Source of the DNA: Candidatus Neoruminococcus faecicola
GTDB taxonomy: Bacteria > Bacillota > Clostridia > Oscillospirales > Ruminococcaceae
Reading direction: 5' to 3'
NCBI GenBank assembly: GCA_904398325.1
Contig: CAJFPC010000035.1
Location: 1 to 37,560, forward strand
DNA: 37,560 nt
The position numbers were made by a program, and so were the translations under genes. This document shows, in pieces, positions 1-37,560 of the stretch. Within the stretch, counting starts at the first letter, position 1, and each line of letters starts with the position of its first letter. The notes under the pieces were generated by a model. That model searched no databases. It was not told the DNA's origin and worked only from the letters and a program-made list of their open reading frames with translations.

Positions 1-959
1 CTGGGGCGGAAGATCTCATAATCCTCCTCTTCCTTGCGCAGGCTGTCCCACAGCGACAGGAACATCACCGTCAGGTTCCAGACCGCCTCGCCCTTGAGCA
101 GCACGGCGGTATCCTTCCAATGGCCATGTTTGGGATATTCGTTGATATATTCATCCGCCAGGTTGATGCCGCCGGTGAAGCCGGTATGCCCGTCGATCAC
201 CACGATTTTGCGGTGGTCACGGTTGTTCATGCGGATGGAAAGCAGCGGCACCAGCGGGTTGAAAACGCAGCAGCGGATGCCCAAAGATTCCAGATATTTA
301 TCATACCGGTGAGGCAGCGTCAGGATGCAGCCCATGTCGTCATAAATGACCCGCACCTGCACCCCCTGCTGCACCTTGCGCACCAGGATATCCAGGACGG
401 AATTCCACATCTTGCCTTCCTGCAGGATGAAATATTCCAAGAAAATATAGTGCTCCGCCTTTTCCAGCTCCTCCAGGAGCCGCTGGAATTTCACCTCGCC
501 GCTGGGCAGATATTCGGTATAGGTGTTCTTGCACAGCGGGAAGCCGGAATGCTCCTCCAAATAAACCGCCTGCATCCCTGCCCTGCGGTCGGCGGCCAGC
601 AGCTCCTCCAAGGCCGGATGGCTCTGCGGCATGACGCGGTGCAGCCTCTCCTGCACGCCGGCGATCCGCTTGCCCTCCCGGCGGGACATATGGTCGTTGC
701 CGAACATGAGATAAAACAGCCCGCCGAATACCGGGAACAGCAGCACCACAATGATCCAGGCAATTTTGAAGCTGGGGTTGCTCCGGTTGTTAACCAGCAG
801 GACCACCACCAGCAGGCTGATGACAACATTAAAGATGTAAAAATAAATAAAATGCTCGCTGAAGCGAAAAATCGCAACCGCCAGCACCAGCAGCTGCAGC
901 AGGATTGCCGCCGCCACCAGCACCACCCGCTGTGTCAAAAAACGGATGATCTTCCCCAT
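1..959 (-). CDS. cls: Cardiolipin synthase (PLD superfamily), 5' part only
   Basis: Reading leftward from an ATG preceded by AAGGGGG, 319 residues are visible before the window edge; the family is usually near 480-510 residues, so the C-terminal third is outside. Three hydrophobic segments (about 12-30, 38-56, 67-86) form the membrane-anchored N-terminus typical of bacterial Cls. The first phospholipase D motif is intact, HRKIVVID with H249, K251 and D256, followed by GHTGFTGG. The second HKD motif would lie beyond the edge. The enzyme condenses phosphatidylglycerol to cardiolipin at the membrane. It is alone behind its own promoter and divergent from the trkA pair. The family call is secure; the exact donor cannot be read from sequence. 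Confidence 0.93.
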   Translation of the reverse strand, partial: MGKIIRFLTQRVVLVAAAILLQLLVLAVAIFRFSEHFIYFYIFNVVISLLVVVLLVNNRSNPSFKIAWIIVVLLFPVFGGLFYLMFGNDHMSRREGKRIAGVQERLHRVMPQSHPALEELLAADRRAGMQAVYLEEHSGFPLCKNTYTEYLPSGEVKFQRLLEELEKAEHYIFLEYFILQEGKMWNSVLDILVRKVQQGVQVRVIYDDMGCILTLPHRYDKYLESLGIRCCVFNPLVPLLSIRMNNRDHRKIVVIDGHTGFTGGINLADEYINEYPKHGHWKDTAVLLKGEAVWNLTVMFLSLWDSLRKEEEDYEIFRP

Positions 960-994
960 AATATGCCCCCTTTTCAGCAATATGCTCCTTTTCT

Positions 995-1022
995 ACTATA
1001 CCATGCCGATTGAAAATGTCAA
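995..1022 (-). promoter_or_regulatory. Promoter of cls
   Basis: On the minus strand TTGACA is followed after 16 bases by TATAGT, which carries an extended TGG in front of it. It lies 36 bases upstream of the cls start codon. The stretch between this and the trkA promoter (1023-1179) is GC-rich and I see no gene or convincing RNA in it. Confidence 0.75.
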
Positions 1023-1179
1023 CTTCTGTCGGGGGAAGGGAAGGCCCTGCGTCTGCCCTGGGGGATTCCTGCGGCTCCGCGAGCGAGGCGTTTTTCCCCT
1101 TCTCCGGCCGGGGCAGCAGGCAGAGGGGCGGCCCCGTTCTCCCATGGTGCGAATCGCTCCCTCCGTCCAGGATTTCAAA

Positions 1180-1208
1180 TTGACAAATATCCCGGAATGA
1201 CTTAAGAT
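1180..1208 (+). promoter_or_regulatory. Promoter of the trkA operon
   Basis: TTGACA, 17 bases, then TAAGAT (4 of 6 to consensus), about 50 bases ahead of the first TrkA start codon. It would drive the two trkA genes and the following C_GCAxxG_C_C gene. Confidence 0.6.
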
Positions 1209-1257
1209 ACTATCAGGTATTTCCCACCCTTTTATTTTAACGAGAAAGGAAGTCAGT

Positions 1258-1881
1258 ATGAATATCCTAATCGTCGGCTGCGGCAAGGTCGGCTCCCGAA
1301 TCGCCAGCGCCTTGTGCCGCATCGGCCACGATGTCTCCATCATCGACACGGATCAGAACGCCTTCCACAACCTGGATGACGACTTCAGCGGCCTGACCAT
1401 CACCGGGCTTGGCATTGACCAGGATATCCTCAAAAGCGCCGGCATCGAGGGCTGCGACATTACCCTGGCCCTGTCGGAAAACGACAACCAGAATATCATG
1501 GTCTGCCAGATCGCCAAGGAAATCTTCCAGGTGCCCAAGGTGCTGGCCCGCGTCTACGACCCCAGGCGGGAGGCGGTGTTCTCCCACTTCGGCATCAACA
1601 CCATCTGCCCAACCAACCTGACGGTGGAATCCATCCACCGGGTGCTGGAAAACCGCAGCGAAGACCCGGAGCTGATCTTCGATTCCACCACGGTGGCGTT
1701 CCGCACCGAGCCGCTGCACCGCAACTATCCCAAAATCAAGATCAAGGAATTCCAGGTGAACCCCAACGAGAAGGTCTTCGGCATCCTGCACAGCAACGGC
1801 CGGCTGGATTTCACCGACAACAGCGACTCGGTCACCCTCAAAAAAAGTGACCGTCTTGTGCTGGTGCGCAAAATCGACTAA
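1258..1881 (+). CDS. TrkA-family RCK protein (K+ uptake regulatory subunit), first of a pair
   Basis: A 207-residue protein with an N-terminal Rossmann fold (GCGKVGSRIA, then acidic SIIDTD at the end of strand 2) that binds NAD(H) or an adenine nucleotide, and a C-terminal RCK_C-like part from about residue 130. In the family such cytoplasmic subunits gate TrkH/KtrB-type potassium channels. Classical TrkA carries two such units in one chain; here each is a separate gene, and the second follows 24 bases later. No TrkH/KtrB membrane partner is in the window, so the channel must be encoded elsewhere. Start is supported by AAAGGAAG at a normal distance. Confidence 0.9.
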   Translation: MNILIVGCGKVGSRIASALCRIGHDVSIIDTDQNAFHNLDDDFSGLTITGLGIDQDILKSAGIEGCDITLALSENDNQNIMVCQIAKEIFQVPKVLARVYDPRREAVFSHFGINTICPTNLTVESIHRVLENRSEDPELIFDSTTVAFRTEPLHRNYPKIKIKEFQVNPNEKVFGILHSNGRLDFTDNSDSVTLKKSDRLVLVRKID

Positions 1882-1905
1882 GCGGGAAAGGAGCCTGATT
1901 CCATT

Positions 1906-2565
1906 ATGAAAATCGTCATCGTCGGCGGCGGCAAGGTAGGCTTTTATCTCGCCAAGACCCTCCTGGAAAACGGCCACGACCCGTTTATCATCGAGGTGGA
2001 CCGCGACCGCTGCGCCATGATTTCCAACCAATTGGACATTCCCGTATTCTGCGGGGACGGCAGCTCGGTGGATCTTTTGCAGAACAGCCTGTTTGACGAC
2101 ATCAGCGCCTTTGCCGCTGTCACCGGCCTGGATGAGGTAAACCTGGTGGCCTGCCAGCTGGGCAAAAAGCTCTTCCGCAGCTGCAAAACCGTCGCCCGGG
2201 TCAACGACCCGAAAAACGTCTCGGTGATGTACAAGCTGGGGGTAGATATCCCCATTTCCACCACCGACAACATCAGCCGCCTGTTGGAGCGGGAGATCGA
2301 CTCCAGCCGCGTCAAGCACCTGATGAGCCTGGGCCGGGGGGAAGCCTCCATCAACCAGCTGGTGATCCCCGACACCTACCAATGGGGCAGCGTGCCCATC
2401 CAGGAGCTGGGCCTGCCTGAAGAAGCCATTATCGTCTCGGTGACCCGGCAGGGGGAATTTTTCATTCCAAACGGCAACACCCGCCTGCACCGGCAGGATG
2501 AGATCATCCTTATTTCGCGGGATTCCGCCGTGCATCAGATCTGCACTATTTTTGGCTTGGTCTAA
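1906..2565 (+). CDS. TrkA-family RCK protein, second of a pair
   Basis: A 219-residue paralogue of the preceding gene: nucleotide-binding loop GGGKVGFYLA, acidic FIIEVD, then an RCK_C-like C-terminal half from about residue 135 onward (TYQWGSVPIQELGLP is typical of its opening). The two proteins probably assemble together on one channel, replacing the duplicated halves of a long TrkA; this is inference from gene order and family. An AAAGGAG ribosome site sits in the short gap after the first gene. It is followed after 30 bases by the C_GCAxxG_C_C gene, apparently in the same transcript. Confidence 0.9.
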   Translation: MKIVIVGGGKVGFYLAKTLLENGHDPFIIEVDRDRCAMISNQLDIPVFCGDGSSVDLLQNSLFDDISAFAAVTGLDEVNLVACQLGKKLFRSCKTVARVNDPKNVSVMYKLGVDIPISTTDNISRLLEREIDSSRVKHLMSLGRGEASINQLVIPDTYQWGSVPIQELGLPEEAIIVSVTRQGEFFIPNGNTRLHRQDEIILISRDSAVHQICTIFGLV

Positions 2566-2595
2566 GCCTTGCAATCACAGAAAGGGGTAAACAAC

Positions 2596-2985
2596 ATGAT
2601 CGAAGAGAGAGCCTATGAGTATTTTATCAACCAGGGGAAAAACTGCGCCGAATCGGTGATTCTGGCGGCCAATGACGAATACGGCCTGAAGCTGGATGAA
2701 ACCGCCATCAAGGCCATCGGTGCCTTTGGCGGCGGCATCAAATGCGGCAGCCTGTGCGGCGCGCTGGCCGGCGGCGCCGGCGCCATCGGCGCCAAATTCA
2801 TCGAGACGGACGCCCACCACTGCCCCGCCCTGGATGAGAAGCTGCCCGCCTTTATCGCGGCCTGCACCGAGAAATTCGGCAGCCAGCGCTGCGACGAGAT
2901 CAAACCCAAATTCTTTAAGGAGGACGTCCGCTGCCTGGATGTAGTGCAGGGCGCCTGCAAGATCCTGGAAGATTATATGAAATAA
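2596..2985 (+). CDS. C_GCAxxG_C_C family protein
   Basis: A 129-residue soluble protein with the family signature CGSLCGALAGGAGAIG (about residues 52-67) plus further conserved cysteines, including C17, C81, C94, C102, C116 and C125, that probably bind a redox cofactor or metal. Members are common in anaerobes and lack an assigned reaction. The ATG chosen has AGAAAGGGG 8 bases upstream; an earlier in-frame ATG at 2569 has no ribosome site and overlaps the trkA end too closely. Last gene of the trkA operon, directly before a strong terminator. Confidence 0.85.
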   Translation: MIEERAYEYFINQGKNCAESVILAANDEYGLKLDETAIKAIGAFGGGIKCGSLCGALAGGAGAIGAKFIETDAHHCPALDEKLPAFIAACTEKFGSQRCDEIKPKFFKEDVRCLDVVQGACKILEDYMK

Positions 2986-2994
2986 GCGCTTTGA

Positions 2995-3029
2995 AGAAAA
3001 GCCCGGCTAAATGCCGGGCTTTTCTTTTT
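2995..3029. terminator. Bidirectional terminator between converging operons
   Basis: A perfect 13-bp stem (AGAAAAGCCCGGC with its complement), loop TAAAT, and a T-run on both strands. It ends the trkA operon from the left and the DUF1653 operon from the right. Confidence 0.9.
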
Positions 3030-3032
3030 ATT

Positions 3033-3305
3033 TCAGGCTTGGGCCTCTGCCCGGGGGGAATCCGGCTGCTCCCCGTCCTCCTCCCAGGGGCCCAGATATT
3101 CAAACCGGGGGCGCAAAACGCCGTCCCGCTCCAGCAGCTCCTGCCACATGGCGGCGGGGCGCACCCAGAGACCGCGCTCGCCGTAGAGCGCCTGATAAAC
3201 CACCATCTGCTCCCCCGTTTCCGAATGGGTCGCCAGGGCGATCAGGCGGTACTGCCCGCCCTTAAAATGCCGGTAACGCCCCGGCTGCAGGCCCGGATTT
3301 CCCAT
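3033..3305 (-). CDS. DUF1653 domain protein
   Basis: A 90-residue protein with the recognisable DUF1653 pattern: GRYRHFKGGQYRLIALATHS, ETGEQMVVYQALYG and GLWVRPAAMW. The family is small, soluble and functionally uncharacterised. The chosen ATG follows GAGGGGAAG; an upstream in-frame ATG at 3353 would overlap the preceding gene by 25 bases and lengthen the protein beyond the domain. The C-terminal tail (EEDGEQPDSPRAEAQA) is low-complexity. Last gene of the sirtuin/ArsC-like operon. Confidence 0.85.
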   Translation of the reverse strand: MGNPGLQPGRYRHFKGGQYRLIALATHSETGEQMVVYQALYGERGLWVRPAAMWQELLERDGVLRPRFEYLGPWEEDGEQPDSPRAEAQA

Positions 3306-3328
3306 TTTCCAATCTTCCCCTCTCCATC

Positions 3329-3676
3329 TCAAAAATTTTCCCAGGTGCGCCAAATCTCCGGCTGGTAACCCACAGTCACCAGGCGGCCCAGCCGCACAAT
3401 GGGGGTACGGAACAGCAGCGGGTGCTCCAGCAGCTTTTCCTCCACTGCGGATTCTTCCGAAAGATAAGCGAGATAAAGCGTCTCATAGAGCTTGCTTTTC
3501 TCATCGATCAGCGCCCACATCCCCCCTGCCGCCTGCCGGATGGCCTCATACTCCCGGCGGCTGAGGGCCCGGCGGGAAAGATCGCACAGCTGATAGGGGA
3601 TGCGCCTCTCCTTAAAATACCGCTCCGCCTTGCGGCTTTCCTGGCATTTGGGCTTGGTGAAAATCTGCAGGCTCAT
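3329..3676 (-). CDS. ArsC/Spx-family thioredoxin-fold protein
   Basis: A 115-residue protein of the ArsC/Spx/MgsR group. The N-terminal strand-loop TKPKCQESRKAE holds one cysteine (C11) where Spx proteins carry CxxC and ArsC one catalytic cysteine, and the C-terminal RTPIVRLGRLVTVGYQPEIW matches the family's RPI/RTP segment. It could be a reductase or a regulator; the missing second cysteine argues against a CxxC disulfide switch. It overlaps the sirtuin stop by 4 bases, so the two are translationally coupled. No ars genes are near, so a role in arsenate resistance is not supported. Confidence 0.8.
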   Translation of the reverse strand: MSLQIFTKPKCQESRKAERYFKERRIPYQLCDLSRRALSRREYEAIRQAAGGMWALIDEKSKLYETLYLAYLSEESAVEEKLLEHPLLFRTPIVRLGRLVTVGYQPEIWRTWENF

Positions 3677-4407
3677 GCCCGGCCCTCCCCTACCTGGATC
3701 TGCCCCAGCACCTGCCCGATGCTGCCCTGGATCACCAGGTCCGCCCGACGGTCCAGCGGGGTGGCGGTGCGGTTGATGACCACCACATGCCTGCCCTGGA
3801 AGTAATCCACCAGCCCCGCTGCCGGATACACCGCCAGGCTGGTCCCCCCGACAATCAAAAGATCCGCCGCGGCAATCTGGCGCACCGCCTCCTGCAGGGT
3901 GCGGCTGTCCAGGCTTTCCTCATAGAGCACCACGTCGGGCTTGATGATGCCGCCGCAGCTGCAGCGGGGGATACCCTCGCTTTCCAGGATGGTTTCCACC
4001 CCATAGCTTTTCAGGCATTTCTGGCAATAGTTGCGCAGCACCGAGCCGTGCAGCTCCAGCACCTTTTTGCTGCCCGCCTTCTGGTGCAGGCCGTCGATAT
4101 TCTGGGTGATGACCGCCGTCAGCCTGCCCGCCGCCTCCAGCTCAGCCAGCTTTCGATGGGCCGGGTTGGGCTGGGCGGAGGGCATCAGCATCTTTTCCCG
4201 GTAAAAGCGGTAAAATTCCGCCGGGTTTTCCACAAAAAAGTGGTGGCTGACGATCTCCTCCGGCGGGTAGGCGTACTGCTGCCGGTAAAGCCCATCCTGG
4301 CTGCGGAAATCCGGCAGGCCGGATTCGGTGCTGCACCCGGCGCCGGTAAACGCCACAATGCGGCTGCTCTCCTCCACCCACCGCTGCAGCGTGGTGATTT
4401 CCTCCAT
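3673..4407 (-). CDS. cobB: NAD-dependent protein deacylase (sirtuin, SIR2/CobB type)
   Basis: A 244-residue sirtuin with every core motif: [15 protein letters not shown] (NAD binding, residues about 21-35), TQNIDGLHQ (about 101-109), catalytic histidine in LELHGS, and a zinc site NYCQKC...PRCSCGG with four cysteines. Sirtuins remove acetyl or other acyl groups from lysines, consuming NAD. The start has AGGAGGGA 8 bases upstream. First gene of a three-gene leftward operon with the ArsC-like and DUF1653 genes. A minus-strand extended -10 (TGCTACAAT, with the hexamer at 4446-4451) lies just upstream. Substrate preference (acetyl versus succinyl) cannot be settled. Confidence 0.95.
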
Positions 4408-4464
4408 GGCAAAATCCCTCCTGACATCTCGTGAATTCTGTTTTTATTGTAGCATATCCCCGCC

Positions 4465-4495
4465 AAAAGAAAAAGGGCCGCCGCAGCAGCCCTTT
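4465..4495 (-). terminator. Terminator of the sortase gene
   Basis: Minus-strand stem AAAGGGC/GCCCTTT with a 10-base loop and a following TTTTCTTTT tract. It separates sortase from the sirtuin operon. Confidence 0.8.
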
Positions 4496-4506
4496 GATGC
4501 AGATGG

Positions 4507-5373
4507 TCAGGAAAAAACCGGTTTGGTCCCGCCATAGGTCTCATACCAGATGGTGGGCATCAGCGGATCGGGGTTTTTCACCGCCTGGGAGGAATCCACC
4601 TCAGCGGATTCCCCCGGGCGCAGCGCCCGGGCCACCACCACAAAGCGGGCGTCGGTGAACTCGTAGGAGCAGGTGGAAAGGGTCAGCAGCTCGTCGCCGG
4701 GCTGCACATCCACCCCCGTCTGGATCAGGGTGCGGCGCTCCACCTGGGTGAGGAAATCCACCGCATCCGCCTCGGAATTAAAATTATGCCGGTTGTGATA
4801 GTCGAACACATCCACCGACTCGTTGTCATCCATTAAGAACATGGCGACGATCTTATAAGTGCCGTCGCCGTACAGGGTATCAAACTGAAGCACCGGATGC
4901 TGCTGGTAAAACTCCAGATTCTTATAATCCATCAGCGCGCCGAACATCTGGGGATTGTTCAGGTTGTGGCCATAGATGATGGTATTCCCCTTGGTGTCGG
5001 CCAGGTCGTCCCGACAATCCACAAACAGCGAGCCGTAGGGGCTCGATTCCCCCAAAAAGTCATAATGCAGGTAGTGGTCGTTGTCCTCCGTCTGCGCCAC
5101 CGGGTAATCCACCGTGGTGCCGGGGATGGTCAGCCAGCCCACTGTGTCGGGATTCTGCTCCAGCAGCGAGGCAAACTTGCCCTCGTTGGGCAGCGAGGAG
5201 GAGCTGCTGCTTTCCGATTGGCCGGGACGCGCAAGATTGTCATAGCGCTGTTCGTTCCGATAGCCCTGATAGGCCTTGTAGCCCAGATAGCCGACACTGA
5301 CCGCGAACAGCACCAGGCACACCGCCAGCAGAAAAAGCCTCACCGGCGAATGCCTGCCCTTAGACTGCTTCAC
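4507..5373 (-). CDS. srtB: Class B sortase
   Basis: A 288-residue membrane-anchored cysteine transpeptidase. A short basic start (KQSKGRHSPVR) leads into one transmembrane helix (about 12-32); after a Ser-rich linker the sortase barrel begins near residue 60. The catalytic histidine is in NTIIYGHNLNN, the catalytic cysteine in LLTLSTCSYEF, and the arginine in DARFVVVARAL, all in family order. Class B enzymes usually attach haem-uptake proteins or pilus parts to peptidoglycan. No substrate with a sorting signal is visible in this window. The start is GTG with AAAGGAGG upstream, and the gene stands alone behind a consensus promoter. Confidence 0.93.
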   Translation of the reverse strand: MKQSKGRHSPVRLFLLAVCLVLFAVSVGYLGYKAYQGYRNEQRYDNLARPGQSESSSSSSLPNEGKFASLLEQNPDTVGWLTIPGTTVDYPVAQTEDNDHYLHYDFLGESSPYGSLFVDCRDDLADTKGNTIIYGHNLNNPQMFGALMDYKNLEFYQQHPVLQFDTLYGDGTYKIVAMFLMDDNESVDVFDYHNRHNFNSEADAVDFLTQVERRTLIQTGVDVQPGDELLTLSTCSYEFTDARFVVVARALRPGESAEVDSSQAVKNPDPLMPTIWYETYGGTKPVFS

Positions 5374-5411
5374 AGCAGATTCCTCCTTTCTTTGGGTGAT
5401 ACGGCTGTTTA

Positions 5412-5440
5412 ATTATAGCCGCTCGCACTTTCCCTGACAA
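5412..5440 (-). promoter_or_regulatory. Consensus promoter of the sortase gene
   Basis: Minus-strand TTGTCA (5 of 6), 17-base spacer, TATAAT (6 of 6), with the start codon about 39 bases downstream of the -10. The -35 sits in the loop of a small inverted repeat (ACTTTCC...GGAAAGT, 5427-5447), which could be an operator. Confidence 0.85.
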
Positions 5441-5462
5441 GGAAAGTAAAGGGATTGTCAAA

Positions 5463-6248
5463 TTATTGTAACCGCTCGGTTACCCGGGCCAGATGGTCCA
5501 AATAGATGCGGCGCACCGCCGGCAGCTCCCCCAGCCCCTGCAGCACGCTGCGCACCTGCCAGCCGTCCGCTGTCAGGACGCTCTGCCAGCTGTCCTCTTC
5601 GGGACCGGCCATATCGTTGACCGCATGGTCGCCCGCCACCACCATCAGCGGCATCAGCCAGACGGTGCGGGGGCGAAACTCCTGCATCCGCCGGCGGATG
5701 GCCTCCAGATCCGGGTAGCCCTCCACCGTGCCCACAAAAATATTCCGGTGGCCGCTGTCCTTAAAGGCGTAGTCCAGCGTGCCGTAGGCGGCATTGGCAA
5801 AATGGCTGCTGCCGTGGCCCATAAGCACCAGCGCATCTTCCCCGCCCAGGCCGGGCACTTCCACATCAATGGCCTGGATGAGCCGGTGATAATCCTCCAG
5901 CTCGGTGAGCAGCGGCGTGCCGATGCCGAACCGTTCAAAGCGCGTCTGGAAGGGCGCGGCCTCCCGGCAAAAGAGGTCGTATTCCTCCCCGTTCATCACA
6001 TGGGTGGGCTGGCAGGCCACCCGGGTGAAGCCCTGTGCCGCCAGCTTTTCCAGCGCCTGGGGCACCGTATCCACCTGGATGCCTTCCCCGGCCAGGCTGC
6101 GGATAATCATCCTGCTGGTGAAGGCCCGCCGCACCTCCCAGCCGGGATAAGCCCGGCGGAATTCCTCTTCGATGGCGCCGATGGTTTTCTCTCTGGTATC
6201 GGCGTGGCTGGTGCCGAAGCTGACTGTTAAAATGGCGTTTTTCCCCAT
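5463..6248 (-). CDS. cbiK: Sirohydrochlorin cobaltochelatase, anaerobic type
   Basis: A 261-residue CbiK. The start (ILTVSFGTSHADTREKTIGA) is diagnostic, followed by PTHVMNGEEYD, LVLMGHGSSHFAN and MVVAGDHAVNDMAG, which supply the histidines and acid used to bind Co2+ and insert it into sirohydrochlorin (family knowledge). It is the ATP-independent chelatase of the oxygen-independent cobalamin route. No signal peptide, so cytoplasmic rather than the periplasmic CbiK-P form. No other cobalamin gene is present here, making it an orphan. Start ATG has GGAGGGC upstream and a minus-strand TATAAT at 6285-6290. Confidence 0.93.
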   Translation of the reverse strand: MGKNAILTVSFGTSHADTREKTIGAIEEEFRRAYPGWEVRRAFTSRMIIRSLAGEGIQVDTVPQALEKLAAQGFTRVACQPTHVMNGEEYDLFCREAAPFQTRFERFGIGTPLLTELEDYHRLIQAIDVEVPGLGGEDALVLMGHGSSHFANAAYGTLDYAFKDSGHRNIFVGTVEGYPDLEAIRRRMQEFRPRTVWLMPLMVVAGDHAVNDMAGPEEDSWQSVLTADGWQVRSVLQGLGELPAVRRIYLDHLARVTERLQ

Positions 6249-6284
6249 GGGATGCCCTCCTCTTCCTTTGTTCTGACGGGTTTC

Positions 6285-6290
6285 ATTATA
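6285..6290 (-). promoter_or_regulatory. Probable -10 box of cbiK
   Basis: A perfect TATAAT on the minus strand 36 bases upstream of the cbiK start. I find no good -35 at 16-18 bases, so the promoter may need an activator. Confidence 0.45.
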
Positions 6291-6359
6291 CTTTATTTTA
6301 CAGCTGCAGGTGTGAATAAAATATGACGAGAAGGAAAACGCCTTTTATCAATTTCTGGC

Positions 6360-6390
6360 AAAAAAAGAGGCCGGGAAAATCCCGGCCTCT
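6360..6390 (-). terminator. Terminator of hsp20
   Basis: Eleven-bp stem AGAGGCCGGGA/TCCCGGCCTCT followed on the minus strand by seven T residues. It lies 30 bases beyond the hsp20 stop codon. Confidence 0.9.
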
Positions 6391-6420
6391 CTGCAAAAGG
6401 ATGATGAGGCATGCGGCAGA

Positions 6421-6855
6421 TTACCCGATGGCAATCTGCTTGGTTTCAGGCAGCTCGGGCTGGTTTTTCTTCGGAAGGGTCAGCTCCAGCACGCCGTCTT
6501 TATACTGCGCGGAGATCTTCGAGGTATCCACGCCGTCCATCTGGAAGCTCCGGCTGCAGTAGCCGTAGCGGCGCTCCCGGCGCAGGTACTGCTTGTCGTC
6601 CTTGTCGGCGCCGGATTCCTCATTGTGTTCGGCGCTGATGGTCAACGTGTCGCCGTCCAGCTGGACCTTGACCTCCTCTTTGGAAAAACCGGGCAGCTCC
6701 GCCTGCAGCAGATAGTGGTCGCCCTGGTCTACAATGTCGGTATCCATGCCGCCGGCAGAGATGCCGGCAAAGTCTTTCATCATTTCCCGTTCCATCCGGT
6801 CAAAATACCGCATCATATCATTGTTCCTGCGGACAAAGGGCATCAGTTCAAACAT
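6421..6855 (-). CDS. hsp20: Hsp20/alpha-crystallin small heat-shock protein
   Basis: A 144-residue ATP-independent holdase chaperone. The alpha-crystallin domain spans about residues 35-130, with the conserved YLLQAELPGFSKEEVKVQLD, GDTLTISAEH, the RRERRYGYCSRSFQM segment and DGVLELTLPK. The N-terminal arm begins MFELMPFVRRNNDMM, as in clostridial Hsp18. The start has GGAGGA upstream. A perfect CIRCE operator lies about 200 bases upstream, so HrcA control is expected. The intervening leader is long (about 180 bases) and has a GC-rich hairpin at 6904-6920. Confidence 0.95.
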   Translation of the reverse strand: MFELMPFVRRNNDMMRYFDRMEREMMKDFAGISAGGMDTDIVDQGDHYLLQAELPGFSKEEVKVQLDGDTLTISAEHNEESGADKDDKQYLRRERRYGYCSRSFQMDGVDTSKISAQYKDGVLELTLPKKNQPELPETKQIAIG

Positions 6856-7052
6856 AAATCATTCCTCCAAAATCAGTTTATTTTTAAAAAAGCTAGATGA
6901 TCCGGCCGCCCTCTGCGGCCCGCCCGGCGCTCCGGCTAGGCTTTCCGGTTTCCCCGATTCATTTGTATCATCTTCTTTCTTTTTGATTCTGGTATTAGTA
7001 TATCCCCGGAAATCGGATATTGTATGCTTTTTTTATGTCAAAACCGTTAATT

Positions 7053-7079
7053 TTAGCACTCTATCATTAAGAGTGCTAA
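7053..7079. promoter_or_regulatory. CIRCE operator (HrcA site) between hsp20 and desulfoferrodoxin
   Basis: TTAGCACTC, nine bases, GAGTGCTAA: identical to the CIRCE consensus in both arms. HrcA binds this element and represses heat-shock genes. A minus-strand TTGACA (7036-7041) follows it toward hsp20, but I find no convincing -10 at the right distance; an alternative extended -10 (TGCTAAAAT) overlaps the hsp20-side arm. Which start point is used is therefore open. Confidence 0.93.
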
Positions 7080-7133
7080 CAAATTTGGCCCGCCGGAATT
7101 TTACAATTTTTCCATATCTTTTTTGGAGTTCCA

Positions 7134-7142
7134 TGGTATAAT
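7134..7142 (+). promoter_or_regulatory. Extended -10 promoter of desulfoferrodoxin
   Basis: TGGTATAAT, a TG-extended perfect -10, with no good -35. It lies 52 bases before the start codon and 55 bases beyond the CIRCE element. Confidence 0.6.
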
Positions 7143-7193
7143 ATAAGTACTCAAACGGGGGCCTGCGCCTCCAGAAAAAGGAGGAACCGACAA

Positions 7194-7571
7194 ATGAAAG
7201 AGAAATTCTATATCTGCAAGCACTGCGGCAACCTGGTAGGCATGATCCACAATTCCGGCGTACCCATGATCTGCTGCGGCGAGCCCATGACCCCGCTGAC
7301 GCCCAACACCACCGATGCCGCTCAGGAAAAGCACCTGCCCGTCATCAAGGTGGACGGCGACCTGGTCACGGTTACGGTCAGCACGGTGGGCCATCCCATG
7401 ACGGAGGAGCACTCCATCCAGTGGATTTATCTGGAGACGGACTGCGGCGGCCAGCGCCACGCCCTGAAGCCCGGCGACAAGCCGGAGGCCGCCTTTGCCC
7501 TTGGCGGCGCCAAACCAGTAGCGGCCTATGCCTACTGCAACCTGCACGGCCTGTGGAAGACCGAGCTGTAA
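7194..7571 (+). CDS. dfx: Desulfoferrodoxin (superoxide reductase, two-iron type)
   Basis: A 125-residue superoxide reductase that turns superoxide into peroxide without making oxygen, an oxygen defence of anaerobes. The N-terminal desulforedoxin domain has the four-cysteine centre I site (CKHCG and ICCGE, residues about 8-28). The catalytic centre II ligands are all present: histidine in EKHLP, histidines in GHPMTEEHSIQW, and CNLHGLW near the C-terminus. AAAAGGAGGA precedes the start. A terminator follows, then the deoC operon after 63 bases. No rubredoxin or other electron donor is adjacent. Confidence 0.95.
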   Translation: MKEKFYICKHCGNLVGMIHNSGVPMICCGEPMTPLTPNTTDAAQEKHLPVIKVDGDLVTVTVSTVGHPMTEEHSIQWIYLETDCGGQRHALKPGDKPEAAFALGGAKPVAAYAYCNLHGLWKTEL

Positions 7572-7581
7572 GAAAAAACAG

Positions 7582-7611
7582 AAAGCGCCGGGGCCTCTCG
7601 GCGCTTTTTCC
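7582..7611 (+). terminator. Terminator after desulfoferrodoxin
   Basis: Stem AAAGCGCCG/CGGCGCTTT with an 8-base loop and a T-run. No clear separate promoter is visible between here and deoC, so the salvage operon may depend on partial read-through. Confidence 0.8.
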
Positions 7612-7634
7612 TGTTCTGTATCGGGAGGAGCCCT

Positions 7635-8291
7635 ATGAACCAAAGCGAAATCCTCTGCCATATTGACCATACCCTGCTGCAGGCGGACTGCCGCTGGCAG
7701 CAGATTCAGCGCACCTGCCGCCTGGCGGAGCACTTCGGCGCCGCCAGCGCCTGCATCCCGCCCACCTTTGTGGAGCGCTGCCGGGCGCAGTTTGCGCATC
7801 TGACCCTCTGCACGGTGATCGGCTTCCCGCTGGGGTATCACACCGCCGCCGTCAAAGCGGAGGAAGCCCGCCAGGCCATCGCCGGCGGCGCTGACGAAAT
7901 CGATCTGGTCGTCAACCTGGGCGACGTCAAGGACAGCCGCTGGCAGCAGGTGGAGCAGGAGCTGCGCCTGGTGCGCGCCGCCGCCGGGGCGCATATCCTC
8001 AAAGTGATTGTGGAGGCCTGTTATCTGACCCGGGAGGAAAAAATCCGCCTGTGCCGGCTGATCGGCGAAACCGGCGCCGATTATATCAAAACCTCCACCG
8101 GATTCGGCAGCGGCGGCGCCGTGCTGGAGGATGTGGCCCTGTTCCGGCAGCACCTGGCGGACGGGGTAAAGATCAAGGCCGCCGGCGGCATCCGCACCCT
8201 GGCACAGGCTCAGGCGTTCCTGCAGGCGGGCTGCGAGCGCATCGGCAGCAGCGCCATCCTGGCCGCACTGGCGGAAAAGGAGGGACTGTGA
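7635..8291 (+). CDS. deoC: Deoxyribose-phosphate aldolase
   Basis: A 218-residue class I aldolase that splits 2-deoxyribose 5-phosphate into glyceraldehyde 3-phosphate and acetaldehyde. Family landmarks: opening IDHTLL, the Schiff-base lysine in DYIKTSTGF, the second lysine in VKIKAAGGIR, and HILKVIVEAC. GGGAGGAG precedes the ATG. Its stop overlaps the cdd start (TGATG), so the two are translationally coupled. It is the last enzymatic step of the deoxynucleoside catabolism encoded by this operon, although first in gene order. Confidence 0.96.
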   Translation: MNQSEILCHIDHTLLQADCRWQQIQRTCRLAEHFGAASACIPPTFVERCRAQFAHLTLCTVIGFPLGYHTAAVKAEEARQAIAGGADEIDLVVNLGDVKDSRWQQVEQELRLVRAAAGAHILKVIVEACYLTREEKIRLCRLIGETGADYIKTSTGFGSGGAVLEDVALFRQHLADGVKIKAAGGIRTLAQAQAFLQAGCERIGSSAILAALAEKEGL

Positions 8292-8728
8292 TGCTCACAG
8301 ACGCACAGCTCCGGCAGCTGGCCCAGGCCGCCCTCTTGGCCCGGCAGAACGCCTGGTGCCCCCATTCCGGCTTTGCGGTGGGGGCCGCCCTGCTGGGGGA
8401 GGACGGAGCCCTTTATACCGGCTGCAATCTAGAAAACGCCTCCTACGGCGCCACCCTCTGCGCGGAACGCGCCGCTCTGGCCGCCGCTGTCAGCGCAGGC
8501 TGCCGGCATTTTGCAGCCATCGCCATCGCCGGGGGCCGGGCCGGCCTGCCGGTCACGGAATTCTGCCCGCCCTGCGGCATCTGCCGGCAGGCGCTGGCGG
8601 AATTCTGCGGGGAGGATTTCCCCATCCTGCTGGTACGTGAGGACGATATGCGCCGCTGCACCCTGGGGGAGCTGCTGCCCCTGGCATTTCATCTGAACCG
8701 GGAGGAATCCAAGCATGAGAATGTATGA
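8291..8728 (+). CDS. cdd: Cytidine deaminase
   Basis: A 145-residue zinc enzyme converting cytidine and deoxycytidine to uridine and deoxyuridine. The catalytic zinc site is complete: CAERAAL (one cysteine ligand plus the proton-shuttling glutamate) and PPCGICRQ (two cysteine ligands), as in homotetrameric Cdd. The substrate loop NLENASYGATLCAER is conserved. The start ATG overlaps the deoC stop, and its end overlaps the phosphorylase start by 14 bases. Some in-frame alternatives upstream would run through deoC and are not needed. Confidence 0.95.
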   Translation: MLTDAQLRQLAQAALLARQNAWCPHSGFAVGAALLGEDGALYTGCNLENASYGATLCAERAALAAAVSAGCRHFAAIAIAGGRAGLPVTEFCPPCGICRQALAEFCGEDFPILLVREDDMRRCTLGELLPLAFHLNREESKHENV

Positions 8729-10037
8729 TATCCTGGCCAAAAAACGGGATGGCCTCACCCTCGCCCCGCAGGAGCTGGAATTTTTCGCCCGCGGCGCCGC
8801 CGACGGCTCCATCCCCGATTACCAGCTCTCCGCCATGCTCATGGCCATCTACCTGAACGGCATGAGCGATGAGGAGACCGCCGCCCTCACCGATGCTATG
8901 GCCCGTTCCGGCGATCTGGTGGATCTTTCCCCCATCCCCGGCGTCAAGGTGGATAAGCACAGCACCGGCGGCGTAGGCGACAAGACCACCCTGATCGTGG
9001 GGCCCATTGTGGCGGCCTGCGGCGTGCCGGTGGCGAAAATGTCCGGCGCGGGGCTGGGCCACACCGGCGGCACCATCGACAAGCTGTGCGCTATCCCCGG
9101 CTTTGAGACCCAGCTGGAAAAGGAGCGCTTTTTTGAGATCGTGCGCACCGTGGGCCTGGCGGTCATCAGCCAGAGCGGCAACATCGCCCCGGCGGATAAA
9201 AAGCTCTACGCCCTGCGGGATGTGACCGCCACCATCGGCAGCCTGCCGCTGATCGCCAGTTCGGTGATGAGCAAAAAAATCGCCTCGGGGGCGGACGCCA
9301 TCCTCCTGGATGTGAAAACCGGCGACGGCGCCTTTATGAAAACGCCGGAGGAAGCCGTCGCCCTGGCCCGGTGCATGGTCGGCATCGGCGAAGCGGTGGG
9401 CCGCCGCACCGCCGCCCTCATCACCGGGATGGATCGTCCCCTGGGCTATGCGGTGGGCAACGCCCTGGAGGTGGCAGAGGCCATCCGCCTGTTGGGCGGG
9501 GAGGAAATCCCCGACCTGCGCGAGGTCTGTCTCGCCCTGGCAGCCGGGATGCTGCATCTGGCGGGCAAGGGGGAGGAAGCCCACTGCCGTCTCCTGGCCG
9601 AGCAGGCGCTGAAAAGCGGCCGCGCCCTGGAAAAACTGCGCCAGATGATCGCCGCCCAGGGCGGGGACAGCCGCGTGACGGAGGATCCTTCCCTGCTGCC
9701 GCTGGCCCCGGTGCAGAAAGCCCTGACCGCCTGGCAGGACGGCTTTGTGGAGCAGATGGCCGCCCAGCACTGCGGCACCGCCTCCATGCTGCTGGGGGCG
9801 GGCCGCGCCAAAAAGGAGGACCCCATCGACTACGGGGCGGGCATCCGCTTTCTTAAAAAGCCGGGGGACCCGGTGCAGAAGGGCGAGGCGCTGGCCATCC
9901 TCTATACCTCCGACGCCGCGCGGCTGCCCCAGGCCGAGGAACACCTGCGCGCCGCCATCCGGCTCTCTGGTGAAGCTCCCCGCCTGGCGCCGCTCCTTTA
10001 TGCCCGCGTCACCCGGGATGGGGTGCAGCGCTTCTGA
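8715..10037 (+). CDS. pdp: Pyrimidine-nucleoside phosphorylase
   Basis: A 440-residue phosphorylase of the thymidine/pyrimidine family that releases the base and (deoxy)ribose 1-phosphate. Conserved stretches include VDKHSTGGVGDKTTL, KMSGAGLGHTGGTIDK (phosphate and substrate loops) and DVKTGDGAFM. The Firmicutes enzymes accept uridine, deoxyuridine and thymidine, so pdp is a better name than deoA; sequence alone does not prove the substrate range. With cdd and deoC it forms a short route from pyrimidine deoxynucleosides to central metabolism. A phosphopentomutase would be needed and is not here. Confidence 0.95.
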   Translation: MRMYDILAKKRDGLTLAPQELEFFARGAADGSIPDYQLSAMLMAIYLNGMSDEETAALTDAMARSGDLVDLSPIPGVKVDKHSTGGVGDKTTLIVGPIVAACGVPVAKMSGAGLGHTGGTIDKLCAIPGFETQLEKERFFEIVRTVGLAVISQSGNIAPADKKLYALRDVTATIGSLPLIASSVMSKKIASGADAILLDVKTGDGAFMKTPEEAVALARCMVGIGEAVGRRTAALITGMDRPLGYAVGNALEVAEAIRLLGGEEIPDLREVCLALAAGMLHLAGKGEEAHCRLLAEQALKSGRALEKLRQMIAAQGGDSRVTEDPSLLPLAPVQKALTAWQDGFVEQMAAQHCGTASMLLGAGRAKKEDPIDYGAGIRFLKKPGDPVQKGEALAILYTSDAARLPQAEEHLRAAIRLSGEAPRLAPLLYARVTRDGVQRF

Positions 10038-10065
10038 CCGCCGCTCCCGCCGAAAACTGCCATGC

Positions 10066-10100
10066 AAAAAGCCCCCGGAGGATCCGAGGGCTTTTCTTTT
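10066..10100. terminator. Bidirectional terminator after pdp
   Basis: Stem AAAAGCCC/GGGCTTTT with inner CGGA/TCCG pairs; TTTTCTTTT on the plus side and a T5 on the minus side. It closes the pdp operon and the small convergent gene at 10110-10265. Confidence 0.85.
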
Positions 10101-10109
10101 GATCCCTGC

Positions 10110-10265
10110 TCAGAACTGCTGCACTGCGGCATAAGGCGCCGCTGCCGCGCTGGAGGCGCTCTCCCCCGGCAGCCACCGGTTGATGAGCACCGACGCCAGC
10201 ACAATCACCACGCCGGCGATCACATACGCCAGCCAAATGGGATATTTTTTCTTTGGATTCGCCAT
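10110..10265 (-). CDS. Small single-pass membrane protein, 51 residues
   Basis: A short gene. The protein begins MANPKKKYPIWLAYVIAGVV: a positively charged start, then one strongly hydrophobic helix (about residues 9-28), NRWLPGES, and an Ala-rich tail ending YAAVQQF. The charge pattern predicts N-terminus inside. The ATG has only a weak GGTGG upstream. Support comes from the clean membrane helix, its fit between terminator and start, and the absence of any competing gene. No family recognised; function unknown. Confidence 0.6.
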   Translation of the reverse strand: MANPKKKYPIWLAYVIAGVVIVLASVLINRWLPGESASSAAAAPYAAVQQF

Positions 10266-10391
10266 GCTAAGACCACCATGCTTTCTTCCGTCGTTTCATC
10301 GCACCACTGGGGCGCTACCCCGTTATTATAGCACAGTCCGCCTCTTTTGTGGAATACCCGTCAAAAAAAGTATGCCGCCCGGCGAAAAATA

Positions 10392-10400
10392 TGCTATACT
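10392..10400 (+). promoter_or_regulatory. Extended -10 promoter of the patatin gene
   Basis: TGCTATACT, a TG-extended -10, 48 bases before the start codon; no good -35. The region 10266-10391 otherwise holds nothing I recognise. Confidence 0.6.
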
Positions 10401-10448
10401 GATTTTATCATCCGGCCCAGAATCCCGGGCCATCAAGGAGGCAGCAGT

Positions 10449-11297
10449 ATGAAAATCGGCCTGGTGCTGGAAGGCGGCGGCCTTCGCGGCATGTACACCA
10501 ACGGCGTGCTGGATGCGTTTCTGGATGCGCATTTCATGCCGGATTATATCATCGGCGTCTCGGCGGGGGCCTGCAACGGGGTTTCCTATGCAGCCGGGCA
10601 GCGGGGCCGGGGCCGCCGGGTGATTATGGACCACGTTGGCGATCCCAGATATCTGAGCCTGAGCAATTATGTGAAGACCCGATCCCTCTTTGGGATGGAA
10701 TTCATTTTCCACACCATCCCGGAGGAAATGGAATATTTTGACTATGACGCCTTCCTCTCCAATCCCTGCGAATTTGTCACCGGCGTGACCGATCTGCTCA
10801 CCGGCCGGCCCGCCTATTTTGACAAAAGCGCCCTGGATCATGACACCACCGTGCTGATGGCGTCCTCCTCCATCCCCATTTTTTCGCCGCCGGTGTTTTA
10901 CCGGGGCAGGCGGTATCTGGATGGCGGCACCAGCGACCCCATCCCGGTAAAAAAGGCCCTGGCCGACGGCTGCGACCGGGTGGTTGTGGTGCTGACCCGC
11001 AACCGGGATTACCGCAAGGCCCCCGAAAAATGGAAGAAAATCTACCACCATTGCTTCCGCCATACCCCTGCCATGGCCGCCTGCCTGGACCGGCGTCACC
11101 TGGTCTATAACGCCGCCCTCAAGGCCATCCGCCGCCTGGAGAAGGAGGGGCGCGCCCTGGTCATTGCTCCCACCCAGCCCATGACCCTGGGCCGTTTTGA
11201 CAAGGACCCGAAAAAGCTGGAGGCCGTCTACCGCATGGGCCTGCGGGATGCAAAAGAAAAAGCCGCCCAGCTGCTCGCCTTCACCGGCAGAGGCTGA
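10449..11297 (+). CDS. Patatin-like phospholipase (YjjU type)
   Basis: A 282-residue serine lipid hydrolase. It has the oxyanion loop LEGGGLRGMY (residues about 7-16), the nucleophile elbow GVSAGA with the catalytic serine near residue 39, and the dyad aspartate in YLDGGTSDP. The family cleaves acyl chains from glycerophospholipids or related esters, cytoplasmic here since no signal peptide is visible. AAGGAGG sits 9 bases before the chosen ATG; a longer frame starting further left has no ribosome site and would span the promoter. The gene stands alone between promoter and terminator. The natural substrate is unknown. Confidence 0.92.
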   Translation: MKIGLVLEGGGLRGMYTNGVLDAFLDAHFMPDYIIGVSAGACNGVSYAAGQRGRGRRVIMDHVGDPRYLSLSNYVKTRSLFGMEFIFHTIPEEMEYFDYDAFLSNPCEFVTGVTDLLTGRPAYFDKSALDHDTTVLMASSSIPIFSPPVFYRGRRYLDGGTSDPIPVKKALADGCDRVVVVLTRNRDYRKAPEKWKKIYHHCFRHTPAMAACLDRRHLVYNAALKAIRRLEKEGRALVIAPTQPMTLGRFDKDPKKLEAVYRMGLRDAKEKAAQLLAFTGRG

Positions 11298-11310
11298 TTT
11301 AAAGAAAAGC

Positions 11311-11346
11311 AAAACAGCATGCGCTGTGCGCATGCTGTTTTTGTTT
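11311..11346. terminator. Bidirectional terminator (patatin / RNHCP)
   Basis: A perfect 13-bp stem (AAACAGCATGCGC), loop TGT, T-rich tail on the plus strand and an A-rich flank giving T residues on the minus strand. It serves two converging genes. Confidence 0.9.
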
Positions 11347-11357
11347 TCCGCCCGAGG

Positions 11358-11792
11358 TTAGTCCCGGCGGCCCAGGCAGCCGTCGCCGCCCATCAGGGCG
11401 GTCATTTCCTCCACGCGCTCCAGCGGGAAGGGCGGCTGCGACAGCGGCCGCATAGCGATGGACATCAGCTTCATGGGGTTGTCATCCGCGGCGATGCGGT
11501 TGGAGCTGAAATGCCCGCACCGCCGGCAACGGTGGATGATAGCCCATTCGCCGTTTTTGCGCACCCAGACGCCCACCGGCTCCATGATGCCGCCGCAGTC
11601 CGCCTGGCGGTCCCCCGGCTCCTCATCCACGTGCAGGCTGCACAAACAGTTGGGGCAGTGGTTGCGGTGCCCGCTGCCCGCGCCGGCAGGCACCACTGGG
11701 CGCCCGCACACCTTGCAGGTGAAATGCTCGCGGCAGGGGTGGGTTTTATAATAGCCTTTTTCGTAGGATTTTTTCTTGTTTTCGCGGTTCAT
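11358..11792 (-). CDS. RNHCP domain protein (zinc-ribbon-like)
   Basis: A 144-residue protein containing the motif that names the RNHCP family (GHRNHCPNCLCSLHVDE), flanked by other cysteine pairs, FTCKVCGRPV and HRCRRCGHFSSNR, giving probable zinc-ribbon knuckles. The very basic start (NRENKKKSYEKGYYK) could contact nucleic acid. The family has no defined function. It follows marR after 25 bases with AAGGGGG before its start, so the two are probably one transcript under MarR control. Confidence 0.88.
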   Translation of the reverse strand: MNRENKKKSYEKGYYKTHPCREHFTCKVCGRPVVPAGAGSGHRNHCPNCLCSLHVDEEPGDRQADCGGIMEPVGVWVRKNGEWAIIHRCRRCGHFSSNRIAADDNPMKLMSIAMRPLSQPPFPLERVEEMTALMGGDGCLGRRD

Positions 11793-11817
11793 GTTGTGAT
11801 ACCCCCTTGGCGCAGGG

Positions 11818-12249
11818 TCACAGCATGGCAGACAGGTATTTTTTCAGTGCGTCCCGGTATTTCTGCGTCAAAAGCAGATACTGCTGCTGTTCCTCTGCGC
11901 TCCATTCCTTCCAGATTTGATTCTCGATCCGAAACAGCGGCTCCACTTTCTCCTGTGCATACTTCTCCCCTTTCCCGGTCAGGCAGACGACGGTGCTGTG
12001 CCCCCTGCCCTGTTCCAGACGCACAATGCCCTCCCGCTCCAGCTTGTGGACCGCCGAATGGATGGTCTGGCGGCTGATGCCGGCCAGCCTGGCAATCTCG
12101 CTCTGCGGGCAGCGGCCGCCTTTCTCCCAAAGGACATACAGGATATTCTGGACACTGTCCGAGACGCCCATCTTTACCGCCGCTTCATGGTAAAGGGCGT
12201 TGATCTCGCCGGCCAGATAGGTGTATTGCTCCGCTTGCAAATAGTGCAT
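11818..12249 (-). CDS. MarR-family transcriptional regulator
   Basis: A 143-residue winged-helix regulator. The DNA-binding region runs about residues 33-95: CPQSEIARLAGISRQTIHSA is helix-turn-helix, HKLEREGIVRLEQGRGHSTV forms the wing. Terminal helices give the dimer interface. MarR proteins respond to small phenolics, oxidants or antibiotics; no ligand can be inferred. The start is supported by GGGAGGAA. Two palindromes lie over its promoter, which points to autorepression. The only partner gene is RNHCP, so the target may be elsewhere. Confidence 0.92.
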   Translation of the reverse strand: MHYLQAEQYTYLAGEINALYHEAAVKMGVSDSVQNILYVLWEKGGRCPQSEIARLAGISRQTIHSAVHKLEREGIVRLEQGRGHSTVVCLTGKGEKYAQEKVEPLFRIENQIWKEWSAEEQQQYLLLTQKYRDALKKYLSAML

Positions 12250-12263
12250 CTGTGTTCCTCCCT

Positions 12264-12315
12264 ATGTACGATTTCGTACATGTAATATGGTATCCGATTT
12301 CGGACATATTGTCAA
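12264..12315 (-). promoter_or_regulatory. marR promoter with two overlapping operator palindromes
   Basis: Minus-strand TTGACA (12310-12315), 17 bases, TACCAT (12287-12292). A perfect palindrome ATGTACGATTTCGTACAT (12264-12281) covers the expected start point. A sister site, TATCCGA-TT-TCGGACA (12291-12306, one mismatch), fills the spacer between -35 and -10. The centres are 26 bases apart. Binding at either would block RNA polymerase. Confidence 0.8.
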
Positions 12316-12334
12316 CAGTCTTCTTAAATTTTTG

Positions 12335-12374
12335 AAAAAAATAAAACCTGCACAGGCACATGCCCGCACAGGCT
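12335..12374 (-). terminator. Probable terminator after the YgjP-type gene
   Basis: Minus strand: AGCCTG...CAGGTT outer pairs around an inner GGCA-TG-TGCC, followed by TTTTATTTTTTT. The stem is imperfect, but the T-tract and position fit. Confidence 0.5.
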
Positions 12375-12380
12375 TTCATT

Positions 12381-13106
12381 CTATGGCTGACGGCTGGGGG
12401 GCTCCTCCCACCAGTTCTGCCGCTCCAGCTGACGGGCCAGGGCGCGCAGCCGCTCCCGGCAGGCCCGCCAATGGGGGCAGTATTCTTCCACCACCGCCCA
12501 AAAGGCCGGGGAATGATTCATCTGCCGCCGGTGGGCCAGCTCGTGGATGACCACATAGTCCACCGCCTCGGGATCGGCCATCATCAGGTAAAGGCTGAAG
12601 CTGAGATTGCCGGCCCCGCTGCAGGAGCCCCACCGGGTCCTGGCCGCACGGATGCTGACCCGCCCTGCCGTGACGCCCATCCGCTCCCGCCAGTAGGCGA
12701 CCCGCTCCGGCAGGATCTCCCGGGCAGCCCGGCGATATTCCTCCAGCGCGGCGGCGCGCCGCAGCAAAAAATCCCCCTGCGGCAGCAAAAACAGCTCCTT
12801 CTGCGGCTGCAGCCTGGCCTTGCCGTCGGGGGCGGCAGCCACCGTGACTTGGCCGCCCAGGTAGACTAGACGCTGCCCGTCCTCCAGCCGGAAGCGCCGC
12901 CGCTCCTCCCGCAGGGCGGCGGCCTGCTGCTGTTTTTCCCAGGCCCACTGCCGGTGCTGCTGCCAAAAGGCCTCAATCACCGGCAGCCCCAGCCGCAGCG
13001 GCGCACGGATCTCCGGGACGCCGTCCCGGCCGATGTGAAGCGCCAGGGTCTTGCGGCGGCTGCGCACCAGCCGGCAGCCGCCCTCCAAGCTGCTGCCAGC
13101 GTTCAT
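12381..13106 (-). CDS. YgjP/SprT-like zinc metallopeptidase (M48-type, DUF45)
   Basis: A 241-residue protein with the YgjP layout: a beta-rich N-terminus with RRKTLALHIGRDGVPEIRAP, then RTRWGSCSGAGNLSFSL and the zinc motif HELAHRRQMNHSPAFW (HExxH, third ligand histidine after the turn). The cytoplasmic family is widespread and of uncertain substrate; some members act on DNA-protein crosslinks. The start overlaps the preceding gene's stop by 4 bases (ATGA), and it is last in a HAD/membrane-protein/peptidase operon. Confidence 0.9.
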   Translation of the reverse strand: MNAGSSLEGGCRLVRSRRKTLALHIGRDGVPEIRAPLRLGLPVIEAFWQQHRQWAWEKQQQAAALREERRRFRLEDGQRLVYLGGQVTVAAAPDGKARLQPQKELFLLPQGDFLLRRAAALEEYRRAAREILPERVAYWRERMGVTAGRVSIRAARTRWGSCSGAGNLSFSLYLMMADPEAVDYVVIHELAHRRQMNHSPAFWAVVEEYCPHWRACRERLRALARQLERQNWWEEPPSRQP

Positions 13107-13732
13107 GCCGCCACCTGGATCTGGTCGAAATACTCCTTCGCCATATCCATAAAGCGCATGGTCTTAAACACCGAGCCGGTGCTCCCCTCGCTGGAAAGCC
13201 AGACCACCCAGGTCTCCTCCCCCACCGGGAACACGCTGAAAAAGCAGTTGCGGTCATCCCCCAGGCCTACGCCATCCACATGGGGATAATCTGTCCGCTG
13301 GCTGATGGCATAATCCGGCTGGGCAAACTGCCAGCCCTCCTCCTCGCTGCTGGCGTTGTAGCTGCCGGGAGTGTTCACCTCCCCGATAAACTGCTCATAA
13401 ACCGCCTGCAGATCCTCCATATCCTCGCTGGGGATCTCATAACGCCATACCTGCACCCCCAGCGCATCCTGCTTGGAGTAGGCGAAGGGGCTTTCCGGCT
13501 GCTGGCCGTAGCGCACCTCCCCCGGCACCAGCAGCGTCACGCCGGTATCCTCCAAGGCGGCCTGCTGCCAATCCTCCAGATGGTACCCCTGGCCGGAACG
13601 CAGATAAAAAAACAGCACTGCCGCCACTGCAGCTGCCGCCAGGATCACCACCAGCTTGATAATATCCCCGCGGGTCATTTTGCCGACCTGGAGCGGCTTG
13701 GCATAACGGGACTGAGGCTCTTTCTCTTTCAT
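13103..13732 (-). CDS. Membrane-anchored protein of unknown function
   Basis: A 209-residue protein: charged start (KEKEPQSRYAK), one transmembrane helix at about residues 26-47 (IIKLVVILAAAAVAAVLFFY), and an outside domain of about 155 residues rich in Trp, Tyr, Glu and Asp with no family I recognise. The chosen ATG overlaps the HAD stop by 4 bases; an in-frame earlier start would read deep into the HAD gene. The outside domain may belong to the lipoprotein-like stress or PsbP-type folds, but I cannot show this. Confidence 0.8.
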   Translation of the reverse strand: MKEKEPQSRYAKPLQVGKMTRGDIIKLVVILAAAAVAAVLFFYLRSGQGYHLEDWQQAALEDTGVTLLVPGEVRYGQQPESPFAYSKQDALGVQVWRYEIPSEDMEDLQAVYEQFIGEVNTPGSYNASSEEEGWQFAQPDYAISQRTDYPHVDGVGLGDDRNCFFSVFPVGEETWVVWLSSEGSTGSVFKTMRFMDMAKEYFDQIQVAA

Positions 13733-14367
13733 GGGCGCTTCCCTTCCCTTTCTAACAGTGTCAAATATTCCGCCGGCTGCCTTAGCACATAGTCGGGATG
13801 GTAGCCGCTGCGGTCCATGGCGCCCCAGCCCGCCAGGGCAAATTTCACCCCGGCCCGCTGGGCGCACAGGCAGTCATATTGGGTATCCCCCAAATAGAGG
13901 CATTCCTCCGGCCGGGCCTGCAGCAGCTCCAGCATCCGCCGCATGGGCGCCGGGTCCGGCTTGTGCAGAGCCGTGTCGCTGGAGGTGACCACGGTGGGAA
14001 AATACCGCTCCAGCCCGAAAAACGGGAAATCCCGCTCCACCTCCGGCCGGGTGCGGGAGGTGATGACCCCCATCGGCCAGCCCTGGGCCTTCAGGGCATC
14101 CAGAACCGGCTGAATGCCGTCATAAAGCTTCATCAGGCGGCGGTTTTCCCCCACCCGCTGTTCCCAGGCGGGGATAAAGGTGCCGTCATCCCGGAGCCCC
14201 AGCCGGGCCAGGGCATCCACACTGGGGATGCCGAATACAAATCGCAGCTCCTCCTCGCTCTTTTCCCAGCCAAAGCGCTCCCGCAGCAGCTGCTGCAGCG
14301 AGACGATAAAGGCCCTGGCGGTGTCGATGAGGGTGCCGTCCACATCAAAGATCAGGTAGCGGTACAT
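13729..14367 (-). CDS. HAD-family hydrolase (phosphoglycolate phosphatase-like)
   Basis: A 212-residue HAD phosphatase of the PGP/Gph subgroup. Motif I is FDVDGTLID (two catalytic aspartates, residues about 7-15), motif II lies in GVITSRTRPE, motif III is KPDPAP and motif IV LGDTQYDCLCAQRAG. The helical cap is inserted between motifs I and II, as in class C1 caps. The start was set at MYRYLIFDVDG, with GAGGTGA upstream; the same frame extends further left but without ribosome site or similarity. First gene of the operon. Substrate unknown. Confidence 0.92.
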   Translation of the reverse strand: MYRYLIFDVDGTLIDTARAFIVSLQQLLRERFGWEKSEEELRFVFGIPSVDALARLGLRDDGTFIPAWEQRVGENRRLMKLYDGIQPVLDALKAQGWPMGVITSRTRPEVERDFPFFGLERYFPTVVTSSDTALHKPDPAPMRRMLELLQARPEECLYLGDTQYDCLCAQRAGVKFALAGWGAMDRSGYHPDYVLRQPAEYLTLLEREGKRP

Positions 14368-14535
14368 GCTTTCACCTCGGCAGATGGTTTGGCCGCCCAC
14401 GCCGGGCAGCATTTTTGTTATTCTACCATGAATTTCAATGCTCCGCAACGCTCCGAGGCGTCGGAATATTGAACTTTTCAGCCCACGGAAACCCCGAAAA
14501 ATCGGGGCCGGTAGTAACAAACTAATAACACGGTA

Positions 14536-14700
14536 TCACACCGGTTTTGCATAGTCAAGGGAAATTCAACCGGCCCCGCTTTTCAGCTTGCCCCACTTGG
14601 CAGCGCCGGTGCCGGTGCTTTCCGCTGCGATGGTATAAACACCCGGCTTGATGAAGCCATTCTTCCCATAAAAAACCGCCGCTGGCGAGAGCGGCCGCGC
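14536..14700 (-). pseudogene. Remnant of a cell-wall hydrolase C-terminal repeat domain
   Basis: On the minus strand a frame reads VFYGKNGFIKPGVYTIAAES, then AAKWGKLKSGAG, a TGA stop (14566-14568), then ISLDYAKPV and a second stop. The pattern KWGKLKSGAGWISLDY is the closing motif of SH3-like repeats in clostridial amidases and GH25 lysozymes, so the TGA stands exactly where Trp (TGG) belongs. There is no start codon, ribosome site or catalytic domain upstream. It is the tail of a lost gene with a nonsense mutation. A separate small hairpin (CCCCGA...TCGGGG, 14492-14507) and an inverted repeat GGGGCCGGT/ACCGGCCCC follow. Confidence 0.65.
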
Positions 14701-14712
14701 TCCTGCGGCAGC

Positions 14713-14967
14713 TTAAGGCATGCGGTGCGCCGTGATGATGGTGCAGCTGCCGGCATGGATGGTGATACGCACCCCACTGGTCTCGCAGTACCAGTTTTTT
14801 CCCCGGCGGCTCACCCGGCAGCCCGGCCGGAGAATAAGCTCCCGGCAATAGGCCACTATATCCTCGGATTCCTGCCGCCCCAGGTTCCTTTGGAGCCGCT
14901 GCAGGCCCATCTCTGTGGTGGAAAGCCGCTCCAGCTGCCCGATGAGGCATTCCTTTTCTTTCTCCAC
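14713..14967 (-). CDS. DUF3781 domain protein
   Basis: An 84-residue protein ending in the DUF3781 pattern: DIVAYCRELILRP, VSRRGKNWYCET, then VRITIHAGSCTIITAH. It begins with a Glu/Lys-rich helix (EKEKECLIGQLERL). The start is GTG with AAAGGAGG nine bases before it; no ATG fits. The family is small, cytoplasmic and uncharacterised. It lies just downstream of htpG beyond that gene's terminator; no strong promoter of its own is visible. Confidence 0.8.
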   Translation of the reverse strand: MEKEKECLIGQLERLSTTEMGLQRLQRNLGRQESEDIVAYCRELILRPGCRVSRRGKNWYCETSGVRITIHAGSCTIITAHRMP

Positions 14968-15036
14968 GGCAGCGCGCCTCCTTTCCAGACGATCAGTCTA
15001 TTGAATCGGATCTGCCCCCGCATTGCCAGCCCAGGG

Positions 15037-15070
15037 CAAAAGAAAAGGGAGACCGCAGCCCCCCTTTTTT
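15037..15070 (-). terminator. Terminator of htpG
   Basis: Minus-strand stem AAAAGGG/CCCTTTT with a GC-rich loop and a TTCTTTTG tail, directly after the htpG stop. Confidence 0.7.
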
Positions 15071-15075
15071 TCCAA

Positions 15076-16974
15076 TCAATCCTCCTGCATCAGCTGGCAG
15101 ATCTGGTTGGAAAATTCCACCGGGTCCTCCAGCGGCATGCCCTCGATCAGCAGCGCCTGCTGGTACAGCAGCTGGGCGTAGATATCCACCTTTTTCCTGC
15201 CCTCCTCGCTGGCCATCAGGCGGCACAGGGTGTCAAACACCGGGTGGCCGGCGTTAAGCTCCATGACCAGCTTGGCCTTCACCGGGCTGTCGCCCGGCAT
15301 GGCGTTGAGCACCTTTTCCATCTCCAGGGAAAGGGCCCCCTCGGTGGAAAGGCAGACCGGATGGCTCTTCAGCCGGCCGGAAAGCTTCACCTCCGCCACC
15401 TTGCCCTCCAGGGCCTTCTGCATCTCCTCCAACAAGTCCTTATGCTCCTCCGAAGCCTTTTTCAGCTCCTCCTGCTTGGCGTCGTCCTCCACGCCCAGAT
15501 CGCTGTCGGAAACGGAGCGGAACTCCTTATCGCCGTAATCCCGCATCATCTTGAGGGCAAACTCGTCAATGTCGTCGCTCAGGTAGAGGATCTCATACCC
15601 CTGATCCCGCAGCACCTCGGTCTGGGGCAGGTGGCTGGCCCGCTCGGCGTTTTCGGCGCAGGCGTAGTAGATATATTTCTGCCCCTCCTTCATGCGGCCG
15701 GCATATTCCGCCAGGGTAGTCAGCCCGCCCTCTTCCTGGGAGGAAGCAAAGAGCAGCAGATCCTGCAGCAGCTCCTTATGGGCGCCATAATCGGAATAAG
15801 CGCCGTATTTAAGCTGCAGGCCGAAATTCTTCCAGAACTTTTCATACGTTTCCCGGTCGTTGGCCAGCATGGATTTGAGCTCCGACTGGATCTTCTTTTC
15901 CAGCCGGCCGGCGATAAGCTTCAGCTGCCGGTCGTGCTGGAGCATCTCGCGGGAGATGTTAAGGCTCAGATCCTGGGAATCCACCAGCCCCTTGACAAAG
16001 CTGAAATAATCCGGCAGCAGGTCGGCGCAGCGCTCCATAATCAGCACGCCGCTGGCGTAAAGCTGCAGGCCCTTTTCATAATCCTTGGTGTAGTAGCCGT
16101 AGGGGGTGTGCGCCGGGATGAACAGCAGCGCCTGATAGGTGGCCGTGCCCTCGGTGCTGGAGCGGATGGTGCGCATGGGCGGCTCATAATCCATGAATTT
16201 CTCCCGGTAAAAGCTGTCCAGCTCCTCCTGGGTCACCTCCGAGGCGCTCTTGCGCCAGATGGGCACCATGCTGTTGAGGGTCTCCACCTCGGTGACGTCC
16301 TCAAACTCGTTCTCGGTGCCCTCTTTGAGCCGGTGCTTGGGCATGGGCATCCGGATGGGATAGCGGATATAATCGGAATATTTCTTCACCAGCTGCCGCA
16401 GGTACATCGGGTCGAGAAACTCGTCGTAGCGGTCCTCCTCGGTGTTCTCCTTGATGGTCAGGGTGATGGTGGTGCCGTGGCCGTCCTCCTTCTGGCAGGG
16501 CTCCACCGTATAGCCGTCGGCGCCGGAGGAGGTCCACTTCCAGGCCTCTTCGCTGCCGTAGGCGCGGCTGACCACCTCCACCGTGCTGCTGACCATAAAG
16601 GCAGAATAGAACCCCACGCCAAACTGGCCGATAATGTCGATGTTTTCGTTGCCCGGCTGCTCCTGCTTAAAGGCCAGGGAGCCGCTCTTGGCGATGACGC
16701 CCAGGTTGTTTTCCAATTCCTCCCTGGTCATGCCGCAGCCGTTATCCCGGATCACCAGCCTGCGGCCGGCCGCATCCGGCTCGATGGCGATGAAAAAGTC
16801 ATCCCGGTTTAAGCCGGTGTCCCCGCCGGTCAGCGCGTGATAATACAGCTTGTCGATGGCGTCGCTGGCGTTGGAGATCAGCTCCCGCAGGAAGATCTCC
16901 CGATGCGTGTAAATGGAGTTGACCATCAAATCCAACAGACGCTTGGATTCCGCTTTAAACTGTTTTTTTGCCAT
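15076..16974 (-). CDS. htpG: Chaperone HtpG (bacterial Hsp90)
   Basis: A 632-residue Hsp90, the usual bacterial length. The N-terminal ATPase motifs are present: FLRELISNASDAIDKL, VIRDNGCGMT and IGQFGVGFYSAFMV. The middle domain follows from about residue 230 with the catalytic loop arginine region, then the C-terminal dimerisation domain. The second ATG (MAKKQFK) was chosen because GAGGG lies 9 bases before it; the first, two codons earlier, is only 3 bases from that site. A near-perfect CIRCE on its start point indicates HrcA control, unlike Bacillus subtilis, where htpG is outside the CIRCE regulon. Confidence 0.97.
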   Translation of the reverse strand: MAKKQFKAESKRLLDLMVNSIYTHREIFLRELISNASDAIDKLYYHALTGGDTGLNRDDFFIAIEPDAAGRRLVIRDNGCGMTREELENNLGVIAKSGSLAFKQEQPGNENIDIIGQFGVGFYSAFMVSSTVEVVSRAYGSEEAWKWTSSGADGYTVEPCQKEDGHGTTITLTIKENTEEDRYDEFLDPMYLRQLVKKYSDYIRYPIRMPMPKHRLKEGTENEFEDVTEVETLNSMVPIWRKSASEVTQEELDSFYREKFMDYEPPMRTIRSSTEGTATYQALLFIPAHTPYGYYTKDYEKGLQLYASGVLIMERCADLLPDYFSFVKGLVDSQDLSLNISREMLQHDRQLKLIAGRLEKKIQSELKSMLANDRETYEKFWKNFGLQLKYGAYSDYGAHKELLQDLLLFASSQEEGGLTTLAEYAGRMKEGQKYIYYACAENAERASHLPQTEVLRDQGYEILYLSDDIDEFALKMMRDYGDKEFRSVSDSDLGVEDDAKQEELKKASEEHKDLLEEMQKALEGKVAEVKLSGRLKSHPVCLSTEGALSLEMEKVLNAMPGDSPVKAKLVMELNAGHPVFDTLCRLMASEEGRKKVDIYAQLLYQQALLIEGMPLEDPVEFSNQICQLMQED

Positions 16975-17022
16975 AATCATGTTCCCTCTTTTTATCGTCT
17001 AGCCCGAAGGTTATCAAAAATA

Positions 17023-17082
17023 TTAGCACTCTTATATCTTAAGTGCTAATACTACTATAACGCGCCCTGCCCGGAAAATCAA
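17023..17082 (-). promoter_or_regulatory. htpG promoter with CIRCE operator
   Basis: Minus-strand TTGATT (17077-17082), 17 bases, TATAGT (17054-17059). Immediately downstream, on the start point, lies TTAGCACTC-N9-AAGTGCTAA (17023-17049), a CIRCE element with one mismatch in 18 arm positions. Confidence 0.9.
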
Positions 17083-17123
17083 GCCCCTTTTGGTGAAAAA
17101 TGCTGAAAATTTCACTTCACTGC

Positions 17124-17153
17124 AAAAAAACGGCCCCCCAAAAGGGGAGCCGG
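17124..17153 (-). terminator. Terminator of the iclR gene
   Basis: Minus-strand CGGCTCCCC-TTTT-GGGGGGCCG followed by seven T residues, 6 bases after the iclR stop. Confidence 0.85.
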
Positions 17154-17158
17154 GAAAT

Positions 17159-17929
17159 TTACAGTTCCATCCTCCAGCTGGAAGCGCTGGTCAGCCGTTC
17201 CAGGCGCGCCTTAGCCTCCAAAAGGCGGCGGCGGATCGCCTCCACCCGCTCCGGCGTCTGCCGGAACACCGGCAGGCTGACGCTGACCGAGCAGACAGGC
17301 CGTTCCCCCGGGCGGCCGACGGCCACCGCATAGCAGCAGATCATCTCGCTGCTCTCCTCCTGTTCCGCGGCGATGCCGGTGCGGCGTACCTCCTCCAGCT
17401 GGGCCTCCAGCTTGTCAAAATCTGTCACCGTCTGCGCCGTAAGAGGCTCCAGCCCCCGGGGATAGAGCGCCCGCAGCTGACCGGCAGGCAGGGCGGCCAG
17501 CATCGCCTTGCCCAGGGCGGTGGCATAAGCCGGCAGCCGCTTGCCCACGAAAGAAGCCATCCGGATGGGCTGCGGCGCATCTATTTTGATGAGATAAAGC
17601 ACCTCGCCCCCTTCCAGGATGCCCATCTGGCAGATTTCGCCGCAATCCTCCACAACGGAGCGCATCTCCCCCCGCAGCAGGGTGAGAAAATCCGCCTGTT
17701 CCAGATAAGCGCTGCCCACCGAGAAGGCCGATATCCCCAGGGAATACCGGTCCGTCGCCGGGTCCAGGTGCAGAAAACGCCGCTGGGCCATGGTGTGCAG
17801 CACCGCAAACACCGTGCTCTTGGAGGCGCCGATGCCTGCCGCAATCTCCGTCAGGGTGCAGGGGGCCTCCTGCTTGGAGAGAAATTCCAGAATATCCAGC
17901 ACCCGCTGGGTGGGGGCGTGTTCCTTCAT
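17159..17929 (-). CDS. IclR-family transcriptional regulator
   Basis: A 256-residue regulator. The winged helix-turn-helix spans about residues 7-70 (RVLDILEFLS, then TLTEIAAGIGASKSTVFAVL, wing near RYSLGISAF). The effector-binding GAF-like domain follows, with ALGKAMLAALP and the Cys/Ser-rich pocket SEMICCYAVAVG and CSVSVSLP. GAAGGAGGAA precedes the ATG. It is divergent from a DapA-superfamily lyase whose promoter it probably controls; the family commonly regulates a neighbouring catabolic operon and responds to its substrate. The promoters face each other over a palindrome. Confidence 0.93.
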   Translation of the reverse strand: MKEHAPTQRVLDILEFLSKQEAPCTLTEIAAGIGASKSTVFAVLHTMAQRRFLHLDPATDRYSLGISAFSVGSAYLEQADFLTLLRGEMRSVVEDCGEICQMGILEGGEVLYLIKIDAPQPIRMASFVGKRLPAYATALGKAMLAALPAGQLRALYPRGLEPLTAQTVTDFDKLEAQLEEVRRTGIAAEQEESSEMICCYAVAVGRPGERPVCSVSVSLPVFRQTPERVEAIRRRLLEAKARLERLTSASSWRMEL

Positions 17930-17944
17930 GCCGCTTCCTCCTTC

Positions 17945-17973
17945 TTGACAGGGAGCATCTCATTTGCTATACT
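17945..17973 (+). promoter_or_regulatory. Promoter of the DapA-superfamily gene
   Basis: TTGACA (6 of 6), 17-base spacer, TATACT (5 of 6). Predicted start near 17980, giving a 74-base leader before the ATG. Confidence 0.88.
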
Positions 17974-17990
17974 TTGTTTGGTAAAACAAA
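17973..17990. promoter_or_regulatory. Candidate IclR operator
   Basis: A perfect inverted repeat TTTGTTT-GGTA-AAACAAA between the two opposing -10 boxes, followed by a smaller one, TTCG-ATATTA-CGAA (17996-18009). Position on both predicted start points suggests joint control of both genes. Confidence 0.65.
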
Positions 17991-18008
17991 TTTTGTTCGA
18001 TATTACGA

Positions 18009-18037
18009 ATTATAGCAGGCGTTCCCGCCTCTGTCAA
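18009..18037 (-). promoter_or_regulatory. Promoter of the iclR gene
   Basis: Minus-strand TTGACA, 17 bases, TATAAT: a full consensus match. It points toward the opposing promoter, so the two transcripts would overlap at their 5' ends (about 17980-18002). Confidence 0.88.
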
Positions 18038-18053
18038 GAAAGGATGAAGCATC

Positions 18054-18950
18054 ATGAAGTCGGAATTCCTCACCCCGGTCGTCACCATCTTAGATGAAAA
18101 CGGCCGCATCGACGAAAAGGGCAACTGCGCGGTCTACGACCATTTGATCGCCGGCGGCGTGGACGGCATCGTCGTCATGGGCAGCACCGGCGAATTTTTC
18201 GCCCTGCCGATGGAAGAAAAGAAAAAGCTGGCCTCCCTGGCGGTGCGGCATATCGCCGGCCGGACCCGGGTGCTCATCGGCACCGGCTGCATGACGGTGG
18301 AGGAGACCGTCGAGCTTTCCAACTTCGCCCATGGGGAGGGCGCCGACGGGGTGATGATCGTCAGCCCCTACTATTTCTCCTTAAGCGAGGCGAGCATCCT
18401 GGAGTTCTACGACCGGGTGGCCGGCGCCGTCAGCGCGGATATTTACATCTACAATTTCCCCGACCGCACCGGTTATGACGTTTCCCCCGCCATCACGCTT
18501 CAGCTGGCCCGCCGCCACAAAAACATCGTCGGCTACAAGGATACCGTCAACCAGCTGGGCCATACCCGCGCCCTGATCGAGACCATGCGCCCGGAATTCC
18601 CGGATTTTGTCATCTACTCCGGCTACGACGAGAACCTGGCCCATGTGGCCCTGGCCGGCGGCGACGGCTGCATCGGCGGGCTGAGCAACCTGGCTCCCCG
18701 GCTGTGCGCTGATTTTTCCGCCGCCATCCGCCGGGAGGATTTTGCCGCCTGCGCCCAGCTGCAGAAAAAAATCGACGGCCTGATGGAGCTTTATGACATC
18801 GGCACCCCCTTCATCCCTATTATGAAGCGGGCCATGCAGCTGGCAGGGCTGCCCATCAGCGACCGCTGCACGCCGCCTTTCTTAACCGCAACGCTGGAGC
18901 AGGAAGCGCGCATCCGCCAGGTGATGGAGCGTGCCGGGCTGCTTGGCTGA
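18054..18950 (+). CDS. DapA/NanA-superfamily aldolase or lyase
   Basis: A 298-residue class I lyase of the dihydrodipicolinate synthase superfamily: GSTGEF substrate loop (about residues 44-49), the tyrosine of YIYNFPDRTGYDV, and the Schiff-base lysine in VGYKDTVNQ. The nearby arginine of the YNxPxRTG loop, used by true DapA to bind the aspartate semialdehyde carboxylate, is kept. Because the gene is divergent from an IclR regulator rather than with lysine genes, a catabolic role (sugar-acid or sialic-acid-like substrate) is as likely as lysine synthesis. The start follows AAAGGATG. A terminator ends the single-gene transcript. Confidence 0.88.
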   Translation: MKSEFLTPVVTILDENGRIDEKGNCAVYDHLIAGGVDGIVVMGSTGEFFALPMEEKKKLASLAVRHIAGRTRVLIGTGCMTVEETVELSNFAHGEGADGVMIVSPYYFSLSEASILEFYDRVAGAVSADIYIYNFPDRTGYDVSPAITLQLARRHKNIVGYKDTVNQLGHTRALIETMRPEFPDFVIYSGYDENLAHVALAGGDGCIGGLSNLAPRLCADFSAAIRREDFAACAQLQKKIDGLMELYDIGTPFIPIMKRAMQLAGLPISDRCTPPFLTATLEQEARIRQVMERAGLLG

Positions 18951-18964
18951 CCGCACATCAAATC

Positions 18965-18996
18965 AAAAGCCGGGAATTTCCCGGCTTTTTGTTTTT
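18965..18996 (+). terminator. Terminator after the DapA-superfamily gene
   Basis: Palindromic stem AAAAGCCGGGAA with its complement, then TTTTTGTTTTT. Confidence 0.9.
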
Positions 18997-19043
18997 GTCC
19001 GGCCGGAAAAGGCGCATTTCCCGCGATTTTTTCTCAAAATCAA

Positions 19044-19071
19044 TTGCACCTTTGTCCGTTTCGGATATAAT
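19044..19071 (+). promoter_or_regulatory. Promoter of the TRIC-family gene
   Basis: TTGCAC, 16 bases, TATAAT; 36 bases before the start codon. Confidence 0.7.
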
Positions 19072-19107
19072 AAAAAGAGAAGCCACCCACAGGGAAGGAG
19101 GCACCCT

Positions 19108-19767
19108 ATGACCGCCAACACCATCATCCTGATCCTGGAGCTGATCGGCACCGTCGCCTTTGCGCTCTCCGGCGCTTTTGTGGCGATGGAGCGCCAGCTG
19201 GACTATTTCGGCATTGTGGTGCTGGCCGTCACCACCGCGGTGGGCGGCGGCATCCTGCGGGACCTGATCCTGGGCAACACCCCGCCTGCGGCCTTCCGCT
19301 CCCCCATCTATGTGGTGGTGGCCTTTTTCACCGCGGCGGTAATTCTGGTGATGATGCACCGGCTGGGCAACTTTGTGACCAACGGCAAGGTGATGGCTTA
19401 TCTGAAATATCTCAACCTCTGTGACGCGGTGGGCCTGGGGATTTTCACCGTGGTGGGCATGAACACCGCTATCGTCACCGGCTATGGGGAGAATATGTTT
19501 CTGGCGGTATTCGTCGGGGTGATCACCGGCGTGGGCGGCGGCATGGTGCGGGATATCCTGGCGGGGCGCACCCCGCTGATCCTCCGGCGGGAAATTTACG
19601 CCCTGGCCGCCATCGCAGGCGGGATCGTCTACTACGCCCTGCAGCTTTTTATCCCGCAGATTGCCGGCATGCTGCTGGCCACCGCCTTTATCACCCTCAT
19701 CCGCATGGCATGCCTGTACTGGCAGGTCAACCTGCCCATTGCCGATTTTGAGGAAAAAGACAACTGA
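19108..19767 (+). CDS. TRIC/UPF0126-family cation channel-like membrane protein
   Basis: A 219-residue integral membrane protein with about seven helices in two repeated halves. Each half carries the glycine motif of the family: TTAVGGGILRDLILGNTPP (about residues 42-60) and ITGVGGGMVRDILAGRTP (about 140-157). Prokaryotic TRIC homologues form trimeric K+-permeable channels, and the YicG/YadS type is often linked with small-solute export; the substrate here is unknown. AAGGAGG sits 8 bases before the ATG. Longer frames to the left would run through the preceding terminator. Confidence 0.92.
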   Translation: MTANTIILILELIGTVAFALSGAFVAMERQLDYFGIVVLAVTTAVGGGILRDLILGNTPPAAFRSPIYVVVAFFTAAVILVMMHRLGNFVTNGKVMAYLKYLNLCDAVGLGIFTVVGMNTAIVTGYGENMFLAVFVGVITGVGGGMVRDILAGRTPLILRREIYALAAIAGGIVYYALQLFIPQIAGMLLATAFITLIRMACLYWQVNLPIADFEEKDN

Positions 19768-19776
19768 ATCCCTGCC

Positions 19777-19815
19777 AAAAAACAGCACCGGCCTCCGCTT
19801 GGGGGCCGGTGTTTT
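19777..19815. terminator. Bidirectional terminator (TRIC / ArsC-like)
   Basis: Stem CACCGGCC/GGCCGGTG with T4 on the plus strand and T6 on the minus strand, between converging transcripts. Confidence 0.85.
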
Positions 19816-19830
19816 ACTGCCTTGCATGAT

Positions 19831-20190
19831 TTATCCCAGCAGGGCTTCCTCCCATTTGGCGGGGGAAAAGCCCACCAGCACCTTCCCTTCCCCGATGAGC
19901 AGGGGGCGCTTGACCAGCATGCCGTTGGTGGCCAGCAGGGCGATCTGTTCCTCGTCCGTCATGTCGGGCAGGCGCTCGCTGAGCTTTTGGGAGCGGTAGA
20001 GCATGCCGCTGGTGTTAAAGAATTTCCGCACGCCAAGGCCGCTTTGCGCAATCCAGCCGGCCAGCTCCTCCGCCGTGGGGTTCTCCTCCACGATGTGCCG
20101 GTCGGTGAAGGGGACGCCGTGCTCCTCCAGCCATTTTTTCGCCTTCTGGCAGGTGGAGCATTTGGGATATTCGATAAACAGGTAGCTCAT
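19831..20190 (-). CDS. ArsC/Spx-family protein with CxxC
   Basis: A 119-residue thioredoxin-fold protein. YPKCSTCQKAKKWLEEHG gives the CxxC redox pair (C11, C14), and NGMLVKRPLLIGEGKVLVGF the family's RPL segment. This layout suits the YffB/Spx-like branch often annotated as arsenate reductase; neither arsenic genes nor RNA polymerase-binding features can be shown. Its start overlaps the DUF4241 stop by 4 bases, and it closes a six-gene leftward operon. GGAGGAAG precedes the ATG. Confidence 0.88.
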   Translation of the reverse strand: MSYLFIEYPKCSTCQKAKKWLEEHGVPFTDRHIVEENPTAEELAGWIAQSGLGVRKFFNTSGMLYRSQKLSERLPDMTDEEQIALLATNGMLVKRPLLIGEGKVLVGFSPAKWEEALLG

Positions 20191-20885
20191 TCTTCTTCCT
20201 CCATTTCTGATAACACCGACGGATAGATGAACACTGCCACGGCGCAGCAGATGCTGCGGGCGCTGTCCAGCCCGAAATAGACCGGGTAATACCCCTCCCC
20301 AAAGCCGCTGGCAAAGAGCACCGCATTGCCCCTTCCGCCGGGGATGCGCCAGTTGAGCCAGTCGCCGCCCGGGCGCTGATGGGCCGGGGCACGCTGATAG
20401 CTGCGCTCAAAAAGCGGGGCAAAATACTCCTCGTAGAGCTTTTCCGGGTGATCGGTGCGCCAGCGCTCCATAGCGCGGCCCGCATCCTCCTCCAGGCTGG
20501 CGTCGCAGAAGCAGGCCAGGCCGGAATCCACCGGGAAGCCGAACACCTCCCCCTCCTCCAGCATGCCGGGCTCCTCCCCCGGGCGCATGGCCAGCTGGTA
20601 GCGCACCGCCTTTTTGCGGGAAAACTCCACCCGTGCCGCCATCAGGCAAGGGCCCAGCTGCGGCTGTTGGGCGACGCTGACCGTCACCGGAAACACCCCC
20701 TTTGGCAGCTGCGGCGCAAAGGGCGGGATCTGCCGCCCCGGCCAGCCCAGCGTCCCCAGCGGGTCGCAGGCGATCAGCTTGCCGGTGGGCAGGCTCAATT
20801 CCCCCAATGGCAGCGTAAAATACGCCGGGTTGGTGAAAAATTCGTTCAAATCCCCTTCCGGGTTCAGTTTTTCCAGCAGCTTCAC
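20187..20885 (-). CDS. DUF4241 domain protein
   Basis: A 232-residue soluble protein with the DUF4241 layout: GKLIACDPLG near the start, GVFPVTVSVAQ, a central FGFPVDSGLACFCDAS, then DWLNWRIPGGRGNAVLFASG and GEGYYPVYFGLDSA. The family is of unknown function. The start is GTG with GAGGAGG upstream; no ATG fits. It sits 12 bases after the unrecognised 415-residue gene. Confidence 0.85.
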   Translation of the reverse strand: MKLLEKLNPEGDLNEFFTNPAYFTLPLGELSLPTGKLIACDPLGTLGWPGRQIPPFAPQLPKGVFPVTVSVAQQPQLGPCLMAARVEFSRKKAVRYQLAMRPGEEPGMLEEGEVFGFPVDSGLACFCDASLEEDAGRAMERWRTDHPEKLYEEYFAPLFERSYQRAPAHQRPGGDWLNWRIPGGRGNAVLFASGFGEGYYPVYFGLDSARSICCAVAVFIYPSVLSEMEEEE

Positions 20886-20897
20886 AACCCTGCCTCC

Positions 20898-22145
20898 TCA
20901 GTTTTCCTCCAGGCCGATGGTGCGCACCGGCAGCTGGTAGCAGCGGATTTCTTTTAACAGGCCGATGGCCCATTTCTCTTCAGAGGGATTCTCATAGGCG
21001 ATGACCACCAGGTTCATCTGGTTTTCCCCGATGATCTGGGCGGCAATGCGTCCGCCGGCCAGGTCATCCCCAAAAAAGACCGACGCCTTGCACACCCCCT
21101 TGCCCACATCGAAGGTGATGCTGTCCCGCACGTCGTCCCGGCGCATCAGGTCCTGGTCGAACTGGGGCTTCTGGGCGTAGAGGTAGGAATAGATCTCGAT
21201 GTGGTGCCAGTTATGCTCCAGCCCGTCATAAAAGACATGGCCCGCCGGTTCGGGGCGGAATTTTTCCAGATAGCTGCCGGGGATCTGCACCACCATATTG
21301 CCGAAGCGGTGGCTCACCCGCCTTTTGCGGTAGCCGATCTCGTCAAACAGCTGATAATCCGGCAGATGCTCCAACGGCACCGGCTGGCGGCCATCCAGCC
21401 TGCAGAGCAGCAGATAATCCTGCTTGGGAAAAGGCAGCGCCGGGTCGCAGGCGGCGGCCCGCTCCAGCAGATCCAGAATGGCGCCGTTGACGCGCGCATC
21501 CTCCCCGCTGCGGCGGGAGAACATGAAGCAGCACTCCTCCCACATCAGGTTCAGCGCATTGTTGCGATAAAACCGGCCGTCCTGCTGCCGGTCGTGCCAG
21601 AGGAAGAATTCCCTGGCAAAGGGGACAATCCCCTCGCTTTTGACCCAGTCCAGCAGGAAATCCACATAATACCGCCCCATAGGGGTAATGACCGTACCCG
21701 GCACCTCGCAGGGGGAATACCCCTCCGCCGACCAGCAGATGTGCAGGCTCACCGGGTCGTTTTTATGCAGCTCCAACAGCTCCAATAGCTGCCACAGCCA
21801 GCTGTAAAAGCAATCCTGCAGCGCCTCAAAGTCCTGCTCTTCCACATAGCCGCCTTCATCCAGGATCTCGGCCCACAGCCCGCTGCGGTCCTCCAATTCC
21901 TCGATGAAATCCACCGCCGCCGCATGAAAGCCCGGCCCCGCCAGGCTGCTGTCGCAGCCGCCCCGCACGGCGTCCCGCTCCACCAGAAAATCCAGTCTCC
22001 CATGCCGGCAGAATTCCACGCTGCCGCTTTCGCCGTCCCATTCCAGGGGATAGCCCTTTTCCCGGGCCAGGGCGGTGATGCAGCTTAAAAAATTGGTCTC
22101 GTCCAGCCCCTCCCGGCGCATCTCAAACTGTAAGCGGATACTCAT
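20898..22145 (-). CDS. Unrecognised 415-residue protein
   Basis: I do not recognise this family. The protein is soluble, acidic and Trp/Tyr-rich, without signal peptide or membrane helix. Residues 1-110 resemble a two-layer alpha/beta unit (SIRLQFEMRREG, RHGRLDFLVE). A middle part of about residues 110-225 is helical (SWLWQLLELLEL, FFLWHDRQQDGRFYRNNALN, WEECCFMFS). The last 130 residues (VVQIPGSYLEKF, HVFYDGLEHNWHHIEIYSYL, SITFDVGKGVCKASVFFGDD) look like a separate beta-rich domain. It overlaps the DUF1904 stop by 4 bases, so it is coupled to that gene, and precedes DUF4241. Confidence 0.8.
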   Translation of the reverse strand: MSIRLQFEMRREGLDETNFLSCITALAREKGYPLEWDGESGSVEFCRHGRLDFLVERDAVRGGCDSSLAGPGFHAAAVDFIEELEDRSGLWAEILDEGGYVEEQDFEALQDCFYSWLWQLLELLELHKNDPVSLHICWSAEGYSPCEVPGTVITPMGRYYVDFLLDWVKSEGIVPFAREFFLWHDRQQDGRFYRNNALNLMWEECCFMFSRRSGEDARVNGAILDLLERAAACDPALPFPKQDYLLLCRLDGRQPVPLEHLPDYQLFDEIGYRKRRVSHRFGNMVVQIPGSYLEKFRPEPAGHVFYDGLEHNWHHIEIYSYLYAQKPQFDQDLMRRDDVRDSITFDVGKGVCKASVFFGDDLAGGRIAAQIIGENQMNLVVIAYENPSEEKWAIGLLKEIRCYQLPVRTIGLEEN

Positions 22146-22477
22146 TCACTGCGTCCTTCCGGTTCCATTTCATAATAGCCTTCCTTTTCAAACAGGTGGA
22201 AGGAAACCTGCACCATCGGGCAGCCCTCCTGCAGAAAAATGCGGGAGATGGCGCGGGCGGTTGCCTCCCGCACCGGGGCGGGCCGCTCGAACCACCACAC
22301 CTGCACCACCGGATAGTGAGGCGCCGCCCCCTGGGCCGTATAAAACTGCGACGGGCAGTATTCCAGGGTCAGCCAATCCTCCGGGCAGCCGATAATTTCG
22401 CTCAGCTGCCGAATCATCGGCCGGCAGATGCGGTCCATCATTTCCGGCGTGGTCCCCTTGATCATAATCTGCGGCAT
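22142..22477 (-). CDS. DUF1904 domain protein
   Basis: A 111-residue protein similar to tautomerase-like small proteins. DUF1904 markers: opening MPQIMIKGTTPEMMDRIC, then CPEDWLTLEYCPSQF, YPVVQVWWFERP and the end YYEMEPEG. Proline 2 would be the N-terminal nucleophile if it is a 4-OT-like tautomerase, which the sequence permits but does not prove. GGAAAGGAAG precedes the ATG. Middle of the six-gene operon. Confidence 0.85.
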   Translation of the reverse strand: MPQIMIKGTTPEMMDRICRPMIRQLSEIIGCPEDWLTLEYCPSQFYTAQGAAPHYPVVQVWWFERPAPVREATARAISRIFLQEGCPMVQVSFHLFEKEGYYEMEPEGRSE

Positions 22478-22524
22478 AATTTTTCTTCCTTTCCCCGGCA
22501 GCGGCCGGCAGTCTCATCCATTTT

Positions 22525-23262
22525 TCAGCGCAGAAAGACCATTTTCTCCCCGCTGGAATGTTCCGGCGAAAAGGTATACCCCTCCCACGCAAAAGCCTGC
22601 AGCTGATCCGGGCGCTCCAGCCGCTCCCGCAGCAAAAAGCGCGCCATCTCGCCCCGGGCCATTTTGGCCTCGGTGGCAAGGCAGAGCAGCCTGCCCCGGC
22701 GGCAGGTGAGGAATTCGCAGGTCACCAGCCGGTCCCCCGCGGCGAGGTAAGGCAAAAAGGTCTTGGCATACTCGGCAGAGGCCAGGTTGACGACCACCTG
22801 CCCCGGCCGAAACAGCGCCTCGTAGCAATCCCGCCCCCAAAAGCGGTAAAGGCTCTCTCCCTGCACCTTGAGCCGCGCCAGAAAATCCAGCCGGTAGGGT
22901 GCAATCTCATCCAGCGGGCGCAGCGGCCCATACAGGGCGCTGAGAATCCGCAGATGCTCCTGGGCGTACTGCAGCGTCCCGTCGTCCAGCGTCCCGGCGG
23001 ACAGATGCCCAAAGGCCAGCCCCCGGTAGCTGAGCGCGGCGGCGCCCGTCCTGGCTCCCTCATCAAAGCGCTGGTAATCGGCATAAGCCGCCAGTGCCAG
23101 CGCAGGGCCGGTGCGCAGCACGCTTTCCAGCTGCCAGGGGGCGTATTCCCGCAGCAGCGCCGCCAAACGGCCGGCCTTCTGCTGCCCGGCCGGCAAGGTG
23201 AGGGCCAGCCCTTCCCGCCGGGTGGGCTCGATGCGCTTGGCGGGGGAAAGCACTGCGATCAT
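22525..23262 (-). CDS. yaaA: YaaA family peroxide-stress protein
   Basis: A 245-residue YaaA (DUF328/UPF0246). Diagnostic features: the opening AVLSPAKRIEP, LYGPLRPLDEIAPYRLDF (about 115-132), YRFWGRDCYEAL and VVNLASAEYAKTF, and the basic end HSSGEKMVFLR. In Escherichia coli YaaA lowers free iron during peroxide stress and binds DNA. GGAGGAAG precedes the start. It follows the D-lactate dehydrogenase after 22 bases. Confidence 0.92.
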   Translation of the reverse strand: MIAVLSPAKRIEPTRREGLALTLPAGQQKAGRLAALLREYAPWQLESVLRTGPALALAAYADYQRFDEGARTGAAALSYRGLAFGHLSAGTLDDGTLQYAQEHLRILSALYGPLRPLDEIAPYRLDFLARLKVQGESLYRFWGRDCYEALFRPGQVVVNLASAEYAKTFLPYLAAGDRLVTCEFLTCRRGRLLCLATEAKMARGEMARFLLRERLERPDQLQAFAWEGYTFSPEHSSGEKMVFLR

Positions 23263-23284
23263 CCCGCTTCCTCCTCCGCTTCCA

Positions 23285-24277
23285 TCATTGGGAGGCCCGG
23301 ACCTTCCAGGGGTTTTCCATGCCGTTTAAGACCCGCCAGCAGCTTTCCACCGAATAATGCACCCGATCCTCCATCGCCTGGTCGGTATAATACGCCATGT
23401 GGTGGGTGAAAATCACGTTGGGCAGCTCTTTGAGGATCATCAGTTCCCGGTGGTCCAAAATTTCCGTCTTCAAATCGTGATAGAACATGGCCCCTTCCCG
23501 TTCGATTACATCCAAGGCGGCTCCGCCCACTTTGCCGGAAATAAGCGCATCAATCAGGTCGCCGGTGTGGATCAGCCCGCCGCGGGCCGTGTTGACGATC
23601 AGCACCCCCGGCTTCATCAGCGCAATGGTTTCCTTGCAGATCATATGCTCGTTTTCTTCGCTCATGGGGGCGTGCAGGTCAATGATATCCGATTCACGGT
23701 AAAGCTGCTCCAGCGGGACATACTGGGCATATTCCTTCACCGCCAGGGATTCAAAGGGGTCATAAGCCAAAATGCGGCAGCCAAAGCCGGAAAGCGCCCG
23801 GATCACCGCCTGCCCGATATGCCCGGTGCCGACGACACCCACGGTGCAGTTGTGCAGCTCCATCCCCAGCAGACCGCGCACAGAAAAATCATTGATGCTG
23901 CAGCGCTGCATCAGCCGCTTGAGCTTGCGGATCGCCATGAGGATCAGCATGACCGTATAATCCGACACGCTGTAGGGCGAAGTGGGAACGTTGCCGACCT
24001 CAACGCCAAAGCGTTCGGCTGCCTCCAGGTCGATGTGGTCATAGCCGACGGTGCGGGTGGAAATCATCTTGATTCCCATGCCGGCAAAGCGCTCCATGAG
24101 CGCGGCGTCGATCGGAGTGGTGATAATGCTCAGCGCGTCATACCCCTGAGCCAGCTCAGCGGTCTCCATCGTAGGGGACAGCGCCGTCTTGCCCAGCTGA
24201 ACATCATATTTGCCGCAGTAATAATCAAAATATTTTCCTTCATCGAAATCCTTGTATGTATAGACGAACAATTTCAT
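23285..24277 (-). CDS. D-lactate dehydrogenase, VanH-like 2-hydroxyacid dehydrogenase
   Basis: A 330-residue NAD-dependent D-2-hydroxyacid dehydrogenase. Nucleotide-binding motif VGVVGTGHIGQAV (about 146-158), substrate segment STRTVGYDHID, catalytic arginine in VNTARGG, glutamate in DVIEREG and histidine in FTHHMAYYTDQ. The closest family is fermentative D-LDH/VanH, reducing pyruvate to D-lactate. The chosen ATG (MKLFVYTYKD) is 12 bases after AAGGAG; an ATG four codons earlier abuts that site. No vanA/vanX genes are near, so a resistance role is not supported. First gene of the six-gene operon. Confidence 0.92.
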   Translation of the reverse strand: MKLFVYTYKDFDEGKYFDYYCGKYDVQLGKTALSPTMETAELAQGYDALSIITTPIDAALMERFAGMGIKMISTRTVGYDHIDLEAAERFGVEVGNVPTSPYSVSDYTVMLILMAIRKLKRLMQRCSINDFSVRGLLGMELHNCTVGVVGTGHIGQAVIRALSGFGCRILAYDPFESLAVKEYAQYVPLEQLYRESDIIDLHAPMSEENEHMICKETIALMKPGVLIVNTARGGLIHTGDLIDALISGKVGGAALDVIEREGAMFYHDLKTEILDHRELMILKELPNVIFTHHMAYYTDQAMEDRVHYSVESCWRVLNGMENPWKVRASQ

Positions 24278-24372
24278 ACCGTGTCCCATCTCCTTATCTT
24301 GATAGGAAAAATATATCATAACTTCTGAAAAACCGCAAGGCTGACCGCCGCAAAGCCCCTTCTGCCGGCCAT

Positions 24373-24427
24373 GCAACCGCCGGTTGCCTGCCGGTTGGTA
24401 GACACCGGCGCCCCCGCCTGCTAAAAT
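24373..24427 (+). promoter_or_regulatory. Promoter and palindrome upstream of the XRE gene
   Basis: TAGACA (24399-24404), 17 bases, TAAAAT (24422-24427). Just upstream is a perfect palindrome GCAACCG-C-CGGTTGC (24373-24387) whose half CCGGTTG is repeated at 24391-24397. It lies between the divergent D-LDH and XRE genes and is a candidate XRE operator. Confidence 0.6.
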
Positions 24428-24450
24428 AAAACCGGAAAGGGGGCCCTGCC

Positions 24451-25221
24451 ATGACTTTGGGAGAAAAAATCCGCGCCTGCCGCCGCAAGGCGGGCCTGAC
24501 GCAGGAGCAGCTGGCCGAGGCCGTAGGGGTCTCCCGCCAGGCGGTCACAAAATGGGAACAGGACCAGAGCGCACCCGGCACCGCCCACCTTATGGCGCTG
24601 GCCCAGGCGCTCTCCCTCCCGGCGGGGGAGCTGCTGGAGCCTGACGCGCCCGCCGGTGATGCCCCTCTCAAAGAGGCCTTGGCCATCCTGCGCGCAGAGG
24701 AGGAAAAACGCCGCGCCGCCCGCCGCCAAGAACTGAAACGCCGGCTGGGCCTGACCGCCGGGCTGATCGCCGGCTTTCTGGCGGTATATCTGGCCGGGCG
24801 GCTGCTCTGGTGCCGGGAAGAGGGGCAGAGCCTGCTGGGGATGCTCTTCCTCAGCCGGCCGCAGGGGGCGGGCAGCTATCTGTTCGGCTGGCTGACAGAA
24901 CGCCGGCTCTACTGGCTGGCGATAGCGGTCTCGGCCGCCGGGGCGCTGGCAGGCAAAAGACGCTTTGCCCTCACCGCGGCGGCCTACAGCCTGGCAGGGC
25001 TTTTGCTGGGCATGGTGCTGGGGCCAAATCCCGATGCCATGCCCTACGAGGCGGATCACTACGGCTGGGCCTATTGGTGCGGGATCTTCCTGGCCGGCCT
25101 TGCCTGCGGCTGCTGGCTGGAGCGTCTGGCCCACCGGGGCGCCGGCGCCGGGAAGCCGGCGGCCGTCTTTTGGGGCGGCATGGCCGCCGCAGCGGTGCTG
25201 GTCTGGCTGGCCTGCCGATGA
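24451..25221 (+). CDS. XRE-family regulator with C-terminal membrane domain
   Basis: A 256-residue protein. The N-terminal helix-turn-helix (about residues 1-65; LTQEQLAEAVGVSRQAVTKW) is of the Xre/Cro type. A charged helix EEEKRRAARRQELKRRLG leads to four to five hydrophobic segments beginning at about 95, 145, 170, 200 and 235. Membrane-bound XRE regulators of this shape are common in Firmicutes and probably sense an envelope or small-molecule signal. The ATG follows GGAAAGGG. It is divergent from the D-LDH operon, a likely target, and is followed by a micropeptide gene. Confidence 0.88.
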   Translation: MTLGEKIRACRRKAGLTQEQLAEAVGVSRQAVTKWEQDQSAPGTAHLMALAQALSLPAGELLEPDAPAGDAPLKEALAILRAEEEKRRAARRQELKRRLGLTAGLIAGFLAVYLAGRLLWCREEGQSLLGMLFLSRPQGAGSYLFGWLTERRLYWLAIAVSAAGALAGKRRFALTAAAYSLAGLLLGMVLGPNPDAMPYEADHYGWAYWCGIFLAGLACGCWLERLAHRGAGAGKPAAVFWGGMAAAAVLVWLACR

Positions 25222-25273
25222 CGGCTTGCAAAGCCCGGGGGAATCTGCTACCCTAAATTCAGGTGGGATTGTG

Positions 25274-25342
25274 ATGTTCTGGCTGTTTATATTGCTGCTT
25301 CCGATCATGATCATTTTTGAATTGGCAAAAAAATCAAAATAA
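25274..25342 (+). CDS. Membrane micropeptide, 22 residues
   Basis: A very short frame: MFWLFILLLPIMIIFEL followed by AKKSK and TAA. AGGTGG lies 8 bases before the ATG; a GTG one codon earlier is also possible. One hydrophobic helix fills the peptide and a basic tail follows, as in small membrane regulators and type I-toxin-like peptides. It is tightly placed between the XRE stop and a terminator. Function unknown; no antisense RNA promoter was recognised. Confidence 0.5.
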   Translation: MFWLFILLLPIMIIFELAKKSK

Positions 25343-25343
25343 C

Positions 25344-25375
25344 AAAAAGCCGGGACCCACAGGTCCCGGCTTTTA
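25344..25375. terminator. Bidirectional terminator
   Basis: A perfect 13-bp stem AAAAGCCGGGACC with its complement, loop CACA, flanked by A- and T-runs. It ends the XRE transcript and the convergent 1439-residue activase gene. Confidence 0.9.
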
Positions 25376-25397
25376 AATTTGGCATGATGGATTGGCT

Positions 25398-28300
25398 TTA
25401 CTTTGCGCTGGCGGCAGCTACCGTGCCCTGCGGCAGCGCGGCGCTTTCCCGTTCGCTGGCGGCATGCTCCGGCACGCTGGCCCGCGGCGGGGTCATGCCC
25501 TCGTTCTCAAAGGCGACGGACATCATCAATTTAATGCGGTTGAGCTGGTTGACCTGGCTGGCGCCGGGGTCATAATCCACTGCGACAATATTGGCAGCGG
25601 GGTTAAGCTCCTTGATGCGGCGCATCACGCCCTTGCCGGTCACATGGTTGGGCAGGCAGGCAAAGGGCTGCATGCAGATGATGTTGTTGACCCCTTCCTC
25701 CATCAGCTCCAGCATTTCGCCGGTGAGGAACCAGCCTTCGCCGCACATGTTGCCGGTGGAGATCACTTCCTCCGCCTGCATGGCCAGGTGGGCGATCTCG
25801 CTGGGAGCGCCGAATTTGGTGCCCTTGAGGGCCTTTTTCAGCGGGGCGCGGTAATGCTCGATAAACTGGATCGCCGCCTGGTTGCCCAGCTTTGCCATCA
25901 TGCTGCCATCCAGCAGGCGGTGGCGCACCGCGGCGTTGTAGCAGCAGTAGAGCAGGAAATCCGCCAGGTCGGGCATCACAGCTTCGCCGCCCTCAGATTC
26001 CACCACATCCACCGCAAAGTTGTTGGCATCCGGATGGAATTTCACCAAAATCTCGCCCACCAGGCCCACACGGGGCTTGCGCTCGCCGGTCTGGGGCAGC
26101 TGGTCAAACTCCCGGACCATGTCGCTGAGGTTCCGGCAGTATTCGCCCCAGTCCGCCTCCGCCAGCGAGGCCTTGGCCTTGGCCACCCAGCGCTCATACA
26201 GCGCGTTGGCAGCGCCCTTTTCCACCTCGTAGGGGCGCACCCGATAGAGCATGCGCATCATCGCGTCGCCATAGACCACCGCCATCAGCGCCCGCTTGAT
26301 GATGTTATAGTTGAGCTTGAAGCCGGGGTTTTTCTCCAGCCCCGCAAAGTTGAGGGAGATCACCGGCACCTGCTCCATGCCCGCTTCCTTGAGGGCCTTG
26401 CGCAGCATGGCGATATAGTTGGTGGCGCGGCAGCCGCCGCCGGTCTGGGTGATGAGCACCGAGGTGTGCTCCAGGTCGTACTTGCCGCTCTCCAGCGCCT
26501 GCAGCAGCTGGCCGATCACGATGATAGAAGGATAGCAGGCGTCGTTGTTGACATATTTTAAGCCGGTGTTGATGGTGTCGGCGTCCATATCCGACAGCAG
26601 GACCATATGGTAGCCGCTGTAGCGGAAAGCCTCCTCCAAGAACTGGAAGTGGATCGGCGACATCTGCGGCACCAGGATGGTGTGAGTGCGCTTCATCTCT
26701 TCGGTAAACAGGCGTCTGGGCGCCGGCGGGGTCGGCTCGTGGAAGGCCTGGCGGCCCTTGCGGTCGCGGTCCTGCACCACCGAAATCAGCGAACGGATGC
26801 GGATTCTGGCCGCACCCAGATTGTTGACCTCGTCAATTTTTAAGACGGTATAAATCTTGCCGGCCGCCTCCAAAAGCTCCTGCACCTGGTCGGTGGTGAT
26901 GGCGTCCAGCCCGCAGCCGAAGGAATTCAGCTGCACCAGCTCCAGGCTGGCCGTCTTGCGCACCAGGCTGGCGGCGGCGTACAGGCGGGTATGATAAGTC
27001 CACTGGTCCACCACCCGCAGCGGGCGGTCGACAGCCTCCAGATGGGCGACGCTGTCCTCTGTGAGCACTGCGAAGCCGTAGCCGTTGATCATCTCCGGAA
27101 TCCCGTGATTGATCTCCGGATCCAGATGGTAAGGCCGGCCCGCCAGCACAATGCCGTGCTGGCCGGTTTTTTCCAGCATCTCCAGCACCTCTTTGCCCTT
27201 GGCGCGGATATCCTCATGGAAGCGCTGGTCCTCCGCAAAGGCGGCATCCACCGCGTCGCTGATTTCCAGGGCGCTGACGCCCATGGGGGCCATTTCCTCC
27301 GTCAGGCGGGCCTTCAGCCGCTTGAGGTTGTTGAAAGGCAAAAAGGGCGAGAAGAAGGTGACGCCCGGCTCCTTGAGGGCATCCATATTGTTGCGGATCA
27401 CCTCGGCGTAGGTGCCGACGATCGGGCAGTTGTAATGATTGTTGCCGCCCAGGCCCTCATCCCGCTCATAGGGCAGGCAGGGCATAAAGATAAACTTGAT
27501 CCCCTCCTTGAGCAGCGCCTCGATATGGCCGTGCACCAGCTTGGCAGGGTAGCACACCGACTCGGAGGGCATGGTCTCGATGCCCTGGTTGTAGATGCTG
27601 CGGGAAGAATGGGGCGAAAGCACCACCCGGTAGCCCAGCGTGGTGAAGAAGGTATGCCAGAAGGGATAATTCTCATACATGCCCAGCGCCCGGGGAATGC
27701 CCACCGTGCCGCGGGGGGCCTTCTCCTCCGGCAGGGATTCGTAATCGAACAGCCGGTGGTACTTATACTCAAACAGGTTGGGCAGCAGGGATTTTTTATT
27801 CTGGTTGCCGGCGCCGCGCTCGCAGCGGTTGTTGGTGATATAGCGGCTGCCGTCGCTGAACCTGGTGATGGTGAGCAGGCAGTTGTTCTCGCACAGGCCG
27901 CAGCGGGCGGTGGATTTGGTGTAGGAGAAATTTTCCAGCTGATCGGCCGGCGCAATGGCGGAGCGCCCGCCCTCATACCGCTGGGCGGAGAGGATCGCCG
28001 CACCATAAGCGCCCATCAGGCCGCTCTGGTCGGGACGGACCACCTCCCTGCCGCAGGTCAGCTCAAAGGCGCGCAGCACCGACTCGTTGAGGAAGGTGCC
28101 GCCCTGCACGATGATCTTGCGGCCCATATCCTTGGGGTTGCGGATTTTGATGACCTTGTAAAGGGCGTTTTTGACCACCGAGTAGCTCAGCCCGGCGGAA
28201 ATATCGCTGACGGTGGCGCCCTCCTTCTGGGCCTGCTTGACGCGGGAGTTCATAAACACCGTGCAGCGGGAGCCCAGCTCCACCGGATGGGGGGCCAGCA

Positions 28301-29717
28301 GGCCCATCTTGGCGAACTCCGCGGCGGAAAGGCCCAGCGCCTTGGCAAAGGTCTCGATGAAGGAGCCGCAGCCGGAGGAGCAGGCCTCGTTGAGCAGGAT
28401 GCTGTCGATGGCGCCGTTTTTGATGCGCAGGCACTTCATATCCTGCCCGCCGATATCCAGGATGAAATCCACCCCCGGCAGCATATAATCCGCCGCCGTG
28501 TAGTGGGCAATGGTCTCAATTTCGCCGTCATCCACCTTGAGGGCGGCTTTGATCAGCTGCTCGCCGTAGCCGGTGACGGTGGCCCGGGCGATGAAAGCAT
28601 CCTCAGGCATTTTGGCGTAAAGATCCTTCAGGATGCCGATGACCGATTCCAGCGGGTTGCCCCCGTTGGAGCCGTACCAGGAATAAAGCAGCTCGTATTT
28701 CTCGTTGATGAGGGTGCACTTGGTGGTGGTGGAGCCGGCATCCAGCCCCAAAAACAGCCCGCCGTGCTGATCCTCCAGCCGGGCGGTAGGAATCTTTGCC
28801 CTGGCGTGGCGCTCCCGGAAGGCGGCCAGCTCCTCCTCGCTGGAAAACAGCGGCGCAAGGTAGCTGATCTCCCCCTTGTGCTCCCCTTCGAGATTCTTGA
28901 GGGAATCCTTCAGCTGGGCAAAGGTGATCTCCTGCTCGGATTTGGAGGCCAGCGCCGCGCCCTGGGCCACAAAGGTCTGGGAATTTTCCGGAATGATGAT
29001 CTGGTCACCGGTCAGGTGCAGCGTCTCAATAAAGCGCTGCCGCAGCTGGGGCAAAAAGTGCAGCGGCCCGCCCAAAAAGGCCACCCGCCCCCGGATGGGT
29101 TTGCCGCAGGCCAGGCCCGAAATGGTCTGGTTGACCACCGACTGCAGCACCGAGGCCGCCAGGTCGGTTTTGGCGGCGCCGTCGTTGATAAGCGGCTGGA
29201 TGTCGCTCTTGGCAAACACGCCGCACCGGGAAGCGATGGGATAGATGGTCTTGGCCTTGGCGGCCATCTCGTTGAGCCCATCCACATCCGTGCCCAGCAG
29301 GCTCGCCATCTGATCGATAAAGGCGCCGGTGCCGCCGGCGCAGGTGCCGTTCATTCGCTGCTCCACGCCGCCGGTCAGGTAGGTGATTTTCGCATCCTCG
29401 CCGCCCAGCTCAATGGCCACGTCCGTCTGGGGGATCAGGGCATGGATCGCCTTGACCCCGGCCACCACCTCCTGAATGAAGGGCAGCCCCAGCCAGCCGG
29501 CCACCGAGATGCCGCCCGAGCCGGTGACCATCACCGTCAGGCGCCCGTCGGGGAACTGTTCAATCGCTTCGCTGAGCACCTGGGCCAGCGTCTTGCGGAT
29601 GTCGGAAAAGTGCCGCTGGTATTTCTGATACACCAGCTGGTCGTCATCCGTAAAAACGGCGATTTTCACTGTGGTGGAGCCGATATCCAGGCCCACATGG
29701 TAAAGCTGATTGGTCAT
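25398..29717 (-). CDS. Giant BadF/HgdC-type acyl-CoA dehydratase activase fused to dehydratase-like domains
   Basis: A 1439-residue fusion. Domain 1 (about 1-300) and domain 2 (about 318-600) are ASKHA ATPases of the BadF/BadG/BcrA/BcrD group: [15 protein letters not shown] with [11 protein letters not shown], and [14 protein letters not shown] with [11 protein letters not shown]; their cysteines (also ASRCGVF and GSRCTVF) should hold a [4Fe-4S] cluster. A CGLCENNC site, a DUF2229-like part ([25 protein letters not shown]) and a C-terminal HgdB-like region ([36 protein letters not shown]) follow. The family uses ATP to drive very low-potential electron transfer. No substrate dehydratase subunits or CoA transferase are near. 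The ATG follows GAGGTG; one eight codons earlier lacks a ribosome site. Confidence 0.9.
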
Positions 29718-29821
29718 ATTGATCTTTTTCACCTCAAACATTGGTCAGCCATCCGGCTGAAAAGGACCTCTGATTTATTATCGTTTTTGCAGAATTTTCC
29801 GCTTTTATTTTGTTAAAGTAG

Positions 29822-29838
29822 CATAAAATAATTTTATG
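29822..29838. promoter_or_regulatory. Palindrome at the activase start point
   Basis: CATAAAATAATTTTATG, a perfect 8-1-8 palindrome, at about +7 to +23 of the activase transcript. It is a possible operator for a repressor. I do not recognise the regulator. Confidence 0.6.
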
Positions 29839-29851
29839 TCTACACAAGTCT

Positions 29852-29880
29852 ATGATAGCCTTTTTTCTGTTCAGTGTCAA
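29852..29880 (-). promoter_or_regulatory. Promoter of the activase gene
   Basis: Minus-strand TTGACA, 17 bases, TATCAT. The leader is about 130 bases. A 12-base direct repeat GAATTTTCCGCT flanks it at 29792-29803 and 29882-29893. The surrounding 29742-29935 is AT-rich and has no gene. Confidence 0.85.
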
Positions 29881-29967
29881 TGAATTTTCCGCTAACTTTC
29901 CATTACTTCATTGTATTTCTTTTGTGCGAAACTATGACCGCCCGCCGGCACACCGCCGCGCCGGCTC

Positions 29968-29997
29968 TTGACAGCGCTCCCGGGCCGCTGCTATAAT
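29968..29997 (+). promoter_or_regulatory. Promoter of the thiamin operon
   Basis: TTGACA, 18-base spacer, TATAAT: both boxes perfect. Predicted start near 30004. Confidence 0.88.
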
Positions 29998-30009
29998 AAG
30001 GGGCAGAGT

Positions 30010-30076
30010 GCAGCGAAGGCCGCACGAAGGGGTACACCACCACGGGTGTATTGCTTCGTGTGGCCTTTTTTGCTGC
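30010..30076 (+). terminator. Leader hairpin with T-run before thiS (putative attenuator)
   Basis: A 14-bp stem (30016-30029 with 30054-30067, one G-U pair) is topped by TACACC-ACCACG-GGTGTA and followed by six T residues; an outer GCAGC/GCTGC pair closes it. It begins about 6 bases into the transcript and ends just before the thiS ribosome site. The form is an intrinsic terminator, so full expression needs read-through. I see no TPP-riboswitch core sequence. Confidence 0.7.
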
Positions 30077-30096
30077 ATCAGAAAGGAGGATGCGGA

Positions 30097-30291
30097 TTGG
30101 TCAAAGTCAACGGAACCCCGCTGCCGCTGGCGGGCCGGAGCCTGGCCGCCTATTTGGGCGAAGCCGGCTTTGACCCGGACCGGGTCGCAGTGGAACGAAA
30201 CGGGCAGATCGTGCCCCGGCGCCTCTATGCCGAGACCCTGCTGGCGGAGGGCGACTCGCTGGAGATCGTCGGTTTTGTGGGGGGTGGCTGA
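30097..30291 (+). CDS. thiS: Sulfur carrier protein ThiS
   Basis: A 64-residue ubiquitin-fold carrier: VKVNGTPLPLAGRSLAAYL at the start and GDSLEIVGFVGGG at the end. The terminal Gly-Gly is adenylated by ThiF and then carries the thiocarboxylate sulfur for thiazole synthesis. The start is TTG, preceded by AAAGGAGG at 7 bases; the nearby ATG at 30090 is in another frame and gives an unrelated product. One base separates its stop from thiF. The C-terminus ends in three glycines, one more than the usual pair. Confidence 0.88.
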   Translation: MVKVNGTPLPLAGRSLAAYLGEAGFDPDRVAVERNGQIVPRRLYAETLLAEGDSLEIVGFVGGG

Positions 30292-30292
30292 G

Positions 30293-30928
30293 ATGGCCGT
30301 TTCCCGCGAGCAGTTCCTGCAGGCGCTGATCTGCCGCCACGGCGCCGCCCTGCAGGAAAAATTCACCCGCGCGCAGGTGGCGGTGTGCGGATTGGGGGGC
30401 CTTGGCTCCAATGTGGCCATCGCCCTGGCCCGGGCGGGAGTCGGGCAGCTGCACCTGATCGACTTCGACCGGGTGGATCTGAGCAACCTGAACCGCCAGC
30501 AGTATTTTGTCGAGCAGCTGGGCCAGTACAAGACCCAGGCCCTGGCCGAGACGCTATCCCACATCGCCCCCTACTGCCGAATCAGGACGGATACCGTCCG
30601 TCTCACGGCGGAAAACCTGGCTTCCCTGCTGGCGCAGGATGACCTGATCTGCGAGGCCTTTGACCAGCCGGAGGCCAAGGCCATGCTGGTCTCCGGCGTG
30701 CTGGAGCAGCTGCCGGAAAAATACCTGGTGGCCGCCTCCGGCATGGCGGGGCTGGGCAGCGCCAACACCATCCGCACCCGCCGCGCCTTCGGGCGGTTCT
30801 ATCTGTGCGGGGATGAGGCCAGCGACTCCTGCGAAGGGCTGGGGCTGGTCTCCAGCCGGGTGATGGCCTGCGCCGCCCACCAGGCCCATATGATCCTGCG
30901 GCTGCTGGCCGGAGAAACAAATCCCTAA
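30293..30928 (+). CDS. thiF: ThiS adenylyltransferase ThiF
   Basis: A 211-residue E1-like enzyme that adenylates the ThiS C-terminus. Nucleotide loop VCGLGGLGSNVA (about residues 31-42), acidic LIDFDRVDLSNLNRQQ, then KTQALAET and a segment EAFDQPEAKAML typical of the short clostridial ThiF. The classical zinc CxxC pairs of E1/MoeB are absent, as in this short branch. The ATG was chosen at the thiS junction; the frame is open further left through the leader hairpin, but that part is not a plausible protein. Confidence 0.9.
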   Translation: MAVSREQFLQALICRHGAALQEKFTRAQVAVCGLGGLGSNVAIALARAGVGQLHLIDFDRVDLSNLNRQQYFVEQLGQYKTQALAETLSHIAPYCRIRTDTVRLTAENLASLLAQDDLICEAFDQPEAKAMLVSGVLEQLPEKYLVAASGMAGLGSANTIRTRRAFGRFYLCGDEASDSCEGLGLVSSRVMACAAHQAHMILRLLAGETNP

Positions 30929-30968
30929 ACATTCCGCCAAGAAATGATCAAAGAAACGAGGAATTTTC

Positions 30969-31754
30969 ATGTCAACCATGCAAACCACGCAAGACCCGCT
31001 GGTGATCGGCGGGCACACCTTCTCCTCCCGCTTTATCCTGGGCTCGGGGAAATATTCCCTCTCCCTCATCGAGGCCGCTGTGCGGGACGCCGGGGCCGAG
31101 ATCATCACCCTGGCAGTGCGCCGCGCCAACACCAAGGAACACGAAAATATCCTGGATTACATCCCCAAGGGCGTGACGCTGCTGCCCAACACCTCCGGGG
31201 CCCGCAATGCCGACGAGGCGGTGCGCATCGCCCGGCTGGCCCGGGAGCTGGGCTGCGGCGATTTTGTGAAAATCGAGATCATGCACGATTCCAAATACCT
31301 GCTGCCGGATAACTATGAGACCATCCGCGCCACCGAAATTCTGGCCAAGGAGGGCTTTATCGTCCTGCCCTATATGTATCCCGACCTGAACGCCGCCCGC
31401 GACCTGGCAAACGCCGGCGCGGCCGCCGTCATGCCGCTGGCCTCCCCCATCGGCTCCAACAAGGGCCTGGCCACCCGGGATTTCATCCAGATCCTCATCG
31501 ACGAGATCGACCTGCCCATCATTGTAGATGCCGGCATCGGCCGTCCCTCTCAGGCCTGCGAGGCCATGGAGATGGGCGCCGCGGCCATTATGGCCAACAC
31601 CGCGCTGGCCACCGCCGGGGATCTGCCCCTGATGGCCAGCGCCTTCCGCAAGGCCATCGAGGCGGGCAGGCAGGCGTATCTTTCCGGCCTGGGCCGGGTG
31701 CTGGTGCGCGGCGCCGCCGCCTCCGACCCGCTGACCGGGTTTCTCAGGGATTAA
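30969..31754 (+). CDS. thiG: Thiazole synthase
   Basis: A 261-residue TIM-barrel enzyme that joins 1-deoxyxylulose 5-phosphate, dehydroglycine and ThiS-borne sulfur to build the thiazole ring. Features: [10 protein letters not shown] near the start, the Schiff-base lysine in GDFVKIEIM (about residue 101), [15 protein letters not shown] and [11 protein letters not shown] phosphate loops. Start follows AAACGAGGAATTTTC. Third gene of the thi operon, directly before thiH, its source of dehydroglycine. Confidence 0.96.
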
Positions 31755-31766
31755 GGGGGGTAAGGG

Positions 31767-33020
31767 ATGGAAAACCAGTTTTTTGTCGATTCCGAATTTT
31801 TAAGCCCCGAGGCCCTGGCCCGCAAGCATCAGCTGGAAAACGACCCCTCCTGCCGCACCGATCCCATGGCCTATCTGCCGGGAATGGAGCAGATCCATTC
31901 GGATGTGCGGGAAAAGGTCATCGCCCAGATGGAGGCCTATGACCCTGACCGCTACACCGCCCGCCAGGTGGAGGCCGCCCTGCAGCACGAAACCTGCACC
32001 ATCGAGGATTTCAAGGCGCTGCTCTCCCCCGCGGCGGAGCCCTATCTGGAGCAGATGGCCCAGCGCGCCCGGCTGGAGACCCGCCGTCATTTCGGCAACA
32101 CGGTCTACCTGTTCACCCCGCTGTATATCGCCAACTACTGCGAAAACTACTGCATCTACTGCGGCTTTAACTGCTACAACCACATCAAGCGCATGAAGCT
32201 GAACATGGAACAGATCGAGCACGAGATGAAAATCGTCGCCGACTCCGGCATGGAGGAGGTGCTGCTGCTCACCGGCGAGAGCCGCTCCATGAGCGACGTC
32301 GCATATATCGGCGAGGCCTGCAAGCTGGCGCGCAAATACTTCCGCATGGTGGGGCTGGAGATCTACCCCGTCAACAGCGACGAATACCGCTACCTGCGGG
32401 AGTGCGGCGCCGATTATGTCACCGTCTTTCAAGAGACCTACGACGTCGCCAAATATGAGACGCTGCACCTGATGGGCCACAAGCGGGTCTGGCCCTACCG
32501 CTTCGACGCCCAGGAGCGCGCCCTCATGGGCGGCATGCGGGGGGTGGGTTTTTCCGCCCTGCTGGGGCTGGCCAACTTCCGCAAGGATGCCCTGGCCACC
32601 GGGCTGCATGTCTATTACCTGCAGCGCAAATACCCCCATGCGGAAATGTCCCTCTCCTGCCCGCGGCTGCGGCCCATCATCAACAATGACAAGATCAACC
32701 CCCAGGATGTCCACGAGCGGCAGCTCTGCCAGGTGCTGTGCGCCTACCGCATCTTCCTGCCCTTTGCCGGCATCACCGTCTCCTCGCGGGAGAGCGCCGA
32801 GTTCCGCAACGGCATCGTAAAAATCGCCGCCACCAAGGTCTCCGCCGGGGTTTCCACCGGCATCGGCGACCATGAGAGCAAATACACCGGCAAAGACAGC
32901 GGCGAGGCCGAGGGCGACGAGCAGTTTGAGATCAACGACGGCCGCAGCTTCTCCAAAATGTATGACGACATCTCGGCGGAAGGGCTGCAGCCGGTGCTCA
33001 ACGATTATCTGTATGTCTAA
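31767..33020 (+). CDS. thiH: 2-iminoacetate synthase (radical SAM)
   Basis: A 417-residue oxygen-sensitive radical-SAM enzyme that splits tyrosine into dehydroglycine and p-cresol. The cluster motif is CENYCIYCGFNC (CxxxCxxC) at about residues 127-138, followed by LLTGESRSM and the BATS-type C-terminal domain. This, not the oxygen-dependent ThiO, is the anaerobe's route. GGGGGTAAGGG precedes the ATG, and the last 8 bases overlap the next gene. Confidence 0.96.
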   Translation: MENQFFVDSEFLSPEALARKHQLENDPSCRTDPMAYLPGMEQIHSDVREKVIAQMEAYDPDRYTARQVEAALQHETCTIEDFKALLSPAAEPYLEQMAQRARLETRRHFGNTVYLFTPLYIANYCENYCIYCGFNCYNHIKRMKLNMEQIEHEMKIVADSGMEEVLLLTGESRSMSDVAYIGEACKLARKYFRMVGLEIYPVNSDEYRYLRECGADYVTVFQETYDVAKYETLHLMGHKRVWPYRFDAQERALMGGMRGVGFSALLGLANFRKDALATGLHVYYLQRKYPHAEMSLSCPRLRPIINNDKINPQDVHERQLCQVLCAYRIFLPFAGITVSSRESAEFRNGIVKIAATKVSAGVSTGIGDHESKYTGKDSGEAEGDEQFEINDGRSFSKMYDDISAEGLQPVLNDYLYV

Positions 33021-33612
33021 GGTGCTCTGTGTCACCAGCCGGTCCCTCTGCCGGGAGGATTTTTTCGTCCGGCTGGAAAAAATCGCCCGCGCCGGCTGTG
33101 CCGGCATCCTGCTGCGGGAAAAGGATCTCTCCCCCCGGCAGTACGGCGAGCTGGCAGAACGGGTTCTATCCCTCTGCCGGGCGCATCAGGTGCCCTGCAT
33201 CCTGCACAGCCACGCCGAAATCGCCGCAGAGCTGGGCGCGCCGGCCCTGCATCTGCCGCTGCCGCTTCTGGAGGCGCTGCCCGCTCCGCTCCGAGGGAAA
33301 TTTTCCTCGCTGGGGGCCTCCTGCCACAGCGTCGAGGATGCCCTGCGGGCCCAGGCGCTGGGCTGCACCTATCTGACCGCCGGGCACATCTTCGCCACCG
33401 ACTGCAAAAAAGGCCTCGCCCCCCGCGGGCTGGAATTCCTGCGCGAGGTCTGCCAGGCGGTGGAAATCCCGGTCTGGGCCATCGGCGGCATCCGGCCGGA
33501 AAACCTGCCCCAGGTGCTGGCAGCCGGGGCCGCAGGCGGCTGCGTCATGAGCGGCCTTATGGCCTGCCCCGACCCGGCGGCCGCGCTGGCAGCCTTTGCC
33601 GCCGCCGAATAA
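33013..33612 (+). CDS. tenI: Thiazole tautomerase TenI-like (ThiE superfamily)
   Basis: A 199-residue TIM-barrel protein. The segment AGHIFATDCKKGLAPRGL matches Bacillus TenI, including the histidine used for aromatising the thiazole, where ThiE has a GPxFxTxTK loop. The N-terminal LLREKDLSPRQY and the phosphate loop AIGGIRPEN are shared with ThiE. I therefore prefer TenI; a ThiE or bifunctional role remains possible, and only an assay would decide. It overlaps thiH by 8 bases and ends the operon. thiC, thiD and a clear thiE are absent. Confidence 0.78.
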   Translation: MSKVLCVTSRSLCREDFFVRLEKIARAGCAGILLREKDLSPRQYGELAERVLSLCRAHQVPCILHSHAEIAAELGAPALHLPLPLLEALPAPLRGKFSSLGASCHSVEDALRAQALGCTYLTAGHIFATDCKKGLAPRGLEFLREVCQAVEIPVWAIGGIRPENLPQVLAAGAAGGCVMSGLMACPDPAAALAAFAAAE

Positions 33613-33624
33613 CCTTCCCGCACA

Positions 33625-33665
33625 CCCCCGTCAGAGGCGAAAAGCCCTGGCGGGGGATTTCTTTT
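33625..33665 (+). terminator. Terminator of the thiamin operon
   Basis: CCCCCG/CGGGGG stem with bulged inner CAG/CTG and GGC/GCC pairs, then ATTTCTTTT. Confidence 0.8.
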
Positions 33666-33682
33666 GCAGCGGCGCGCGGCGC

Positions 33683-33710
33683 TTTACAAAATCCCCTCAG
33701 ATGTTATACT
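33683..33710 (+). promoter_or_regulatory. Promoter of the sigma-CAP cassette
   Basis: TTTACA, 16 bases, TG-extended TATACT. Start near 33717, giving a leader of about 100 bases. Confidence 0.75.
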
Positions 33711-33734
33711 AAAAGGCAGAAAGTTCCAGCCGCG

Positions 33735-33764
33735 CACGGCGCCGGGATATTTTCCGGCGCCGTG
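33735..33764 (+). other. Leader hairpin of the sigma-CAP cassette
   Basis: A perfect 11-bp stem CACGGCGCCGG/CCGGCGCCGTG with an 8-base loop, about 18 bases into the predicted transcript. It is not followed by a T-run, so it is more likely a stabilising or regulatory element than a terminator. Confidence 0.6.
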
Positions 33765-33815
33765 TAAAACCTTCTCCCGCTGTTTTGTGTCTTATGGGCA
33801 GAAGGGGGCGAACAT

Positions 33816-33944
33816 ATGAAATCCACACGGCCTTTGTGCGACCTCATCCGGCATGCATACGAAATCGGCCCGGAGATGAGGGCGGTCCTGGATGCGCTGC
33901 TGAACAGAATTTTAAGCCTGCTCAAAAATAAGGAGGAACCGTAA
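33816..33944 (+). CDS. Small protein (42 residues) coupled to the sigma factor
   Basis: A short gene. The protein starts MKSTRPLCDLIRHAYEIGPE and ends LSLLKNKEEP; residues 19-38 would form an amphipathic helix (MRAVLDALLNRILSLL). AGAAGGGGG precedes the ATG. Its TAA overlaps the sigma start (TAATG), and the sigma factor's own ribosome site lies inside this gene, so the two are translated together. No family recognised. It might be a small regulator or simply a translational enhancer. Confidence 0.7.
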   Translation: MKSTRPLCDLIRHAYEIGPEMRAVLDALLNRILSLLKNKEEP

Positions 33945-35737
33945 TGTCGGAAGGATTTGCAAAACTGATTGAGGCGGCACGCCAGGGCGACAACGACGCC
34001 TGCACCCAGCTTTATCAGCTGACCATCCGCAGCGCGCTGGGGCGGGCGCGCTCGCTGGTGCGCTCGGAACAGGATGCGCTGGATATTGTGCAGGACAGCT
34101 ACCTGCAGGCCTTCCGCTCGCTGGAAAAACTGGAAAAGCCGGAGAGCTTCCCCGCCTGGCTCAACCGCATTGTCACCAACCGCTGCAAAAACCTGCTCGG
34201 CCGCTCCAAGGCGCTGCGGTATGAGACCTCCCTCACCGGCGAGGAGGGGGAGGAATTTGAAAAAGAGGATGAGAGCATTCAGTTTAAACCGGATGACTCT
34301 TTGGATTATGAGGAGAACAAGCGGCTGATCCGCGAGATTGTGGACAGCCTCCCCGACGAGCAGCGCGCCTGTGTGCTGCTGCATTATTTTCAGGAGCTTA
34401 AGCTGGCCGACATCGCCAATCTGCTGGAAATCCCGGAAAACACGGTGAAAAGCCGCCTTTATTACGCCAAGAAAAAAATCGAGAAGCAGGTGCAGGAGCT
34501 GGAGCGCAAGGGCACCAAGCTCTTTGCGTTCCCGGTGTTCCCCTTCCTGCGCTGGGCAATGGAGGAAAGCACCACACAGCTGGCTGCACAGAGCGCTTCC
34601 CAGCTGCTGCCCGCCATTACCGCCTCGCTGGGAGCCGGGGCCGCCTCCGCCGGGACGGGGGCCGCTGCCGGCTCCGCCCTAGGCAGCGCAGCCGGCGCAG
34701 CGGCAAAAGGGGGGCTTTTTGCCTCGCTGCAGGCCAAGGCTGCCGTCGGGCTGGTAGCGGCAGCCGTGGCGGCGGGGGGCGCCGCCGTCGCTTTGCACCA
34801 GGCCCAGGAGCCAGAGCCGGAACCTGCCGCCAGCGTACCCGCTGTTGTAGAAGTGGAGGAGCCGCTCCCCGCCCTGACGCAGGCGGAGCTGGAGGAGCTG
34901 CTGGCGCAGCTCCAGGCCAAGCGGGAGGAAGTATCCCTGCCGCCGCTGGAGGTGGACCCGCAGCTGGCCGAATTGGCCGGCCTGCGGGCCGAAGAGCTGG
35001 CCGAACGCTTTGACAGCGCCCGCCCGGACGGAGCCTCCTTTGAGACGCTTTTTGCAGAAAACGGCCTGGGGACCCCGCCCGAAGCGGCCCAGGCGATCCT
35101 GCGGCTGGAAGAAGATGGCATTGCCGAGGCCCTGGAAGAATGGGTAGAGGCCCAGCCGCCGGAGCTTTTTTCGCAGCAGGCCCAGCGGATCGGCCTGGGA
35201 ACCTATTATCAGGAGGAACCCGCTGCCAATTATCTGGTTGCCCTGACCTGTGCAGAGCCGCAGCCGGAACCCGAACCCGAGCCGGTGCCCGAACCTGAGC
35301 CGGTGCCCGTACCTGAGCCGGTGCCCGAGCCGGAACCCGAGCCCGAGCCGGAACCGGAAGCGCCGGCACCCGAAGGGCCGGAAGGGCTGGTGGCGCTGAT
35401 CAATGCCGCCCGCCGGGAACGGGGCCTGAACACTCTGATTTTACAGCCAGCACTGATGGAATATGGGGAATATTCAGCTATGGGCACCGCCGGGGACGGC
35501 ACTTATCCCCGGCAGAGCGCGGAGGAATTTTTAAATGAACGCGGCTATTACTTCGATGAGATCAAGGGCTGGGGATTTGTCGGTTATACGGATGCCTCCG
35601 CTGTGATGGAAATCATCCTGCAAACGCCCGACAGCCCCTTCCTGCAGGCGGGTGATTACACCGACATCGGCGTAGGCTGCTATGACAACGGCGACCGGCT
35701 CTATTGGGAGGCCAATGTGGCTAAATCTACAGACTAG
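33944..35737 (+). CDS. ECF-type sigma factor fused to a membrane segment and CAP-like domains
   Basis: A 597-residue protein. Sigma region 2 spans about 17-85 (ALDIVQDSYLQAFRSLEKL, FPAWLNRIVTNRCKN) and region 4 about 127-182 (DIANLLEIPENTVKSRLYYA). A Gly/Ala-rich stretch leads to one hydrophobic segment at about 265-285, then a Glu/Pro linker. Outside it lie a CAP/SCP-like domain (about 335-436; RPDGASFETLFAENG, LGTYY), a second Glu/Pro spacer, and a second CAP-like domain (about 480-595). The histidine/glutamate residues of active CAP sites are missing. Translation stops at TAG; the same frame continues into a third such domain. No separate anti-sigma gene is present, so the fused outside part may be the sensor. 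Confidence 0.85.
   Translation: MSEGFAKLIEAARQGDNDACTQLYQLTIRSALGRARSLVRSEQDALDIVQDSYLQAFRSLEKLEKPESFPAWLNRIVTNRCKNLLGRSKALRYETSLTGEEGEEFEKEDESIQFKPDDSLDYEENKRLIREIVDSLPDEQRACVLLHYFQELKLADIANLLEIPENTVKSRLYYAKKKIEKQVQELERKGTKLFAFPVFPFLRWAMEESTTQLAAQSASQLLPAITASLGAGAASAGTGAAAGSALGSAAGAAAKGGLFASLQAKAAVGLVAAAVAAGGAAVALHQAQEPEPEPAASVPAVVEVEEPLPALTQAELEELLAQLQAKREEVSLPPLEVDPQLAELAGLRAEELAERFDSARPDGASFETLFAENGLGTPPEAAQAILRLEEDGIAEALEEWVEAQPPELFSQQAQRIGLGTYYQEEPAANYLVALTCAEPQPEPEPEPVPEPEPVPVPEPVPEPEPEPEPEPEAPAPEGPEGLVALINAARRERGLNTLILQPALMEYGEYSAMGTAGDGTYPRQSAEEFLNERGYYFDEIKGWGFVGYTDASAVMEIILQTPDSPFLQAGDYTDIGVGCYDNGDRLYWEANVAKSTD
35258..35356 (+). repeat. Glu-Pro/Val-Pro linker repeat
   Basis: A minisatellite-like run of near-identical hexamers (GAGCCG/GTGCCC/GAACCC) encoding 33 residues of alternating Pro with Glu or Val (one Gln), a stiff spacer in many surface proteins. 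It is prone to length change by slippage in steps of six bases. Confidence 0.85.
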
Positions 35738-36160
35738 GAGGATATCCCCCAGGCGCTGGGCCCGGATGAGTTTGGGGAGCTGCAGCAGCTCTTGGAGGGA
35801 ATCAACAGGCTTCGGGCAGACAACGGCCTTTCCGCCTTGGCAAGCAACAGCACCCTGGTGAAAGCAGCCAAACGGTATGTGCTGGCCACTGCCGGTGAAG
35901 GGCGTTATCCTGCCGGCGGGGTTGAGCATTATCTGGAAGAAAACGGGTATTCTGCCGCCCAGGTTAAAAACAGCGGTTATGGAAATTTTGAATTCGCAAA
36001 GGATGTTCTGCAAAATCTCGGGAACAGCAGTTTTGTCACGGAGAGCGGCTTTGACCAAATTGGGATAGCTTATCTGGAGCATGACAGCCAGAATTATTGG
36101 GCCATCGTTGCAGCAGAATCCGCTGAATCATTTGATGATGAAAGGAAGGGTAACGAATGA
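35738..36160 (+). pseudogene. In-frame continuation of the sigma protein: third CAP-like domain after an amber codon
   Basis: Directly after TAG (35735-35737) the same frame runs for 140 codons to TGA. It encodes LQQLLEGINRLRADNGLSAL, GEGRYPAGGVEHYLEENGYS and a YWAIVAAES end that align part by part with the preceding CAP-like domain. AGGAGG overlaps the amber codon but no ATG, GTG or TTG follows at a usable in-frame distance; the first is TTG at 35792 with a poor ribosome site. The frame's TGA overlaps the lipoprotein start, which makes sense only if ribosomes arrive here. It is a nonsense-interrupted gene or a read-through product (738 residues). Confidence 0.7.
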
Positions 36161-37245
36161 AAAAGAACAACAAGAGGATGCTGGTCGCCATGCTGGCTAT
36201 GGCAATGGCGCTGAGCATGACCGCTTGTTCCGAGGAACCGGCCGAGGATACCAGTTCCAGCGAGCCTGAGAGCAGCGTGAGCGAGCAGGTCAGCGAACCG
36301 GAAACATCTGATCTGGAAGTAGAGAACGACACCAGCAGCGATACCGAGGCAGAAAGTTCTGATCCGGCTGCCAATAACACCAGCAGCAGCGCCGCCGATA
36401 CTGGCAGCTCTACCGCCAGCCAGCCTGCAGCCGATCAGAGCAGCAGCCAGGCACAGCAGCCGGCTACCAGCAGCCAGACGGATACTTCCAGCCAAACTCA
36501 GGCTCAGGCGCCTACTACTGCCCAGACCAGCAATACCAGCAGTGGCAAAGGACCGCTTGCCAACTACACAGTGAGCGTTCAGGATAACAGTACCCCGGCG
36601 GTTTCCGTTTCTGGAAGAAGTATTGATGGTAAGAGCGGCTATTACTTCTATTCTGCGGATGGCGACATCCTCGGCTATATTGCCAGCAACGTCGTGTCTC
36701 AGATCAACCGTGATTACAAGATGATCCAGAAGACGGACGAAGAGCATAAGGCCTGGTATGTAGAGCAGTTCAATGTGCTGCGCGGCCTGGAGGGCGGGAG
36801 TGGTTCTGTCACTTCTAACTCCTCCAGTTCCACTACATCCTCTGAATCTAGTTCCAAGGAGGTTGATATTGAGGAATACCGCAAAGAGGTATTTCGCCTT
36901 GTGAATGACGAAAGAAAGAAAGCTGGAGTAGCTGAATGTGTTTCTGATAGTACCGCTATGGAATATGCCCAAATTAGAGCAGAAGAACTCGCTGAAAAGT
37001 TTTCTCACGAAAGCCCAGATGGGTCCATTATGGAGTATAGCCATTATACTTTCGCTGAAAATATTGCTAAGGGACAGGATACACCTGAAGAAGTTGTCAG
37101 TGATTGGATGGCATCTTCTGGGCACAGAGCAGCTATGCTGTCCGATTATTCTAATTATGGCAACTGTCTTGGCGTAGGCGTTTATGAAGAAGACGGAACT
37201 TTTTATTGGGTTCTTGAATTTATTCTTTGGGATGCGAATGCTTAA
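36157..37245 (+). CDS. CAP/SCP-domain lipoprotein
   Basis: A 362-residue secreted protein. Signal peptide with lipobox LSMTAC (lipidated C24), then a long Ser/Thr/Gln/Glu linker (about 25-132), a small unassigned domain (about 135-210; YTVSVQDNSTPAVSVSG), a second Ser-rich stretch, and a complete CAP domain (about 238-358) with FSHESPDG, YTFAENIAKG and SGHRAAML, which supply the His/Glu residues of the CAP cavity. CAP proteins of bacteria are often cell-wall or sporulation linked, with unknown chemistry. Its ATG overlaps the preceding TGA. The CAP-coding end is much AT-richer than the sigma gene. Confidence 0.9.
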   Translation: MKKNNKRMLVAMLAMAMALSMTACSEEPAEDTSSSEPESSVSEQVSEPETSDLEVENDTSSDTEAESSDPAANNTSSSAADTGSSTASQPAADQSSSQAQQPATSSQTDTSSQTQAQAPTTAQTSNTSSGKGPLANYTVSVQDNSTPAVSVSGRSIDGKSGYYFYSADGDILGYIASNVVSQINRDYKMIQKTDEEHKAWYVEQFNVLRGLEGGSGSVTSNSSSSTTSSESSSKEVDIEEYRKEVFRLVNDERKKAGVAECVSDSTAMEYAQIRAEELAEKFSHESPDGSIMEYSHYTFAENIAKGQDTPEEVVSDWMASSGHRAAMLSDYSNYGNCLGVGVYEEDGTFYWVLEFILWDANA

Positions 37246-37262
37246 CTTAAATGGAATTAGCC

Positions 37263-37297
37263 TAAAAGGGTGCTTTTTGTAAAGTACCCTTTTTATA
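37263..37297 (+). terminator. Terminator of the sigma-CAP cassette
   Basis: Stem AAAGGGT-g-CTTT/AAAG-t-ACCCTTT followed by TTTTATATTT. Confidence 0.8.
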
Positions 37298-37336
37298 TTT
37301 ACAACAGTTTAAGGATTTTGCAAGGAGTGATGTAAT

Positions 37337-37429
37337 ATGATCTGGTGTCGCCCACCACCACGGTGGGATGTTTGTGAAGGGGGTTCCCTACTGGGAACCC
37401 TCTTCTTTTTTTATGCCCAAACACAATAG
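37337..37429 (+). CDS. Possible 30-residue leader peptide
   Basis: AAGGAG nine bases before an ATG opens a frame starting MIWCRPPPRWDVCEGGSLL and ending FFFYAQTQ. It has a Pro-Pro-Pro run, a known ribosome-stalling motif, and its 3' half is an intrinsic terminator. A second good ribosome site and ATG follow 15 bases later. It could be a leader controlling the next gene, or simply a frame crossing a structured leader RNA. No promoter was identified in 37298-37336. Confidence 0.4.
   Translation: MIWCRPPPRWDVCEGGSLLGTLFFFYAQTQ
37351..37412 (+). terminator. Two hairpins, the second an intrinsic terminator
   Basis: CCCACC-ACCAC-GGTGGG (37351-37367), then a 13-bp stem GAAGGGGGTTCCC-TACT-GGGAACCCTCTTC (37376-37405, one G-U pair) followed by seven T residues. 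The loop CACCACCACGG is identical in 11 bases to that of the thi leader. Confidence 0.8.
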
Positions 37430-37443
37430 AGAGGAGCGGTAAC

Positions 37444-37560
37444 ATGGCGAGAAAGCCAAAAACAGCAAGCAGGGCGCTTGCTGCCATGATGACATTTTGT
37501 AACCGCCAGCACAAAGAAAAAGCCGATGAAACAAAGTTTCATCGGCTTTTGGGTGGTTGC
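37444..37560 (+). CDS. Unidentified reading frame, cut by the window edge
   Basis: ATG with GAGAGGAG 10 bases upstream opens a basic frame (MARKPKTASRALAAMMTFCN, then RQHKEKADETKFH) that is still open after 39 codons. Inside it lie two perfect hairpins: AGCAAGC/GCTTGCT (37467-37485) and a 15-bp stem AAAAGCCGATGAAAC with its complement (37518-37550). The second looks like a terminator, which would contradict a long coding gene. No family recognised. Confidence 0.4.
   Translation, partial: MARKPKTASRALAAMMTFCNRQHKEKADETKFHRLLGGC

Follow-up and report, generated by a model that had tools for sequence, protein, structure and literature searches.

The 37,560-nucleotide stretch of Candidatus Neoruminococcus faecicola DNA analysed here (the window) contains, towards its end, a gene for an ECF sigma factor that stops at an amber codon and whose reading frame then continues, open, as far as the next gene. 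The features of this region, all on the forward strand, are as follows.

33683-33710, forward: candidate operon promoter, a promoter-like TTTACA-16-TATACT with TG before the -10 element (a consensus match only)
33816-33944, forward: small ORF of 42 aa, MKSTRPLCDLIRHAYEIGPEMRAVLDALLNRILSLLKNKEEP, its TAA overlapping the ATG of the sigma factor gene (TAATG)
33944-35737, forward: ECF sigma factor ORF, 597 aa, from the ATG at 33944 to the amber codon
33944-34510, forward: sigma-70 regions 2 and 4 (residues ~5-189; PF04542, PF08281)
34739-34795, forward: hydrophobic segment, residues 266-284, probably a single transmembrane (TM) helix (Kyte-Doolittle 2.17 over 19 residues)
34922-35209, forward: CAP-like domain 1, residues 327-422, a CAP match lacking the canonical CAP His/Glu
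35249-35377, forward: Pro/Glu-rich linker
35378-35734, forward: CAP-like domain 2, ending at the stop
35735-35737, forward: in-frame TAG (amber) at the boundary of CAP domains 2 and 3, overlapping the AGGAGG of 35736-35741
35738-36160, forward: post-amber open frame of 140 codons plus TGA, holding CAP-like domain 3 at 35795-36100
35792-35794, forward: TTG, the sole in-frame ATG/GTG/TTG ahead of the CAP core, with no good Shine-Dalgarno sequence (SD) and giving no signal peptide if used
36157-37245, forward: CAP (YkwD-like) lipoprotein gene, 362 aa, lipobox ..SMTAC, with its own SD AAAGGAAGG at 36141-36149
37264-37293, forward: terminator-like hairpin at the operon end

The N-terminal part of the sigma protein matches PF04542 (E=5e-12) and PF08281 (E=2e-14) in Pfam, the combination of regions 2 and 4 without region 3 that makes it an ECF sigma factor. 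From the predicted topology it is probable that the protein is anchored in the membrane, with the domains that follow the helix lying outside the cytoplasm. An Ala/Gly-rich low-complexity stretch (34541-34738) precedes the helix; relatives at loci L075-L078 of the genomes compared also have one. Domain 1 is a CAP match in its own right, and domain 2 can be identified solely by its resemblance to domain 3 and to further CAP domains, so that the initial annotation was fair in calling the domain beyond the amber codon the third of its kind. In sequence and predicted fold these domains resemble bacterial CAP/SCP proteins (PF00188; YkwD family), but canonical CAP domains have the His and Glu residues of the SH, ENxA and GHR motifs. 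In our alignment these motifs are absent from all three sigma-fused copies, the conserved cavity His/Glu residues being missing from domain 3 as from the others, and are retained in the adjoining lipoprotein. Since these conserved positions are lost, the sigma-fused copies are probably binding or sensing modules.

Consensus matching finds three promoter-like sites in the region against 1.7 expected. The TAATG overlap between the 42-aa ORF and the sigma factor gene makes translational coupling of the two possible; no relatives of the small ORF were found in the related loci compared. The ribosome-binding sequence of the lipoprotein gene, AAAGGAAGG, stands 7 nt ahead of its ATG. A paralogue of this lipoprotein lies elsewhere in the genome (L074, 2421-3533; 47% identity over 232 aa, with a common middle domain), and the ORFs listed at that locus place no sigma factor beside it.

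Sequence and ORFs together confirm that the sigma protein ends at the TAG of 35735-35737, that the same frame runs on for 140 codons to the TGA of 36158-36160, and that this TGA overlaps the ATG at 36157 of the next gene in an ATGA (36157-36160). The remaining two forward frames of the post-TAG segment contain 2 and 12 stops, and the openness of the third is not due to chance, since shuffling its bases leaves the segment open in 0.075% of trials. The initial annotation took the ATGA as a sign of coupling, with translation meant to reach 36160. The overlap does suggest that translation once extended so far, but it is no proof that it does so at present: the lipoprotein gene has its own SD, and the overlap therefore needs no ribosomes arriving from upstream.

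The segment beyond the TAG matches the CAP family PF00188 with E=2.7e-5 and 25.4 bits, the curated cut-off being 21.1 bits. Its proposed paralogy with the preceding domain is borne out by 27% identity over 116 residues (E=6e-14). In a genome-wide CAP profile search domain 3 scores 25.3 bits against 18.9 for domain 1. An AlphaFold2 model of domain 3 built from 8 sequences has a pLDDT of 81 and a pTM of 0.76, and nearly all of its top Foldseek matches among solved structures are CAP proteins, the best being BB0689, SAV1118, GAPR-1 and the PrgA CAP domain. With its frame intact, a CAP fold predicted and a CAP profile score above that of domain 1, domain 3 has not decayed; going by the model its structure is intact, and it shows no greater degeneration than the translated domains beside it.

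The machinery for decoding UAG appears conventional. RF1 is present and uninterrupted, with 544 bits against a cut-off of 423. No PylS exceeded the model cut-off in the genome, and the weak matches seen are probably related synthetases, since all 14 control genomes give matches too, one of the 14 above the cut-off. Rfam finds 32 tRNAs, and ARAGORN reads the anticodons with a single exception, an incomplete contig-end gene that is, by its alignment, apparently Ser(CGA). None of the 32 has the CUA anticodon (CTA in the gene) required to read UAG in this 92%-complete assembly, and the suppressor tRNA genes that the initial annotation had proposed looking for are thus not among them. TAG is the rarest terminator, ending 19 of the 324 called genes with a stop (~6%) in a 400-kb sample, and the 20 other listed genes of the window neither end in TAG nor contain an internal stop. 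In Candidatus Neoruminococcus faecicola, TAG thus serves as an ordinary stop that is seldom used. A genome-wide reassignment of UAG, or a Pyl-type decoding of it, runs counter to each of these results, namely the intact RF1, the PylS matches below the cut-off and like those of the controls, the tRNA set and the genes that TAG terminates. Both were rejected, their chance of explaining the locus being practically negligible. At position 3590 of L110 another TAG precedes a long open frame; neither side has a Pfam match, and the frame is probably antisense. A codon-usage scan of 400 kb for further split genes had no discriminating power, as antisense frames mimic coding in this genome.

Three explanations of the amber codon had been offered at the outset: a recent nonsense mutation, read-through, and termination with reinitiation. 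In the last, ribosomes would terminate at the TAG and begin again shortly after it, so that domain 3 is produced as a protein of its own. The AGGAGG that overlaps the TAG is indeed there, and an ORF of 122 aa from the TTG at 35792 would hold nearly all of the CAP core. The AGGAGG is not distinctive, however, as it is also found at 34242 and 35211 within the same sigma factor gene, and no in-frame start lies 5-10 nt past it, where the codons at usable spacing are CCC and CAG; ATC follows at 2 nt and CTG at 14 nt. The spacing thus contradicts reinitiation. The TTG lies 50 nt on and has no good SD, and its product, having neither signal peptide nor TM helix, would leave the CAP domain in the cytoplasm. 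Furthermore, reinitiation there would leave untranslated 17 codons ahead of the TTG that are coding-like. They score 0.59 bits per codon under a genome codon model; real genes average 0.36, and none of 6720 shifted-frame samples reached 0.59. Because this score is above the real-gene mean and unmatched in shifted frames, the 17-codon stretch looks formerly or currently translated, and it points to an ancestral uninterrupted frame. We consider reinitiation very improbable. Functional read-through would have a minority of ribosomes pass the TAG by near-cognate decoding, so that a three-CAP isoform is made beside the two-CAP one. In its favour, an intact domain 3 follows in the same frame, the TGA closing that frame overlaps the start of the next gene, and the position of the TAG between domains would allow both products to fold; the exact coincidence of the TAG with the domain boundary could also suit a programmed two-isoform design. 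Bacterial in-frame stops under purifying selection have been reported (Belinky et al. 2021, PMC7918605). The present case is like those in that a single TAG splits an intact frame, the lead example there also being an in-frame TAG, but those cases are defined by orthologues that share the stop, whereas this one is known from one genome. Set against read-through are the intact RF1 and the lack of a UAG-reading tRNA and of PylS, so that nothing in the decoding machinery gives it specific support. RNA 3' of the TAG folds no better than shuffled sequence (z = 0.69, 1.61 and 0.45), and an Rfam search of 33600-37560 yields no RNA element. Near-cognate decoding may give basal read-through of the UAG, but functional read-through seems to us improbable. 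Still more doubtful is that the amber codon is retained for a purpose, with a low level of read-through giving a small fraction of molecules a third outside CAP domain and decoding efficiency setting the isoforms.

The nonsense mutation is the best supported of the three. We put at roughly 70% the probability that a recent nonsense change, fixed or polymorphic, struck the boundary of domains 2 and 3 and left a two-domain membrane-anchored sigma factor. The ancestral locus would have encoded one protein of ~738 residues, comprising a cytoplasmic ECF sigma factor, one TM helix and three degenerate CAP-like domains outside, with the CAP lipoprotein next in the operon. A single-base nonsense change would then have created the amber codon between domains 2 and 3. 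Translation presumably now terminates there, yielding a membrane-anchored sigma factor with two CAP-like domains. This product probably still folds and may still work; domain 3 would be a relic that is no longer translated. The downstream segment is homologous, in frame and lacking start signals of its own, as fits the fragment of a nonsense-split gene (a pseudogene fragment). This order of events is read from the repeat structure rather than from comparison.

The apparent age of the stop bears on the choice. Neutral evolution was simulated from the present sequence, assuming a ti:tv ratio of 2 and 0.1 indels per substitution. At 1% divergence, 58% of runs left the segment without stops or indels; the figure was 33% at 2%, 6% at 5% and 0.4% at 10%. 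If the segment is untranslated, the stop is accordingly young; the change may instead be polymorphic in the population. In-frame stops that persist briefly as polymorphisms have been described in bacteria (PMC7918605), and by analogy the present TAG fits that pattern. On its own the simulation does not tell a young lesion apart from a read-through product that is being maintained, or from a sequence error. The latter, an error of sequencing, consensus or assembly at a real sense codon in an uninterrupted protein, would explain the whole anomaly with one base and would suit the complete lack of decay in the downstream frame; the fragmentation of the assembly (94 contigs, 92% completeness) is consistent with metagenome assembly. 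We nevertheless think it unlikely: internal stops are absent from the other listed genes of the window, and a short-read consensus of normal depth seldom contains single-base substitution errors.

With a single genome representing the genus, no stop-free allele was found. A scan of a collection of genome contigs with the sigma protein gave distant sigma factors only, and a scan of viral contigs gave no relative. Among 398 genomes of the family the best sigma relatives reach up to 45% identity, confined to the sigma and TM part, and those examined by Pfam carry unrelated ectodomains (LRR_5, DUF2963 or unassigned). When domains 2 and 3 were searched against the family and the order, no further fusion of a sigma factor to CAP domains came up, whether with the stop or without it. 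Apart from this genome, five had matches at E<=1e-4; the matches from two of them were inspected completely and are lone secreted CAP proteins. If the explanation is the ordinary one, the locus is a clean example of a fresh truncation at a domain boundary, and it cautions against inferring read-through for such frames when a single genome is at hand. Were the amber codon functional, it would give a sensor isoform controlled by decoding, which would be unusual in bacteria.

ECF sigma factors with membrane-spanning C-terminal extensions are known from ECF48, ECF52, ECF53 and ECF243/IutY (reviewed in PMC8999054). Regulated proteolysis has been proposed for ECF52 and shown for ECF243 (PMC8999054). 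The present protein resembles them in the order of its parts, with sigma 2/4 domains first, then a TM helix, a stretch rich in Pro and a domain outside the cytoplasm, but differs in having no zinc-finger anti-sigma domain by Pfam and in an ectodomain made of tandem CAP-like domains. By analogy with ECF52 and ECF243, the probable role of the ectodomain is to sense an external ligand; the sigma part may be freed during activation, probably through regulated proteolysis of the kind proposed or shown for those two groups.

The nearest relatives of the CAP-fused sigma factor come from the same taxonomic family and are sigma factors whose ectodomains are LRR_5, DUF2963 or unassigned. Such swapping of ectodomains (CAP, LRR, DUF2963 and others) on a conserved sigma-TM chassis should be useful for studying signal sensing. 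Members of this ECF family at loci L004-L006, L075-L078, L080 and L082 share a motif after region 4, G-[TI]-K-L-Y/F...P-F. They often have an Ala/Gly/Thr-rich stretch and a TM segment, and their unrelated ectodomains (LRR_5, DUF2963/RHS-like and others) are swapped between genera.
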